DNA of 64,000 bases from Opitutia bacterium ISCC 52 (GTDB lineage Bacteria > Verrucomicrobiota > Verrucomicrobiia > Opitutales > UBA2995). Location: assembly GCA_014529675.2 (NCBI GenBank), contig CP076040.1:558001-622000 (forward strand). The letters run 5' to 3'. The notes under the pieces were generated by a model. That model ran no database searches and was not told the DNA's origin. It saw only the letters and a list, made by a program, of their open reading frames with translations. Shown piece by piece: positions 1 to 64,000 of this stretch. Position 1 is the stretch's first letter; each line of letters opens with the position of its first letter. A program made the position numbers and the translations under genes.

Positions 1-1109
1 CCAAAGGGGGTCGAGCATTTGACCTGTATGGAAGTCGGAGAACGGCCTTTGTGGTTTCTTTGTTGTTGGGCGGTGTGCTTATCTTTTTCAGCTATTCTGA
101 TTATGTGACTGTGGGTGCCCAACGTTTGGTCGGAAGCTCGAACTGGATCATTGCCTTCGCCATCATTCTGCTGGGGTTTTTTGCGCTTCGGTTTACAGCC
201 CAAGGAATGATCACCATGGCGTCCCAGGCAATGATTGGGAAGTGGTTTCACGAACGGCGAGGCCTGATTATGGCTATCAGTGGCGTGTTTGTAAGCGTGG
301 CTTTCTCCATGACCCCTTTGGTGTTCAACTGGATGATTGAACAGTTCACCTGGAGGGGTGCCTGGTTGGTGATGGCGGGGATCCTGATCTTTGGGCTTAG
401 TTCGGTTTGTTACATTTTTTATCGAGACAATCCGGAAGAGAGTGGACTGGAGATGGACGGTCCGCTTAAAGGCACGGGTGCCAAAACAACGCATCCCGAC
501 AATGTCATCGTGCGTGACTTTACCCGCAATGAAGCGGTTCGCACCGTGGGCTTCTGGGCCTTTGCCAGTGCCTTCATCTGGTGGGCCCTATTTGGCACGG
601 GATATACTTTTCACGTAGTAGCGATCTCCGGAGAATTGGGTATGGAAAAGTCGACTCTGCTTTACCTGTTCTTTCCAGCATCTATCGCGAGTATGATCGC
701 CAACTTCCTGATCGGCTACGTCAGCGACTACATCCGTATTAAATACGTGCTGATGGCTATGTGCCTGGGGATGCTGCTGGTTCCGGCCGGACTTTTGCTC
801 ATGCCAGAAACACTTGGGTTCGGACTTTTTATTGTGGGGATGGGAATCACCAATGGGGCTTTCGCCAACTTGAGTGGAAACATCTGGCCTCGCTTTTTTG
901 GGCGCACTCACTTGGGAGCCATCCATGGGTTCAATGCATCCGTCACGGTGATTGGCAGTGGAATCGGTCCTGCTCTGTTTACGACCTTCAAAGATTATGG
1001 AGCGGGGTTCAACGGTATGTTCTGGATGGGATTGACTGTTCCGTTCCTTGTGCTGCTTTTGAGTCTCTTCGCCGACAATCCCCAGCGGAAGTTGGCAGAG
1101 AACAGCTGA
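1..1109 (+). CDS. MFS transporter, 5'-truncated by the window edge
   Basis: A major facilitator superfamily permease moving an unknown solute across the inner membrane. The frame is open from the first bases of the window; the codons before the GTG at 51 encode a GRAFDLYGSRR stretch, which matches the loop 2-3 signature of MFS proteins (G-R-x-x-D-x-x-G-R-R). The true start therefore lies upstream and GTG 51 is internal. About ten hydrophobic segments follow, with a long cytoplasmic loop around DNPEESGLEMDG, as in oxalate/formate-antiporter-like and monocarboxylate MFS members. The substrate cannot be told from the sequence. The gene ends 155 bp before a convergent GNAT gene. Confidence 0.85.
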   Translation, partial: KGGRAFDLYGSRRTAFVVSLLLGGVLIFFSYSDYVTVGAQRLVGSSNWIIAFAIILLGFFALRFTAQGMITMASQAMIGKWFHERRGLIMAISGVFVSVAFSMTPLVFNWMIEQFTWRGAWLVMAGILIFGLSSVCYIFYRDNPEESGLEMDGPLKGTGAKTTHPDNVIVRDFTRNEAVRTVGFWAFASAFIWWALFGTGYTFHVVAISGELGMEKSTLLYLFFPASIASMIANFLIGYVSDYIRIKYVLMAMCLGMLLVPAGLLLMPETLGFGLFIVGMGITNGAFANLSGNIWPRFFGRTHLGAIHGFNASVTVIGSGIGPALFTTFKDYGAGFNGMFWMGLTVPFLVLLLSLFADNPQRKLAENS

Positions 1110-1168
1110 CTTTTTCAGGTGCTGCTTTTTTGAACAGAAGAGAACGAAGAAAACGAAGGGTATTGAAA

Positions 1169-1239
1169 GCGGCATTGCCGGAGGCAATTACCCTACCATT
1201 CATGATCGAGGTAGGGCCATCGCGTCCTCGCGATGCCGC
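1169..1239. repeat. 71-bp multi-hairpin element with inverted ends (REP-like)
   Basis: The gap between the MFS gene and the convergent GNAT gene contains nested inverted repeats. The outer arms are GCGGCAT (1169-1175) and ATGCCGC (1233-1239). Inside are ATTGCC/GGCAAT (1174-1179 and 1183-1188, loop GGA), CCCTACC/GGTAGGG (1191-1197 and 1210-1216) and CATCGCG/CGCGATG (1218-1224 and 1229-1235, loop TCCT). There is no T-run, so it is not an ordinary terminator. The layout resembles REP/BIME-type intergenic repeats, but only one copy is present in this window. Confidence 0.5.
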
Positions 1240-1264
1240 AGAATGTCCGTGTGGTGAATGTCTT

Positions 1265-2128
1265 CTAGGATGTCCGCGGCCTCAGCTGTACATGTTTCGA
1301 CTCACCGATCAACCGGTAGCCGATCTTTTGGTAGATGCTGTTTGAGGTCGGATTGTCCAGGTCAGTGAACAGGGCGGTAAATTTCCAGCCATCGTCCAAT
1401 AGCTTCCGGGTCAATTGCGCGACACCACTCGTTGCGTATCCTCTTTTTCGGTACTCTGGAGGTGTGTAGACCATATTGACAGAGATTCCATTCACCATGG
1501 GGCGAGCGGTTGCCAGGGTGGATAGAACTTGTCCGTCTTCCTCGTAGAAATAATAGAGATCCTGTTCAGTATCGGTTTTCAGCTTGTCTCGAGCTTCGGA
1601 ACGCAGGGGCTCTTGATTGAGCGACTCAATGTGAAAAGCAATCATCCAATCAGTAAGCTTTTCAATTTCATCCATGGTAACCGGACGTATGGTTCCTGGT
1701 CCCAGCAATGTCGGATCAACCTTCCGGCATTCATAGATGCCCTGGTTCATGGTGAAGGTGTTTTCCAGTCCGAAGCGTGGCATGGCCAAAGCCGTATAGG
1801 ATTCAACAAGCGCGGGTTTACCTACAGCGCCGACAATGTCCATGCCTTCTGTCTCCAAAAAATTGATGAAACATTGTAGCGCCTGGGTTGTTTCGATTTT
1901 GGGAGACCAGAGTCCGTAATCAAAGGGTGGGGTGCGCCAGCCAGCTAGTTCAATCTTCCCGCCATCCTCAACTGTGACCCACAGGTGTTCGTCCGACTGT
2001 TGATCTTTATTTTCCGAAATCGATTTGAGGATACCAACAATCAGATTGTTGGCTCCTTCCTGTTCCAGGAGCTGAGGACGAAGTTTCTCCCACAATATCG
2101 CTGGGTCGCCATATCGGATAACTTCCAT
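1265..2128 (-). CDS. GNAT family N-acetyltransferase
   Basis: An acetyl-CoA-dependent acetyltransferase of unknown substrate, 287 aa. The C-terminal third (about 190-285) is a GNAT fold: a strand ending in NMVYTPPEYRKRGYA gives the acetyl-CoA binding V-x-P-x-x-R-x-x-G-x-A motif, followed by TDLDNPTSNSIYQKIGYR, the usual N-x-x-x-x-x-x-Y-x-x-x-G-F/Y end of the fold. The N-terminal 180 residues are unusual for a minimal GNAT and may be a degenerate second GNAT-like domain. The gene starts 9 bp after the upstream AICAR transformylase, so the two are probably co-transcribed. Confidence 0.8.
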   Translation of the reverse strand: MEVIRYGDPAILWEKLRPQLLEQEGANNLIVGILKSISENKDQQSDEHLWVTVEDGGKIELAGWRTPPFDYGLWSPKIETTQALQCFINFLETEGMDIVGAVGKPALVESYTALAMPRFGLENTFTMNQGIYECRKVDPTLLGPGTIRPVTMDEIEKLTDWMIAFHIESLNQEPLRSEARDKLKTDTEQDLYYFYEEDGQVLSTLATARPMVNGISVNMVYTPPEYRKRGYATSGVAQLTRKLLDDGWKFTALFTDLDNPTSNSIYQKIGYRLIGESKHVQLRPRTS

Positions 2129-2137
2129 CCGAGGAGC

Positions 2138-3301
2138 CTAGTGAAGGAAAGTACGTATGCCAGTGTGAATATGAACCATCCCGTATTCATCGGTGGCCTG
2201 TGCTACATCATCAGAACGAAGGCTTCCGCCTGTTTCTACGACATACTGAACATTGGTTCGGCTGGCCCGGTCGATGTTGTCGCGGAAAGGAATAAAGGCG
2301 TCAGAGCCGAGCGTGATGCCAGAGAAGGTATTGATCCACTCGGCGCGTTCTTGTTTGGAGATCGGTTCCGGGCGTTCGGTGAAGCTTTCAAGCATCATGG
2401 CTTCCTCGCGAGCGCTCAACGAATCCCACAGCAGGTATTGATCGATCAGGTTGGTCTTAACGACTTTGGGGAGCTTGTCCTGAAAGTGAAGATTACGAAC
2501 CTTCGGGTGACGTTGCAGAAACCATTTTTCTGCCTTGTCGCAAGCGAGACGTGTGCAGTGGATACGTGACTGTTGTCCGGCTCCTAGCCCAACGATTTGT
2601 CCATCATAGGCCAAGGAAATGGAATTCGACTGGGTGTATTTTAAAGTGATGGCTGCGACGAGGAGCGTTTGGTAGGCACTCTCTGGAATGTCCGTGTTGC
2701 GTGAAACAATATTCGTCAGGTCGTCTCGGGTAATGATTTTGTGATTTCGTTCCTGGGACAGCTGAATGCCAAACAATTCGCGCATCTCCATGGGATCCGG
2801 ATCGTAGTCAGGATCGATTTCGAAAATGAGGAAGTTGCCTTTTTTCTTTTGCTTGAGGATCTCCAACGCTTCAGGCTCGTAGCCTGGCGCAATTAGTAGG
2901 TCGCAGACTTCCGTCTTTAGGAACTGTGCCAAGCTTACATCCACCACATCACTGACTGCGGCGGCATCGCCAAACGAGCACATGCGATCGCCTCCGCGAG
3001 CTCGAACGTAGGCACTGGCGAGTGGGGAGAAATCGGTATGCTTGAGAAACTGGGATTCCTTGAACTCATCGTCGATCTCCTTGGCCACAGCCGCCCCAGC
3101 TGGACTCACATGTTTGTAGGAAGCAGCACTGGGAAGTCCGGTTGCTTGGCGCAGCTCGCGAACCAACTGCCAGGCAGTAATTGCATCGAGCAAGTTTATG
3201 AAAGAAGGAGCACCATTGAGTAGTTTTAATGGCTCACCTGAAGTGAATGAAACGGGTTTGGTTTGTTGGTGTGGATTGGCACCGTAGCGGAGTTCGATCA
3301 T
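2138..3301 (-). CDS. AICAR formyltransferase (PurH C-terminal domain only)
   Basis: Transfers a formyl group from 10-formyl-THF to AICAR, the penultimate step of de novo IMP synthesis. The 387-aa protein begins directly with ELRYGANPHQ, which in bifunctional PurH (about 520 aa) sits at the start of the transformylase domain. It has the K-H pair in SYKHVSPAGAAV and the C-terminal SDAFIPFRDNID and VETGGSLR segments of AICARFT. The N-terminal IMP cyclohydrolase (MGS-like) domain is absent, so ring closure must be done by another protein. It lies between smr (104 bp upstream) and GNAT (9 bp downstream). Confidence 0.85.
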   Translation of the reverse strand: MIELRYGANPHQQTKPVSFTSGEPLKLLNGAPSFINLLDAITAWQLVRELRQATGLPSAASYKHVSPAGAAVAKEIDDEFKESQFLKHTDFSPLASAYVRARGGDRMCSFGDAAAVSDVVDVSLAQFLKTEVCDLLIAPGYEPEALEILKQKKKGNFLIFEIDPDYDPDPMEMRELFGIQLSQERNHKIITRDDLTNIVSRNTDIPESAYQTLLVAAITLKYTQSNSISLAYDGQIVGLGAGQQSRIHCTRLACDKAEKWFLQRHPKVRNLHFQDKLPKVVKTNLIDQYLLWDSLSAREEAMMLESFTERPEPISKQERAEWINTFSGITLGSDAFIPFRDNIDRASRTNVQYVVETGGSLRSDDVAQATDEYGMVHIHTGIRTFLH

Positions 3302-3405
3302 GGTCGGTCGGATAAGTGAATAAGTTAATTCAGATTTGCGGAAGCAAAGCAGCTTTGGAGTCCTGAGACGTTTGTCACCTCAAATATGCTCTTACAAAAA
3401 ATACA

Positions 3406-3687
3406 TCACGATTTCGGATGCAGATACACCCAAGTCGCTCCCCAACCTCCAGTTCGATCATCGGCCAAATGAAAATCGCGAACCGTTTCCAATTTCGGGA
3501 GCAGTGCATGAACAGTCGCTTTGATGGTACCAATTCCGCGGCCGTGGACGACACGCACCTTGAGGATATCTTTTTCCTGGCAGAGCTCCAAGTAGTCAGT
3601 GACCAGGTCCTTCACATCCTGAGGCCTGAACTGATGAAGATCTAATTCACCATCGATGGGGTATTCGACCGGATCCGCGTCCTCCAT
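3406..3687 (-). CDS. Smr domain protein
   Basis: A 93-aa protein consisting almost only of an Smr (small MutS-related) domain. It begins with the LDLH-type element as ELDLHQF (about 14-20) and carries the glycine-rich VRVVHGRGIGT loop (about 47-57). Family members nick DNA or RNA, and recent work links some to ribosome rescue. The stand-alone form has no MutS2 partner here. The ATG lies 3 bp after the cstA stop, so the pair is translationally close. Its role next to a transporter is unknown. Confidence 0.85.
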   Translation of the reverse strand: MEDADPVEYPIDGELDLHQFRPQDVKDLVTDYLELCQEKDILKVRVVHGRGIGTIKATVHALLPKLETVRDFHLADDRTGGWGATWVYLHPKS

Positions 3688-3690
3688 CGC

Positions 3691-5610
3691 TCAACAGGAA
3701 CGACCACCTTCGGTTTGCGGTTCGCTAACAATGGCACCTGGAAGAGGAGGAAGGGAAGGCTCGAGGACACCTTTCGCTTTGGGCCAGGCGATGAAGGCTT
3801 CTGCAATCATCCAGATTTCAAGGGCCACAGTGGCTAGTCCAATGAAAACTAAATGCCACTGACTTTGTGCGATCCAGCCGGTTGGTTTGAAGAGTTCAAT
3901 CCCCATGGCAATACCCGGAAGTATGAGCATAAAGATCGTGGGTATTGCTACAAAGAAGACCGGAAGGTTGCGGCGCCACATCCAGAAAGTGATCACGAGA
4001 AATGCTAATCCACCTAGTAACTGATTGGTGGCTCCAAACAACGGCCAGAGGATGAGCCCGCCTTTGCCTGCTGACTCCCAACCCCAGGGTGAACCGGGTA
4101 GCGGAATGGCTGCAATAAAGCCGGCCAGGATGATGGCGAAGATGGTGGCCCCGTGTTTATTGGTGAGCCAACCAAATGGATTCATGCCAGTTGCTTGCAA
4201 TTCTCCGCTTTCGGATTTGGGAACAAAGGTGGAAGCGAGCTCTTGAATAACATAGCGCTGTAAACGGCAGGCTGTATCTAAAGTGGTTGCTGCAAAGGAT
4301 GCCACGAAAACACCCATCAGGGCAACGGCGAATGCGGCTGACAATCCGAGGGCCTGAAGAAAGTTTGCGGAGCCTTCGATAAAGGCACCGATCTTTGCTC
4401 CTAGTCCCTGAGCCGTCATCCAGGAAGCGTAGCGCGCTTCATAGGCGGCACTTCCTGTGAGTACTTCACCACCTACGGTAGCTGCACCCAATCCAAGTCC
4501 TGCGACACAAGCAAGAATGACCAGGGTCGCCAGGAATCCTTCAGTGAGCATGGATCCGTAACCTACGAATTGAGCATCGGTTTCGCATTTCACCTGTTTG
4601 GAAGAAGTGCCCGATGAGACCAGGCAGTGGAACCCACTGATGGCTCCGCAGGCGATGGTTATAAATAGAAAGGGGAAAATCCAGGGAGCGCCCTCGGGTG
4701 CCCAGCGAAATGCCGGAGCCACGATTTCGAGACTGGTTCGCCCTGCCTCTTCCGAAACGGGAGTTCCGCCAATGATGGCTGCTACGGCCAGGCCGAGAAC
4801 AACCAGTGCCAGCGCTGAGAGTAATTGAAGCGAGTTAATGAAATCCCTCGGTTGTAATAAGGTCCAGACCGGCAGGACCGACGCGATGTAGGAATAAATC
4901 AAGAGTATGAGTACCCAGGCAAACAGGCTGATGCCGTCATTCAACGCACCAGGCTCTCCACCCAATGTATAATTCACAGCATGGAAGATTCCCCAATCGC
5001 TAAAGATAATAGAGACATACATCACCGCGAGAGCGATGATGGAAGGGACCAGGATGTTGACGCCTTTGCGGTGAAGGGAAACGCCGATAATGATGGCTAG
5101 AGGAATTTGGACGAGGCAGGGAAAAATGGCGGACGGGTAGAGATCGAACACATTGGCGATAACCAGGCCGAAGATGGCCAATACAATCGTCAGCGCCATA
5201 AAGAGGATGGAGAGGAAAAGGAGACGGGTGCGTTTGGTTAAGATGCGTCCGGCGATATCGCCTACCGTTTGGCCGCGATTTCGCATGGATACGACAAGAC
5301 TTCCAAAGTCGTGCACAGCTCCTATTAATATAGAACCGAAGAGAACCCATAGAAGTGCAGGAACCCATCCCCAGATCACGGCAAGAGCAGGACCCACAAT
5401 CGGACCCGTGCCGGCAATCGATGTAAAGTGATGCCCGAAGATGATTCCTCTATCGGTCGGAACATAGTCCTTGTCGTCATTGAGCGCTACACTCGGTACA
5501 GTGGCTTCGGGATCGAGTTTGAAAATCTTTCGTGCGAGCCATTTGCCGTACGTATTGTAGGCAATGAGGTATAGGACAAGTGCTCCGATGGCTATGGCGA
5601 GTGTGAACAT
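3691..5610 (-). CDS. cstA: CstA family carbon-starvation transporter
   Basis: An integral membrane protein of 639 aa with about 16-18 hydrophobic segments. The N-terminal half carries CstA hallmarks: YVPTDRGIIFGHHFTSIAGT (about 50-69) and VHDFGSLVVSMRNRGQTVGD (about 99-118). CstA and its relatives import peptides and, in E. coli, pyruvate under carbon limitation. The C-terminal end fits the CstA C-terminal domain. It is the first gene of a minus-strand run with smr 3 bp downstream. In proteobacteria the partner is usually a small DUF466 protein, which is missing here. Gene symbol given at family level. Confidence 0.88.
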   Translation of the reverse strand: MFTLAIAIGALVLYLIAYNTYGKWLARKIFKLDPEATVPSVALNDDKDYVPTDRGIIFGHHFTSIAGTGPIVGPALAVIWGWVPALLWVLFGSILIGAVHDFGSLVVSMRNRGQTVGDIAGRILTKRTRLLFLSILFMALTIVLAIFGLVIANVFDLYPSAIFPCLVQIPLAIIIGVSLHRKGVNILVPSIIALAVMYVSIIFSDWGIFHAVNYTLGGEPGALNDGISLFAWVLILLIYSYIASVLPVWTLLQPRDFINSLQLLSALALVVLGLAVAAIIGGTPVSEEAGRTSLEIVAPAFRWAPEGAPWIFPFLFITIACGAISGFHCLVSSGTSSKQVKCETDAQFVGYGSMLTEGFLATLVILACVAGLGLGAATVGGEVLTGSAAYEARYASWMTAQGLGAKIGAFIEGSANFLQALGLSAAFAVALMGVFVASFAATTLDTACRLQRYVIQELASTFVPKSESGELQATGMNPFGWLTNKHGATIFAIILAGFIAAIPLPGSPWGWESAGKGGLILWPLFGATNQLLGGLAFLVITFWMWRRNLPVFFVAIPTIFMLILPGIAMGIELFKPTGWIAQSQWHLVFIGLATVALEIWMIAEAFIAWPKAKGVLEPSLPPLPGAIVSEPQTEGGRSC

Positions 5611-5827
5611 GATTTGAGAAGTCGAGGTGGAAGGATGGCTCCTAGGTTAAATGACTAACTAATGACCGAGGTCAGTCTGAGAGAACGAAATGATTAAGTA
5701 GATACAGGGAACGTTATTTGATAACTTGCGGTCATACTTATTCGAATGCTGGTGCTTGCGTCAAGCGGTGGCATCATAGAAGCTTATAATTAAAAGAGGC
5801 ACCACTGCCTCTATTATCCTTAGAACC
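5611..5827. promoter_or_regulatory. Divergent intergenic region cstA / FIST
   Basis: This 217-bp stretch must hold the promoters for cstA (minus) and the FIST gene (plus). Visible elements are an operator-like inverted repeat TGACC-GA-GGTCA at 5663-5674 near cstA, and a perfect 7-bp hairpin AGAGGCA-CCAC-TGCCTCT at 5795-5812, ending 15 bp before the FIST start codon and so probably in its 5' leader. No consensus -35/-10 pair stands out. The regulator is unknown. Confidence 0.35.
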
Positions 5828-7024
5828 ATGTCCAATCTTTCCACCTATGCAGTTTCAGATCATTGGGATGGCCCATTTGAAGAGGCCGGATTAGAGGAGT
5901 GGGCACAAAAACTTCGAACACGTTTGATCTCGGAACAGGTCGATCTGGCCTTCGTCTTTGCTACACCTGAATACCAGGATTCTTTCCAGGACATTTTAGA
6001 GCTTATCCAAATTCATTGTCAGGTGCCTAACCTGATTGGCTGTACTGGAAATTCTCTTGTGAGTCAGGGATTTGAATATGAGCTCAGCGAAGGTGTGACG
6101 CTCTCATTGCATCGGCTGCCCAATGCTACCATCGATACCTTTGATCTTAAAAGTGAGATGACCGACGATTATCCCGACTTTGAGGATGGAAAAGTATTCG
6201 AGGAGTTGGAAAAGAAATCGCCAAACGCTTTTGTGGTCTTTGCTGACCCTTTCTCGACTCATCCCGAACAAATGCTGGTCGAATTTAACCGTAGGTTTTC
6301 AGGAGTGCCCGTCTTGGGTGGCTTGGCTTGTGGAACTCGGGAAATTGAAACCACCACTTTATTTTTAAATCACCAGGTTATTGATAGCGGGGCTGTTGGG
6401 GTCGCCATAGGTGGGGACGTCGTTATTGAATCTCTAGTTTCTCAGGGATGTCAGCCCGTAGGAGATTCTTTCATCATCACTTCAGCTGAAAACAATGTGG
6501 TTGATGGGATCGCGAATCGAAAGGCCTACGAAGTTCTTAGTGATGTTTTCGATGACCTTCCCGATGCTTTGAAGTTGAAATCTCGAGGCAATTTACACGT
6601 AGGCTTTGTCATCAATGAGTATCAGCAAGAATTTGATAGAGGTGATTTCCTTGTAAGGAATCTTATCGGTGCGGATCCAAAGCGAGGGTCTTTGCTCGTG
6701 GGTGCGCTTCCTAGAGTTGGTCAAACCTTGCAATTCCAACTCCGAGATCGTCACTCCGCTATGGATGAATTGAACGATCAGCTGGAGAAGATGGTCCAGA
6801 TGCTGAAAGGCCGTAAACTCTATGGAGGCCTATTATCTACTTGTACAGGGCGTGGAAAGAGCTTCTTTAAGGTACCGGATTTCGACGCGAGTAGTATCCA
6901 GGATCATTTGGGGCCCTTTGGAGTAAGTGGCTTTTTTGGAAATGGTGAATTTGGGGCCATCGGGGGTGTGAATTTCGTACATGGCTACACGGCTGTATTA
7001 AGTGTTTTTACTAATAAGACTTAA
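5828..7024 (+). CDS. FIST domain sensory protein
   Basis: A soluble protein of 398 aa with the FIST N domain (about 30-215) and FIST C domain (about 230-385). Diagnostic segments are LIGCTGNSLVSQGFEYE (about 76-92), VPVLGGLACG and the C-terminal GPFGVSGFFGNGEFGAIGG, the usual FIST_C ending with F-x-x-G-E-x-G. FIST domains are thought to bind small ligands such as amino acids and are often linked to signalling domains. Here the protein stands alone, with no kinase, chemoreceptor or cyclase nearby. No signal peptide. Confidence 0.85.
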   Translation: MSNLSTYAVSDHWDGPFEEAGLEEWAQKLRTRLISEQVDLAFVFATPEYQDSFQDILELIQIHCQVPNLIGCTGNSLVSQGFEYELSEGVTLSLHRLPNATIDTFDLKSEMTDDYPDFEDGKVFEELEKKSPNAFVVFADPFSTHPEQMLVEFNRRFSGVPVLGGLACGTREIETTTLFLNHQVIDSGAVGVAIGGDVVIESLVSQGCQPVGDSFIITSAENNVVDGIANRKAYEVLSDVFDDLPDALKLKSRGNLHVGFVINEYQQEFDRGDFLVRNLIGADPKRGSLLVGALPRVGQTLQFQLRDRHSAMDELNDQLEKMVQMLKGRKLYGGLLSTCTGRGKSFFKVPDFDASSIQDHLGPFGVSGFFGNGEFGAIGGVNFVHGYTAVLSVFTNKT

Positions 7025-7256
7025 AATGTAAAAAACGAGAACCCCTTATTAGTATGGGGGAAACTCTAAAAAATCCTGAAAGCCTTGATTATAAAGGGTT
7101 ATAGTGTTTTTATTGGCTGCATAAGGGTGTTAAGTATTGTAAACAAGAGGTAAATACTAGGTTCATATAGGGGAAATACTTATAGACTTTCGTCGATAAA
7201 TTTGATAATTTATTTTTGAAGTTTACCATTGAACCGAAGCAAAAACACTTAAAACG

Positions 7257-7472
7257 ATGATCACCCTCTTTAAAATCCTGATCGCCACATTAATCCTGAC
7301 ATCCTGTGCGATATCCATTATGTCCTTCGATATGGCTTCCCTGTCCGTCCAAATGAATGGCGACTTTTTAAACTTTTTCCGCGAGAACGATCTCGCGATT
7401 GGAATTATCGGCGGAATTTTATTGATCGGTTTCATCGCTCAAAAGAGGATGGCTACCGAGGACGCAGCTTGA
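7257..7472 (+). CDS. Small two-helix membrane protein of unknown function
   Basis: I do not recognise this 71-aa protein. It has a hydrophobic N-terminal segment (about 3-22) ending near LTSC, which resembles a lipobox, and a second one (about 46-63, IGIIGGILLIGFIA), followed by a charged tail. The opposite strand is also open over most of it, but a strong terminator 39 bp downstream and a 232-bp AT-rich upstream region that could hold a promoter favour this strand. It appears monocistronic. Confidence 0.5.
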   Translation: MITLFKILIATLILTSCAISIMSFDMASLSVQMNGDFLNFFRENDLAIGIIGGILLIGFIAQKRMATEDAA

Positions 7473-7510
7473 TCCGCTGTGCGCTCACTTGATTAACACT
7501 AGATAGGATT

Positions 7511-7540
7511 AAAAAGGTCGTCTTTCGGGACGGCCTTTTT
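7511..7540. terminator. Bidirectional intrinsic terminator
   Basis: The arms AAAAAGGTCGTC and GACGGCCTTTTT pair over 12 bp with one U-G wobble around a TTTCGG loop. The A-run on one side and T-run on the other make it functional in both directions. It sits between the small membrane protein gene and the convergent methyltransferase gene. Confidence 0.85.
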
Positions 7541-7566
7541 CATGTACTCATCCATCCTACGCCCCC

Positions 7567-8592
7567 TTACTTACTCCCGCGATAAGCAGACAGCACCTGG
7601 AATTGCTGCCCCATAGTTGCTGGATGAATAAGATGCATGAGTGTTTGGCGCTGAGGATCAAACTCTCCCGCTTTGGCAGTGACTATTTGTTCAATTCTGC
7701 GAACGGCGTTTTTTACAAAGAAAGCTTCTTGGCTTTCGAGGCGGCAATTTTCGAAGCCTGCTTCTTCCAGATCCTCCTTCAACCAGTCCCAGCAAATATG
7801 GCAGGTTATGTCTTGGAGCCCTGGTTGCTGAAGCAAATTTGAGGATTGTTCATGCTTGTAGTAGGCCCGTGCTGTGCCTTGCGGGAAGTCTCGTGCAAGC
7901 TCGGGCCAGGTTTTTCCATAGTCGAGTGCGATAAATAACCCATCCCAATTCTCATTGGTTAATTGATGAAGCAATGGCCTTGTCGCCAGAGGTAGATCCA
8001 ATGAGTACCCCTCTTCGGCTTCTAAAGGCAATTGATGACGAAAGGCGTACACTTCCTTGGAGAACTCCTCCAGAATCGTTTCTTTCAATTCTGGGCCTGA
8101 GCAATCGACCCCGAGTTCGCGCCATTGACCCTCTATATGTAAGAGACGATGGAAAGGCTGTGCATCGAATAGCTCATTTGAAAATACAATACATTGTCCG
8201 GATATGTCTATGGGGTCGGATGGGCCGATTCGAATAATCTCTTTAAACGGGCACTCTGTATCGTCCCACCAACCGGCATCGCTTTCGTATCCCACTTCCA
8301 CCCAGGTCCAATCGCTAAGTGCCACGGGACTGATGGGATTTTCTTCGAGTAGTTTTTTGACAGCATCGACGACTAGGAGCCCGAAGACCTGTCCCAGGCT
8401 TTGCGAAGTGTAGAAGTCAGTGTCTTCGTTGCGGCCTACGCGTTGAATTGCTCGGCTATAGTAACCGCATTCCGGATCGTAGAGGGCGGATTGTATAAAT
8501 GCTTGGTAATTGAGCCTGCCGTTTTCTGCGGCCAGCGATCGCAATTTCTGAATTAGTTTTTCAGATATGGGATGCTCAATCGGTTGGCTCAT
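7567..8592 (-). CDS. SAM-dependent methyltransferase, MidA/NDUFAF7 family
   Basis: A 341-aa member of COG1565 (formerly DUF185). The N-terminus reads FIQSALYDPECGYYSRA and is followed by DFYTSQSLGQVFGLLV, matching the family pattern M-x-x-x-L-Y-x-P-x-x-G-Y-Y ... D-F-x-T-S-x-x-x-x-x-x-F-G. The FSNELFDAQPFHRL segment (about 137-150) is the conserved N-E-L-x-D-A-x-P motif. Mitochondrial NDUFAF7 methylates an arginine in complex I; bacterial targets are largely unknown. The start codon overlaps the 5' region of the divergent ctp gene. Confidence 0.82.
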   Translation of the reverse strand: MSQPIEHPISEKLIQKLRSLAAENGRLNYQAFIQSALYDPECGYYSRAIQRVGRNEDTDFYTSQSLGQVFGLLVVDAVKKLLEENPISPVALSDWTWVEVGYESDAGWWDDTECPFKEIIRIGPSDPIDISGQCIVFSNELFDAQPFHRLLHIEGQWRELGVDCSGPELKETILEEFSKEVYAFRHQLPLEAEEGYSLDLPLATRPLLHQLTNENWDGLFIALDYGKTWPELARDFPQGTARAYYKHEQSSNLLQQPGLQDITCHICWDWLKEDLEEAGFENCRLESQEAFFVKNAVRRIEQIVTAKAGEFDPQRQTLMHLIHPATMGQQFQVLSAYRGSK

Positions 8593-8662
8593 GTCTCAAA
8601 GCTTGAAAAAGGTGGATGAATTCGGGCAAATTAAAGACATACCATACAAAGTGGTTCTTTTT

Positions 8663-9910
8663 ATGAGACGAGGATTAATTATATACCTGACTGTTGCCTT
8701 CCTGATTCCAATAAGTGTGGTGACCCTTCTGGGGGAGATTTTTGGAGGCTGGTTCTCGATTGGTTATCGCAAGGAGTCTCGCCAATTTCAAGAAACACTG
8801 CGCCTGGTCACGGATCACTATGTCTATGCTGACAAAGTCGACTCAAGTGAACTGACCGGGAATGCCATAGATAACTTGCTTCGGTCTTTGGATGAGAATT
8901 CAGAGTATCTTCCTCATTCGGACGCTGAGGAATTTGAAATAGAAACTGAACAACGGTATGGTGGCATCGGTGTAGAAGTAGAGTGGGCAGACGATCGAGT
9001 CACGATTGTATCCCCATTTGCAGGGAGCCCTGGGGAACTGGCTGGTATACTTCCCGGTGATCAGATTGTGCAAGTAGAAGGACAGTCTGTGGATGGGATG
9101 CGATATCGGGAGGTGGTCGAGCTGTTACGAGGTCCGTCTGGTAGTAACATCGAATTCTCAGTATTCCGTCCTTCGACCAAGGCCGTCATCGATATGGAGG
9201 TCATCCGACGGGTGATCAAGGTACATAGTGTTCGGGAAGTAGGTATGATCGAGCCGGGGGTCGGTTATATTCAAATCACACAATTTGGGACGAAGACTTA
9301 TAATGAATTTGTTTTGGCACTTAACAAATTGGAGAAAGACAATCTTCGAGGCCTCATACTCGACCTGCGGAATAACCCTGGGGGTGTGCTCTCAGCAGCT
9401 GTCAACATTGCTGGTGAGTACTTCGGAAAAGGCGAAACGGTAGTCTATACCAAAGGCAAAGATGAATCGCAGGATAAAACCTACCTGGCGAGTACGCCTG
9501 CTAGGAAGGGAGAATACCCGATTGTTGTATTGGTCAATGAAGGCAGTGCCAGTGCTTCCGAAATCGTTGCGGGCGCTTTGCAGGATATTGGCCGGGCCAA
9601 GCTGGTTGGTACCAAAACGTTTGGCAAAGGTTCGGTGCAGACTATATTCCAATACAGAAGTGGTGATGCCATGCGATTGACTACCGCTATGTTTTTCACT
9701 CCGAGCGGACGCGTCATTCATAAGCAGGGAATCGAACCGGACGTGGTAGTTCCGCAAACGGAGGAGGAGCTCAATAAGCTCGTTGTTCAGCGTCGATATC
9801 TTGAGTCCCTCGGTGAAGAGGCGTTCCTGGAAAAATACGGATTTGAGCCAGTGCCGGATAAACAGCTCGATGTAGCCTTGGAAGTGGTGAGAAATCGCAT
9901 GGTTTTGTAA
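8663..9910 (+). CDS. C-terminal processing peptidase (S41, CtpA-like)
   Basis: A periplasmic serine protease with a Ser-Lys dyad. I chose ATG 8663 because it begins directly with RRGLIIYLTVAFLIP, a signal anchor; the upstream in-frame ATG at 8591 would overlap the start of the divergent methyltransferase gene. Numbered from 8663 (415 aa): a PDZ domain spans about 95-175 (GGIGVEVEW ... PGDQIVQVEG), and the peptidase core holds NEGSASASEI (about 292-301) and TFGKGSVQ with the catalytic lysine near 322. Such proteases trim C-termini of envelope proteins. Monocistronic. Confidence 0.88.
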   Translation: MRRGLIIYLTVAFLIPISVVTLLGEIFGGWFSIGYRKESRQFQETLRLVTDHYVYADKVDSSELTGNAIDNLLRSLDENSEYLPHSDAEEFEIETEQRYGGIGVEVEWADDRVTIVSPFAGSPGELAGILPGDQIVQVEGQSVDGMRYREVVELLRGPSGSNIEFSVFRPSTKAVIDMEVIRRVIKVHSVREVGMIEPGVGYIQITQFGTKTYNEFVLALNKLEKDNLRGLILDLRNNPGGVLSAAVNIAGEYFGKGETVVYTKGKDESQDKTYLASTPARKGEYPIVVLVNEGSASASEIVAGALQDIGRAKLVGTKTFGKGSVQTIFQYRSGDAMRLTTAMFFTPSGRVIHKQGIEPDVVVPQTEEELNKLVVQRRYLESLGEEAFLEKYGFEPVPDKQLDVALEVVRNRMVL

Positions 9911-10007
9911 GCATTCGGGGCGTTTGTCCTGCTCGTTTATTTTACAATTTTCCGACACAAATTTTTCGTGCACTCAGAAATTTAGTTCTCTAGGGTCTGC
10001 GGCTTTT

Positions 10008-10490
10008 ATGGAAAAGGTCTTACAATTACTCGTCGAAGGAGAGTCATTAAGCACCCGGCAGATGGCTGAGGTGTTAAATTATTCTGAGGAAGAGATCGAG
10101 AAGCATCTCCAAGCTCTCAAGGATCAAGACATCCTGCTTGGGTGGCGTCCGATTTTGAATCCGACGAAGGATGTGGAAGACCTGGTGCGTGCGGTGATCG
10201 AAGTGAAGATTAAACCTGAACGCGAAGGTGGTTTTAATAAACTGGCTGATCGAATCAGCCGATTTGACGAGGTGGAAAGCTGTTACCTCATGTCTGGCGC
10301 CTACGATCTGCTGGTGGTTGTTAAAGGACGTAACCTCCAGGCAGTTGCAGGATTTGTATCGGAGCGGCTTGCTTCGATCGAAGGTGTCCTATCCACCGGA
10401 ACGCATTTTCTATTGCGAGCCTATAAAGAGCAGGGCTACCTCCTGCCGGGGACCGCGGAAGATTCTGAGAAACCCAAAATTAGCCCGTGA
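10008..10490 (+). CDS. Lrp/AsnC family transcriptional regulator
   Basis: A 160-aa protein with an N-terminal winged helix (about 1-50; STRQMAEVLNYSEEEIEKHL is the recognition part) and a C-terminal RAM-like ligand domain (about 62-145; VESCYLMSGAYDLLVVVKG is the signature strand-turn). ATG 10008 was chosen over further upstream options because it places the helix-turn-helix at the very N-terminus. The stop overlaps the next gene's GTG start (GTGA), so it is coupled to the aminotransferase it may control. Confidence 0.85.
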   Translation: MEKVLQLLVEGESLSTRQMAEVLNYSEEEIEKHLQALKDQDILLGWRPILNPTKDVEDLVRAVIEVKIKPEREGGFNKLADRISRFDEVESCYLMSGAYDLLVVVKGRNLQAVAGFVSERLASIEGVLSTGTHFLLRAYKEQGYLLPGTAEDSEKPKISP

Positions 10491-11662
10491 ACACGATTAA
10501 AGAAACAACTTCATTTGTCGCCCATCATGTTCGCGATATGCCAAAATCCGGCATTCGCGATTTTTTTGAATTGGTGCAAGCGGCGGACGATGTGATTTCA
10601 CTTGGAATTGGTGAACCCGATTTCGTGACACCCTGGCATATTCGTGAAGCGGCTATTTATGCATTGGAGAAGGGGAAGACGAGTTACACCTCCAATCTGG
10701 GACTACTCAGCTTGCGCAAATCTGTGTCCAAATACATGGCCAAAGAATTTGAAGTGGAGTATAATCCAGAGAGCGAAATATTGATCGCGGTTGGAGTATC
10801 CGAAGCTTTGGACATTGCCCTGCGGGCAGTGGTTAATCCTGGAGACAAGGTTATGTACCACGAGCCTTGCTACGTGTCTTATCATCCATCGGTTTTGATG
10901 ACGCATGGGGTGGGCGTGAAGGTTGCGACCAAAGAAGAAGATAATTTTGCTCTGGATCCGCAACGACTCTGGGATCATTGGGAGCCAGGCGTAAAAGCCC
11001 TGTTGCTCAATTTCCCGACCAACCCGACCGGAGGTACGGTGACTCGTGAGCAATTGCTCGAGATCGCCCGCTTCGCGCAGGAGAAAGACGTGCTTGTAAT
11101 CAGCGACGAGATCTATGCTGAGCTGACCTTTGAAGGAAAGCACACTTCTATCGCCAGTCTGCCGGGTATGAGGGATCGCACCATACTTTTGCATGGTTGC
11201 TCCAAGGCATTTGCCATGACGGGATTTCGCATTGGTTTTGCCTGTGCAAATCCGGAATTGACCGAGGCTATGATGAAGGTCCACCAGTACAGCATGCTTT
11301 GTGCTCCGATTTTAAGTCAGGAAGCTGCAATCGAGGCATTAGAAAATGGACAGGATGCGGTTGCTCGAATGAAAGAGCAGTACCAGCGTCGTCGAGACCT
11401 CATTGTCCGTAAGCTGAATGAATCGGGACTCGCCTGTCATTTGCCGAATGGAACCTTTTATGCATTTCCTTCGATCCAGTCTACGGGCATGACTTCGAAA
11501 GACTTCTCTTTCAAGTTGTTTGAAGAGCAACGTGTGGCTGCCGTGCCAGGAGATGCCTTTGGTGACAGTGGTGAAGGTTTTATTCGATGCAGCTATTCGA
11601 CGAGCTATGAAAATCTAATTCAAGCGACCGATCTGATCGACTCATTTGTCCAGGGCTTGTAG
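10487..11662 (+). CDS. PLP-dependent aminotransferase, class I/II (PatA/AspB-like)
   Basis: A fold-type I aminotransferase of 391 aa. Visible motifs are LGIGEPDF (39-46), NFPTNPTGG (175-183) with the substrate-binding Asn, SDEIYAEL with the PLP-contacting Asp, and HGCSKAFAMTGFRIGF with the Schiff-base Lys at 240. The GTG start overlaps the stop of the Lrp-type regulator by 4 bp. The amino-donor specificity (aspartate, alanine or aromatic) cannot be decided by eye; methionine, lysine or aspartate metabolism are all possible. Confidence 0.85.
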   Translation: MNTIKETTSFVAHHVRDMPKSGIRDFFELVQAADDVISLGIGEPDFVTPWHIREAAIYALEKGKTSYTSNLGLLSLRKSVSKYMAKEFEVEYNPESEILIAVGVSEALDIALRAVVNPGDKVMYHEPCYVSYHPSVLMTHGVGVKVATKEEDNFALDPQRLWDHWEPGVKALLLNFPTNPTGGTVTREQLLEIARFAQEKDVLVISDEIYAELTFEGKHTSIASLPGMRDRTILLHGCSKAFAMTGFRIGFACANPELTEAMMKVHQYSMLCAPILSQEAAIEALENGQDAVARMKEQYQRRRDLIVRKLNESGLACHLPNGTFYAFPSIQSTGMTSKDFSFKLFEEQRVAAVPGDAFGDSGEGFIRCSYSTSYENLIQATDLIDSFVQGL

Positions 11663-11687
11663 CACTCAGTGCTCATTGCTCTCAGAT

Positions 11688-11727
11688 AGTTCGAAGTCGC
11701 ACGAGACATCGAACTGGACGATTTTTT
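11688..11727 (+). terminator. Possible terminator after the aminotransferase gene
   Basis: The arms AGTTCGA (11688-11694) and TCGAACT (11709-11715) pair perfectly and an inner GTC/GAC pair extends the stem across one mismatch. A six-T run starts 7 bases after the stem, further than usual, so termination may be inefficient. Confidence 0.4.
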
Positions 11728-11778
11728 ATTTTAAGTTGGTTATTTTCTGGGGACCTGTTACCACAGGCAGCTTTTTTC

Positions 11779-13170
11779 ATGGAATTCACGCGCAAAAGTG
11801 TAGCTTTGGTGGGCCGTCCGAATGTTGGTAAGAGCCGTTTGTTTAATGCGGTTACGGGGCGGCGATTGTCTATTGTACACGATATGCCAGGGGTGACTCG
11901 CGACGTGGTGTCCTACGATCTGAATTCTGGGCACACCTTGATGGATACGGGTGGCATTGGTATTAAGCCTGAAATGACACCTGCCCTGATTCAAAAGGCG
12001 GCAGAACAGCAAGTCGATTTCGCGATTGAGGCGGCCGACATGATTCTCTTTGTGACGGACGGTCTTGATGGTCTTACTCCTTTGGATGAAATGGTTGCTG
12101 AGCATCTGCGTGCCAGCGGAAAACCGGCTTGGGTGGTCGTAAACAAAATTGATGGTCCAGAACACGATTTTAAAATCCATGAGTTTCAGAAACTGGGGCT
12201 GAAAGGCCTTATGTTTACGTCGGCTGAACACCGACGAGGCATTAAGGAGCTACGTACTTTTATTGCCGATACGCTTGGGACGGTACCCGAGCAAGAAATA
12301 GAGTCCGATTCCAGAATTCGAATTTCTTTCGTTGGACGACCCAATGTAGGGAAATCTTCCCTTTGTAATTCCCTTCTTCAAGAAGAGCGAATGATTGTCA
12401 GTGATATTGCCGGCACGACTCGCGATGCCATTAGTCAGGATTTGGATTTTCAGTCCAAGTCTGGCGATCTACTTGAGTTTAGTCTGATCGACACGGCCGG
12501 GTTGAGACGAAAGACCAAAGTAACGGATCCAGTGGAGTACTTTTCATCGGTACGAGTCGACGAGACGATTGCTCGCAGCGACGTTGTATTCCTGGTGCTC
12601 GATGCCATGGAAGGTGTCACCAAGCAGGATAAATTGATTGCTGGGCAGATCCTGAATAAGGGCAAAGGCATCATCGTCCTGGTCAACAAGTGGGATCTGG
12701 CTGTGGAGACCTTTGGCGAATACACCTTGCCAGGTTACAAAGACCTCGTGGATTTTCAGAAAAAATTTGAGAAGTCTGTGAGGAAGGAAATCTTCTTTTT
12801 GCCTGACTCACCCATCTTGTTTGTTTCAGCACTCTCCGGATTGAGAGTTGATGATATCCTCACGGAAGCCTCAGTGATCTATCAAAGATTATTTTCCGAG
12901 GTTCAGACGGGGCGTCTAAATATTGCCCTCAAGCGTTTCATGGATCGGAATCCTCCTCGGCTCATTACCAAGATCCGGTTCAAGGTGTACTACGCAGTTC
13001 AAATTAGCACCCGGCCGATTAAGTTTAAGCTGTTTTGTAATCAGGCTGGTCGACTGGATGACTCTTATAAGCGTTATCTTCAGGCTAAGTTACTTCAGGA
13101 ATTTCAATTACAAGGCTGCCCGCTTCTCTTTGAACTCGAAGGAAAGAAACCGCCGAAAAAATTTTCCTAG
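11779..13170 (+). CDS. der: Ribosome assembly GTPase Der (EngA)
   Basis: An essential GTPase for 50S subunit maturation with two tandem G domains and a KH-like C-terminal domain (463 aa). The P-loops are GRPNVGKS at 12-19 and again at 186-193, each followed by its switch region (PGVTRDV, AGTTRDA). NKID and NKWD serve as the base-specificity motifs. The KH-like domain runs from about 370 to 463. Length and domain order match the family. It is monocistronic or heads the der-fmt pair (58-bp gap). Confidence 0.95.
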   Translation: MEFTRKSVALVGRPNVGKSRLFNAVTGRRLSIVHDMPGVTRDVVSYDLNSGHTLMDTGGIGIKPEMTPALIQKAAEQQVDFAIEAADMILFVTDGLDGLTPLDEMVAEHLRASGKPAWVVVNKIDGPEHDFKIHEFQKLGLKGLMFTSAEHRRGIKELRTFIADTLGTVPEQEIESDSRIRISFVGRPNVGKSSLCNSLLQEERMIVSDIAGTTRDAISQDLDFQSKSGDLLEFSLIDTAGLRRKTKVTDPVEYFSSVRVDETIARSDVVFLVLDAMEGVTKQDKLIAGQILNKGKGIIVLVNKWDLAVETFGEYTLPGYKDLVDFQKKFEKSVRKEIFFLPDSPILFVSALSGLRVDDILTEASVIYQRLFSEVQTGRLNIALKRFMDRNPPRLITKIRFKVYYAVQISTRPIKFKLFCNQAGRLDDSYKRYLQAKLLQEFQLQGCPLLFELEGKKPPKKFS

Positions 13171-13228
13171 TCTTTATTGAAGGCCGCGAAGATTATTTAT
13201 TTCGTAAACCCAGTTTCCCGAATCACAC

Positions 13229-14254
13229 ATGTCATCTCCCGCGCCCAAGCAAATGGTTTTCATGGGGTCGGATGTTATCACGCTTCCGATCTTGGAGTAT
13301 TTGTGGGAAGAAAGAGAGAGGGTAGTCCTTACTGCGATTTACACGCAACCTGATCGAGCGCGAGGTCGTGGGAAAAAGATTCAGCCCAATGCAATCAAGG
13401 TCTGGGCTCAGGAAAAGGAGATTCCAGTATTTCAGCCGGAACAGTTTGATGAGCAGGCTATACAAGAACTATCTGAGCTAAACCCCGACTTGATCTTAGT
13501 AATGGCTTATGGCCATTTGCTTCCAAAGCCAGTGCTAGAGCTCCCTAAGCTGGGTATTTATAATATCCATACGTCCTTACTTCCAGCGCTTCGTGGCGCT
13601 TCGCCTATCGAAACGGCGGTTGCCAGTGGATACAAAGAAAGTGGAGTCAGTCTCATGCGATTAGTCATGAAAATGGATGCGGGTCCGGTCTTTGATCGTG
13701 AGTCCATCTCTATCTCAGATATCGAAACCGGCGGTGGCTTTCGGGAGAAACTGGCCGAAGCAAGTCCACGAGTATTGGAGCGGAACTTATCCTCGATGTT
13801 GGATGGGTCTATTTTATCAACTGAGCAAAACGACGAGGAAGTCAGTTATTGTAGGCTTCTGGTGAAACAGGATGGGCAATTGGACTTTTCGAAATCCGCA
13901 GAATATCTGGCTCATCGAATCAACGGCTTGTTTCCTTGGCCAGGTTGCTCGGCCCAGCTCGATGGTGTCATGATCAAATTTGGCTTGGCTGCTTTCGAAG
14001 ATGCGGACCAATCATTCGAATCTGGAGTTGTATTTGAAGGAGACACTAGCTGTGTGAGAATAGGAACGGGGCAAGGCGTGCTTCGAGTTCTACAATTACA
14101 AAGACCGGGAGGGAAAATGCTCCCTGCTGAAGCCTTTTTACTCGGAAACCCTATTGCTTCCGGTGAACGCTTTCTAAGTAGGGAAATGCACTCACTCGTA
14201 TCGCCAAAACCGGTTTCTCATAAAAGAGTCTTTCAACTTTATACGAAACCATAG
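13229..14254 (+). CDS. fmt: Methionyl-tRNA formyltransferase
   Basis: Formylates initiator Met-tRNA using 10-formyl-THF. The protein is 341 aa. The catalytic Asn-His-Asp set is visible as N112 and H114 in NIHTSLLPALRGASPI and D150 in MKMDAGPVF, close to the E. coli positions. The C-terminal anticodon-arm binding domain follows from about 210 (NGLFPWPG). No peptide deformylase gene is nearby in this window, although many bacteria pair def and fmt. Confidence 0.93.
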   Translation: MSSPAPKQMVFMGSDVITLPILEYLWEERERVVLTAIYTQPDRARGRGKKIQPNAIKVWAQEKEIPVFQPEQFDEQAIQELSELNPDLILVMAYGHLLPKPVLELPKLGIYNIHTSLLPALRGASPIETAVASGYKESGVSLMRLVMKMDAGPVFDRESISISDIETGGGFREKLAEASPRVLERNLSSMLDGSILSTEQNDEEVSYCRLLVKQDGQLDFSKSAEYLAHRINGLFPWPGCSAQLDGVMIKFGLAAFEDADQSFESGVVFEGDTSCVRIGTGQGVLRVLQLQRPGGKMLPAEAFLLGNPIASGERFLSREMHSLVSPKPVSHKRVFQLYTKP

Positions 14255-14291
14255 TATTAAATGGGTGTTCTGACCTTTAAGGAGCTTTATC

Positions 14292-14915
14292 ATGAAACCT
14301 AACAGTATCTGCCTCACTATTTTATCCCTTACATTATCTCTGCTTAGTGCCCACGGTCAGGGCTATTCCCAGCCGACGCGCATGACCAGCCCAAGTGGTT
14401 CTGCTCGGGCGAGCCTTTCTCAGGACGTGGCGCTATTGAAAGAGCAACTTGGGGAAATGCGATTTGAGGTGGAGCGACTGCTTCGTGAGAACGAGACGCT
14501 CGAGTTGCGAATGAAAAAACTGGAGGCTCAAGGTGCTGCAGCTGTGAGTGACGTGGTATTTCGCCAGGAACTTGCCTCACTCAAAGCGGAATTTAATCGC
14601 CTGAGCAAAGCGCAGCGTGAAGAACTCGCGAAACAAATTACTAAACAAATTAAGGGTTTGGCTGATCAGGTGAATCAAGGAGGAGCTTCCTCCCGTGGAT
14701 CTAGCTCTGCCGCACCTCCCGTTATCACTGAGTGGGACCCCAACAGTTTCCCGAAGACGGGCATCTATTACAAAGTACAATCAGGAGATACCCTGTCTAA
14801 GATTGCTTCGGAGGTCGGATCGAAAATTTCCTACATTACGCATGCTAACAAAATTCCGAATCCCGATCGGCTGCAAGTTGGCAGAGAACTCTTCATTCCG
14901 ATCGATAATCAATAA
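14292..14915 (+). CDS. Exported coiled-coil LysM protein
   Basis: A 207-aa protein with a signal peptide (1-23, cleaved after a SAHGQG region), a predicted coiled coil (about 43-120, rich in Leu, Glu, Arg and Lys) and a C-terminal LysM domain (about 160-204: YKVQSGDTLSKIA ... LQVGRELFIP). LysM binds N-acetylglucosamine-containing glycans, so it is probably a periplasmic peptidoglycan-binding scaffold. It precedes parB by 10 bp, so cell-wall and chromosome functions share a transcript. Confidence 0.82.
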   Translation: MKPNSICLTILSLTLSLLSAHGQGYSQPTRMTSPSGSARASLSQDVALLKEQLGEMRFEVERLLRENETLELRMKKLEAQGAAAVSDVVFRQELASLKAEFNRLSKAQREELAKQITKQIKGLADQVNQGGASSRGSSSAAPPVITEWDPNSFPKTGIYYKVQSGDTLSKIASEVGSKISYITHANKIPNPDRLQVGRELFIPIDNQ

Positions 14916-14925
14916 TTTATAGCTC

Positions 14926-15882
14926 ATGGCGAAACGCAAAACAGGCCTCGGTCGAGGACTCGGAAGTCTCATCTCAGGAGGCGTCTCCAAATCCGAACCC
15001 GTTAAGAAAACAGCGAAGAAGGCAGTTGCTAAAAAGGCTCCGGCTAAGGCGAAGGACAAACCGGCACCTCAGGAAGATACATCCGCAGGATTTGCCGAAT
15101 TGCCGATCAGTGCAATCGAGCCCAATCCCTACCAACCACGCCGTGATTTCGTCGAAGCCCATTTAAATGAGCTGGCTGAGAGTATCCGTTCTGAAGGATT
15201 GCTCCAGCCTGTGGTCGTACGACAAGTTGGCAAAAATTATCAATTGATTGCTGGGGAACGGCGTTGGCGTGCCTGCCAGCAATTGAAGCTGAAAACGATT
15301 CCCGTTCGGCTGGTGGAAGCGAGCGATGCCTCTTCAGCGACCTTGAGCCTTATTGAAAATTTGCAGCGAGAAGGCCTGAACCCGGTTGAAGAAGCGCTTG
15401 GCTATGCAAGCCTCTTACGTGACTTTGACCTTACCCAAGAGCAAGTAGGTGAACGCGTGGGGAAGGGGAGAGCTACGATTGCCAATGCCCTCCGATTGCT
15501 TCAGCTTGAAAAGGAAATTCAGGGGTTTCTCAGAAAAGGCCACCTTTCAACTGGTCATGCCAAAGTACTTCTCGGAGTCGAGGAACCGGCTCAACGTACC
15601 ATGCTTGCCCGTCGTGTGGTGGAAGAGGGATCCAGTGTGAGAGATACAGAGAAATACGCTCGGCAAATCAAAGAATCTCGTGGGCAGAGTTCTTCCAAGT
15701 CCAATACCAGTCGACCTGCCAGTGAGACGGCCGCGGTACGTGAGATTCAAGACAAAATTTCAAAGCGGTTTAAAACCCGAGCTGCGATCAAGCATGGTCC
15801 GAAAAAAGGCCGAATCGTCATCGAGTATTTTGGGAACGATGATTTGGCGCGTATACTCGAAGAAATGGGGGTTGAAGGGTAA
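14926..15882 (+). CDS. parB: Chromosome partitioning protein ParB/Spo0J
   Basis: The CTP-dependent clamp that loads at parS and drives chromosome segregation. The 318-aa protein begins with the conserved GLGRGLGSLI (7-16), then a Lys/Ala-rich linker (about 26-45), the ParB N domain with NPYQPR (67-72) and the CTP-binding GERRWRA (110-116), and a helix-turn-helix (about 165-195, GERVGKGRATIANALRLL). No parA lies next to it and no clear parS site is seen in the window. Start ATG follows the LysM gene by 10 bp. Confidence 0.92.
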   Translation: MAKRKTGLGRGLGSLISGGVSKSEPVKKTAKKAVAKKAPAKAKDKPAPQEDTSAGFAELPISAIEPNPYQPRRDFVEAHLNELAESIRSEGLLQPVVVRQVGKNYQLIAGERRWRACQQLKLKTIPVRLVEASDASSATLSLIENLQREGLNPVEEALGYASLLRDFDLTQEQVGERVGKGRATIANALRLLQLEKEIQGFLRKGHLSTGHAKVLLGVEEPAQRTMLARRVVEEGSSVRDTEKYARQIKESRGQSSSKSNTSRPASETAAVREIQDKISKRFKTRAAIKHGPKKGRIVIEYFGNDDLARILEEMGVEG

Positions 15883-15951
15883 GTATGCTTTTGACTTGCA
15901 CTGTAGGAACTCGGTGAGCAAATTAGCCCGTTTTTTCCAAAGAGCATTCAC

Positions 15952-16419
15952 ATGACTATTATAATCGCTATATTCAGCTTCGTTCTGGTTCTCCTTTGTC
16001 TTTTCACACTTCTCGTTGTGATGGTTCAAAAACCTAAAGGTGACGGAGGTATGGGCGCTGCATTAGGTGGAGGTTCTATGGAGGCGGCATTAGGAGCCGA
16101 AACCAGCTCCCTGTTGACCCGGATTACCATCTACGCAGTCATTGGGTTTTTCGTGCTAACTTTCGGTCTTTATCTTGGAAACCTATCTTCCATGAAGGGT
16201 GAGACAGAAGAGGGCAGTGAAAGCATTCTCAGTGAGATCGTTGATGAAGCTGCCGCCGAAGCCTCAAATGCACCTGAAGCTGAAAGTGCCTTACAGCAGA
16301 TTTTACAGTTGAGTGAAGGCCAGGAAGAGGCCGCTGAGCAAGCTGAAGCCGCCGGGCAAGAACTGGAAGCTGCCGCCGAAGATGTTAAGGCTGAAGTCGA
16401 AGAAACAGTAAATCAGTAG
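15952..16419 (+). CDS. secG: Preprotein translocase subunit SecG with acidic tail
   Basis: The small SecYEG subunit. Two transmembrane helices (2-24 and 57-76) flank the conserved cytoplasmic loop VQKPKGDGGMGAALGGG. The core is followed by about 75 residues that are very rich in Glu, Ala and Gln, so the protein (155 aa) is about twice the usual 75-110 aa. The tail has no recognisable domain. It lies 69 bp after parB. Confidence 0.87.
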   Translation: MTIIIAIFSFVLVLLCLFTLLVVMVQKPKGDGGMGAALGGGSMEAALGAETSSLLTRITIYAVIGFFVLTFGLYLGNLSSMKGETEEGSESILSEIVDEAAAEASNAPEAESALQQILQLSEGQEEAAEQAEAAGQELEAAAEDVKAEVEETVNQ

Positions 16420-16464
16420 CGCTTCTTCTGCAACATGCTTAGAGCGTCGGAGTCTCAGGGCACT

Positions 16465-17325
16465 ATGATTCGCGCAATCTATACCGCCCTAAGTATTTCG
16501 GTAATTCTGTCTCTTGTGACTTCCCCTGTGTCTGGACAGCGGGCCAACAAGCGACCAAAGATAGAAATCCTTCGAGAGATTGATCTCGAAGAAGGACGGC
16601 AACGCTTGATCGATTTCAGACGGATGTGGGTCGTTGGAGATATCAGTCTCCGATATTCACTCCAGTATATTCCCCGTCGCGGCAAGCGAAAGGAGATTGA
16701 AGGAACTCTATGGGGAACCAATGGCTTGGGGGGACCTGTATCGCTTATCAAAATCCATGGAGATTCGGAATCTCAGCTCTACCTGCAAAGCGGACCCTTC
16801 GCATCTGTTTCCAAAAAACAAAATGCGCAGGCACGATGGGCAATGGTAGACGTATTGGATTGGTTCAAAACAGTAGACGATCAGATTACACTGACTGCAT
16901 TCGACTTAATGATGCCGTTTATCTACTGGAAGGATTGGTCTTACGAAGGCGTGACCAAAGTGAACAGTCGAGTTGCCCATGCCTTTCTTTTGACAGCCCC
17001 TGAGTCTTTTCAAAACAACTCGCTTAGCTTGTATGGGGTAGTGGTGTTTCTGGATGAAAGTTTTAATGCTTTGCTTAAGGCCGAGTATGTGACCGCTGAT
17101 GACCTGGTCATTAAATCGCTCCGATTGATTGATATTAAAAAGGTGGACGATGTATGGTTGCCCAAGACGTTCGACTTCTTGGATGAAGTGGGTCGAGATA
17201 AGACGCGCTTGAGAATCCGTGAAGCAGCCGTGCATCTTGATTTCAGTGATCATCCGTTTGGTCGCGGAGTTATTCCTGAGAGTGTACCCGAAATTCCACT
17301 ATCTCGGTACAAAGAAGTAAAGTAA
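16465..17325 (+). CDS. Outer-membrane lipoprotein-sorting-like protein (LolA-type fold)
   Basis: An exported protein of about 286 aa from ATG 16465, which begins with a good signal peptide (RAIYTALSISVILSLVTSPV). An in-frame ATG at 16435 is possible but would put ten polar residues before it. The middle (about 30-270) has the pattern seen in COG2834 proteins: RYSLQYIPRRGKRKEIEGTL, an FDLMMPFIYW segment and VDDVWLPKTFDFLDEVG. These bind lipids or lipoproteins in a half-barrel. The role is inferred from family resemblance only. Confidence 0.65.
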   Translation: MIRAIYTALSISVILSLVTSPVSGQRANKRPKIEILREIDLEEGRQRLIDFRRMWVVGDISLRYSLQYIPRRGKRKEIEGTLWGTNGLGGPVSLIKIHGDSESQLYLQSGPFASVSKKQNAQARWAMVDVLDWFKTVDDQITLTAFDLMMPFIYWKDWSYEGVTKVNSRVAHAFLLTAPESFQNNSLSLYGVVVFLDESFNALLKAEYVTADDLVIKSLRLIDIKKVDDVWLPKTFDFLDEVGRDKTRLRIREAAVHLDFSDHPFGRGVIPESVPEIPLSRYKEVK

Positions 17326-17596
17326 GGTGGCTTAAGTGATGAATTATTTGCCTAAGTTTGAAGTAAGAAAAACTCTTAGCCGTGTTGAAATTTACTAGGG
17401 GATTCTCTCCTAATGGGAAGCTGTAGTTGAATTATGGTTGCACACCTGAAGAATTCGATAGATAAAAGGCAAATGCTACCTTGCAATGGGTACAACAATC
17501 AGAAAACATAAAACAGAATCAGTTAAAAACTCCTACTAAAATTAAACAACAACAACGTTACTTATTAACCACTAAATCAAAAAAGGTAATATAATC
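17326..17596 (+). promoter_or_regulatory. AT-rich leader of the histone-like gene
   Basis: A 271-bp gap with no open frame of note. Its last 100 bases are strongly A-rich with few G's, consistent with an unstructured 5' leader of a highly expressed gene. AAGGT lies about 10 bases before the ATG at 17597 and is a usable ribosome-binding site. A weak promoter candidate is TTGCAC (from about 17440) followed about 17 bases later by GATAAA. No firm operator is seen. Confidence 0.35.
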
Positions 17597-18343
17597 ATGG
17601 CAGTTAAAAAGAAATCCGCAACAGCGCCATTGACTTTCGATATCGGAGGAAAGCTATTGGACAAAATCGAAACCCTTCAGAAACGGTCCGGCGCCGCTTC
17701 AAAGAGTGAAGTGATTCGATATGCCCTTCAACAATTTGACTTTTCTGGAGTTCAAATTGAACCGAAGTCTAGCAAGCAAATTTCAGTTCGTCTTTCTAAC
17801 AAAGCAAAAACCGAGCTCCTTCGTGCTTCAAAGAAACTCAAGGTAAGTGTTGGTGAGTTGCTTCGTTTGAGTGTTGAGTCTTTGCCTAAAAGAATGGCTG
17901 CTGGCTCATTAGCTCCGGCTGCTCCTGCACCTAAAAAAGCGGCCAAGAAAAAGGCTGCTAAAAAAGCTGCCAAAAAGGCTGCTCCAAAGAAGGCCGCTAA
18001 GAAGGCCGCTAAGAAGGCCGCTAAGAAGGCCGCTAAGAAAGCCGCTAAGAAAGCCGCTAAGAAAGTCGCTAAGAAAGCCACCAAGAAAAAAGCTGCTCCA
18101 AAGAAGGCTGCTAAAAAAGCTGCCAAAAAGGCTGCTCCAAAGAAGGCTGCTAAAAAAGCTGCCAAAAAGGCTGCTCCAAAGAAGGCCGCTAAGAAGGCCG
18201 CTAAGAAAGTCGCTAAGAAAGCCGCCAAGAAAAAAGCTGCACCAAAGAAGGCTGCCAAGAAGGCTGCTCCAAAAAAGGCTGCCAAGAAAGCTGCCAAAAA
18301 AGCCGCTAAGAAAAGAGCCAAGAAAAGAGCCAAGAAAAAGTAA
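17597..18343 (+). CDS. Histone H1-like protein with two ribbon-helix-helix-like domains
   Basis: A 248-aa basic protein. The C-terminal half (about 110-248) is an almost pure Lys/Ala/Pro tail built of AAKKA and APKKA units, as in histone H1 tails and the chlamydial Hc1/Hc2 proteins, which compact DNA. The N-terminal half looks like two ribbon-helix-helix units: residues 12-47 (LTFDIGGKLLDKIETLQ ... SKSEVIRYALQQF) and 60-97 (KQISVRLSNKAKTELL ... VGELLRLSVESL), both with a strand-helix-helix pattern. It may therefore bind DNA as a single-chain pseudodimer. Own terminator downstream; monocistronic. Fold assignment of the N-terminus is inference. Confidence 0.78.
   Translation: MAVKKKSATAPLTFDIGGKLLDKIETLQKRSGAASKSEVIRYALQQFDFSGVQIEPKSSKQISVRLSNKAKTELLRASKKLKVSVGELLRLSVESLPKRMAAGSLAPAAPAPKKAAKKKAAKKAAKKAAPKKAAKKAAKKAAKKAAKKAAKKAAKKVAKKATKKKAAPKKAAKKAAKKAAPKKAAKKAAKKAAPKKAAKKAAKKVAKKAAKKKAAPKKAAKKAAPKKAAKKAAKKAAKKRAKKRAKKK
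17930..18340 (+). repeat. In-frame tandem codon repeats in the Lys/Ala tail
   Basis: The tail is encoded by degenerate repeats. A 12-bp unit, GCTAAGAAGGCC (and its AAAGCC variant), is repeated back to back from about 17990 to 18075. A longer block of about 39 bp (start GCTGCTAAAAAAGCTGCC, end GCTCCAAAGAAG) occurs from 17955, again from 18107 and immediately again from 18145. All units are multiples of 3, so copy-number change would keep the frame. Confidence 0.85.
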
Positions 18344-18366
18344 GCTTAAGTTAATTTCTACACAAA

Positions 18367-18400
18367 GCGGGTAGCCTTCAAAGGTTGCTCGCGTTTTTTT
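18367..18400 (+). terminator. Intrinsic terminator of the histone-like gene
   Basis: The arms GCGGGTAGCC and GGTTGCTCGC form a 10-bp stem with three G-U wobbles, loop TTCAAA, followed by seven T's at 18394-18400. It lies 23 bp after the stop codon. Confidence 0.9.
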
Positions 18401-18483
18401 GTACTTTTTCTTGATAGGCTGAAATAAAGCTTATCTCATACACCGCTTAAAAATTCTGCATATCCACTTCAAACGACTGATTC

Positions 18484-19659
18484 ATGACACTATCTCCTTG
18501 GGCGAGTAATATTTCACCTTCACCAACTCTAGCCGTCGATGCACGCGTAAAGGAGCTCATTGCTTCTGGTGAAGATATTGCGGGATTCGGAGCGGGAGAA
18601 CCCGATTTTGATACTCCAGCTTTTATTAAGGATGCCTGTAAGGAAGCACTTGATCAGGGTAAGACGAAGTATGCTGCCTCCTCAGGTGTGCCAGCTCTAA
18701 GATCCGCTCTGGCTGAAAAGTATCGTTCATTCAATGGAATAGAAAATGCCTCAGCAGCCGAGGTGATTGTTTCACCCGGTGGAAAGTATTCCTGCTATCT
18801 AGCAATTCTAGCTACCTGCGGCCCCGGAGATGAGGTCCTCATCCCCGCACCGTATTGGGTCAGTTATCCGGAAATGGTTAAACTTGCCGGTGCGACTCCT
18901 AAGATAATCGAGGTAGGTGACGAGCAAGGATTCAAGATCACGCCGGTACAACTTGAAGAATCCATTTCTGAAAAGTCCAAGTTGTTAATTCTCAATTCCC
19001 CGAGCAATCCTACAGGTGCTGTATATTCCAAGGAGGAACTCGAGGCTCTTATGGAGGTAGTGGTGAAACATAATCTCTACTTAATGTCAGATGAGATTTA
19101 TGAGTATCTTTATTATGATGCCTTGAGCCATACCTCCCCAGCTTCTTTTGGGGCTGAAGCAGCAGCTCGCACCATTACTGTCGGAGGTTTTAGTAAAACC
19201 TTCTCTATGACGGGTTGGCGCTTAGGCGCTTTGCATGCTCCCCTGGAAATTGCCAAGGCCATTGGAAGTATTCAGAGTCAGACCAGTTCGAATGCTACCA
19301 CATTTGCCCAATGGGGTGCCTTGGCTGCGTTGGAGAAGCCCGACCTGGCTCGAGCCGCTCTCGCTGAGATGCTGGTCGCTTTTGATCGTCGCCGTTTGAA
19401 CCTGCTCGATGGCTTAAATGGAATTAATGGAATCAAATGTCTGCGAGCCCAAGGTGCCTTTTACTTATTTCCAAACATTTCTTCCTTTGGACTTTCCTCA
19501 AATGATTTTGCGGCTCGGCTATTGGAAGAGGCAAAAGTCGCTGTAGTGCCTGGTAGTGGTTTTGGAGCGGATGACTATATCCGTCTGAGTTATGCCACCT
19601 CGGATGAAATCATCGAGAAAGGCCTTAATCGCCTCAAAGACTTTTGCGCGAGTTTCTAA
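18484..19659 (+). CDS. Aspartate aminotransferase-like PLP enzyme (type Ib)
   Basis: A 391-aa aminotransferase that most resembles the aspartate/prephenate aminotransferases of Bacillus and Thermus. Motifs: [11 protein letters not shown] (35-45), [33 protein letters not shown] (171-182), [11 protein letters not shown], and the Schiff-base Lys 238 in [15 protein letters not shown]. It is distinct from the aminotransferase at 10487. The stop codon overlaps that of the convergent M20 gene, with the two sharing bases 19657-19658. Confidence 0.87.
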
Positions 19660-20834
19660 TCCCAAAATCGTAAAGCCAATTCCGAAAAGCACCGCATACC
19701 GATTGGTAGGGCGTCATCGTTGAAGTCAAAGTCTGCTTGGTGAAGCTGTGGGAATCGGTCGGCCTCAGGTGGTTTTAAACCTAACCCGAAAAAGCAGGCA
19801 GGTGACTGTTGCGCGAAGTAGGAGAAATCTTCACCGACTAATTGAGGGAAAACGGATTCCACTTGAGTTACCGAATCTTCTATTTCTTTGAATGCACTCT
19901 CTAGGTAGTCGACTGCTTCTGGAGCGTTGGAAAGGACTGGATAACCTTCGATGAGATTCACATCAGCAGTTGCCCCCATCGCTTCAGCGGTACTTGTAGC
20001 TATGGTACGAATACGATCAAAAACCATTCGCTGCGTTTCAGTGGAGAGTGTTCTTATGGTCCCGTTCAAATAGACCGAATCTGGGATGATATTGAATGCG
20101 GATCCACCTTGAAACTGCGCCACGGTGATTACGATGGAATCCTCGGGTGCCGTGCTTCGAGAAGCAATTGATTGCAGGGCGAGTACCACTTGGCTGCCTA
20201 CCAGGATAGGGTCTATGCATTTTTGTGGCCTCGCTGCATGACCTCCGCGTCCGTGGATAGTGATTTCAAACTCATCTGCGTTGGCCATCATGGGGCCCTT
20301 ACAAGTTGTGATTTCGCCCAGGTTTATGGATGGCCAGCCATGCAGGCCGAAGACCATGTCTACATCTGGGTTTTTAAGAGCACCTTCCGCGACCATTTTC
20401 TCCCCACCGGCTCCACCTTCTTCCGCGGGTTGAAAGAAAAATTTAACGGGCCCTTTTAAGGAATCAGAAAGCTCTGACAAAACCAACGCTGTGCCCAAGA
20501 GGCAGCTGGTGTGACCGTCATGACCGCAAGCATGCATGAGTCCTGGTTTTTCTGATGTCCAAGCCTTGCCCGACTTCTCTTCAATAGGGAGACAATCCAT
20601 GTCTGCACGAAGGGCAATGGCGCGTCCTCGCTTATCTGACCCTAGGGTGGCAATAATTCCCGTCTGGGCGACGCCTGTTTGGATTTCAAAACTTCCACAT
20701 TCATTCAGTCGTTTGACAACCTTGGCTCCTGTTTCCGTTTCTTGGTATCCCAATTCTGGATTTCGATGCAGATCATGCCGAAATTCAATTATCTCTGGTA
20801 GGTAACGATCAATGATGGGTTGGACAGAAGACAT
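19656..20834 (-). CDS. M20 family metallopeptidase / amidohydrolase
   Basis: A zinc-dependent amidohydrolase (392 aa) of the M20D group, which includes hippurate hydrolase, IAA-amino acid hydrolase and N-acetyl-diaminopimelate deacetylase. It shows [15 protein letters not shown] near the start, MHACGHDGH and [13 protein letters not shown], which hold the metal ligands and the general base. I start at ATG 20834, which places the conserved [10 protein letters not shown] element about 17 residues in; an upstream in-frame ATG at 20888 adds 18 residues not typical of the family. With dapL present, a deacetylase role in lysine synthesis is not needed. Confidence 0.82.
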
Positions 20835-20988
20835 GGCTTTGAAAGTGTTAATAAGAACCTTTCTAGAGGTTGAACGCTTTGCAATCATCTACTTTTTGAT
20901 TCGTGGAAAGTTCGGTTCGGTCGAGTAGGAAAAGCGATTGTGGGAGGATGAGGAACTAGGAAAATGCGTAGATTACATGAATTCTGGC

Positions 20989-21017
20989 TTGGCACTCATT
21001 CTGCTCGATGCTATAAA
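20989..21017 (+). promoter_or_regulatory. Sigma-70-type promoter
   Basis: TTGGCA (20989-20994) and TATAAA (21012-21017) are separated by exactly 17 bp, close to the TTGACA/TATAAT consensus. The expected start of transcription is near 21024. It could drive a small RNA or the pckG message. Confidence 0.55.
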
Positions 21018-21023
21018 ATTACC

Positions 21024-21129
21024 ATAACGAGGGCGTACAACCTGTGCTAAATTTTTCTAAGAAACATTTCTCCTCCCAAAACCCATCCCTATGTAGCCTC
21101 GGAAGAGTATCTTCCGAGGCTCATTTCTT
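21024..21129 (+). ncRNA. Candidate small RNA (or pckG leader) ending in a 12-bp hairpin
   Basis: From the predicted start (about 21024) the transcript would run about 105 nt to a perfect stem AGCCTCGGAAGA (21095-21106), loop GTA, TCTTCCGAGGCT (21110-21121), followed by CATTTCTT. The unpaired middle has a pyrimidine-rich CTCCTCCC (21070-21077), which is complementary to Shine-Dalgarno-like sequence. No ORF with a plausible start is contained. The family is not recognised (it does not resemble 6S, SRP or tmRNA). The short T-run makes termination uncertain. Confidence 0.35.
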
Positions 21130-21284
21130 AAGTCATTTGGCGGCGTAGTCTTTTACCCAAGTGGAGCTTTGTAAGGTCGAGGTCTTCCAGCCTAAATATG
21201 AGGGGTAAAAAAAACATTTCGACTTTCTTTACCATTCGTATTACTAATAGTATGGGTGAATAATATAAGAATAAATAATATTAA

Positions 21285-23075
21285 ATGAATCCTCCCACCA
21301 AACACCGCCGCCTCCTTAAATGGATAGAAGATGTTAAATCCGTCTGCAAACCAGACAATGTATACTGGGCCGATGGGTCTCAAAAGGAATATGACACCCT
21401 GATGAATCAAATGGAGGATTTAGGTGTCGCTATCAGGCTAAATGAAGAAAAGCGTCCCAACAGCTTCCTGTTCAGATCTGATCCTAGAGATGTCGCGCGT
21501 GTGGAGAGCAGGACTTTTATTTGCTCGGTGAATCCAGAGGATGCTGGCCCTACTAATAATTGGGAAGCACCCCGCGTCATGAAGCGCAAGCTGTTGAAGA
21601 TCTACGATGGATGCATGCGTGGGCGAACCATGTACATCATTCCTTTTAGCATGGGGCCTATTGGATCTCCTATTTCCCAAATTGGTGTGGAAATCTCTGA
21701 TTCTCCCTACGTGGTTTGTAACATGCGGATCATGACCCGTATTGGAACTAAGGTTTTGGAGGCTTTAGGCGATCGAGGATTTTTTGTTCGCTGTGTTCAT
21801 TCAGTTGGTAAACCGATTCTGGAGCCGGAGGATGATGTCCCTTGGCCTTGTGATCCTGAAAATACCTATATTGCCCATTTCCCCGAAGATCGATTGATCT
21901 GGTCCATCGGAAGTGGCTACGGTGGAAATGCCTTACTTGGTAAAAAGTGTTTCGCCTTGCGGATTGCTTCCGCCATGGCTCGGGACGAAGGCTGGCTTGC
22001 AGAGCACATGTTGATCCTTGGCGTCAAAGAGCCTAACGGTGAAAAGACCTATGTCGCCGCTGCATTTCCGAGTGCTTGTGGAAAGACCAACTTTGCCATG
22101 CTCGAACCTCCCAAAGAGATGGAAGGTTATGAAGTTACCACCGTTGGTGACGACATTGCTTGGATCAAACCGGGAGATGACGGGCATTTGTATGCCATCA
22201 ATCCGGAAGCAGGATTCTTTGGTGTAGCTCCAGGAACTTCGGATGAAACCAATTATAATGCCATGGCCTCTTCTAGGAAAGATGCCATTTTCACCAACTG
22301 CGCATTGACCGATGATGGCGATATCTGGTGGGAAGGTATGACGGAAGAAACTCCCGCTCATTTGATCGATTGGAAAGGTCGAGATTGGACACCCGATAGC
22401 GAGGAGCCCTCTTCTCATCCGAATGCCAGGTTCACCGCTCCAGCTGAGTTGTGTCCCACCATCGATCCGGCATGGGAAGATCCGAATGGAGTAAAGATTT
22501 CTGCCTTCATCTTTGGTGGACGGCGGATGAATGACGTGCCTTTGGTGTTCCAAGGTTTTAATTGGACTCACGGCGTATATTTAGGTGCCACCATGGGGTC
22601 TGAACTCACGGCCGCTGCTGAAGGAACGGTCGGGAAGTTGCGTCGCGATCCTATGGCAATGCTTCCTTTCATTGGATACCATATGGGGGATTATTTCCGG
22701 CATTGGTTGAATATGGGGAAAAAGGTCAAAGAGCCACCTCGGATCTTTCATGTGAATTGGTTCCGTAAGAGCCCCGATGGTCGGTGGTTGTGGCCTGGCT
22801 TTGGTCAAAACATGCGTGTCCTTCGGTGGATTATTGAACGAACCAATGGAAACACGCGGGCCTTTGAGGCGCCTATCGGCTGGATGCCACACTATGAAGA
22901 TATTGATTGGCGTGGTATCGATTTCACCAAAGAGCAGTGGGACGATCTGATGTCCATCGATAGAGATAAATTGAAGATGCAAACCCTTCAACATGAGGAG
23001 CTTTTTCTGCAATTGTTCGATCGATTACCTAAGGAAATGATCTTTCTGCGTGAGCTTCTAATTGGAAGCTATTGA
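21285..23075 (+). CDS. pckG: Phosphoenolpyruvate carboxykinase (GTP)
   Basis: Converts oxaloacetate and GTP to PEP, CO2 and GDP in gluconeogenesis. The 596-aa length and the motif [12 protein letters not shown] (from residue 261; P-loop with the reactive Cys265 typical of GTP enzymes) separate it from ATP-type PckA. Other conserved parts are [27 protein letters not shown] and [17 protein letters not shown] terminator lies 28 bp downstream. Expression may depend on the promoter or hairpin in the 450-bp region upstream. Confidence 0.95.
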
Positions 23076-23103
23076 TCAGAATTCTATTTTGGAAAATAGG
23101 ATG

Positions 23104-23138
23104 CGCACTCCTCTAACAGTGGAGTGCGTTTTTGTTTT
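23104..23138 (+). terminator. Intrinsic terminator of pckG
   Basis: Perfect 8-bp stem CGCACTCC (23104-23111) and GGAGTGCG (23121-23128), 9-nt loop, then a T-rich run GTTTTTGTTTT-like to 23138. Confidence 0.85.
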
Positions 23139-23156
23139 AGGAGGTTTTACAATAAA

Positions 23157-23178
23157 CATATCATTATATCCTGATATG
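23157..23178 (+). promoter_or_regulatory. Palindrome in the metK upstream region
   Basis: CATATCA (23157-23163) and TGATATG (23172-23178) are perfect inverted repeats around an 8-bp spacer, 50 bp before the metK start codon. It could be an operator or part of the promoter region. It does not match a known SAM or SAH riboswitch. Confidence 0.35.
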
Positions 23179-23228
23179 ATGATATTTTACTTGATAATCT
23201 CTTCTAAACTGCACTTATTAGTCCCCCT

Positions 23229-25719
<2,491 letters not shown>

Positions 25720-25740
25720 TCGAATCTGGTTTATTTTTTG

Positions 25741-25778
25741 AAGAAGCCGAGTTCTCTTGAGAGTTCGGCTTCTTTTTA
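25741..25778 (+). terminator. Intrinsic terminator of the metK-ahcY operon
   Basis: AAGAAGCCGA (25741-25750) pairs with TCGGCTTCTT (25765-25774), with a few further pairs in the loop, followed by T's. It falls inside an open frame that runs into the next gene, which shows the next gene's true start is downstream. Confidence 0.88.
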
Positions 25779-25836
25779 TCCGCCCATTATCTTTGCCCTT
25801 GAAAGGCCTCCCTCTGTCGGATGTCGTTATCCCATT

Positions 25837-26703
25837 ATGAAAGTATATTTAGATGGCCAATTTGTAGATGCAGATGATGCGAAGATCTCAGTCTTCGATC
25901 ATGGATTGCTATACGGTGATGGTATCTTCGAAGGTATTCGTCTTTATCAAGGCTGCGTTTTCCGATTGGAGGAGCATTTGGAGCGCTTGGAATATTCTGC
26001 GAAGGCCATTCTTCTAAAAATGCCATGGTCTCGTCAGGAAATAGCTGACATCGTTTGCGAGACTTGTCGGGTAAATGAGTTGGAGAATGGCTACATCCGT
26101 CTCATTGTTACTCGAGGCAAGGGAAACCTTGGGCTGTCTCCAAAGACTTGTTCGATCCCAAGCTTGATTTGTATAGCTGATCATCTTGCTTTGTATCCGG
26201 CCGAGTACTACCAGGAAGGCCTCAAGATTATCACTGTGCCCACGCGTAGAATCAATTCTGCTGCTTTGAGCCCTGGAGTGAAGTCCATGAATTATCTGAA
26301 TAACATCATGGCCAAAATGGAAGCCGATCAGCTTGGTTACATCGAAGCTCTAATGTTGAACGATCAGGGCTATGTGGCTGAATGCACAGGCGACAACGTC
26401 TTTATCTTCCAGAAAGGGAAGCTTTGGACCCCTCCTTTTCATGCTGGTGCACTGAAAGGGGTTACGCGAAGTGTCGTTCTGGATATTGCAGAAGATTTGG
26501 GCGTACCCGTCATGCAGGAAAATCTAACGCGTTATGACATTTGGATCGCCGATGAGTGTTTCCTGACGGGGACTGCCGCCGAGGTCATTCCTGTGGTTGA
26601 AGTCGATGGGCGACCAATCGGTGAGGGAACCCCTGGAAAGAAGACGGCAAAGTTCCTCGAAGAATTCCGTTCCAGGGTTGCCAAAGAGGGCACTTTTCTG
26701 TAA
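25837..26703 (+). CDS. ilvE: Branched-chain amino acid aminotransferase (fold type IV)
   Basis: A PLP enzyme of 288 aa that transaminates leucine, isoleucine and valine. It starts with KVYLDGQFVDADDAKISVFD and LLYGDGIFEGIR, the IlvE signature, and has GVKSMNYLNNIMAKMEA with the PLP motif region and AECTGDNVFIF. I chose ATG 25837 because the frame's earlier start options lie across the metK-ahcY terminator. It has its own weak terminator downstream, so it is likely monocistronic. A D-amino-acid or ADC-lyase-type relative is less likely given the sequence. Confidence 0.88.
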   Translation: MKVYLDGQFVDADDAKISVFDHGLLYGDGIFEGIRLYQGCVFRLEEHLERLEYSAKAILLKMPWSRQEIADIVCETCRVNELENGYIRLIVTRGKGNLGLSPKTCSIPSLICIADHLALYPAEYYQEGLKIITVPTRRINSAALSPGVKSMNYLNNIMAKMEADQLGYIEALMLNDQGYVAECTGDNVFIFQKGKLWTPPFHAGALKGVTRSVVLDIAEDLGVPVMQENLTRYDIWIADECFLTGTAAEVIPVVEVDGRPIGEGTPGKKTAKFLEEFRSRVAKEGTFL

Positions 26704-26710
26704 AAATATT

Positions 26711-26736
26711 CCTCAGATTTCAATAGCTGAGGTTTT
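26711..26736 (+). terminator. Weak terminator after ilvE
   Basis: CCTCAG (26711-26716) and CTGAGG (26727-26732) form a 6-bp stem with a 10-nt loop, followed by TTTT. Confidence 0.5.
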
Positions 26737-26827
26737 GGAATTAACTCAGGTTCTCGGCCTCCTATTCATTAAATAGTCTTCGCCTGGCGTTTGAACCATT
26801 TTCTGTGGGAATGGATCATGCTTGTAG

Positions 26828-26855
26828 TTGAAGAAATGTTTTTTTCATACATAAT
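26828..26855 (+). promoter_or_regulatory. Possible promoter of mcsA
   Basis: TTGAAG (26828-26833) and CATAAT (26850-26855) are spaced by 16 bp, 25 bp before the mcsA start. Similarity to the consensus is moderate. No CtsR heptad repeat or CIRCE element is visible in the upstream 177 bp. Confidence 0.3.
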
Positions 26856-26880
26856 AAATATTACTAACTAAGTCCCACCC

Positions 26881-27393
26881 ATGGCTGAATCGATAAATTG
26901 CGATATTTGCAGCAAACTCGCTACCGTACACCTGACTCAGATTGTGAATGGAAAGATTCATAAGATCGATCTGTGTGAGACCTGTGCTAAGGAAAAGGGA
27001 GTGACCGATCCCAATGGATTTTCACTTGCCGACTTACTGGCGAGTAACGGAGACAATGATGAATTGGAAATCGTGCATTCAGATTTGGTTTGTAGTGTCT
27101 GCGGATTTACTCCTGAGGATTACAAAAAACTTGGAAGGCTCGGATGCCCAAGCTGTTACGAAGATTTGGCTCCTATGATTGCTCCCATGCTTACGCACAT
27201 GCACAAGGGAATTGAGCATGTCGGAAAAGAGGCTGAAAACACCCTCGCTCGTGAGGAATCTCAAACGAAAGTATTCGATGTTAAGGCTCAATTACAAAAG
27301 GCCATCGACGAGGAACGATACGAAGACGCTGCCAATTTGAGGGACGAATTATTGCGATTGAGTGAGGAAAGTGAGGAATCACATGTCCATTAG
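26881..27393 (+). CDS. mcsA: McsA-like zinc-binding activator protein
   Basis: A 170-aa protein with four CxxC pairs (C7/C10, C32/C35, C71/C74, C89/C92) that form two treble-clef-like zinc sites, and a C-terminal UVR motif (about 134-160, KAQLQKAIDEERYEDAANLRDEL). In Firmicutes McsA activates the arginine kinase McsB. The immediate overlap with mcsB and the clpC gene downstream support that role. There is no ctsR upstream, unlike in Bacillus. Confidence 0.9.
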   Translation: MAESINCDICSKLATVHLTQIVNGKIHKIDLCETCAKEKGVTDPNGFSLADLLASNGDNDELEIVHSDLVCSVCGFTPEDYKKLGRLGCPSCYEDLAPMIAPMLTHMHKGIEHVGKEAENTLAREESQTKVFDVKAQLQKAIDEERYEDAANLRDELLRLSEESEESHVH

Positions 27394-28465
27394 ATCGCTA
27401 TTGAAGAGTAGGGGAGAATTAACCCATGGATCGGCTGCTAAGTGCCCGATCGTCATGAGCACTCGTATTCGTTTAGCTAGAAATTTGTCGCAGTTCCCGT
27501 TCCCAGGGTGGGCCAAAAAGACACAAAAGGAAGAGGTGCTTGGCCGTTGTTTGGAAGCGGCTGCCCGAATTCCCAAGATAAAAAACCCAACCGGTCTGCG
27601 GATCGACGAACTGACCGAATTAGAGCGCCAGATCTTGTTCGAACGGCATTTGATTAGCCGGGAGTTAAGTAACGAACCGGAAGGTGCCGGCGTAGTTATT
27701 TCTCAGAATCAGGCCTGTTCCATCATGATCAATGAGGAAGATCACCTCCGAATTCAAGTCATCAAGAACGGGCTGCATTTGAAGCGCACCTGGAATTTTA
27801 TCAACAGCATCGACACTGCCATTGAGGAATCCCTCAACTATGCATTTACCAAGGAATTAGGTTACCTGACAGCTTGTCCGACCAATGTGGGCACCGGTTT
27901 GCGAGCTTCTGCCATGCTTCACTTGCCTGGTCTGGTTATTTCCGGACAGATGGAAAAGGTGGTTCGTGCCGTGAATCAGCTGGGAATTGCCGTTCGCGGG
28001 ATTTTTGGCGAAGGCTCGGACGCAAGTGGAAGTTTCTTTCAGATTTCCAACCAACAAACGCTTGGTGAAACCGAAGATGAAATTTTGAAACGTCTTAATA
28101 GCGTCATGGCGACGATCATTGAGCGTGAGGAAGATGCACGCGAAAAAGTTCTCGAGGATGACAGTAATAAGGTTTTCGACAAAATCGGCCGTGCTTATGG
28201 GGTGTTAAGAAGTGGGCATCTTTTAAGCTCTTCTGAGGCGATGAACCGTCTTTCCCTAATTCGTTTGGCAATCGATTTTGGCTCAATACCGGAACAATCT
28301 CGTACCTTGGTGGACCGATTATTTATCGAATGTCAGCCCGGACACATCCAATTCAACGCAAATAAAGAAATTGAACCAAACCAGAGGGATGTGCTAAGAG
28401 CTTCCCTTCTGCGGGACGCCTTTGCCAAACTTCCCGAACTTACCTTTGATCATTTTACCCAATAA
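27383..28465 (+). CDS. mcsB: Protein arginine kinase McsB
   Basis: Phosphorylates arginines on proteins to mark them for ClpC-ClpP degradation. It belongs to the guanido kinase superfamily. From ATG 27383 (360 aa): STRIRLARNL (26-35) for ATP binding, NEEDHLRIQ (117-125) with the catalytic acids, CPTNVGTGLRAS (165-176) and an RDVLRA (335-340) motif matching the RDxxRA allosteric phosphoarginine site known from Geobacillus McsB. The start is chosen over a GTG at 27362 because GAGGA precedes it. It overlaps mcsA by 11 bp. Confidence 0.92.
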   Translation: MSIRSLLKSRGELTHGSAAKCPIVMSTRIRLARNLSQFPFPGWAKKTQKEEVLGRCLEAAARIPKIKNPTGLRIDELTELERQILFERHLISRELSNEPEGAGVVISQNQACSIMINEEDHLRIQVIKNGLHLKRTWNFINSIDTAIEESLNYAFTKELGYLTACPTNVGTGLRASAMLHLPGLVISGQMEKVVRAVNQLGIAVRGIFGEGSDASGSFFQISNQQTLGETEDEILKRLNSVMATIIEREEDAREKVLEDDSNKVFDKIGRAYGVLRSGHLLSSSEAMNRLSLIRLAIDFGSIPEQSRTLVDRLFIECQPGHIQFNANKEIEPNQRDVLRASLLRDAFAKLPELTFDHFTQ

Positions 28466-28496
28466 ATCCACAACCTAACTTTACAAATTTGTACCA

Positions 28497-30989
28497 ATGG
28501 AACCGATGAACAATTTCACTCCGCGCGCTCAGCAGGTATTAGCGCTGGCTCGGAAAGAAGCAGATCGTTTTCACCATAATTACGTGGGAACTGAACATTT
28601 GCTGCTGGGGTTAATCAACCTCGGCCAAGGCGTTGCTGTCAACGTGCTGCAAAAGATGGGCCTCGATTTGGTTACGGTCCGCAGTGCCGTCGAAAAGCAA
28701 GTCGGCATGGGCCAGGAAGCTAAGCCTTCTGGCAACATCCCTTTTACTCCTCGGGTCAAGAAAGTCTTGGCCTTGGCGAGTAAGGAAGCGAAAAACCTCA
28801 ACCACAGCTATGTGGGAACCGAGCATATTTTACTCGGCCTGCTTCGTGAAGGAGAGGGCGTTGCCGCCCAAGTTCTCAAATCACTTGATGTGGATATTGA
28901 GCGCACTCGAAACGAAATTCTAAGTGAATTGGACCCCAACTACGCTGGTAGCGATGTTGAGGAGCCCGCTTCTGCGCCGCATGCGAAAGGTGGAGAAGAC
29001 AAAAAGGAAGTTAAGACTCCTGCTTTGAAGGCATTTGGCCGCGACCTTACAGAGATGGCCCGCAAGGGTGAACTTGACCCGGTCATTGGCCGTAAGAAGG
29101 AAATTCAACGTGTGGTTCAGATCCTTTGTCGCCGTACCAAGAACAATCCAGTTTTAATTGGTGAGGCCGGCGTGGGAAAGACCGCGATTGTCGAAGGACT
29201 TGCCCAGGAAGTTATTAACGGGATTGTGCCTGAGATTCTGGCTGATAAACGCGTTGTTACTTTGGACCTTGCTCTTATGGTGGCTGGGACAAAATACCGT
29301 GGGCAATTCGAGGAGCGCATCAAAGCCGTCATGGACGAGATTAAGCGCACTCGCAACGTGATCCTGTTCATCGATGAATTACACACGATCGTTGGAGCCG
29401 GTGCTGCCGAAGGAGCGATGGACGCTTCCAATATTTTCAAACCCGCTCTGTCGCGTGGTGAAATGCAATGTATAGGAGCTACAACGCTAGCCGAGTACCG
29501 CAAATTTATTGAAAAGGACAGTGCACTAGATCGTCGTTTTCAAAGCGTTAAAGTAGATGCTCCGTCGAAGGAAGATGCAGTGAAGATCCTGCATGGAATT
29601 CGTGGGAAATATGAAGAGCATCACAACGTGACCTATACTGACGAATCATTGGAGTTGGCTGTTCAGCTTTCTGATCGTTATATCACAAACCGTTTCTTAC
29701 CTGACAAAGCCATTGATGTTCTCGATGAAGCTGGTTCACGTGCCCGCATAGCAAGTCTGAACCGCCCACCTGAACTGGATGATCTACAAAACGAGATCGA
29801 AGAGGTTTGTGGACTTAAGGAAGACGCAATTAGTAAGCAACATTTCGAAGAAGCTGCCAAATTCCGTGACCAGGAAAAGCAACTCCGTCAGAAGCGTGAG
29901 CAGCTTATGGAAGATTGGAAGCAAAGTCGGAAGGAGATGGAGATTGTTGTCGGTGGAGACGATATGTTAAAAATCGTTTCTGGATGGACCGGTATTCCGC
30001 TGACGCGCATGGAGCAGAAGGAAACTCAACGCTTGCTCCAACTTGAAAAGGATTTGCAGGAAGAGGTTGTTGGCCAAGATGCGGCTACTGAGGTCATTGC
30101 CAAAGCGCTACGTCGCTCTCGAGCTGACCTGAAAGACCCACGCCGTCCGATTGGTTCGTTCATGTTTATGGGGCCGACAGGTGTTGGTAAGACTCACTTG
30201 GCAAAGACGCTTGCTGAAAACATGTTTGGCGATCAGGACGCTATTATCCAGATCGACATGTCTGAGTACATGGAGAAATTTACCGTATCTCGTTTGATCG
30301 GGTCTCCTCCTGGCTATGTTGGGCACGAAGATGGCGGCCAGCTATCTGAAGCTGTGAGACGCAAACCTTACTCAGTTGTTCTGTTTGACGAAATTGAAAA
30401 GGCTCACCCCGATGTTGTTCAGCTGCTTCTTCAAGTACTTGAGGATGGACGCCTGACGGACAGTCTCGGCCGTGTGGTAGACTTCCGGAATACAATTATC
30501 ATTATGACCTCCAATGTAGGGGCTCAATTGATACAGAAGGAGACTTCCCTCGGATTTGGTAAGAAGACAGGGAATGCTGACGATTTCGAACGCGTTAAGG
30601 AAAAGATTTTGGAAGAATCCAAACGGGTATTTAAGCCTGAGTTCCTGAATCGGATTAACGAGTTGGTTGTATTTCGCTCTCTTACTAAAGAGGACCTTGT
30701 TAAAATCGTTGATATTGAGCTTAAGGGTGTCATCAAGCGCCTGGAGTCTCACGAGATCTTCATGACTGTTGGCAAAGAGGCGAAGGAATACCTTATTGAG
30801 AATGGCTACGATGAAAAATACGGTGCGCGTCCATTGCGTAGAGCCGTAGAACGATACATTGAAGATCCTCTTGCAGAAGCCATCTTGCGTGGCGACCTCA
30901 AGAAAGTGGATCCGATAGAAGTAGTGATGGAAGATGGGGCGATAAAGTTTGAGCAAAAACAATCATCATCTGAAGTCCCATCTAACTAG
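28497..30989 (+). CDS. clpC: ATP-dependent unfoldase ClpC
   Basis: An AAA+ HSP100 chaperone of 830 aa. Two N-domain repeats (about 1-145; [10 protein letters not shown] and [10 protein letters not shown] carry the Glu residues that bind phosphoarginine in B. subtilis ClpC), D1 with IGEAGVGKT (about 221-229), a coiled-coil M-domain around [17 protein letters not shown], and D2 with [12 protein letters not shown] (about 558-569). A LGF tripeptide loop after residue 680 would dock to ClpP; clpP is not in this window. It follows mcsB by 31 bp and ends in its own terminator. Confidence 0.95.
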
Positions 30990-31014
30990 CTGGATTTTAA
31001 ATGATATTAATTTC

Positions 31015-31044
31015 AAAGGGCTCCTTCAGGAGCCCTTTATTTTT
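31015..31044 (+). terminator. Intrinsic terminator of mcsA-mcsB-clpC
   Basis: A perfect 10-bp stem, AAAGGGCTCC (31015-31024), loop TTCA, GGAGCCCTTT (31029-31038), followed by ATTTTT. Confidence 0.93.
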
Positions 31045-31082
31045 ATGCAACCACAGCACTGATTATAAACGTTTACCTTCTA

Positions 31083-32879
31083 ATGCGTTGTTATCTCAAA
31101 CGATTGTGCTTCTGCCTGTTTAGCCTGCTATGGGTAAACCTGTCTTTAGGGCAGGCTGAGGAAGATTACCCGTGGATTGGGATCGCGAATGCATCTGTTT
31201 TTCCTCAAAAGCTTTTAAACTACCGAGATGCACATGGCTGGTCGGAGCTAAGGATGTCTGTTTTTCGAGATGCGAAACATGCCTATGAGCGCCGTCATCC
31301 GGTAGCCGAACGACTTCTGTATACCTTCCTTTGGATCGATTTGATGCACCAGTCGGAATCAGAATACGTAACCGAATGGGTAGATAAGATGGGTAAGGCC
31401 AATCGTTTGCATGCCAATATGCCTGCTCAGATTCCCTATTTTCAAGGTATTCTTGGTGAGCGACTGAGTGACGATTTCTTGCGATATTTTTTCTCTAAGA
31501 GTGATCTGATGAGATCTACTTACAATCAATGGGAGCCTACTGATTTGTTGACGGAATTCTTTTCTATCCTGGAGCGATTCTATTCTAACAATAAGTATCT
31601 TTTTGGACGGTACTCCGAATTAGCTTTTGCAATTGCCTTTGTTCACGATGTCCCGCCGCCACCTCAATGGCCTCATGCTCAAGTCGGTCAGCATGTATTA
31701 CCAAGGCAACTACAAAGTCCTGAAGAGGTCTTTGCTTATTTCACAAATGCACGGAATTCCAAATGGTTTCACAACTCAATTAGACGCTTATCATTATCGG
31801 ATACTATCTTCATGGTAGATTTGATAGTTACACCTGAAGAGGTTGAATGGGTTCACAGCAACGTAACCGTGAGCCCTCTTGAATTCGAGGACGTTTATAC
31901 CATGATTACATACGATATGCCTCGCTTGGAACGTGGTCAGATGTACTGGATTTACGATGACTATTCGTTGCCTTCAATTTTTCAAGCCGGAGGGATCTGT
32001 GTCGATCAAGCCTACTTCGCCAGCCAAGTGGGGAAGGCCCAGGGGTTACCCACAATAGAATTTTTAGGCTCTGGCTTAGACGGTCGTCACGCGTGGTTTG
32101 GCTACTTAAATAATCGAGGTAAATGGGAGATGGATGCTGGGCGCTACGCAGACCAGCGCTTTGTCACAGGCTATGGCTTTAATCCACAAACCTGGGGCTA
32201 TATCTCTGATCACGAGGTTGCGTTTATTGGTGCTGGCTATCACAATTCCAATTCATTTTGCAGGTCCCAAGCCCATTTCTACTGGGCTCGTATTCTTGGA
32301 TATATGGGCCAATTAGAAGAAGCCGTGAAGGCGGCTGAAGATGCCGTAGCGATGGAGCGTCGGAATGCGGAAGCTTGGGAATTGCTAATTGATCTGAGGA
32401 AACAGAATGGAGCATTGCGGAACCGAGTCGATGCTACCTATCGGTCGGCGCTGTCGGCGTTCAGAACCTATTCTGATCTGGAAGCGAAGTTTTTGACCTC
32501 TTTTGCTGAATACCTTGAAGCGACCGGGCGTCAAAATTCAGCTCGTTCTGAGCGCAATCGCATTACCTACCGCAACAAAGATAATCGTCCGGATCTGGCT
32601 ATCCAGAATTCTGTTAAGATTTTGGAGGAATCCATTCAATCGGACTCTCGGTCAGCTCAGATGTATGTCTACAAAAAGTTACTGTATCAATTAGGAGACC
32701 AAGCTGGAATACAACTGTTAGATCAGCTGGTTTTGCCGTTCATGTATTATCTAATGAAAGAAGGGCGTAACGGAGATGCCAAGATTGTCATTATGGAAGC
32801 TGAACGGGTTTTGAATCCTCCAGCCCAGTCGCAGATGGCTGGGGAAATTTCTAAGATAAAAGTCCAAGTTGGGCTCTGA
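31083..32879 (+). CDS. Exported transglutaminase-like protein with TPR-like C-terminus
   Basis: I do not recognise a named family. The 598-aa protein has a signal peptide (1-25, ending ...LSLGQA). A papain-like/transglutaminase-type triad is visible in the expected order and spacing: Cys306 in GGICVDQA, His336 in GRHAWFGY and Asp351 in WEMDAGRY. The last 220 residues are helical with TPR-like pairs (ARILGYMGQLEEAVKAAEDA). It stands alone between clpC and ndk. It could be an envelope cross-linking or protease-like enzyme; function is not known. Confidence 0.6.
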   Translation: MRCYLKRLCFCLFSLLWVNLSLGQAEEDYPWIGIANASVFPQKLLNYRDAHGWSELRMSVFRDAKHAYERRHPVAERLLYTFLWIDLMHQSESEYVTEWVDKMGKANRLHANMPAQIPYFQGILGERLSDDFLRYFFSKSDLMRSTYNQWEPTDLLTEFFSILERFYSNNKYLFGRYSELAFAIAFVHDVPPPPQWPHAQVGQHVLPRQLQSPEEVFAYFTNARNSKWFHNSIRRLSLSDTIFMVDLIVTPEEVEWVHSNVTVSPLEFEDVYTMITYDMPRLERGQMYWIYDDYSLPSIFQAGGICVDQAYFASQVGKAQGLPTIEFLGSGLDGRHAWFGYLNNRGKWEMDAGRYADQRFVTGYGFNPQTWGYISDHEVAFIGAGYHNSNSFCRSQAHFYWARILGYMGQLEEAVKAAEDAVAMERRNAEAWELLIDLRKQNGALRNRVDATYRSALSAFRTYSDLEAKFLTSFAEYLEATGRQNSARSERNRITYRNKDNRPDLAIQNSVKILEESIQSDSRSAQMYVYKKLLYQLGDQAGIQLLDQLVLPFMYYLMKEGRNGDAKIVIMEAERVLNPPAQSQMAGEISKIKVQVGL

Positions 32880-32975
32880 TGGATTCAAGCTTGAAAAAGC
32901 TAACTTAATTTGGATGCTTGGCGGCTTTATTTGGCTGATGCTGAACCAATAGCATACCATTCTACCTAGATTGCC

Positions 32976-33395
32976 ATGGACAGAACACTGATCATTTTTA
33001 AGCCCGACTGCATGAAGAAAAAGCTGATGGGCTCCGTATTAAGCCGGTTCGAAGCGGAAGGCTTTTCGGTTGCTGGATGCAAGATGATGCAGCTCGATTC
33101 CGATTTGCTTCGGACTCACTATGCTCATATCGCTGAATTGCCCTTTTTCCCGGAAATCGAGGCGTTTATGGCTTCTGAGCCTGTAGTGGTCATGATTCTG
33201 CAAGGTGAGGACGTCATTCCAAAAGTGCGCGAGTTGCTTGGACCTACAGATTCAACGAAGGCCCCGGCTGGAACCATTCGCGGCGACTACGGTGAATCGG
33301 TAATGATTAACGTGGTGCACGCATCTGATAGTCCGGAGGCTGCTGAAACAGAAATCGCACGTTTCTTCGACGAGGCTGACTTTATCAAGGCATAG
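32976..33395 (+). CDS. ndk: Nucleoside diphosphate kinase
   Basis: Transfers the gamma-phosphate of ATP to nucleoside diphosphates. The 139-aa length, TLIIFKPD at the start, and the active-site His115 in NVVHASDS are diagnostic. The sequence IRGDYG (about 101-106) also fits. The gene stands alone with short flanking gaps. Confidence 0.94.
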   Translation: MDRTLIIFKPDCMKKKLMGSVLSRFEAEGFSVAGCKMMQLDSDLLRTHYAHIAELPFFPEIEAFMASEPVVVMILQGEDVIPKVRELLGPTDSTKAPAGTIRGDYGESVMINVVHASDSPEAAETEIARFFDEADFIKA

Positions 33396-33472
33396 CCTCT
33401 GTGTATTTGGAGCGCGTGTATTCTCCCGCTTTTTTATTTTCTCTTGAGGAAGATGCGCTAGCGTTGGTTTAG

Positions 33473-34405
33473 ATGTATCGCTGTGTTGCTAGAATACCCG
33501 AACAACTCGCTGAGTTCATTGAGGCTTTCGCTGTACATGTAGAATTGGAGAAGGGGCTGAGTCAGAATACCGTTTCCGGCTATTTCAGCGACTTAGAGCA
33601 GTGTGCCGGATTTTTGAAATCACTCAACCTGACTGATTGGACACAAGTCTCACATGACCATATTTCCTTGTGGATCAGTTCACTCAGCGGAGACGACTAT
33701 GCTGTAGCCAGTTTAGCGCGCAAGTTAACGAGTATTCGGTTGATGGCTCGTTTCCTCGTAAAGGAAGATATTCGAAAGGATGACTTCAGTGAATTAATTA
33801 CAGGGCCCAAAATGGTTCGTCGATTGCCTGAGACTTTGAATCCCGAGGAGGTGGACAGATTGCTGGCTGCTCCTGACTTGAATACTCCTTACGGCCTTCG
33901 CGATCGTGCGATGCTGGAATTATTTTACTCCAGTGGTCTGCGTGTATCAGAAATGGGTGGATTGGAGTTACACCAATTGGATTTAGATCAAGGATTTCTC
34001 CGAGTTTATGGAAAAGGGGCAAAAGAAAGACTTGTTCCTGTAGGCTCCCGGGCCGTTGATGCCATTCGTTCCTATTTAGATGCTGGACGAGCATTCTTTG
34101 TTAAACCGCATACGGGTAGTGATTTGTTTCTCAGTGAACGGGGCAAAGGGATCAGCCGAAAAATGGTTTGGGTTATCATTAAGCGTTGCGCCACGGTAGC
34201 GGGAATCGAAAAGCCGGTAAAACCCCATTTACTAAGACACTCCTTTGCGACTCATTTGCTGAATGGCGGGGCTGATTTGCGTGCGATTCAAGAAATGCTT
34301 GGACATGCCGATATTTCAACTACGCAGATTTACACTACGGTTGAAGATAGCCGCCTTATTGATCAGCACAGTAAATTTCACCCACGAAATCGATTGGGTG
34401 ATTGA
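33473..34405 (+). CDS. Tyrosine recombinase XerC/XerD
   Basis: A site-specific recombinase of 310 aa. The N-terminal SAM-like domain (about 12-100) binds core DNA; the catalytic domain has Arg157 (GLRVSE), Lys181-184 (YGKGAKERLVPVG), His252 and Arg255 (HLLRHSFATHLL), His278 (LGHADISTTQIYT) and the nucleophile Tyr287. The length and motifs fit chromosomal XerC/D, which resolve chromosome dimers at dif, rather than a phage integrase. No dif-like site or mobile-element cargo is visible nearby. Confidence 0.88.
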   Translation: MYRCVARIPEQLAEFIEAFAVHVELEKGLSQNTVSGYFSDLEQCAGFLKSLNLTDWTQVSHDHISLWISSLSGDDYAVASLARKLTSIRLMARFLVKEDIRKDDFSELITGPKMVRRLPETLNPEEVDRLLAAPDLNTPYGLRDRAMLELFYSSGLRVSEMGGLELHQLDLDQGFLRVYGKGAKERLVPVGSRAVDAIRSYLDAGRAFFVKPHTGSDLFLSERGKGISRKMVWVIIKRCATVAGIEKPVKPHLLRHSFATHLLNGGADLRAIQEMLGHADISTTQIYTTVEDSRLIDQHSKFHPRNRLGD

Positions 34406-34414
34406 AGCATACTT

Positions 34415-34867
34415 CTACTGTACCATCTCGTAGGAGATGACTTTGCCCTCACGAAAATCGACCACGAGGTTCTTTTCAGGTTCACCATAGCTTCCTACAA
34501 CGACGTGGTTGTCCCAATAGGGTCTCCTGATCCAGCTACCGTAATACGAGTTGTATGTGAAAAATCCGTGGTGGCCCCCATATCCATAGCCATCAATAGG
34601 ACGAGGACGGTATTCGTAGTAAGTCCATACTTCTGTGGTCCCATCCTTTGTCCGTTTCTTGGCTTTCCTATCTGGCATTCCTGCGGCCATCATCACCATC
34701 TCATGTGTGAAATCTAAATCGACTTCACCCTTCAGGATTGTTTCCTTTTGGTTGGCCGAATAACTCTCAAACAAATCCTTGTTTTCATCCACACGTGATT
34801 GAGGAGTGGATACGCAACCGCTCAATCCAAGTATACCTAATAACGATACGACAATAAGTGCTTTCAT
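34415..34867 (-). CDS. Small lipoprotein of unknown function
   Basis: A 150-aa protein from ATG 34867. The signal peptide ends in LGLSGC (Cys at about 18), a lipobox. Around residues 50-85 it has GEVDLDFTHEMVMMAAGMPDRK, similar to the SmpA/OmlA-like (BamE) pattern where a short helix precedes A-G-x-P-D. The second half is rich in Tyr and Gly (YRPRPIDGYGYGGHHG). An upstream in-frame ATG exists but would leave a 61-residue non-signal extension. Convergent with the Xer gene 9 bp away and divergent from the HNH gene. Confidence 0.65.
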   Translation of the reverse strand: MKALIVVSLLGILGLSGCVSTPQSRVDENKDLFESYSANQKETILKGEVDLDFTHEMVMMAAGMPDRKAKKRTKDGTTEVWTYYEYRPRPIDGYGYGGHHGFFTYNSYYGSWIRRPYWDNHVVVGSYGEPEKNLVVDFREGKVISYEMVQ

Positions 34868-34991
34868 GTTGATCTTATACTCTGAGAATATATTTCTCTC
34901 TCCGGTTCCCATATTTCTAGTTCTTTTTACCTTCCTGTAACCAAGATTAATTTGACAGGTAGTTTTGGCGCAATTTAAAAGACTTCTCCGG

Positions 34992-35591
34992 ATGGAAGCT
35001 GTATTGACAAGACAAGTATTGGTGCTGAATCGGTGCTGGCAAGCTGTCAACGTCGTCGGTGTAAAACGAGCATTCAGTCTTTTGGTCCAAGGTCATGCAG
35101 ATGTGATTCATCAGGAAGAAGGTGACTTTCAGTTATACGACTTTGATCAATGGGTGGATTCATCAAATTTATGGGGTGATGGAGGACCAGAATACCTGCA
35201 CACAATCAATCACCTGATACGCTTACCCAAAGTGATCATTTTAAAGGTCTTCGATCGATTACCTATCAAAGAAGTGAAGTTTCATCGAAATAACATTTAC
35301 GAGCGGGATAAGCACCGTTGTCAGTATTGTGGAAATCAATTCATTGAAAATGAGCTCAATCTGGACCATGTGATTCCTCGTCATCACGGAGGACGAACTT
35401 CATGGGAGAATGTAGTCACCTCCTGTATTCGGTGTAATTCAAAAAAAGCCGATCGCCTTCCCCATGAGGCTGGAATGCGGCTTATTCGAAAACCGGCCAA
35501 GCCGAAATGGAGGCCCTTCGTATCCGTTGCGGAGAATAAAGAGAAAAATCCCTCCTGGGACTATTTCCTGAATCCTTTGAAGCTATCTTAA
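34992..35591 (+). CDS. HNH endonuclease family protein
   Basis: A 199-aa protein with a C-terminal HNH domain: ERDKHRCQYCGNQF (first CxxC), ELNLDHVIPRHHGG (the D-H motif), SWENVV and CIRCNSKKADR (second CxxC), so zinc-stabilised. The N-terminal half (RQVLVLNRCWQAVNVVGVKRAF) is the arrangement seen in the many small bacterial HNH proteins with unknown biological targets. I chose ATG 34992; a TTG at 34965 is less likely. No restriction or toxin partner is adjacent. Confidence 0.85.
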   Translation: MEAVLTRQVLVLNRCWQAVNVVGVKRAFSLLVQGHADVIHQEEGDFQLYDFDQWVDSSNLWGDGGPEYLHTINHLIRLPKVIILKVFDRLPIKEVKFHRNNIYERDKHRCQYCGNQFIENELNLDHVIPRHHGGRTSWENVVTSCIRCNSKKADRLPHEAGMRLIRKPAKPKWRPFVSVAENKEKNPSWDYFLNPLKLS

Positions 35592-35602
35592 CGGGCTTTG
35601 GC

Positions 35603-37306
35603 TTAAGTCAACGGAAGCCAGAATTTCATGGTCGTCCCTAGATGGCTCGATTCTTTTACCTCTATGTCTCCTCTATGGCTTCGCAGTATCCGTTTCACAA
35701 TGGAAAGTCCCAATCCTGTGCCTCCGGGTCTGCCTGTTAGGAAAGAGTCGAATATTTTTTCCTTAAGTTCACTCTGAATTCCAGGTCCTGTATCTTCTAC
35801 TTCAATACAGCCAAATGGTTGCTCTCCGATCGATTCGCTATAGCAGCGGAAAGTTATTTGACCACCTTCGGTCATTACTTGGGACGCATTTAGAACCAGG
35901 TTCAAAATGACTTGTTGGATTTGCCCTTTATTGGCTTCTGCTATGAGTTTTTCCTCCGAGGGTTCAAACACCGCAGAGATTTTATTTTGGAGCAATTTCA
36001 GTCGCACGAGCTGCATGCTTTCTTCAATCAAATCAGCAAGGTTCCAGTGCGAGTGCATGGACTCCGACGTTTTTCCAAAGCTCAGAACTTGTTCTACGAT
36101 GCCTTCGAGTTGACCAATTTTTTCATCGATGATCTGCGCGTCTTTGCGCCGTTGGTCTCCTTCTTCAAATTTCAAGTCAAGACTGCTAAAGAGAAGCTTG
36201 ATAACCATTAGCGGGTTTCGGATTTCGTGGGCAATCTCTGCGGCCAACAAGCCAAGCGTGATTAACTTATCATTCTTTTGTAGATGCTCCTCATTCTCGA
36301 ACATCATGGTGTAGAGCCTCAAGTTCTGCATGGCTACAGCACTGAAGCTGGCGAGGGTACTTAAGATGCGTTTCTCCTGGTCGTTTATGCGGTGCATCTT
36401 ATCCGCATAGGTGGCTAATAGCCCGATAACTTCGTTTTCCCAGAGGATCGGACAACAGACCATGGATTGGAGGTTTTCACCACTCACAATATCCCAGAAA
36501 TGATCCTCCTCGGAGCGTCGTAGATCAAAAACGTCGATGGGGCGTTTTAGCTGTATTGAGACTCCAAATGACGTATCTTGTAGCTCCAGTTCCGGTAAGG
36601 GATCATACTTTCCTTTGGCTCCATGCATGGAGTGGACCTTTAAACGTTCCTTGTCAGGACTAAGCACGAGCAACATCGATAAACGACATCGCATGATGCT
36701 ATGCGTTTCACGAGTGATGGTTTCTAGTAAATCATCTAGGTCCAACCTTGAGATTAAGTCCTGCCCCATTGAAATCAGTGATTCCAATTGTTGCGAGCGG
36801 TTTTGAAGACCTTGAATCAGCCAGAGCTGACCCACAATCTGAGTCGTCTCCTCAGCGATTATCTCTAGGGCCCGTTGGGTGTCTTCAGAAAATGCGTTTT
36901 TGCGATCCGAGCCGATGTTGATAACGCCGGTAATTTGCCCTTTTTCTATCATCGGGCAGGCTAGCTCACTCCTCACATGATCGGAGATTTTGAAGTAACG
37001 GGGGTCTTGTTCTACATCGTGAACCAATAGGGATTTCCCGTGTAGAGCCACCCACCCCGTAAGGCCTACTCCTACTGGAAGATGAACATCCCTGGTATCT
37101 TGAGGAAGCCCCCGGTTCACCTCAATATCGAGTTCCCGGGTATCTGGGTTTAAGAGCGCTATGCTCGCCGAATAGGCTGCAAAATATTGCTGAACGAGCT
37201 CTAGAATAGTGGTGAGTGCACTTTGTGGGTCCTTCGCTTCATGCCCGATCACACGTATGCGATACAGTAGATCTATCAGTGCATCTCGTTCATTTGATTT
37301 GCTCAT
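35603..37306 (-). CDS. Soluble GAF-GAF sensor histidine kinase
   Basis: A 567-aa kinase without transmembrane segments. GAF 1 spans about 10-165 (VGVGLTGWVALHGKSLLVHD), GAF 2 about 180-335, the HisKA domain has its phosphoacceptor His360 in AEIAHEIRNPLM, and the HATPase domain (about 450-567) shows NLVLNASQ, DTGPGIQ and GGTGLGLSI. It would sense a soluble ligand or redox state through the GAF domains. It lies 90 bp downstream of glnD, but no response regulator is adjacent, so it is an orphan in this window. Confidence 0.88.
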   Translation of the reverse strand: MSKSNERDALIDLLYRIRVIGHEAKDPQSALTTILELVQQYFAAYSASIALLNPDTRELDIEVNRGLPQDTRDVHLPVGVGLTGWVALHGKSLLVHDVEQDPRYFKISDHVRSELACPMIEKGQITGVINIGSDRKNAFSEDTQRALEIIAEETTQIVGQLWLIQGLQNRSQQLESLISMGQDLISRLDLDDLLETITRETHSIMRCRLSMLLVLSPDKERLKVHSMHGAKGKYDPLPELELQDTSFGVSIQLKRPIDVFDLRRSEEDHFWDIVSGENLQSMVCCPILWENEVIGLLATYADKMHRINDQEKRILSTLASFSAVAMQNLRLYTMMFENEEHLQKNDKLITLGLLAAEIAHEIRNPLMVIKLLFSSLDLKFEEGDQRRKDAQIIDEKIGQLEGIVEQVLSFGKTSESMHSHWNLADLIEESMQLVRLKLLQNKISAVFEPSEEKLIAEANKGQIQQVILNLVLNASQVMTEGGQITFRCYSESIGEQPFGCIEVEDTGPGIQSELKEKIFDSFLTGRPGGTGLGLSIVKRILRSHRGDIEVKESSHLGTTMKFWLPLT

Positions 37307-37396
37307 TTTTACCCAAATTGATTTGGTTGGTCACCCTCACCCATCGCATAAATACAAATTACGCTGCAAGGCGCATTTTTGAATTCTACTGTCTAA

Positions 37397-40198
37397 TTAA
37401 TGGACTGCCTTGAAAGCATCGGATGCAACAACTCCCTGAAGCATTTCCTTCAAGTCTACAAGGTTGGCACTTTTCTTTCCACCCTCCTTATCTCGAGAGC
37501 TTTCGATATAGAAGGTATCTACAGCAATGTTTCTCTCAGTAGCAATTCTTGCGAAAGTGATATCATAACCTTTTTCGTATATCACTTTGCCTAGGAAATA
37601 GAGTAGGCCTATTTGATCGTAGGCTTCGACTTCCACCACTGTTTTCTGTAGTTCTACTTCGTGGTAGACGTCTACTGTTTCTGGAAAGGGTGTGTGGCTA
37701 TGTTTGTCGGTTGTGAAAAGATTGCTTGGCTTTTGGGACTTGGACTGATTCAGGATCGCTTTTGTGAGGTCTTTATTCTCTACCACGGCCATGTTGAGGC
37801 ATTCCTCGAATTTTTCTCTAACAGACTTGCTTTGAACAATACCTCCCTTGGCATCACAAACGTAAAATGTATCGATGGTAATGTGGTCCATTCGATTGAT
37901 GGCCTTGGCGCTAACGATATTCAAACCGGCAAGACTGAACGATCCAGCCAGTCTGTAAAATAATCCAGCGCGGTCCCAAGTGACGACCGTAACGGCTGTG
38001 TGCCCTTTGTTGAAATCATCCGTCCAATCATGAACCGGAGCTAGAGCAGCTAGTGATTCTGCCTCGCTTATATTTCGCAGCAACTGATTCACCAGCTTGA
38101 TGTGGATGATTAACTCTTCGACACGATTATGAACAAAGTAGCGTTCTGGTAGGAGGTTGCAGTGTGCATGGATCTCTTCCTGCGATACATCTTCGATGTT
38201 CAGACTGAGAAGCTTTTCGTAAATCATGCTCTTTTGCTTCTCCAGTACCTTTTCCAGGCTATTCTCGGAAGCGAGGTGGTTGCTGGTAGCGGTGAATAGT
38301 CTTCTATGTAGCATGTCCTTATAGCTATTCCAGAGGGAGGAAGAAGTGCCGCAAGCATCACAGTAGGTATGAATGTAGAGTAAGTTGAGTTGGGTCTGAT
38401 TCTCAACCTTGGCTGCAAAGGATTGAATGTTCTGCGGGTCATCAATGTCGTGATGCTGCCAGAATCGTGCCATTTCCAAGTGATTGCCTATAATAAATAA
38501 AATTTCTTTATGAAAACGTGGATCAACGTCCAAGCGTTTGAGAATCGGTTTTGATATTTCTACCCCCACTTTGTCATGCCCTTTAATGCCTTCTCCTTTT
38601 CCAATGTCGTGAAGCAAAAGGATTATATAGAGAATGGCAGGGTCGTCCAATCTGTGGAATTCCTCGCGGTAATGACGAAGCTCCTTCGATGTATCTGTCA
38701 CCACATTGTCCAGGTGTTTAATGGTATTCAGAATATGGAAATCGATTGTGTAGCGATGGTAATACTCATGCTGAACCAGGCAGGTGAGCTTCTCAAACTC
38801 AGGCATCATTTTTCCCAGAACGCCCAAGTCGTGCATGCTCTTCAAACTGGAGTAGACATTGCCCGCATCCGAAAGAATGGACCGAAACGTTTTATTAGCT
38901 TCAGGCGAGTGAATAACCTCGTCGTCAATCAGGTGGAGGGACTTGGTTATCAAGTTCGTTAGGTCGAAGTCTAGTTTTACTCCCAACTGCTGACGATGTC
39001 GAAATACTCGAATGAGTCTGAGCGGATCCTCCTTGAAGATCTTTCGGTTTTCCATTGTCAGTTCCTTACCGCGTAATATGAATCCATCGATCAATCGAGG
39101 GCGTTCGCTACGTCGCGAATTAAGGACTTCCCTGAATGAAATCTTTGTGCGGTCTGTCTCCAATAAGGCCAGCCGTTGCTCCAGTAGAATCGAGAGCTTT
39201 AGAATGTTTTGAGCATGCCGGTAATAATCACGCATAAACGCCTCTACGCGTTTGAGGGAATCTTCCTGAGGGTAATTGAAATTCTTAGCAGTTACGTACT
39301 GCATCTCAAAAGTCAGGATATCCGTTGGCCTGCCACTTTGAAAGTGCACTTCATTCCGGGTACGAATAAGAAAATCATAGGCTTTGCGAAGGCGCTTGCG
39401 CTCGTCTTTGGACAAGTAGCCTTTCTCAACCATTTCAGTAAGGCTGGATGTACCAAGCTTGATCTGCCCCATCCAAAGAAGGTTGTGGTAATCACGCAAT
39501 CCACCTACCGCATTCTTGATGTCTGGTTCTTGAATCAGAACTGTATCACCGAATTTAGCTCTTCGGGCTCTTTGATCAGCCAATCGATCCAGAATATACT
39601 GTTGAGCGTTTTTGTTGCAGAAGTTCCGGTAGGCTTGCTCGAAGATTTGAAACAAATTGGTGGATCCGGCGACCAGTCGCGATTCCAGCATCGCGTTCTT
39701 CGATTGCACATCGGCTTTGGCCTCTTCCATCGACTGTTTGATGGTTCTAGTAGAGTGACCGACTTTGAAACCGAGATCCCAAAGCATATAAAGAATGCGC
39801 TCCGTAAATACCTCTTGGAATTTTGGAAGAATTTTTGCGCGTATCTTTTCAGGATATAAGAACATGATGTCCACATCGCTGTAGGGACACATTTCCGCAC
39901 GTCCGTATCCGCCCAGTGCTAGCAGGCCTGTAGGGAAGGGCAGTTTCCCATACTCCTCCTCAAACGCCTTCATATCGTACTCAAACATATGACGGAGCAA
40001 CTGGTCGATCACGTGCGACCGGGCCTTCACTACTTTCATACCTGAGGTTTGCTTGTCATGTAGCTTGCGCAACTTGAGATCTTCCTGAGCCATCCATTTC
40101 TTATAAATTTCCAGGCGGTCTTGTCTGTCGCATTTCTCAGCAACATAGAGACGGACCGGTTTGGCCTTGGGTGGATCTTGTTCAGTGGTATTAGGCAT
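37397..40198 (-). CDS. glnD: PII uridylyltransferase/uridylyl-removing enzyme GlnD
   Basis: The nitrogen sensor that uridylylates PII when glutamine is low. The 933-aa protein has a nucleotidyltransferase domain with GGYGRAEMCPYSDVD (96-110; Asp108 and Asp110 are the metal ligands), an HD domain with LLLHDIGKGEG, and two C-terminal ACT domains (about 755-830 and 865-930). Both catalytic halves look intact. It is divergent from ybaB. PII (glnB) and glutamine synthetase genes are not in the window. Confidence 0.92.
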   Translation of the reverse strand: MPNTTEQDPPKAKPVRLYVAEKCDRQDRLEIYKKWMAQEDLKLRKLHDKQTSGMKVVKARSHVIDQLLRHMFEYDMKAFEEEYGKLPFPTGLLALGGYGRAEMCPYSDVDIMFLYPEKIRAKILPKFQEVFTERILYMLWDLGFKVGHSTRTIKQSMEEAKADVQSKNAMLESRLVAGSTNLFQIFEQAYRNFCNKNAQQYILDRLADQRARRAKFGDTVLIQEPDIKNAVGGLRDYHNLLWMGQIKLGTSSLTEMVEKGYLSKDERKRLRKAYDFLIRTRNEVHFQSGRPTDILTFEMQYVTAKNFNYPQEDSLKRVEAFMRDYYRHAQNILKLSILLEQRLALLETDRTKISFREVLNSRRSERPRLIDGFILRGKELTMENRKIFKEDPLRLIRVFRHRQQLGVKLDFDLTNLITKSLHLIDDEVIHSPEANKTFRSILSDAGNVYSSLKSMHDLGVLGKMMPEFEKLTCLVQHEYYHRYTIDFHILNTIKHLDNVVTDTSKELRHYREEFHRLDDPAILYIILLLHDIGKGEGIKGHDKVGVEISKPILKRLDVDPRFHKEILFIIGNHLEMARFWQHHDIDDPQNIQSFAAKVENQTQLNLLYIHTYCDACGTSSSLWNSYKDMLHRRLFTATSNHLASENSLEKVLEKQKSMIYEKLLSLNIEDVSQEEIHAHCNLLPERYFVHNRVEELIIHIKLVNQLLRNISEAESLAALAPVHDWTDDFNKGHTAVTVVTWDRAGLFYRLAGSFSLAGLNIVSAKAINRMDHITIDTFYVCDAKGGIVQSKSVREKFEECLNMAVVENKDLTKAILNQSKSQKPSNLFTTDKHSHTPFPETVDVYHEVELQKTVVEVEAYDQIGLLYFLGKVIYEKGYDITFARIATERNIAVDTFYIESSRDKEGGKKSANLVDLKEMLQGVVASDAFKAVH

Positions 40199-40352
40199 GA
40201 TTCAAAGGCAAAGGGTGTACGCGTAGCTTTTGAAAGGGCAAGGATCTTGTCTCGTTTCTACCTTTGGCAAACCGCTTGACTTGCATCGGGCTATGAGAAA
40301 CCGTCGATTCCTCTTATCCAACAAAATGATCTAACTCCTAATTTTATTTATC

Positions 40353-40661
40353 ATGGCAGGCGTAGGCAAACTACTCAAACAGGCTCAGAAAATGCAGAAA
40401 AAGATCGAGGCGCTCGAGGCCGAACTGGCTGAGCAGACGATGGATGTTTCTAGCGGAGGCGGTGCGATCAACATTACTGTGACCTTATCCGGTGATATTA
40501 AGGCGATCCAATTGGACCCAGAATTCCTCAAGGAGGATAAGGCTTTTGTGGAAGAGACACTGGCTATCGGAGTCCAAGATGCGATTGAAGCCGCCCGGAA
40601 GGGTAAGGAAGAAGCTATGGGAGATGTCACTGCTGGCATGCAAATGCCCGGTCTCTTCTAG
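40353..40661 (+). CDS. YbaB/EbfC family nucleoid-associated protein
   Basis: A 102-aa DNA-binding protein of the YbaB/EbfC family: KLLKQAQKMQKKIEALEAEL (N-terminal helix), then a V-T-L-S-G-D-I-K-A-I-x-L-D strand and the C-terminal GLF. In many bacteria it sits directly before recR, as here (18-bp gap), forming the ybaB-recR recombination unit. Confidence 0.92.
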   Translation: MAGVGKLLKQAQKMQKKIEALEAELAEQTMDVSSGGGAINITVTLSGDIKAIQLDPEFLKEDKAFVEETLAIGVQDAIEAARKGKEEAMGDVTAGMQMPGLF

Positions 40662-40679
40662 CTTTCATCTAGTCGTTGC

Positions 40680-41279
40680 ATGACGCCTTCGTTCGATCAT
40701 TTGGTTAAGCAGCTTAAGAAGTTGCCGGGCTTAGGGTTTCGTTCTGCCGAGCGAATTGCTCTCCACCTTCTGGTTGAACAACCAGATGTTATGCCCGGCC
40801 TCCTCGAAGCTTTGGAGAGTGCTTCCAAGCAAGTAGGCCGTTGTGAGCGCTGCGGCAATTTGGCTGAAGAAAGCCTCTGTTCAGTGTGTGAGGATCAGCG
40901 TCGTGATGACTCCCTTCTGTGCGTAGTCGAGCAGGTGCCTGACCTGATGGCTATTGAAAGTTCGGGATCTTATAGAGGGCTCTACCATGTCCTCCATGGG
41001 AAATTGTCTCCCATAAAGGGGATTGGTCCGGATCAGTTGAATCTCAACTCGATCGAAAAGCGCCTTGAGGAGTCGCCGATTTCAGAAGTTGTTTTGGCTC
41101 TCTCAAACGACATAGAAGGAGAAGCAACCTGCCACTACATTTCAGAGACTATGCTCGACGGTCGCCCCATCAAGATTAGTCGGATTGGCTTTGGCCTGCC
41201 GAGTGGGGGAGGGATCCTTTACGCCGACCAGATTACGGTGAAAAGTGCGATTGACGGCCGCAGAGACTACGACAGCTAG
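40680..41279 (+). CDS. recR: Recombination mediator RecR
   Basis: A 199-aa protein for RecFOR-dependent loading of RecA at gaps. It has the N-terminal helix-hairpin-helix (LKKLPGLGFRSAERIALHLL), a C4 zinc site (C55, C58, C67, C70) and a Toprim domain (about 80-175). Length is typical. The 18-bp spacing from ybaB supports co-transcription. Confidence 0.95.
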   Translation: MTPSFDHLVKQLKKLPGLGFRSAERIALHLLVEQPDVMPGLLEALESASKQVGRCERCGNLAEESLCSVCEDQRRDDSLLCVVEQVPDLMAIESSGSYRGLYHVLHGKLSPIKGIGPDQLNLNSIEKRLEESPISEVVLALSNDIEGEATCHYISETMLDGRPIKISRIGFGLPSGGGILYADQITVKSAIDGRRDYDS

Positions 41280-41292
41280 AAAGTTTCTTAAA

Positions 41293-41508
41293 CTAGCTCC
41301 TTTTTGCATGAGTGCCTGCAAATACGGCCACACAATAGGGAACGCAGTAAGTGAACATTAGCTTCGGCCAGTGAATGAGCTCCCAATTACCTCCCATGAT
41401 TGAATCTCCCTGGTTGATCAGGTTGAGGATCGTCCCCACGACCAGTGCTATTTTCAGACCTGTTAGTTGGATGGATCGGGTAGATGTGGTTTGGAGCCAG
41501 GATTCCAT
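41293..41508 (-). CDS. Small NrtS-like nitrate/nitrite transporter
   Basis: A 71-aa membrane protein with two hydrophobic helices. The patterns GLKIALVVGTILNLINQGD and WPKLMFTYCVPYCVAVF match the NrtS family (A-x-x-V-G-x-x-L-x-x-I-N-Q-G-D ... K-x-x-x-T-Y-x-V-P-Y), which imports nitrate or nitrite in cyanobacteria. I start at ATG 41508; the frame continues upstream but without family-like residues. Convergent with recR (13 bp). The gene is isolated and no nitrate reductase is nearby, so the role is inferred. Confidence 0.7.
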   Translation of the reverse strand: MESWLQTTSTRSIQLTGLKIALVVGTILNLINQGDSIMGGNWELIHWPKLMFTYCVPYCVAVFAGTHAKRS

Positions 41509-41748
41509 GGTCTTGCAGACTTGCAGTGCAACCATTGCTTGGCAAACCTGTCTTCTGAGGAGTGTCTTGAAATTCAGTAACGAGATTATGAGGGCCAGCA
41601 ATCTAGATCAAAATTTAGCTCAAGCAGGAGGTGAATCGATATTCATCGAGTGTGAAGCACTGAATTTTGGGCAGAAAGATGACTCATACTCGAAATTGAT
41701 GAATTCCAAGACAATCCCTAGTTCAACTCCAAGTACGGATAGCCATTT

Positions 41749-44643
41749 ATGAGATCTCTATTTTTCACCACTCTTTTTCTCGCCTCTGTCGTTAGCCTGT
41801 CCGCAGGATTCAAATTGGTTCAGGGGCCACTGCCAAACGACCCCATGCAGGTCCATATTTACGAATTGGATAACGGGCTCCGTGTATACCTGAGTGAGAA
41901 TTATGAGGAACCAAAATTTTTCGCTGAGTTATCCGTCCGCGCTGGGGGTGCCAACGACCCGGAAACCAACACCGGTCTGGCGCACTACCTGGAGCACCTT
42001 TTGTTCAAAGGAAACACCAAGCTCGGAACCCTGGACTGGGAGAAAGAGAAAGTTCACATCGATCGGATCGAGGAGCTTTACGAAGAGCGTTTTCACGAAA
42101 CGGATCCCGAAAAGCGGGAAGCTCTCTTCCGGGAAATTGCGGAGGAGTCAGCCAAAGCATCCCAGTATGCCATCCCCAACGAGATGGACAGTCTGGTGAA
42201 GCAGATGGGGCTCTCGTTCATCAATGCCGGCACGAGCAACGACTACACCGTTTACTTCATGGAGTTGCCATCTAATCGATTGGAGCAATGGGCCATGATC
42301 GAGTCCGACCGATACAGCGACCCGGTCTTTCGCCTTTTCCTTCCCGAACTGGAAATTGTCTACGAGGAGAAGAATCGCTCCAACGACAATAAGGATCGAT
42401 TGATCAGTGAGCTTATTTTTGAGCTTCGCTACCCGGATCATCCCTATGGAACTCAGACAGTGCTCGGTCACGTTGAGCATTTGAAGAACCCATCCATCAA
42501 GGCCATCTATGAATTCTTTAATACCTACTATGTTTCCAACAATGTAGCTCTCTGTTTATCGGGAGACTTTGAGATCGAACCTACCATCGAATTGATCGAC
42601 AAGTATTTCTCTCACTGGAAGCCCGGTGAAGTGCCTGAGTTTAAATACGGCCAAGCCAAGCCCATCACTGAACGCCGTACCGGTGAGATTTCTTACCCGG
42701 GTGAGGAGCAGGTGCAAATTGCCTTCTCGACTCAGCCAATTGGGCACGAAGATGTTGAAGCCCTGAAGCTGGTGGATATGATCTTGGATAACGCCAGTGC
42801 CGGACTCATCAACCTGAATCTTAATCAACAGCAAAAAGTGCTGTCAGCAGGATCCTTTCCTTACATCCGTAAATACGCGGGAACGCAATATATGTATGGA
42901 TCACCCAAGGAAGGGCAGACCCTTGAGGAGGTTGAGTCATTGTTGCTTGAGCAGTTGGAAATTATCAAACGAGGCGAGTTTGGTGACTGGTTGATTCCAG
43001 CCATTGTAGCTGACTTCAAGCGGTCTGAGAAACTGCAACTGGAGTCCAACTACTCACGTGCTGGAATCATGGCGACTTCCTACAACTCGTTAGTAGATTG
43101 GGAATACACCATTTCTGAGATCGATCGAATGGAGAAGTTGACGAAGAAAGATGTGGTTGCCGTGGCAAACAAATATTTTAACGCGCCGCACGTATCCGCT
43201 TATCGTCGCAATGGTGAGTATGAGCCACCCAAGGTTGCAAAACCAGAATTCGAGAAACCAGATGTATCAAGATTTGCTTCATCCGAATTTGGGAATCAAA
43301 TTTTAAGCCACCCGACCGCTCCGATCGAGCCCGATTTTTTGGAAGTAGGTGAGGATTACCAAATTGTCGAAGTGAGTGATGACGTGCGTTTGTTCTACAC
43401 GAAGAATCCCATGAACGATTTGTTCTCGCTTACCATGAGCTTCGAGTTCGGTAGTCGGGAAAATAATCGCTTGTTAGCAGCCAGTTTACTCCTCGATAAA
43501 GCCGGGACCCCGAACTTAAGTCCCGATGAGCTCAAGCAGGCCTGGTACTCCAAAGGTTCCAATTTCGCATTCTCAGTCGGGGACCATACTAGCTCCTTTT
43601 CGATCAGCGGACTGGATGAGAAGTTCGACGAGACGCTCGCGTTGATGCAGGAGTTTACCAGCAATCCTGTTTCAAGTCAGGAAGTTTTGGATACGCTGAA
43701 GCAGATTATTCTAAAACAGCGAAAGGATGCCAGAGAAGATATTCAGTCCCTCTACGCAGCCGTACGAAGCTACAACCGTTATGGTGATCAGTCGCCGTAC
43801 CTGACTCGCATGACCACCGAAGAACTCATGGCTTTGGAAGTGGATTCATTACTGGCCGAGGTCAGTAGTTTAAAGCAATACAAACACGATTACTTTTATG
43901 TAGGTGCTCTGCCGATAGAAAAGGTGAAAGCCAGTATTCTGGAGTATTCATCCGGGGCCAAGAATCTCAAGGATCCACTCCCACGCAACAGTGCTGACAT
44001 TCGTGAGCCGGAATCAACTGAAGTGTATTTCCTCGATTGGGAAACAGCACAGGCTCAAGTGAGAATTGAATTTGCTGATGGCACTTACAATGAAGACAAC
44101 GAGCTAGCTATTGAACTCTACAACGATTACTTCGGCGGTGGTATGTCGAGTGTGGTCTTCCAAGAGTTGCGAGAAGCGCGTGCTCTGGCTTATTCGGTAG
44201 GAGCCCTCTACCTGGAGCCGTCCTACCGAGATACGGAAAATCTGATGATCGGCGCTATCGGAACTCAGCCTGATAAAGCGGTGGAGGCACTCGAGGTCTT
44301 TCTCGAACTCTTTGATAATCTACCCGAATCAGAAGGTCGCTTCTCCAATACACTCGGCTCATTGGAAAACCAATATCGGGTAGGGAAGCTGGACTTCCGT
44401 GACATTCCAGGCACCGTTCGATCCTGGGAGCGCCTTGGATTTGAGTCCGATCCGCGACCACAACGTTTCCAGAATCTGGCTAGCGCAGATTTTGCCGATC
44501 TGACATTGTTCCACAAGGCACGCATTGCGAACAAACCAAAGTTGATTTCCATTGTTGGTCCCAGTGACCGGATCGATCTGGCAAGCATTGAGAAGCTTGG
44601 GGAGATTATCACGGTTACTCCCGATGACATCTTTCGGGATTGA
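41749..44643 (+). CDS. M16 family zinc peptidase (insulinase/pitrilysin-like)
   Basis: A 964-aa exported metallopeptidase. A signal peptide (1-20, SLSAGF) precedes the inverted zinc motif HYLEH (79-83, with catalytic Glu82), typical of M16 enzymes. Two M16 halves follow (about 40-490 and 540-950); the second half retains the fold (FDETLALMQEFTSNPVS, GGGMSSVVFQELREARALAY) but lacks the HxxEH motif, as is usual. It would degrade peptides in the periplasm. It stands alone before the HAD gene. Confidence 0.9.
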   Translation: MRSLFFTTLFLASVVSLSAGFKLVQGPLPNDPMQVHIYELDNGLRVYLSENYEEPKFFAELSVRAGGANDPETNTGLAHYLEHLLFKGNTKLGTLDWEKEKVHIDRIEELYEERFHETDPEKREALFREIAEESAKASQYAIPNEMDSLVKQMGLSFINAGTSNDYTVYFMELPSNRLEQWAMIESDRYSDPVFRLFLPELEIVYEEKNRSNDNKDRLISELIFELRYPDHPYGTQTVLGHVEHLKNPSIKAIYEFFNTYYVSNNVALCLSGDFEIEPTIELIDKYFSHWKPGEVPEFKYGQAKPITERRTGEISYPGEEQVQIAFSTQPIGHEDVEALKLVDMILDNASAGLINLNLNQQQKVLSAGSFPYIRKYAGTQYMYGSPKEGQTLEEVESLLLEQLEIIKRGEFGDWLIPAIVADFKRSEKLQLESNYSRAGIMATSYNSLVDWEYTISEIDRMEKLTKKDVVAVANKYFNAPHVSAYRRNGEYEPPKVAKPEFEKPDVSRFASSEFGNQILSHPTAPIEPDFLEVGEDYQIVEVSDDVRLFYTKNPMNDLFSLTMSFEFGSRENNRLLAASLLLDKAGTPNLSPDELKQAWYSKGSNFAFSVGDHTSSFSISGLDEKFDETLALMQEFTSNPVSSQEVLDTLKQIILKQRKDAREDIQSLYAAVRSYNRYGDQSPYLTRMTTEELMALEVDSLLAEVSSLKQYKHDYFYVGALPIEKVKASILEYSSGAKNLKDPLPRNSADIREPESTEVYFLDWETAQAQVRIEFADGTYNEDNELAIELYNDYFGGGMSSVVFQELREARALAYSVGALYLEPSYRDTENLMIGAIGTQPDKAVEALEVFLELFDNLPESEGRFSNTLGSLENQYRVGKLDFRDIPGTVRSWERLGFESDPRPQRFQNLASADFADLTLFHKARIANKPKLISIVGPSDRIDLASIEKLGEIITVTPDDIFRD

Positions 44644-44694
44644 TGCTTCTTCATTGCGCTCCTCCAACGATTCGCTTTCCTTCCAGCCTTTCTT

Positions 44695-45303
44695 ATGAAA
44701 CTGGATATTCCTGAAGGATCTTTTGAAGCTTATATTTTCGACTGCGACGGCACTTTAGCCGACTCGATGCCGCTGCACTACGCGGCATTCCAAAAGTCGT
44801 TTATTGAGATGGGCGTCGAGATCGAATTGAGCCCGGAAGTGTATTATGGCTTGGCTGGGGTGCCCATTCATGAATTTGCTCGTTACCTGGATAGGAAGTA
44901 TGGAACCACCATCGACAGTCATGAGCTCGACGAAGTGAAGAACCGTTTCTATCGTGACACATTGGATCAAGTCGGGCCTGTTGAAGCGGTTGTGAATGTG
45001 CTGAGAGATACTGTTGGAAAGCACCGTATAGCGGTTGCCTCTGGCGGAACGCGTCATTGTGTAAGTCGCACCCTGGAATTACTCAGGATCACTGATTTGG
45101 TGGAAGTATTGGTTACGGCCGAGGATGTTCAACGTGGCAAACCTGCTCCAGATATTTTCCTAAAGTCGGCAGAGTTGTTGGAGGTCGATCCAAAAGTGTG
45201 CCTTGTCTTCGAAGACGCCGGCCTCGGAATTGAAGCGGCCCATGCAGCCGGCATGCAAGCTGTTCATGTGAAGACGCACCCTTACCCTAAGTTAGAATTA
45301 TAG
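44695..45303 (+). CDS. HAD family hydrolase, beta-phosphoglucomutase-like
   Basis: A 202-aa haloacid dehalogenase-like phosphatase or phosphomutase. The nucleophile motif FDCDGTLADS has Asp16 and Asp18, followed by an alpha-helical cap; VASGGTRH and RGKPAPDIFL then FEDAGLGIEAAHAAGM supply motifs II to IV. The PFAM-like pattern fits the PGMB/GPH group, but the substrate cannot be assigned. Confidence 0.85.
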   Translation: MKLDIPEGSFEAYIFDCDGTLADSMPLHYAAFQKSFIEMGVEIELSPEVYYGLAGVPIHEFARYLDRKYGTTIDSHELDEVKNRFYRDTLDQVGPVEAVVNVLRDTVGKHRIAVASGGTRHCVSRTLELLRITDLVEVLVTAEDVQRGKPAPDIFLKSAELLEVDPKVCLVFEDAGLGIEAAHAAGMQAVHVKTHPYPKLEL

Positions 45304-45390
45304 GAAGGTGTTAGAATCTTTTTCTGCCGCGATCGTTTTGACATGTGTGGTTTCATTGATTTCATTCGTTTTTGTCCTACTTGAACCGGA

Positions 45391-48303
45391 ATGAGAGGAA
45401 AATTTTTAATCTACCCTGTATTATTGAGTGCCTTTGCCGCCGCGTCATCGGCTGCGGAGAACTCCGTCAATTTCAACCGTGACATTCGTCCGATCCTATC
45501 GAACAAATGTTTCCACTGTCATGGGCCTGACGAGGAGGATCGGGAGGAGGAATTGCGAATGGATATTGCCGATGGGCCGCTTGGTGCCCTCACTCCGCGG
45601 GATGACTATTTTATTATCAAACCAGGAGAGCCGGAAGAAAGTGAACTTTGGTGGCGCATCATTGAAGAGTATGAAGATGAACGCATGCCCCCTGCCGGTT
45701 CTCACAAAGAGCCTCTCACAGAGCAGGAAATTGCACTCTTCAAGCAATGGATCCTTGAAGGCGGAGAATATCAGGATTACTGGGCGTTTATACCGCCGGA
45801 AAAAGCGAAGCTAGCGAAGGTCAAAAACAAGAAATATGCCTCCCACGAGATCGATCAAATCGTAATGGCCTCCCTGGAGGCACAGGGACTGGAACCAAAC
45901 CCTGAAGCTGACAAACGAACCCTCATTCGACGGGCTACTTTTGACTTAACGGGGCTGCCTCCGACGCTCGATGAGATTGATGAATTCTTAAATGACAAAA
46001 GTCGAGATGCATACACACGATTGATTGATCGCTTGCTTAGCCGGAAGAGCTTTGGCGAGCACATGGCTCGCTATTGGGCGGACATGGTTCGCTTGGCCGA
46101 TACCAATGGTATGCACCATGACTTTGATCGTGATTTTTCGACCTACCGTGATTGGGTTATACGATCTTATAATAATAACCTGCCGTTTGATGAGTTTATA
46201 AAATATCAGTTGGCGGGTGACTTGTATGAGGATCCCACCCGAGAACAGTTAGTGGCATCTGGATTTAACCGTCTTCACCTTATCATCGACAAAGGCACCG
46301 CTTTGCCTGAGGAGAGTTTGCACAAAAATGTGGTGGATCGTGTTGAGGCCTTTGGCACTACCTTTCTTGGGCTTACCGTTCAATGCGCTCAATGCCACGA
46401 CCACAAATATGATCCCATCACTCAAAAGGATTACTACCAGCTCTATGCCTTTTTTAATAATTTTGGTGGAGCGGCTGAAACGGGCAGGGAGCCGGAACGA
46501 GGCCTTCAGCCACCCTTTATCGATTTCACGACTCCTAAACAGGAAAAGGAGCTAGCCGAGTTTGACGGGAGAGAGCGGGCACTTGATTTTGAACTCCAGG
46601 CGATCCAACGACGCCAGGGCTTGTCAGAAAAATGGCCCGCTAAATTTAACAAGGTCTCAGTGCCATGGATATGGAGCGAACCCGAGGTGCAATCCAAACG
46701 GGTTGAGTTTAAAACAACCTTAGATTTGGCGGAGATACCGGGAACTGCCATGGCGCGATTTGTTGCTCTACCGGAAACTTCCAGGAGAGGTGCATTTACG
46801 GGGATCGTACTCAGAAAGGATCTGGAGAATGCCGAGGCGACTGCTTCTTATGACTCCGAGGCTGAAGTGTTTGTCAATGGCGTCTCTCTGGGTAAAGCAC
46901 TCACATTGAATGATGGAGTAGCTGCCGACGTGAGTAGCATCCTTCAACCGGGGGCCAACTTGATTACCGCGAGTGTGGCAGGGAAAGCCGGTTTTGCCTT
47001 CATTTTGGAATACACCATTGGAGGCGAAACACTTACCTTCACCACCAGCCCTGATTGGATGGTGGGGAGTGACGAAAGTGCTTCCTGGATGTCATCCGTT
47101 GAAGTGCATGACCCCGACCATGAAAGTGCCTGGACCACAAAAGTGCGATCGAAGGAAGTGCTGAAGATCCAAAAGCAGCTCGCTGATTTGAAGGCCAATC
47201 GAACCGCTTATTACCATACCATACCCGGGGCGATGATCATGTCCGAAATGGATCCTCCTCGTCTCACTACTATGTTGATCGGTGGGGCCTATGACGCACC
47301 CGATGCTCCGGTGGAACGTAACACACCTGCTTTTCTACCGCCCATGGAAAAGAAAGAGGGCATGTACACCCGCATGGATCTGGCTGAATGGCTTGTCTCC
47401 CCGAATCACCCACTGACTGCTCGGGTAGTGGTTAACCGGTTTTGGCAGCAACTATTTGGAGTGGGTTTGGTTAAAACGTCAGAGGACTTTGGTGCTCAGG
47501 GAGAATGGCCCAGTCACCCGGATCTGTTGGATGAGTTGGCAGTCTCCTTTATAGAATCGGGGTGGAATGTGAAGCAGCTGTTTCGTTCGATTGTCCTTTC
47601 CAATACTTACAAACAAAGCTCGGACGCCGACACTACGGCTTACACGAAGGATCCTGAAAACCGACAATTGGCCCGTGGATCTCGCTATCGATTGGATGCT
47701 GAAGTGATACGCGATCAGATTCTGGCCGTCAGCGGCCAGCTCAACACTTCCATGTATGGCAAAAGTGTAAAACCACCCCAGCCAGATGGATTATGGGCCA
47801 TGGTAAACATGGTCGCAAACAGACCTTATATTCCAGACGACGATGATAATATCTATCGTCGAAGCCTTTACACTTTTTGGAGGCGAGCCATGCCTCCACC
47901 GCAAATGACGATCATGAATGCTCCTTCTCGTGAGTATTGTTTGCCAAGAAGGGAACGCACCAACACGCCTCTTCAAGCTCTGCTCATGATGAATGAGGAA
48001 GAGTACTTCAAAGCAGCCAAGTCTAGTGCGATGCTGACACTGGAGGAGACGGATGATCTCGAAACAGGGTTAAGCCTGACCTACGAAAAAATCACCTCGC
48101 ATCTACCCTCAGACGATCGACTCAAACTGATGAAGGAAACCTTCGCAGAGTTTATCGAAATTTACGAAAACGACCGGGCATTGACCGAGTCACTTACGCC
48201 GGAGTTAAAAGGATCAGCATTTGATAAGCGAGTGGAGCTCGCGGCGTGGACTATGATGACTCACAGTCTGCTCAATCTAGAACTTGCAAAAGTAAGAAGA
48301 TAA
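45391..48303 (+). CDS. PSCyt1-DUF1549-DUF1553 exported cytochrome protein
   Basis: A large (970-aa) exported protein of the PVC-specific type. A signal peptide (1-22) is followed by a planctomycete cytochrome-c-like region with C40-F-H-C43-H44 (NFNRDIRPILSNKCFHCHG), the DUF1549 domain (about 155-360) with a second CxxCH (C332 AQ CH) in QCAQCHDHKYDP, a beta-rich spacer (about 420-560) and DUF1553 (about 640-930). Such proteins are common near sulfatases and may be involved in redox-linked polysaccharide metabolism, but their role is unproven. Paired with DUF1501, 2 bp downstream. Confidence 0.9.
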   Translation: MRGKFLIYPVLLSAFAAASSAAENSVNFNRDIRPILSNKCFHCHGPDEEDREEELRMDIADGPLGALTPRDDYFIIKPGEPEESELWWRIIEEYEDERMPPAGSHKEPLTEQEIALFKQWILEGGEYQDYWAFIPPEKAKLAKVKNKKYASHEIDQIVMASLEAQGLEPNPEADKRTLIRRATFDLTGLPPTLDEIDEFLNDKSRDAYTRLIDRLLSRKSFGEHMARYWADMVRLADTNGMHHDFDRDFSTYRDWVIRSYNNNLPFDEFIKYQLAGDLYEDPTREQLVASGFNRLHLIIDKGTALPEESLHKNVVDRVEAFGTTFLGLTVQCAQCHDHKYDPITQKDYYQLYAFFNNFGGAAETGREPERGLQPPFIDFTTPKQEKELAEFDGRERALDFELQAIQRRQGLSEKWPAKFNKVSVPWIWSEPEVQSKRVEFKTTLDLAEIPGTAMARFVALPETSRRGAFTGIVLRKDLENAEATASYDSEAEVFVNGVSLGKALTLNDGVAADVSSILQPGANLITASVAGKAGFAFILEYTIGGETLTFTTSPDWMVGSDESASWMSSVEVHDPDHESAWTTKVRSKEVLKIQKQLADLKANRTAYYHTIPGAMIMSEMDPPRLTTMLIGGAYDAPDAPVERNTPAFLPPMEKKEGMYTRMDLAEWLVSPNHPLTARVVVNRFWQQLFGVGLVKTSEDFGAQGEWPSHPDLLDELAVSFIESGWNVKQLFRSIVLSNTYKQSSDADTTAYTKDPENRQLARGSRYRLDAEVIRDQILAVSGQLNTSMYGKSVKPPQPDGLWAMVNMVANRPYIPDDDDNIYRRSLYTFWRRAMPPPQMTIMNAPSREYCLPRRERTNTPLQALLMMNEEEYFKAAKSSAMLTLEETDDLETGLSLTYEKITSHLPSDDRLKLMKETFAEFIEIYENDRALTESLTPELKGSAFDKRVELAAWTMMTHSLLNLELAKVRR

Positions 48304-48305
48304 CC

Positions 48306-49745
48306 ATGGATCAATTTCAATCATTCTGTGACCAACTCAATCGCCGCCAATTTATCAAGCGTGCATCCATTGGATTAGGGGTCGCTACTCTCGGTGGGTC
48401 GATGAAACCTCTGGTCGCTTCCGTGCAGCCAGGTCTGCATCATCCAGCGAAGGCCAAGCGGGTCATTTTTCTTTTTATGGCTGGAGCACCTAGCCAGCTC
48501 GACTTGTTCGATTATAAGCCCGACCTCGAAAAATTACACGGCCAAGAATTGCCCAAGGAGATTAGTAATGGTCAGCGGGTGACGACGATGACGCGTGGCA
48601 AAAAGCAGGAGATTTGTGCCTCCATCTTCAAGTTCGCACCTCAAGGACAAAGCGGATTGATGATGAGTGAGTTGCTTCCGCATTTGTCCAAGCACGCGGA
48701 TGATATCTGCATGATCAAATCGACGCACACCGAGGCGATCAATCACGACCCGGCCAAAACATTTTTCTGCACCGGCTCGGAAATGCCTGGTCGGGCGAGT
48801 ATGGGATCCTGGTTAAGTTATGGCCTTGGGTCTTTGAACCGTGATCTCCCGGATTTTGTGATTTTATCTTCGGCCTTTTGGTCTGGAAAAACAAACGTGC
48901 AGGCGCTTTACAGCCGCTTATGGGGAACTGGGTTCCTGCCTGGCAAACACCAAGGTATTGCCTTCCAATCGGTGGGGGATCCGGTCTTATTTCTTTCTAA
49001 CCCCAAGGGGGTCGATCGTAAGGCGCGCAACAAAATGCTCGATTTTGTTGGCAAGGTAAATGCCGAGCAGAAACTGGTTACTGGAGATCCGGAAATTCAG
49101 ACATCGATTGCCCAGCAGGAAATGGCTTTTCGCATGCAGGCTTCAGTTCCGGAGCTTACTGATTTGAGTCAGGAAAGCGAGGCGACCATGGACTTATACG
49201 GACCTGAAGTGACTCAGTCGGGATCCTTCGCTCGCAATTGTTTGCTAGCGCGTAGAATGGCTGAAAGAGACGTCCGCTTTGTTCAGCTTTTCCATCGTGG
49301 ATGGGATCACCATCGACAGCTGCCATTGCACATGCGAGGGCAGGCAAGGGATGTAGATCAACCCATTTCAGGACTGTTAACTGATCTCAAACAGCGTGGG
49401 CTGCTTGATGATACGCTAGTCGTTTTCGCCGGTGAATTTGGTCGAACCACCTATGCGCAAAACCTGACCGTTGGAGACCGTGAAAACTACGGACGCGATC
49501 ACCACCCCAGCTGTTTCACAACCTGGATGGCCGGTGGCGGAATCAAAGGAGGTATCAGCTACGGCGAGACGGACGATTTCTGTTACAATGTCGCTCGCGA
49601 CCCAGTGCATGTTCGAGACCTGCATGCCACCATGTTTCATCAACTGGGTATTGATCACAACAAACTTATCTTCCCGCACCAAGGACTTGATCAAAAGCTG
49701 ACCGGCGTCGAACCCGCGCATGTCGTGAAGGATATTATCGCCTAG
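48306..49745 (+). CDS. DUF1501 protein, Tat-exported
   Basis: A 479-aa protein of the DUF1501 family with a Tat signal (NRRQFIKRASIGLGVATLGG, about 12-31). The core has HTEAINHDPA and FAGEFGRTTYAQ, and HHPSCFTTWMAGGGIKGG, which match the family and its alkaline-phosphatase-like metal site. It begins 2 bp after the stop of the DUF1553 gene; the start chosen at 48306 places the Tat motif correctly, while an in-frame ATG at 48252-48257 would overlap the previous gene. These pairs are a PVC hallmark. Confidence 0.9.
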   Translation: MDQFQSFCDQLNRRQFIKRASIGLGVATLGGSMKPLVASVQPGLHHPAKAKRVIFLFMAGAPSQLDLFDYKPDLEKLHGQELPKEISNGQRVTTMTRGKKQEICASIFKFAPQGQSGLMMSELLPHLSKHADDICMIKSTHTEAINHDPAKTFFCTGSEMPGRASMGSWLSYGLGSLNRDLPDFVILSSAFWSGKTNVQALYSRLWGTGFLPGKHQGIAFQSVGDPVLFLSNPKGVDRKARNKMLDFVGKVNAEQKLVTGDPEIQTSIAQQEMAFRMQASVPELTDLSQESEATMDLYGPEVTQSGSFARNCLLARRMAERDVRFVQLFHRGWDHHRQLPLHMRGQARDVDQPISGLLTDLKQRGLLDDTLVVFAGEFGRTTYAQNLTVGDRENYGRDHHPSCFTTWMAGGGIKGGISYGETDDFCYNVARDPVHVRDLHATMFHQLGIDHNKLIFPHQGLDQKLTGVEPAHVVKDIIA

Positions 49746-49756
49746 TCGACAAGGTA

Positions 49757-51070
49757 CTAAATTTTCCAAAATTTTCTAGGCTTCGGGCCTGACATCCAGT
49801 AGGTGGCCTCTTCGTCACCGATGATCTTTCCCTGTTTAGGATCGATTTTTAAGTCACGGTTAATTTTGAGAGCAATGTTGCCATAGTGCATGACCTCGGT
49901 GAGTTGCGCAGAATAAGCGAAATGGGATCTAGGTTTCTCCTCTCCCTTGATAGATCGCAACCAGTTGTCGTAATGACTACTTCTAGGCTCCACCTTGGGA
50001 AGATTTGAAGTGAGCTCTCGTCGTGTTGTTTCTGGAAAGATACGAGGGCTTCCGGCATGTGACTTCATGACAACACTGGCTTTGGATCCGATAATCAGGG
50101 TGCCTCCGCCTTTATTCCCAAATTCAATTCCTGGGTTCATGTTTTTCGGGCGCTTGGGTCCAAAATAGTCGCCGTTGTACCAGGTGTATTTGAGGTCCTT
50201 TCCACCTTCTCTTGGAAACGAATAATTCACTTCGACGCCATTTGGGAAATTATACTTTGTCGGACCTGTGCTTCGAATCCTCACTTCACTAGGTAAACCA
50301 AGATTTAGTGCGTAGTAGGGCGCATCCATATTGTGGCAGGCCCAATCACCCAGAGAACCGTGCCCAAAATCGAACCACCAACGCCAGGAGCCAGGAAGGT
50401 ATTCACTATTGTAAGGGACTTCTTCTGCAGCTCCTAACCAGAGGTTCCAGTCGAGGGTATCTGGTACTCGCTCAGCAGGAGGCCGCTGAGTCCAGATTCT
50501 TCGGTCTCGTCCGGGATTCCAGGACACCAATTCCTCAATGTCCCCAAGGATTCCAGTATCTATCCAAGTCTTAAGTTGTTGAATACCTATACCCGAATGG
50601 CCTTGATTTCCCATTTGGCACGCGAGCCCGGTTTCTTTTTCCAGAGCTGCCAATTCACGGCATTGTTCAATGCTGTGGGCTAGAGGTTTCTCAAGGTAGA
50701 TAGGTTTGCCCATTTTCATGCACCACTTGGCAGGGTAGTGGTGCATGTGATCGGGAGTGGAAATAACCACCGCATCGATGTCCTTGTCGTGTCGGTCCAG
50801 CAGCTTCCGAAAATCTTTAAACCGCGGGACGTTTGGATGATTCTTAAAGCTCTCAGCAGCTTTAACCTCATCGACGTCGGCAAAGGCGGCAAAGTTTACC
50901 AATTCATCATTTTGCAATGTACGGATGGCGTGTGCACCTTTGCCACCGGCTCCGATGAAGGCGAGGTTGATACGTTCATTCGGGCTCCTCGCCTTGAGTA
51001 TGTGGAAGGGGTGCGCCGCGACCAGTGTCGCCGCCGCTGTGGATCGAGTAACAAACGTTCGTCTATTCAT
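49757..51070 (-). CDS. Gfo/Idh/MocA family oxidoreductase, Tat-exported
   Basis: A 437-aa NAD(P)-dependent dehydrogenase. A Tat signal (NRRTFVTRSTAAATLVAA) precedes the Rossmann fold with FIGAGGKGAHAIRTL; the EKPLAHS motif (about 127-133) follows and a typical C-terminal domain with WWFDFGHGSLGDWACHNMD. It would act on sugars or inositols outside the cytoplasm. Start chosen at ATG 51070 to place the Tat motif near the N-terminus; 24 bp from the gene upstream, so likely in the same transcript. Confidence 0.88.
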   Translation of the reverse strand: MNRRTFVTRSTAAATLVAAHPFHILKARSPNERINLAFIGAGGKGAHAIRTLQNDELVNFAAFADVDEVKAAESFKNHPNVPRFKDFRKLLDRHDKDIDAVVISTPDHMHHYPAKWCMKMGKPIYLEKPLAHSIEQCRELAALEKETGLACQMGNQGHSGIGIQQLKTWIDTGILGDIEELVSWNPGRDRRIWTQRPPAERVPDTLDWNLWLGAAEEVPYNSEYLPGSWRWWFDFGHGSLGDWACHNMDAPYYALNLGLPSEVRIRSTGPTKYNFPNGVEVNYSFPREGGKDLKYTWYNGDYFGPKRPKNMNPGIEFGNKGGGTLIIGSKASVVMKSHAGSPRIFPETTRRELTSNLPKVEPRSSHYDNWLRSIKGEEKPRSHFAYSAQLTEVMHYGNIALKINRDLKIDPKQGKIIGDEEATYWMSGPKPRKFWKI

Positions 51071-51094
51071 GGTTTGGCCTCTGTTCGGAATCAT

Positions 51095-52426
51095 TTAACG
51101 AATATTGAAGGAGTAGAGTTGAGCATTTCGAAGGGTGGATTGGATCCGCAAGGGATTAGATGAAAGTGCTTCTATATTTCTACCCTTAAACGCGACAGGT
51201 ATTTCTGTCGAATCGATTTCATAGATCTTAGATTCGAATCCTTCAATCGCTTTGCCCTTGGAATCCAATAATTGAATACGTATTTCCCCGAAGGCTATAT
51301 TTCCGTTTATAAACAACTGGGATCCATTGAAATGAAAGAGTTTGTTAATCAGTGTTCCTCCGTCGTAGCTCGCTTCCACCGATACAAATCGATCCATTAA
51401 AGTAGAAGCGCGACCGATGCTTCCTTTCGGTGTGCCCTCATCTGTTATCGAAGTGGGGCGGTGGCGATAATTTCTGCCACCGTAGTAGAAGTGGAGCATT
51501 TTGTCTTCTTCGATAGGGGGACCCGACATGGGATGAATCATGAAACGGTCCCACGATCCCACTTCACCCAAGCCTATGATAGGTTCTCTGAAGGGGCGTT
51601 CGAAATGGATGCCGTCGCGGCTAATCGCTAATTGGATATCGATGGTACCTATGCCAGGTTTACTGATATACCTTTGAGCAAAGCCCAAATAGATCCCTTG
51701 GTAGGGAATAACATTCATCGAATACATCATCGTGCTAACCGGGTCATTTAGATCGGGTCCCAAAACAAAATTAGCAGTGGTCCATTCGAGAAAGTCTGGA
51801 CTGGTGGAGCGAATAACCGACCGTCCATTATAATGCTCTTCGAACCAGGGGTGATGTCCCCAAGCTTCTTTGATTTCTGGTTGAACGTATAGGGTACGGC
51901 CATAAATGACGAACGAATGATCGCGCTTCGGATCAACGAGAACGTGGCTGATATCGACAATATCATCCGAAGCAAAATCTCGGACTTTCGTCCAGTGAAG
52001 CCCGTCCGGACTAAAGGCGATTCCCAGTCCTCGACGAGTGCCTGGATGGGAGGATGTCTCGTCTTGTGGCAGGTCTCGTTGAATCGAAAGGAAAGCTAGT
52101 TTGTATCTGCGATCCGGATTGGATTCTCGAAGATCTTTTACTACGCAGTAGGCTTGGTACATGTAGCCCATTTTGTAGGCCGGGATAACAAGATTGGTCT
52201 TCTTGCCCTCTCGAATGACGATATCGAGCTCCGGTTTGGTCCAATTTAATCCGTCGGTACTCGTAGCGCATGCGAGCCCTTTTGCTTTGGGCTGGATATC
52301 GGTTGTGTACCACATCTTGTAGATGTTTTCTTCCTTATCGAAGATCACCGAACCTTGTGGCACTGCCATCCGAGCCTCCCAGGGTTGGTCCGCTACTACC
52401 AATGGATTCTTGGTTTCCTTATTCAA
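51095..52426 (-). CDS. Five-bladed-propeller, glycosidase-like protein (downstream ORF of an interrupted gene)
   Basis: The open frame covers 443 codons from TTG 52426. The repeats DKEENIYKMWYTTD, GLACATSTDGLNWTKP and IVSPDGLHWTK-type segments point to a GH32/GH43-like five-bladed beta-propeller; no canonical catalytic triad could be assigned by eye. The protein seems N-terminally cut: the same frame continues upstream (HPL, NKE) to a TAA at 52469 and beyond it to a signal peptide. Whether the remaining ORF is translated is unclear. It precedes the Gfo gene by 24 bp. Confidence 0.6.
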   Translation of the reverse strand: MNKETKNPLVVADQPWEARMAVPQGSVIFDKEENIYKMWYTTDIQPKAKGLACATSTDGLNWTKPELDIVIREGKKTNLVIPAYKMGYMYQAYCVVKDLRESNPDRRYKLAFLSIQRDLPQDETSSHPGTRRGLGIAFSPDGLHWTKVRDFASDDIVDISHVLVDPKRDHSFVIYGRTLYVQPEIKEAWGHHPWFEEHYNGRSVIRSTSPDFLEWTTANFVLGPDLNDPVSTMMYSMNVIPYQGIYLGFAQRYISKPGIGTIDIQLAISRDGIHFERPFREPIIGLGEVGSWDRFMIHPMSGPPIEEDKMLHFYYGGRNYRHRPTSITDEGTPKGSIGRASTLMDRFVSVEASYDGGTLINKLFHFNGSQLFINGNIAFGEIRIQLLDSKGKAIEGFESKIYEIDSTEIPVAFKGRNIEALSSNPLRIQSTLRNAQLYSFNIR

Positions 52427-52468
52427 GGGATGCAGTCGCCTGCTAATGTTGTCTGTTGATTCGATTAT

Positions 52469-52615
52469 TTAATCGTCGATGAACAGCTGTCGGTCTTGAC
52501 CAATAGAGATGATGTCATTCTCCAAAGCTCCACTCATTGTAAGTAGAGAGCTCACGAATACCAAGAGAGCCCACAAAAAAGTAGCACAGGGTAGATGGCA
52601 GAAACTGATTCTCAT
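52469..52615 (-). pseudogene. Signal peptide-bearing 5' fragment of the propeller gene, cut by an in-frame TAA
   Basis: Reading the minus strand from ATG 52615, 48 codons encode a typical signal peptide (RISFCHLPC, then LWALLVFVSSLLT) and then GQDRQLFIDD. The next codon is TAA (52469-52471), after which the frame continues without any shift as IIESTDNISRRLHPL into the downstream ORF. LFIDD followed by xIE is the expected start of such secreted proteins, so a single base change (for example TTA to TAA) would explain the break. Alternatives are a sequencing error or readthrough. Confidence 0.7.
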
Positions 52616-52792
52616 GGGGAATAGGGTCCGCTCATTGGAACTGAGATTGTGCGAGGGAGCAAGCTGTCTTCCAGGTTTTAGTCGATCCAGTTGGTTCTTT
52701 CCAAACGGTCTTTGATCATTCCATCCTCAATTCATGATTCGGTTACCCCAGCTCATTCCTTGTGGATATAAAGGCCTGCTCGTTTACGAATG
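52616..52792. other. Gap upstream of the interrupted propeller gene
   Basis: A 177-bp gap between the NamZ-fusion stop and the 52615 ATG on the minus strand. The minus frame upstream of the ATG is still open, but encodes no recognisable sequence. I see no terminator, so the gap may carry a promoter for the 51-52 kb genes. Confidence 0.3.
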
Positions 52793-55114
52793 CTAATAAA
52801 TGAGAAACGGTTTTCGCCTTTCCTTGAAGGAATGAATTTCGTTTTGCCAGCTGGGAGTTATTGAGCTTGGGGCTACTCCCTTACGGATTTGTCGAATGAC
52901 TTCCGGGTGCTTCAGCAAGCGATTAAACGTGCCAATTTCAAAATCAGGTGCATAAAGTCGATGGAGAGTATGTGCTATGTGGATACCGAGATCTACGATG
53001 GGACATGCTTGGCGGTCCGTGAGTATGATGTTTACGCCCTTACACAATTCGCCAACGAACTTACTTGAGTGAGGAGTAAACTGGATGGGAATAAAACGTA
53101 CTCCTTCAACGTTTAGTCGGTTCAACTCCTCAGCCAGCTCCAGATGATCGATGTAAGGGGCTCCAATGATTTCGAAGGGTGTGTCTGTGCCTCGACCGAC
53201 AGATAGCGCTGTTGTTTCAAGCAGTCCAATGCCTGGGTAGAGGAGCGCCTGGGTGAGGTTGCGCATGTTGGGTGAGGGATTGATCCAGGGAAGTCCTGTT
53301 TCATCAAAAAGCATTTCACGTCGCCAGCCTTCAACCTGAATGATCGTCAGGTCTAGAGATAAACCATTTTCTGATTTAATCATCTGAGCGAGCTCGCCGA
53401 CTGTCATCCCATGACGAATGGGGATATCGTGGTAGGCAATGAATTCAGACTCACTACGGCGAAGAGGTCCATCGACAGTGATCCCATCGATCGGATTTAC
53501 GCGATCCAGTAAAAAGAACTTCTTACCATTCTCAGCGGCAGCTTCCATGGCTAAGCCCATGGTCGAAATGTAGGTATAAAAGCGGCAGCCGATGTCCTGG
53601 ATATCAAACACGAGTGCATCTAGTTCTTTCAAAGAATCGGGCAGTGGCTTTCGTGTATTCCCATAGAGGCTCTGAATGGTAAGTCCCGTTTTCTCGTCAA
53701 GGCTGTCGTTTACTTTTTCGTCCAGTTCACCGCGGATGCCGTGTTCGGGGCTAAATAACGCTACGAGGTCGGTTGCTTCACTTTCGTTCAATAAATCTAT
53801 GGTGGATACTCCTTTTCGGTTCTTGCCTGTGTGATTGGTAATTAAGCCGACTCGCAAGCCCGCAAGTTGGGAGAAGCTTTTGGTTTCGAGGACATCGATT
53901 CCGTTGCGAACTTTGGTGAGCACTTTTTGGGGTGAGATGAAATCGTAGTCGTGAATCGCCTCTGCAGCTAGAGTCCCCAGTACTCGTCTGAGTCCCAGAA
54001 CATCACCGGTACCGTCAGGATGCACCCGATTGCTCATGAATATCACGAAGGACTCAGAGTAGGGATCGATCCATATGCTCGGGCCGGTAAAGCCAGTGTG
54101 CCCGAAACCACCTAGTGGAAATAGATCACCACGCTGCTTGGAGTAGCTGGTATCCATGTCCCAACCAAGACCGCGCCAGTCGTCGATGCGGGCTGGAGAT
54201 TGGACCGAGGTCATGAGTTTTACGGTTTCTGGCTTTAGAAAGTGGAGGCCTTTGAGTTCTCCTTGATTTAAAATCATTCGCGCAAATCGTGCCAAGTCAG
54301 CAGCCGTGGTAAACATGCCTGCATGACCATGGACCCCGCCCGTTCTTCGGCAGATGGGATTGTTGGCGATGCCTTGTAGCATCTTTCTATCCACCCATTT
54401 CGTCGCTGCAATTCTGTTCCAAGTCTCTTCAGCAGGAAGATAACCTGTATCTTTCATCCCAAGTGGTTCGAACACTTCTTCTCTTGTAAAATCCTCCAGT
54501 TTTCGGCCCGTCACTTGTTGAATGATTTCACCAAGTAGAATGAAATTGATATCACTATAAATAAAACCAGTTCCTGGCTCCTGCCTCACTTGCTCTGACT
54601 TCGCCAGCTCTATAGCAGTGTCGTAACCTTCCCAGGATTGCTTCTCGCCGTTCACCTTCACGGCTAATCCAATACCCGGCCGCAATCCTGAGCTATGGGT
54701 CATCAAATGACGAATAGTAATCGTATCCTTACCTCCATTGTTAAAATCTTCGAGGTAGTTTGTGACAGGGGCGTCCAAGAGAATCTCCCCTCGTTCAATG
54801 AGCAGCATGATGGCTGGAGTAGTGGCAACTACCTTGGTAATCGAAGCTGCGTCGTAGATGGTATCCATCTGGGTGGGGACGATTTCAGGTTCGATAGATT
54901 TATGGCCATAGGCTTTTACAAAACGGTGACCTCGATGCTCCAGCCAGAAGACTCCCCCTGGGGTTTTCTTTTCCGCTATGGCCTCTTCTATGGCAGCATC
55001 AATGGCATCCAGCTTAGTGCGATCGTAGCTTGGGACATCTATTGTCTGACATGCAGCCAGGGCAATGAGTGCAGCCGTTAAAACCAATCTAATCAATGTA
55101 GCTTGTACCCACAT
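52793..55114 (-). CDS. Serine beta-lactamase-fold hydrolase fused to NamZ (DUF1343) exo-N-acetylmuramidase
   Basis: A 773-aa lipoprotein (LIALAAC, Cys22) with two enzymes. Residues about 30-400 are a class C beta-lactamase/DD-peptidase-like domain with S91-I-T-K94 as the Ser-x-x-Lys motif and YSDINFILLGE as Tyr-x-Asn-like motif. Residues about 410-770 are DUF1343/NamZ, shown in other bacteria to remove MurNAc from peptidoglycan ends: VGLITNHTGKN, FSPEHGIRGE, DIQDIGCRFYTYISTMG and WINPSPNMRNL. It could both cleave peptides and trim glycan ends during peptidoglycan recycling. It lies 11 bp downstream of the sulfatase. Confidence 0.88.
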   Translation of the reverse strand: MWVQATLIRLVLTAALIALAACQTIDVPSYDRTKLDAIDAAIEEAIAEKKTPGGVFWLEHRGHRFVKAYGHKSIEPEIVPTQMDTIYDAASITKVVATTPAIMLLIERGEILLDAPVTNYLEDFNNGGKDTITIRHLMTHSSGLRPGIGLAVKVNGEKQSWEGYDTAIELAKSEQVRQEPGTGFIYSDINFILLGEIIQQVTGRKLEDFTREEVFEPLGMKDTGYLPAEETWNRIAATKWVDRKMLQGIANNPICRRTGGVHGHAGMFTTAADLARFARMILNQGELKGLHFLKPETVKLMTSVQSPARIDDWRGLGWDMDTSYSKQRGDLFPLGGFGHTGFTGPSIWIDPYSESFVIFMSNRVHPDGTGDVLGLRRVLGTLAAEAIHDYDFISPQKVLTKVRNGIDVLETKSFSQLAGLRVGLITNHTGKNRKGVSTIDLLNESEATDLVALFSPEHGIRGELDEKVNDSLDEKTGLTIQSLYGNTRKPLPDSLKELDALVFDIQDIGCRFYTYISTMGLAMEAAAENGKKFFLLDRVNPIDGITVDGPLRRSESEFIAYHDIPIRHGMTVGELAQMIKSENGLSLDLTIIQVEGWRREMLFDETGLPWINPSPNMRNLTQALLYPGIGLLETTALSVGRGTDTPFEIIGAPYIDHLELAEELNRLNVEGVRFIPIQFTPHSSKFVGELCKGVNIILTDRQACPIVDLGIHIAHTLHRLYAPDFEIGTFNRLLKHPEVIRQIRKGVAPSSITPSWQNEIHSFKERRKPFLIY

Positions 55115-55125
55115 ATAAAATACTA

Positions 55126-56634
55126 TCAGGAAAGGGGGCTTTTGGTGACATTTGCCGGGTTGAACGGAATTTTGTAGTCGACTGTCTCCGTTCTTGAGCT
55201 GACGACGTAGCCTGATCTTTTGATTAATTCCGGGCCAGGTAAGAACTCATCTCTGGTTTGTGCCAGTAGTTCGTTTAGCCGATCATCAAGCTTCTTTTGA
55301 AGCGAAGCGCGTGCTGGTTCATTGACCAGATTATCCATTTGGAACGGATCCGCCTCATTGTCGTAGAGTAGCCAGGGACCGTTAAGATCGCGACAGTAAG
55401 TATAGCGGGTAGTTCTTACGCCGCGGTATTCACGACCCCCTTTTGCTCGACTCCATTGTCCGAATGGGGAGGGGCAGGTGATGAGGGCTGCGTGGTCGCT
55501 ATCAGGACCTTCAGTTCCTAGAACTATTTTGGAGCGATCAATCCCTTCAACTTCTTCTGGAATATCTGTTTGAGCCAAGCCCAATAAAGTTGGCATAATG
55601 TCTGGTGTATCCAAAGGCATGGAGATTTCTCGGGTCTGATTTTGCAACTTCTCAGGCCACCTCATAAGGAATGGTATTCGCAATGACTCGTCCCAGGGCT
55701 GTTGCTTTTTCATGAAACCCCTTGAATGAAGCATGTCCCCATGGTCTGATGTATACACCACAATGGTGTTGTCTGTCAGGCCGTTGTCATCGAGCGATTT
55801 CAATAAATCTCCCATGCAATCATCAAGTGCTGTCATGTGGGCGTAGTAGCCTTTGTAGGTTTCGATCGCTTCTTCCTGCTGTTCTTTAGGTACGTTCTTC
55901 CTCAATGTGATTTTCTTATCGGTATAGAGATCGTGGTATTTTTGAGGTGCCGTTTGGTAGGGCGCATGGGGTGGTCCCCATGAAAGAAAAAGAGCAAAGG
56001 GTGAGTCGGTATCGGAATTTGCATGACGCTCGATGTAACCCTGAGCTTCTTGAGTTTGTTCGATCGCATCGTAGCCCTCCCAATACATTTTCTCCGGTGT
56101 ATCACCATAGTAGGGGGACTTATTGTAATTGTGTGTGCATTCCAGGGTGCGCCAGTAATTGAATCCCTGGCGGCGTTCGGGGGGTGTGTAGTTTTCGCGG
56201 CCCTGCCCATCGATATGCCATTTGCCAATCCATCCGGTCTCGTACCCGGCATCGTTTAGGCAATGTGCAATGCTGCGATGTTCGGGAGCAAGTGACAGGT
56301 CATTCAGGTACAGTCCATGAGTGAGTGGATACTTACCAGTGATCAAGGTGGCCCGATGCGGACAGCAGACAGGAATACCCGAAACCGCATGAGTGAAATT
56401 TACACTTTGGCTCGCCAGCTTGTCTAGATGCGGTGTGATTACATCCTCATTGCCAGCATAACCATGGTCGCTGTGGCGCCACTGGTCTGAAAATACATAC
56501 AGTATGTTTGGCTTGGATACAGACTTAGAGCCTTCTGCCTTGGAGACTTCTTCTTCGGAGCTGCATCCGGATTGTATAGAAGCACCCAGGGTAACGGCTG
56601 CACTTGATTTAAGGAAATCTCTTCGGGTAATCAT
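55126..56634 (-). CDS. Type I sulfatase, Tat-exported lipoprotein
   Basis: A 502-aa sulfatase. A Tat signal (TRRDFLKSSAAV, Cys24 lipobox after IQSG) leads to the alkaline-phosphatase-like fold with FSDQWRHSD (metal ligand Asp50). The sulfatase motif is C90-C-P-H-R94 (C-x-P-x-R), the site for conversion to formylglycine. GKWHIDG is the second conserved motif. Substrate specificity cannot be read. It heads the NamZ-fusion transcript; the maturation enzyme (FGE or anSME) is not here. Confidence 0.9.
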   Translation of the reverse strand: MITRRDFLKSSAAVTLGASIQSGCSSEEEVSKAEGSKSVSKPNILYVFSDQWRHSDHGYAGNEDVITPHLDKLASQSVNFTHAVSGIPVCCPHRATLITGKYPLTHGLYLNDLSLAPEHRSIAHCLNDAGYETGWIGKWHIDGQGRENYTPPERRQGFNYWRTLECTHNYNKSPYYGDTPEKMYWEGYDAIEQTQEAQGYIERHANSDTDSPFALFLSWGPPHAPYQTAPQKYHDLYTDKKITLRKNVPKEQQEEAIETYKGYYAHMTALDDCMGDLLKSLDDNGLTDNTIVVYTSDHGDMLHSRGFMKKQQPWDESLRIPFLMRWPEKLQNQTREISMPLDTPDIMPTLLGLAQTDIPEEVEGIDRSKIVLGTEGPDSDHAALITCPSPFGQWSRAKGGREYRGVRTTRYTYCRDLNGPWLLYDNEADPFQMDNLVNEPARASLQKKLDDRLNELLAQTRDEFLPGPELIKRSGYVVSSRTETVDYKIPFNPANVTKSPLS

Positions 56635-56710
56635 ACCCGAATATCAAATCGTTTGATTCCTTATTGCAAACCTCGGTTTCGCTTTCCTCAAAATCTAAAG
56701 AGGGAAGACA

Positions 56711-57619
56711 CTAGCAATTGAACCAAGTTTCCAGCGTCTGTTCCATTTCTTCACCACTCAGATCAGTGGCTTCCATCCTCGGTAGGAAGAATTGATCGCT
56801 CTTTTTCCAGACCGCTTCTCCTTGTGTAGAGCAGGCGCAGTCAAACCCACCTTTTTCTAAAATTCCCTCTGTATCGTCATTGTAGTTTCCAAAGGGGTAA
56901 GCGAAGTGTTTCACCGGGTGATTTAAAACAGACTCTAGATACTCTTTGCTCTGGAGGATTTCTCGACGTTGTATTTCGGCAGAATGCCTTTCCAACATTG
57001 GATGATGAACGGTATGCGCTCCTATTGAAACCAAGTTATCCTTTTCCAGAATGTGCAACTCTTCGGGTGTCATAGGGCGATAAGAGTCTTTAAGCTCGCG
57101 AGCTGAAATTCCAGCCCAGTCAATGACTTGTTTTACAAGCGCTCGTTGTTCATCAGGCAAATAATCTTGAAGCGCGGCCCATACCGAGAAATGGAAGTGA
57201 CTTCTGGTTCCTTCCTCGGCGAACCAAGGGTGTGGGAGGTTTTCTTTCTTAGCCTGGTCCTCTGTAAATTCTGCTGCACCGTTAAGATCCCAATGGTGTT
57301 CATTTCCGTTGAGTCTTAGAGTGAGTTGATCCGGGAGCTGACCTGGACGCATTAAGGCGTACTCAAGTTCATCCCACCAATAGGACAAACCGTGCTCCAC
57401 AAAACTGGTTGTAACAAAAACCGTCGCTGGGACGTCGTACTTCTCTAATATGGGTTTCCCTAGTTGCAGATTGTTAAAGTAACCATCGTCAAAAGTGATA
57501 GTGATTGATCGGTCTGGAACTTTTCCGGCCTGGAAAGATTTATAGAGCTCCGATAAGCTTAATGGATGGCCTAACTTTTTAAAGACTTCCATGTGTTCTT
57601 CAAAGTGCTTGGGTCGCAC
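56711..57619 (-). CDS. Polysaccharide deacetylase (NodB family), possibly 5'-truncated
   Basis: A 302-aa carbohydrate esterase family 4-type enzyme that removes N- or O-acetyl groups from cell-envelope glycans. The motifs are TFDDGYFNN (Asp44, Asp45) and AHTVHHPML (His202, His206), both metal-binding. From GTG 57619 it starts with RPKHFEEHMEVF, but the same frame upstream encodes LIFNYNVCPWSLRV, which resembles the first strand of the NodB fold (L-x-Y-H-x-V); a TAA at 57668-57670 lies 19 codons upstream and there is no other ATG or TTG. It may have lost its original start. Confidence 0.82.
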   Translation of the reverse strand: MRPKHFEEHMEVFKKLGHPLSLSELYKSFQAGKVPDRSITITFDDGYFNNLQLGKPILEKYDVPATVFVTTSFVEHGLSYWWDELEYALMRPGQLPDQLTLRLNGNEHHWDLNGAAEFTEDQAKKENLPHPWFAEEGTRSHFHFSVWAALQDYLPDEQRALVKQVIDWAGISARELKDSYRPMTPEELHILEKDNLVSIGAHTVHHPMLERHSAEIQRREILQSKEYLESVLNHPVKHFAYPFGNYNDDTEGILEKGGFDCACSTQGEAVWKKSDQFFLPRMEATDLSGEEMEQTLETWFNC

Positions 57620-57955
57620 TCGCAGGGACCACGGACAAACGTTATAATTGAAAATGAGGGTTTCAAATTAACTGAGCAAAGTTGATAGTTTAGATAAGCA
57701 TCACCTTCTCAAGCCGAAGAACTTAATCATTTTAGTCGCAGGCTTAAGGATGGGAGAAATGTCAGTGGAAAAGGTGAAATATTTTAATACCATGAAATGC
57801 TCTTTGAAGCCGTCTTTCTAACAAAAATAATAGCGATGAAAGCTCTTGTTTTAGAAATTATTAACCAGCGGAATCAACGGGTAGCATTGATTTCGGGAGT
57901 ATAATAGGGTTTATCGCTCAGAGTATGACCGAATTTATTGGCATCTCAATGCTAT
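57620..57955. other. AT-rich gap between deacetylase and the small membrane protein gene
   Basis: A 336-bp stretch. Its first 50 bp (57620-57670) hold the open deacetylase frame described above. The rest is AT-rich without a convincing gene: a 22-codon ORF on the plus strand (57836-57904) has no support. No clear hairpin or promoter was found. Confidence 0.4.
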
Positions 57956-58216
57956 TTAATCATCGAACGTACGCCTGGGAATGAGCACCACGATTAGAAA
58001 AAATGGAAGGACAATCCCGAAAAGTCCCCAGGTCCATAGACGCCCTTTGGACCTTGCGTATTGAATGCTTCCCAAAGTGAAGATCGCTATTCCGAAGACC
58101 ATCAGGTAAAAGGGAGGAAAGCCGGGAATAAACTCTGTTTCCTGGCTGCCAATATACCGGCCTACAACTTGCATGAGGAAGCCTAGGATGAGAAGAATTC
58201 TGAAGGAATTCTGCAT
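57956..58216 (-). CDS. Small membrane protein of unknown function
   Basis: An 86-aa protein from ATG 58216 with three hydrophobic segments (about 4-20, 30-48 and 58-76). It ends in a basic RRTFDD tail. I do not recognise a family. The ATG at 58216 begins just before the first helix; a longer frame from 58258 would overlap the EVE gene's tail. It follows the EVE gene by 14 bp, so they are likely co-transcribed. Confidence 0.6.
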   Translation of the reverse strand: MQNSFRILLILGFLMQVVGRYIGSQETEFIPGFPPFYLMVFGIAIFTLGSIQYARSKGRLWTWGLFGIVLPFFLIVVLIPRRTFDD

Positions 58217-58230
58217 GAACCAATATACTC

Positions 58231-58713
58231 CTAGATACTGACTCCGCCCATTTTGCAAACGCGGTCAAAATGCTTCTTTTCCACCGGTTGGATGGAGAGC
58301 CGTTGTCCCCGTTGAACCACCTTCATATCTGCTAGTGATTTCTGCCCCTTTAATTCCTTCAACGTGACAGGGGTTTTGAACGGCTTCTTATATTTCACAT
58401 CAACCATGAGCCAACGTGGGTTTTCCTGTGTGGACTTTTCGTCGTAGTATTTCTCTTTCTTGTCCCAAGCCGTATGGTCGGGGTATGCCTCCTTGGAAAC
58501 GATCTCTGCGAGACCTACCACGCCCGTTTCTGCTCCGGCATTCGAGTGATAGAACAAGACCAAGTCACCTTTTTGCATATCGTCGCGCATAAAGTTTCTT
58601 GCCTGGTAGTTACGAATGCCATCCCAGTGTTCGGTTTTTTTCGGACAGTTCTTCAAATCTTCGAAGGAAAAAGCATCCGGTTCTGATTTCATGAGCCAAT
58701 ATTTACGAGCCAT
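58231..58713 (-). CDS. EVE domain protein (PUA-like)
   Basis: A 160-aa protein that is essentially one EVE domain: YWLMKSEPDAFSFEDL (the W-L-M-K-S-E-P start), WDGIRNYQARNFMRDDM, GDLVLFYHSN and GVVGLAEIV. EVE domains bind modified bases such as methylcytosine in DNA or RNA and are common near restriction or RNA-modification genes; none is adjacent here. Human THYN1 is a relative. It shares a minus-strand unit with the small membrane protein gene. Confidence 0.9.
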   Translation of the reverse strand: MARKYWLMKSEPDAFSFEDLKNCPKKTEHWDGIRNYQARNFMRDDMQKGDLVLFYHSNAGAETGVVGLAEIVSKEAYPDHTAWDKKEKYYDEKSTQENPRWLMVDVKYKKPFKTPVTLKELKGQKSLADMKVVQRGQRLSIQPVEKKHFDRVCKMGGVSI

Positions 58714-58794
58714 GCGTTAAAAGAGTCTTTAAATGAGCATGGGCTGCAAGTTTTTTGGTGGTGAATATCTGGCATTTCCTCTTACTCAGGTTTT

Positions 58795-59745
58795 ATGAAT
58801 AAACCTGCGGCCCTAAAGATTGGAGCTACCATACGTTTAGTTGCTCCATCGAGCCCGCCCAATGACCGGTCAGCTTTGGAGAATGCCATCTCCGCCTTCG
58901 AGACCCTGGGGTATAACGTAAAGTACTCGGATGTCATTTTTAGCCGATCCGGTTACCTCGCAGGGACAGATGGTGAAAGAGCCCGTGATTTTGAAGACGC
59001 ATTTGCCGATGATGAAAGCGATGCCGTTCTCTGTGTGCGTGGCGGCTATGGTTCCACTCGGCTATTGGAGCTTATTGATTGGGAATCGATTGAGCAGCCC
59101 AAAATTTTTATGGGATTCAGTGATATTACGGCCTTGAGCTGTGCGCTTTGGAGATATTGTGACATGCCCAGCTTCTCGGGTCCTGTTCTCATGTCGGATT
59201 TGGTGGAAAATCGTCCTGACGAAGTGTCCTGGGGACATGCGATGCCACTGCTGACAGGTGAGAAGAGGAATGGGCCTTTAATCTCAGAGCCTTTCAATCT
59301 GAGTTATCCGCTTTCGATTGTCGGAGGTGAGTCATACGGACGGCTGATGGGTGGAAACCTATCTTTGATCTGTTCATTGATGGGAACTCGTTTCTTCCCT
59401 GATTTTAATCGCTCGATCCTGTTTCTTGAAGATGTGGGAGAGGGACCGTATCGGATCGATCGATATCTGACTCAGTTGATGAATGCCGGAGTTCTTGAAA
59501 GCGTAGCCGGAATTGTTCTTGGAGATTTTCGTTATTCGGATGCTCAACGCAAAAACGACAATCGGCAGGGTTTGCAGACTATGGAAGAAGTTTTTGAAGA
59601 ACGCTTGGGAGGCTTAGGCGTACCCGTTTTGATGAACGTGCCTTTCGGACATATTAAACCCAAACTCACCATACCCTTTGGAGCTTTGGTCATCCTCGAT
59701 TGTGAGAAGCGGAATATCCTGCTCCAGGAAAGCACGGTGGAGTAG
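58795..59745 (+). CDS. LD-carboxypeptidase (S66 family)
   Basis: A 316-aa peptidase that removes the terminal D-Ala from muropeptide tetrapeptides in peptidoglycan recycling. VAPSSPP near the start, VRGGYGSTRLL (80s) and the catalytic nucleophile Ser109 in MGFSDITAL fit the family; a Glu-His pair follows around GNLSLICSLMGT and PFGHIKPKLTIPFGA. No signal peptide is seen, so it would act in the cytoplasm. Separate promoter, divergent from the EVE gene. Confidence 0.88.
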   Translation: MNKPAALKIGATIRLVAPSSPPNDRSALENAISAFETLGYNVKYSDVIFSRSGYLAGTDGERARDFEDAFADDESDAVLCVRGGYGSTRLLELIDWESIEQPKIFMGFSDITALSCALWRYCDMPSFSGPVLMSDLVENRPDEVSWGHAMPLLTGEKRNGPLISEPFNLSYPLSIVGGESYGRLMGGNLSLICSLMGTRFFPDFNRSILFLEDVGEGPYRIDRYLTQLMNAGVLESVAGIVLGDFRYSDAQRKNDNRQGLQTMEEVFEERLGGLGVPVLMNVPFGHIKPKLTIPFGALVILDCEKRNILLQESTVE

Positions 59746-59822
59746 GTCGCTTTGGGGCTAGTTGTAGGTTGTCATGCAATCGACTCTTTGAATAAATTAG
59801 CGGCTGTATACCCAGCACGCTC

Positions 59823-61175
59823 ATGTTCAAAACCGCTTCCCTGATTTTCGCATTTCTTCTCATTTTCACTCAGGCTCAAACACTGAGTAGTGAACCGCCT
59901 CCCAATATCATCCTGATTCTTACCGATGATCAGGGTTGGAATAACACCCAGGTCCCTATGATTCAGGGGCGTGACGATACGCGGTCCGATTTTTATCTCA
60001 CGCCCAACCTGCAGCGATTGGCCGATTCAGGGATGACCTTTTCTCAGGCCTACGCACCGCATCCGGTTTGTTCGCCTTCCCGTCATTCGATTCAATTTGG
60101 GATGACACCCGCCAAGCTCAAGAAAACGACCAATCAAGGTACTAATTACCCTGAACATGTTCAATCGCCAAGCATTCCTCAGGTTATCAAGTCTGCGCAT
60201 CCGGAATACAAGGCCGCGCATTTTGGGAAATGGCACATGTATGCTCATCCGGGAGAGCGGGGGTATGATGTATCCGATGGCAGAACGGGTAATCAAACCG
60301 GCCGGCAGAAAACGACCGACCAAACCAAGTTTTGGGCTCACGAGGATCCAAAGCGATCTGTCTCCATAACTGATAACGCGGTTCAGTTTATCAAGCATCA
60401 GGCAATCGCGGAAAATCCATTTTACCTGCAGGTGTCTCACTATTTTATTCATCTATCGGCGGAGGCAAAGGCTGAGACTTTGGAGAAACACAAAAGCCGA
60501 ACACCAGGCAAGTTGCACACGGCTTATTGGTATGCCGCTATGATGGAGGATCTCGATCATGCGATAGGGCGTATCATCGATACCGTTGACGAAATGGGGA
60601 TCTCAGATTCGACCTACCTTTTCTTCACCTCTGATAATGGTGGCACGGCCAGGCAGTTTCCTCTTTTCAACAAACCCCTCCGGGCGGGCAAGGGATCTTA
60701 CTATGAAGGAGGCATTCGAGTCCCGTTCATGGTCGTCGGGCCAGGAATAGCTGCGGGTACTTATTCAGAAGTCCCGGTAATCGGTTATGATTTCCTTCCC
60801 ACCTTTACAGATTTGGTAAGCCCGAAAATGGAGCTGCCCAAGGAGCTGGAAGGAGGTTCTTTTAAGTCGGTGCTGATGAATGAAGGCGTAGGCCAAGTGT
60901 CGCGTGAGCGGAATGGGCTTTACTTCAGTCGCCAACTGAATGCGGTGCTCATTCAAGACCCTTATAAATTGATTTTAACGCACAGGTCCGGGGACTTTGA
61001 ACTCTACCATTTGACTGATGATTTATCCGAACAAGAAGAGCTTTCGAATGCACATCCCGATGTCGCAAAGGCGATGCTCGCTGACTTGCAGCGATGGATT
61101 GAGGAAAACGACGTTCTCACACCTTCTGAACATGCACCTCGGGGTCGACGACGAGCGAGCCAGCCTAATCCTTAA
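59823..61175 (+). CDS. Type I sulfatase, exported
   Basis: A 450-aa sulfatase with a Sec signal peptide (1-22, LLIFTQAQT). The active-site motif is C83-S-P-S-R87, the formylglycine site, and TDDQGWNN gives metal ligands Asp35 and Asp36. GKWHMYAHPGERGYD (the second motif) and FFTSDNGG also match the family. It differs from the sulfatase at 55126 in signal type and motif. The substrate is not assignable. Its stop overlaps that of the convergent DUF697-like gene. Confidence 0.92.
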   Translation: MFKTASLIFAFLLIFTQAQTLSSEPPPNIILILTDDQGWNNTQVPMIQGRDDTRSDFYLTPNLQRLADSGMTFSQAYAPHPVCSPSRHSIQFGMTPAKLKKTTNQGTNYPEHVQSPSIPQVIKSAHPEYKAAHFGKWHMYAHPGERGYDVSDGRTGNQTGRQKTTDQTKFWAHEDPKRSVSITDNAVQFIKHQAIAENPFYLQVSHYFIHLSAEAKAETLEKHKSRTPGKLHTAYWYAAMMEDLDHAIGRIIDTVDEMGISDSTYLFFTSDNGGTARQFPLFNKPLRAGKGSYYEGGIRVPFMVVGPGIAAGTYSEVPVIGYDFLPTFTDLVSPKMELPKELEGGSFKSVLMNEGVGQVSRERNGLYFSRQLNAVLIQDPYKLILTHRSGDFELYHLTDDLSEQEELSNAHPDVAKAMLADLQRWIEENDVLTPSEHAPRGRRRASQPNP

Positions 61176-62167
61176 GGATTGCGAAACGGCTTCCCGACTT
61201 TGGAGAGCGTCTTCTTGACGGTTGAGCCAACGCCTTTGACTGCGCCCCCTGCTTTGCCAATTACATCGCCTGCGGCACCCTTCGAAGCGTTCCAGAAGGT
61301 AGAGGAAACTTTCTGTGAGCCCTCTGCCACAATACTACCCAAGTGAATGGCAGCTTCCTTCATGGCGATTTTTCGGGCCCCTTTCTTAGTTTCTCGGTTG
61401 AGTGGATCACAGTAGATCCGGGCGATTGCACCCACGCGTAAGGTCAAGAATGCATTCACCGATCCCTCGAAGATCATATTGGTTAAGATGTTCGATGCTG
61501 TAGCGAACCCGGGAATAGCACCTCCTGCCATGTTGCCCATAACCTTCGAGATGACGGGCGTGACTTGCCCTCCGATGTCCACATCATCCAACTGCCCGGC
61601 TACGAAAGTTGAACCCACTACATTGGTATAGAGCCAGAGTAACTCTTTAGGATTAGGGCGTTGGTTATAGATTTTGGCAATTCCCCATACCAGTCGCATT
61701 TGGGCAGTTAGGACCATGAAAGCATCCAGACTGCCATTTTGTGAGATGGCTGTGCTTAGGAACACCGCACCGGAGGATCCTTGGGTCAGTTTCAATGCCT
61801 TTTGCTCAAGAACCTTGCTGGCCGATGCGAGCCCATCTTCTTCCATCACATCAATGCCTGCCTCCAGCACATGGGGAATTGATTGAAGCCTTTTTCTACA
61901 AGCTTGAAGGTAATTCTCGTAAGCGCTGGAATGCTTATTTTCAGGGGGTACGAGCGCAGGTGGCATTTTCCACCATAGGAAAAGTGGATAGAGGGTAAGC
62001 ATGCCGATTCCGGCTATGGCGAGGACTAATACCAGGATTCCAAAGTACGAATGTAACTCACTGGCCAGCCCAACCACACCGGCTACTTGATTCACCAGAA
62101 AAATAATAAAAGCGGTTCCGAGCAGTAATCCTATGACTTTTGCAAAGTGTTTTAATTCAGTTATCAT
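61172..62167 (-). CDS. DUF697-like membrane protein
   Basis: A 331-aa protein from ATG 62167 with two N-terminal transmembrane helices (about 10-30 and 45-65), a middle of about 180 residues with the DUF697-type pattern (VWGIAKIYNQRPN, a long helix, GGAIPGFATASNI, RVGAIARIYCDP) and a Gly/Lys-rich C-terminal tail (GKAGGAVKGVGSTVKK). Similar proteins associate with small GTPases, but no GTPase gene is adjacent. It ends on the same TTA/TAA palindrome as the sulfatase. Confidence 0.65.
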   Translation of the reverse strand: MITELKHFAKVIGLLLGTAFIIFLVNQVAGVVGLASELHSYFGILVLVLAIAGIGMLTLYPLFLWWKMPPALVPPENKHSSAYENYLQACRKRLQSIPHVLEAGIDVMEEDGLASASKVLEQKALKLTQGSSGAVFLSTAISQNGSLDAFMVLTAQMRLVWGIAKIYNQRPNPKELLWLYTNVVGSTFVAGQLDDVDIGGQVTPVISKVMGNMAGGAIPGFATASNILTNMIFEGSVNAFLTLRVGAIARIYCDPLNRETKKGARKIAMKEAAIHLGSIVAEGSQKVSSTFWNASKGAAGDVIGKAGGAVKGVGSTVKKTLSKVGKPFRNP

Positions 62168-62286
62168 GGGGAGAGAAATGGGAAATTTTATGGATCCTCT
62201 TTTATGGCACACAATCGGGGTGAATAGTTGCAAATTCTGTTTCAAGGGGTGTTGACCTGCAAGTCCTGTCGCCCCCTAATTCTTCC

Positions 62287-63093
62287 ATGCGATTGATTCG
62301 ATATGCAGATGATTCCGGAGTCGCCTACTTTGCGGCTCGTGGCGATGATGGAAATTATTACCGAACGGGCTTGGATGATACCGGTAACCTCGAAGTGACG
62401 GACGAGCGTGTGGAGGCTGGGCGATTGCTGGCGCCAGTCTCACCGGTGACCATTTTCGCCGTAGGAACGAATTACCCACTGCATGGCAAGGAGACGGGAA
62501 CTAAAATGTCGGATTACCCGGTCATTTTCATGAAAGCGCCCACTACGGTCATTGCTCCGGAGCAGGAAATCGTTCTTCCGCGTCATCTACGCAGCGACAA
62601 AGTCGACTTCGAGGGGGAATTGGCCGTCGTGATCGGAAAGCCCTGTAAGAATGTGTCTGAAGAGGAGGCTTTAGAATATGTCCTCGGCTACACTATCGCT
62701 AATGACGTCAGTGCTCGTGACTGGCAAAAAGAGTGGGGGGGTGGGCAGTACTGCAGAGGAAAGACTTTTGATACCTTTTGCCCGCTGGGCCCGCAAATAG
62801 TGAGTCCAGATGAAATTCCCGATCCGAACAACTTGACGCTACAGACCCGTGTCAACGGCGAGCTCATGCAGGACGGAAATACCAAAGATATGCACTTCAG
62901 CGTGGCAAAAGTGATTTCATTCCTGAGCGGTGGAAATACCCTTTTACCGGGAACCACCATTCTCACTGGCACACCGGATGGAGTTGGAGCGGCTCGAACC
63001 CCACAGGTGTTCCTGAAAGAAGGGGATGTCGTCGAAATCAGCATTGAAGGCATTGGCACTCTCAAGAATCCGGTAGTGGAAGAAAAGCTGTAA
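62287..63093 (+). CDS. Fumarylacetoacetate hydrolase family protein
   Basis: A 268-aa member of the FAH superfamily. The catalytic region has FEGELAVVIGK (metal-binding Glu), IANDVSARDWQKE, KTFDTFCPLGP and GTPDGVGAART, which is the usual FAH end motif. The family includes fumarylpyruvate hydrolases, oxaloacetate decarboxylases and 2-keto-3-deoxy sugar-acid enzymes, so the substrate is uncertain. It stands 91 bp before dapL. Confidence 0.85.
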   Translation: MRLIRYADDSGVAYFAARGDDGNYYRTGLDDTGNLEVTDERVEAGRLLAPVSPVTIFAVGTNYPLHGKETGTKMSDYPVIFMKAPTTVIAPEQEIVLPRHLRSDKVDFEGELAVVIGKPCKNVSEEEALEYVLGYTIANDVSARDWQKEWGGGQYCRGKTFDTFCPLGPQIVSPDEIPDPNNLTLQTRVNGELMQDGNTKDMHFSVAKVISFLSGGNTLLPGTTILTGTPDGVGAARTPQVFLKEGDVVEISIEGIGTLKNPVVEEKL

Positions 63094-63184
63094 GGGGCTC
63101 ACTCCTAAGACCGGCATCCATGAAAGTCTCAGGTAAAGCCTTTGACTTTCAATTTTCTCTTTATCAATTTCTCGCCCTTAAATT

Positions 63185-64000
63185 ATGACCAAGATCAACG
63201 AAAACTTTCTCAAGCTAAAGGCTTCATACCTCTTTGCTGACATTGCACGCCGCGTTTCTGAATTCCAGGCCGCCAATCCTGATCGCCCTATCTTGAAATT
63301 GGGCATCGGGGATGTAACCGAGCCTTTACCCGACACTGTATTGAAAGCCTTTCATGACGGAATCGACGAAATGGCAGACCGAAATACCTTTCGTGGCTAT
63401 GGCCCTGAGCAAGGTTATCCATTCCTCCGTGAAGCGATTGCCGCGGTGGATTACCAGTCGAGAGGTGCACCCATCAGTGCAGACGAAGTATTCGTGAGCG
63501 ATGGCGCCAAGTGCGATTCCGGTAACGTTCAGGAGATCTTTGCCGACGATTGTCGCATCGCTGTGCCGGATCCAGTCTACCCCGTCTATGTCGATACCAA
63601 TGTGATGGCTGGCCGTACTGGTGCGAACGTAAACGATCGTTACGAAGGCTTGGTTTACCTCGAATGCACACCTGAGAATAATTACTTCCCATCCCTGCCC
63701 AGTACACCGGTTGATGTAATTTACCTTTGTTTCCCCAACAATCCTACCGGTGCGACTGCGACCAAGGAGCAGTTGGAAGCTTTTGTGAACTACGCTCGTG
63801 AAAACAAGGCGATCATTCTTTATGATGCAGCTTATGTAGCATTCATCCGGGACGAATCACTGCCTCAGTCGATTTACGAAATTGAGGGTGCAGATGAAGT
63901 AGCGATCGAATTTCGCAGCCTATCCAAGAATGCCGGATTCACTGGAACCCGTTGTGCTTACACCATCGTGCCTAAGAAGTTGAAGGGGGTTGATTCCTCG
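63185..64000 (+). CDS. dapL: LL-diaminopimelate aminotransferase, 3'-truncated
   Basis: The first 272 codons of a PLP enzyme that makes LL-diaminopimelate from tetrahydrodipicolinate in one step, bypassing the succinylase/acetylase routes. [19 protein letters not shown] at the N-terminus, [40 protein letters not shown] and [13 protein letters not shown] with the Schiff-base Lys248 are typical of DapL. The gene runs off the window end with no stop, so the C-terminus is missing. DapL is typical of Verrucomicrobiota, Chlamydiae and some cyanobacteria. Confidence 0.92.

Follow-up and report, generated by a model that had tools for sequence, protein, structure and literature searches.

A candidate small RNA gene with a conserved C-rich patch upstream of pckG in Opitutales

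Bacterial small RNAs (sRNAs) with exposed C-rich stretches are known from several groups. The alpha-r14 or NfeR1 family of Alphaproteobacteria (RF02344) carries the unpaired motif CCUCCUCCC (PMC10746234), an anti-Shine-Dalgarno (anti-SD) sequence, on each of three hairpins. RsaE and RoxS of Firmicutes contain several C-rich regions, which reportedly can pair with SD sequences, and are tied to central metabolism (PMC4409812, PMC6435200). SR1 of Bacillus subtilis, a 205-nt RNA that also encodes the peptide SR1P, is expressed under gluconeogenic conditions via the repressor CcpN (PMC7430163). MicX-type sRNAs come from the 3' end of a gene and have a promoter inside its ORF (PMC9438474). For the Planctomycetes-Verrucomicrobia-Chlamydiae group very few sRNAs are annotated, eight in one count (PMC9029176). 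Here we describe a locus of Opitutia bacterium ISCC 52, located in a stretch of 64,000 nucleotides of contig CP076040.1 (the window), that combines a C-rich patch with a neighbouring gene of central metabolism. A preliminary description had proposed either an independent sRNA with an anti-SD patch or an attenuating leader of pckG. Judged from sequence comparison, the region upstream of pckG looks like a real and previously undescribed sRNA gene.

The promoter-like arrangement TTGGCA-17 bp-TATAAA was read as in the preliminary description (Table 1). The perfect 12-bp stem with a loop of 3 nt was confirmed as well, with the letters AGCCTCGGAAGA-GTA-TCTTCCGAGGCT. The RNAalifold consensus contains one helix, the terminator, and leaves the 27-nt patch before it unpaired. 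The reported distance of about 105 bp from promoter to stem applies to the end of the stem (about 104 bp), but not to its start, which lies 77 bp after the -10 box. No protein gene had been seen in the interval; all its ORFs are short, with no hint of conservation.

Table 1 Features of the candidate sRNA gene and the adjacent pckG in window coordinates
Feature	Position	Strand	Remarks
-35 box TTGGCA	20989..20994	+	Candidate sRNA promoter; same hexamer in 5/5 homologues
-10 box TATAAA	21012..21017	+	17-bp spacing to TTGGCA; TGC before the box resembles an extended -10
Predicted 5' part of the transcript	21024..21065	+	Near-constant length, variable sequence; start deduced from the -10 box
Conserved single-stranded C-rich patch TTTCTCCTCCCAAAACCCATCCCTATG	21066..21092	+	27 nt; near-invariant in five genomes, unpaired in the consensus fold
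Intrinsic terminator hairpin	21095..21121	+	12 bp, 3-nt loop; folding and pair retention in homologues
Terminator tail CATTTCTT	21122..21129	+	Closes the conserved block; homologues have CATTTTTT or ATTTTTTG
pckG, GTP-dependent phosphoenolpyruvate carboxykinase	21285..23075	+	NCBIfam NF003253, 968.6 bits against a cut-off of 504

Within the patch, CTCCTCCC is found at 21070-21077. The fold of the candidate element is unusually stable (z = -4.6). The U-tract is poor in the window (CATTTCTT), but reads TTTTTT in homologues. Between 19000 and 24000, neither promoter patterns (4 seen against 6.5 expected) nor terminator patterns (4 against 5.0) occur in excess. In 464 kb of the genome, 69 terminator-like hairpins were compared; of these, the candidate terminator shows the largest upstream excess of C over G and is the only one preceded by at least two CCC blocks. 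A sigma-54 reading of TTGGCAC was rejected: GG and GC are 10 bp apart in the window's genome (G000), but not in the homologues.

The 396-nt intergenic region was compared by blastn with 53 related genomes. A single conserved block of 64 nt (21066-21129) was detected with 86-92% identity and E-values of 1e-19 to 7e-13 in four relatives, G001 and G002 of the same genus and G006 and G007 of a sister genus, and the rest of the region showed no conservation in these four. With G000 there are thus five homologous sequences from two genera in all. Named relatives are the Opitutales metagenome assemblies JAJDZZ010000043.1 and JAABVD010000034.1. TTGGCA lies 79-84 nt before the patch in each of the five genomes and is followed, after 17 bp, by TA. 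The -10 counterparts at this spacing are TATAAA, TAGTTT, TATAGG, TAAAGA and TAAAGA; those of the homologues are weak. Within the 140 nt upstream, CTTGGC and TTGGCA are the only hexamers that G000, G001, G002 and G006 have in common within 3 nt, and any such common hexamer appeared in 1 of 20,000 shuffle sets. The predicted first 40 or so nucleotides of the transcript could not be aligned between homologues. In the terminator, 98% of the pair cells are kept in the homologues and two pairs are changed on both sides among the five sequences; covariation of the stem is not significant, because only five sequences are available.

As a control, 12 other intergenic stretches of the window were searched in the same genomes. 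In the sister genus, no comparable block turned up other than a protein-like stretch at 3302-3690, which from its sequence looks protein-coding, a dispersed repeat and one match of 27 nt. The repeat, at 1169-1243 with its core CATCGCGTCCTCGCGATG at 1218-1235, is a dispersed REP-like element including its flanks, with many matches in G001 and G002 and several in G006. Since the 64-nt block is conserved and TTGGCA is found at a near-fixed distance in five of five genomes, the element goes beyond chance. The check proposed earlier, for stem and patch in relatives, was run; both are kept and the candidate survived. By comparison, the predicted promoter, the patch and the terminator are retained in every relative with a readable site, while the surrounding DNA has changed beyond recognition.

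A covariance-model search of 372 genomes of the order gave more than 90 bits in the five family members only. The next best matches reached at most 34 bits and were mostly terminators alone. At 24 loci of other Opitutales families, the element was not found upstream of pckG; at one of these loci (L096), CTCCC precedes a different terminator. A pattern match in Bacteroidia (L055) has no terminator arrangement and looks like chance. In the own genome CTCCC-n-CATCCC matched 38 times; of the 30 matches inspected, the 29 others are without the architecture of the candidate, and eight are listed without locus. As far as inspected, the element is single-copy in this genome. No credible family match was obtained with Rfam 15 at gathering and relaxed thresholds.

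The element is located 140-180 nt upstream of pckG and co-directional with it in all five genomes with readable upstream DNA; in G004 the contig starts 28 nt before pckG, so that this genome stands outside the count. Neighbouring genes were identified by NCBIfam. The upstream neighbour is a divergent amidohydrolase gene in G000 and G001 and a co-directional icd (NADP isocitrate dehydrogenase) in G006 and G007, where the icd stop codon directly precedes the block. Hence, the element persists while the upstream gene switches. In G006 and G007, TTGGCA-17-TA sits inside the 3' end of icd, and coding need is thus a second possible reason for TTGGCA there. An icd of this type is absent from the window's genus, in which distant paralogues only were detected. 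G005 lacks both pckG and the element. In G003 (L022), pckG is a 3' remnant with stops beside the same amidohydrolase gene, and the element is absent.

Some further observations concern the surroundings. A palindrome-like site TACCATT-N9-AAT-GTA is located just upstream of pckG (21229-21250), with a similar site in G002, and TTACCA-16-TA immediately precedes the start of some other pckG genes in Opitutales. Between pckG and metK-ahcY lies a palindromic stretch of 40 nt, CATATCATTATATCCTGATATGATGATAT (23154-23193), kept to 98% in G002 and 92% in G001, a candidate operator for genes of the S-adenosylmethionine cycle. The C-terminal half of the ORF 17597-18343 is a lysine-alanine-proline repeat (KKAAPKKAAKK) like the tails of histone H1.

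The patch had been described as anti-SD, and this part of the preliminary description found no support in the sampled genes. In 400 kb of G000 (C1:1-400000), 20 of 245 long ORFs were positive in the SD window compared to 27 of 245 in the control window, and 4 compared to 6 of the 72 unambiguous starts; the start positions are mechanical guesses, so that a weak SD signal could be missed, a strong one not. Anti-SD targeting as a general mechanism was rejected, because no SD enrichment was seen before the sampled starts. SD-scarce Verrucomicrobia are known (PMC10783764). Searches of six family genomes gave no Hfq (PF17209), whereas positive controls were detected. As an Hfq-dependent sRNA would need a host encoding Hfq, the candidate is best read as Hfq-independent. 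Sites nearly complementary to the patch were about as frequent as those of the reversed pattern in three of the five genomes and somewhat commoner in two. For 296 genes, the best duplexes of the patch near starts were hardly better than a reversed-seed control. No conserved target mRNA was found by near-complementarity in the five genomes or by duplex energy for the 296 genes. Some matches overlap the codons of GMGFG or AVGF motifs in abundant protein families; we consider these matches fortuitous.

We favour the view that 20989-21129 is an autonomous sRNA gene, with a transcript of about 105 nt and the patch as its working part, and assign it a probability of roughly 0.6. The comparison lends support to the independent sRNA of the preliminary description, since promoter, patch and terminator are kept and the remaining intergenic DNA lacks conservation. 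An own promoter is predicted from the conserved position of TTGGCA-17-TA in five genomes, an own intrinsic terminator is formed by the 12-bp stem with T-tract in all homologues, and no reading frame is conserved. A sigma-70-type promoter would start the transcript near 21024, and transcription would end at the intrinsic terminator 21095-21129. The unpaired patch UUUCUCCUCCCAAAACCCAUCCCUAUG just before the stem most likely pairs with G-rich stretches of at least one mRNA, without Hfq and outside SD sites, or may bind a protein. The comparison shows a conserved neighbour besides the predicted promoter, patch and terminator, and the permanent place beside pckG suggests that the RNA may act when the cell changes between sugar use and gluconeogenesis. 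In the sister genus the promoter sits in the icd 3' end, with the patch just after the stop codon, which suggests that the RNA was perhaps born as a 3'-end-derived RNA of icd and later became free-standing.

The linkage to pckG is compatible with a leader as well. Transcription starting at 20989-21017 would usually stop at 21121, and polymerase would read through into pckG once a protein or RNA binds to the patch. The invariable position upstream of and co-directional with pckG, in five of five genomes, fits this reading. Furthermore, G251, G372 and G295 of another Opitutales family have a similar patch and terminator with a possible antiterminator before an ABC transporter gene. However, a competing helix is not conserved in the five pckG elements, and the folds differ in every lineage. 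The RNA up to the terminator loop folds to -10.4, -2.8, -6.8, -15.1 and -17.7 kcal/mol with different shapes, and is surpassed in stability by the terminator hairpin alone (-18.9 to -22.3 kcal/mol) in every case. The five sequences therefore do not share a mutually exclusive pair of antiterminator and terminator helices, and an attenuator made of RNA only is not supported; a protein alone could bring about antitermination of pckG. The DNA after the terminator is not conserved between the genera, and the TACCATT...AAT-GTA site before pckG in G000 and G002 would fit a separate regulatory region. On balance, we regard a regulated leader as less probable than an sRNA gene.

An ordinary terminator that shields pckG from upstream transcription, without any regulation, would explain the position of the block directly after the icd stop codon in G006 and G007, where it would be the terminator of icd. 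With their divergent neighbour, G000 and G001 have no upstream gene that needs termination, yet they retain the promoter and the unpaired 27-nt patch. Conservation of this kind is not seen at other terminator regions of the window, and the patch is unique among the 69 terminator-like hairpins, which makes this explanation improbable. Least credible is a short conserved peptide gene. A GTG-initiated frame of 34 codons from 21044 crosses the block in the window and the block ends in AUGUAG, but its few substitutions are not confined to one codon position, the five upstream sequences have no start codon region in common and the block forms a terminator. We regard a peptide gene as very improbable.

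Two weaker matches of the model search share the layout of the candidate. G251 has TTTCCCTCCCATCCCTATGTGGCC followed by a terminator upstream of the ABC transporter gene (L187), and this form is kept at the same locus in G372 (L188) and G295 (L189). All three carry a copy of the stem further upstream, AGCGGG[CT]C, that could base-pair with the terminator's 5' arm like an antiterminator; from their sequences, these loci appear attenuator-like. In G015 (L032), TTTCCTCCCATCCATCCCATCCCAGCCC and a terminator directly follow the stop codon of rpsT (ribosomal protein S20); the patch letters before this terminator are TTTCCTCCCATCCATCCCATCCC. A scan of the loci for pattern plus terminator returned these cases alone, and as the pattern was written after seeing them, the scan is a description and not a test. 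The C-rich patches at terminators in two other Opitutales families hint at a wider motif. Tentatively, a motif of the order could be imagined, present in at least three families at the unrelated loci of pckG, ABC transporter and rpsT, and read without Hfq and largely without SD by a dedicated protein or by pairing outside SD sites. The likeness may reflect shared descent or convergence.

The kind of RNA proposed here, an intergenic or 3'-end-derived sRNA with a C-rich patch, is known, and the phylum has few known sRNAs. The candidate is comparatively well supported: its promoter and terminator are clear, and its association with a gene of central metabolism is fixed. It poses the question what an anti-SD-like C-rich patch recognises where no Hfq was detected and genes seem to lack SD sequences. 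Should the candidate be transcribed, it would be a starting point for studying how RNA regulates carbon flow in these bacteria.

Compared to alpha-r14, the candidate has UCUCCUCCC, one unpaired patch and one hairpin, and its genome shows no SD usage; with the RF02344 model it scores 9.4 bits against a gathering threshold of 58.8. RsaE and RoxS share the tie to central metabolism with our reading of the candidate, but SD sequences are seemingly missing in its host, and neither an Rfam match nor a sequence relationship to them was found. SR1 offers an analogy for an sRNA co-expressed with gluconeogenesis; it belongs to another phylum, and no sign of CcpN or of a peptide was seen for the candidate. 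From the MicX type the candidate differs by the lack of a detected Hfq and, in the window's genus, by standing alone, as an icd of that type is absent there. In G006 and G007, the promoter-like TTGGCA-17-TA inside icd is comparable to the ORF-internal promoter of MicX-type sRNAs.
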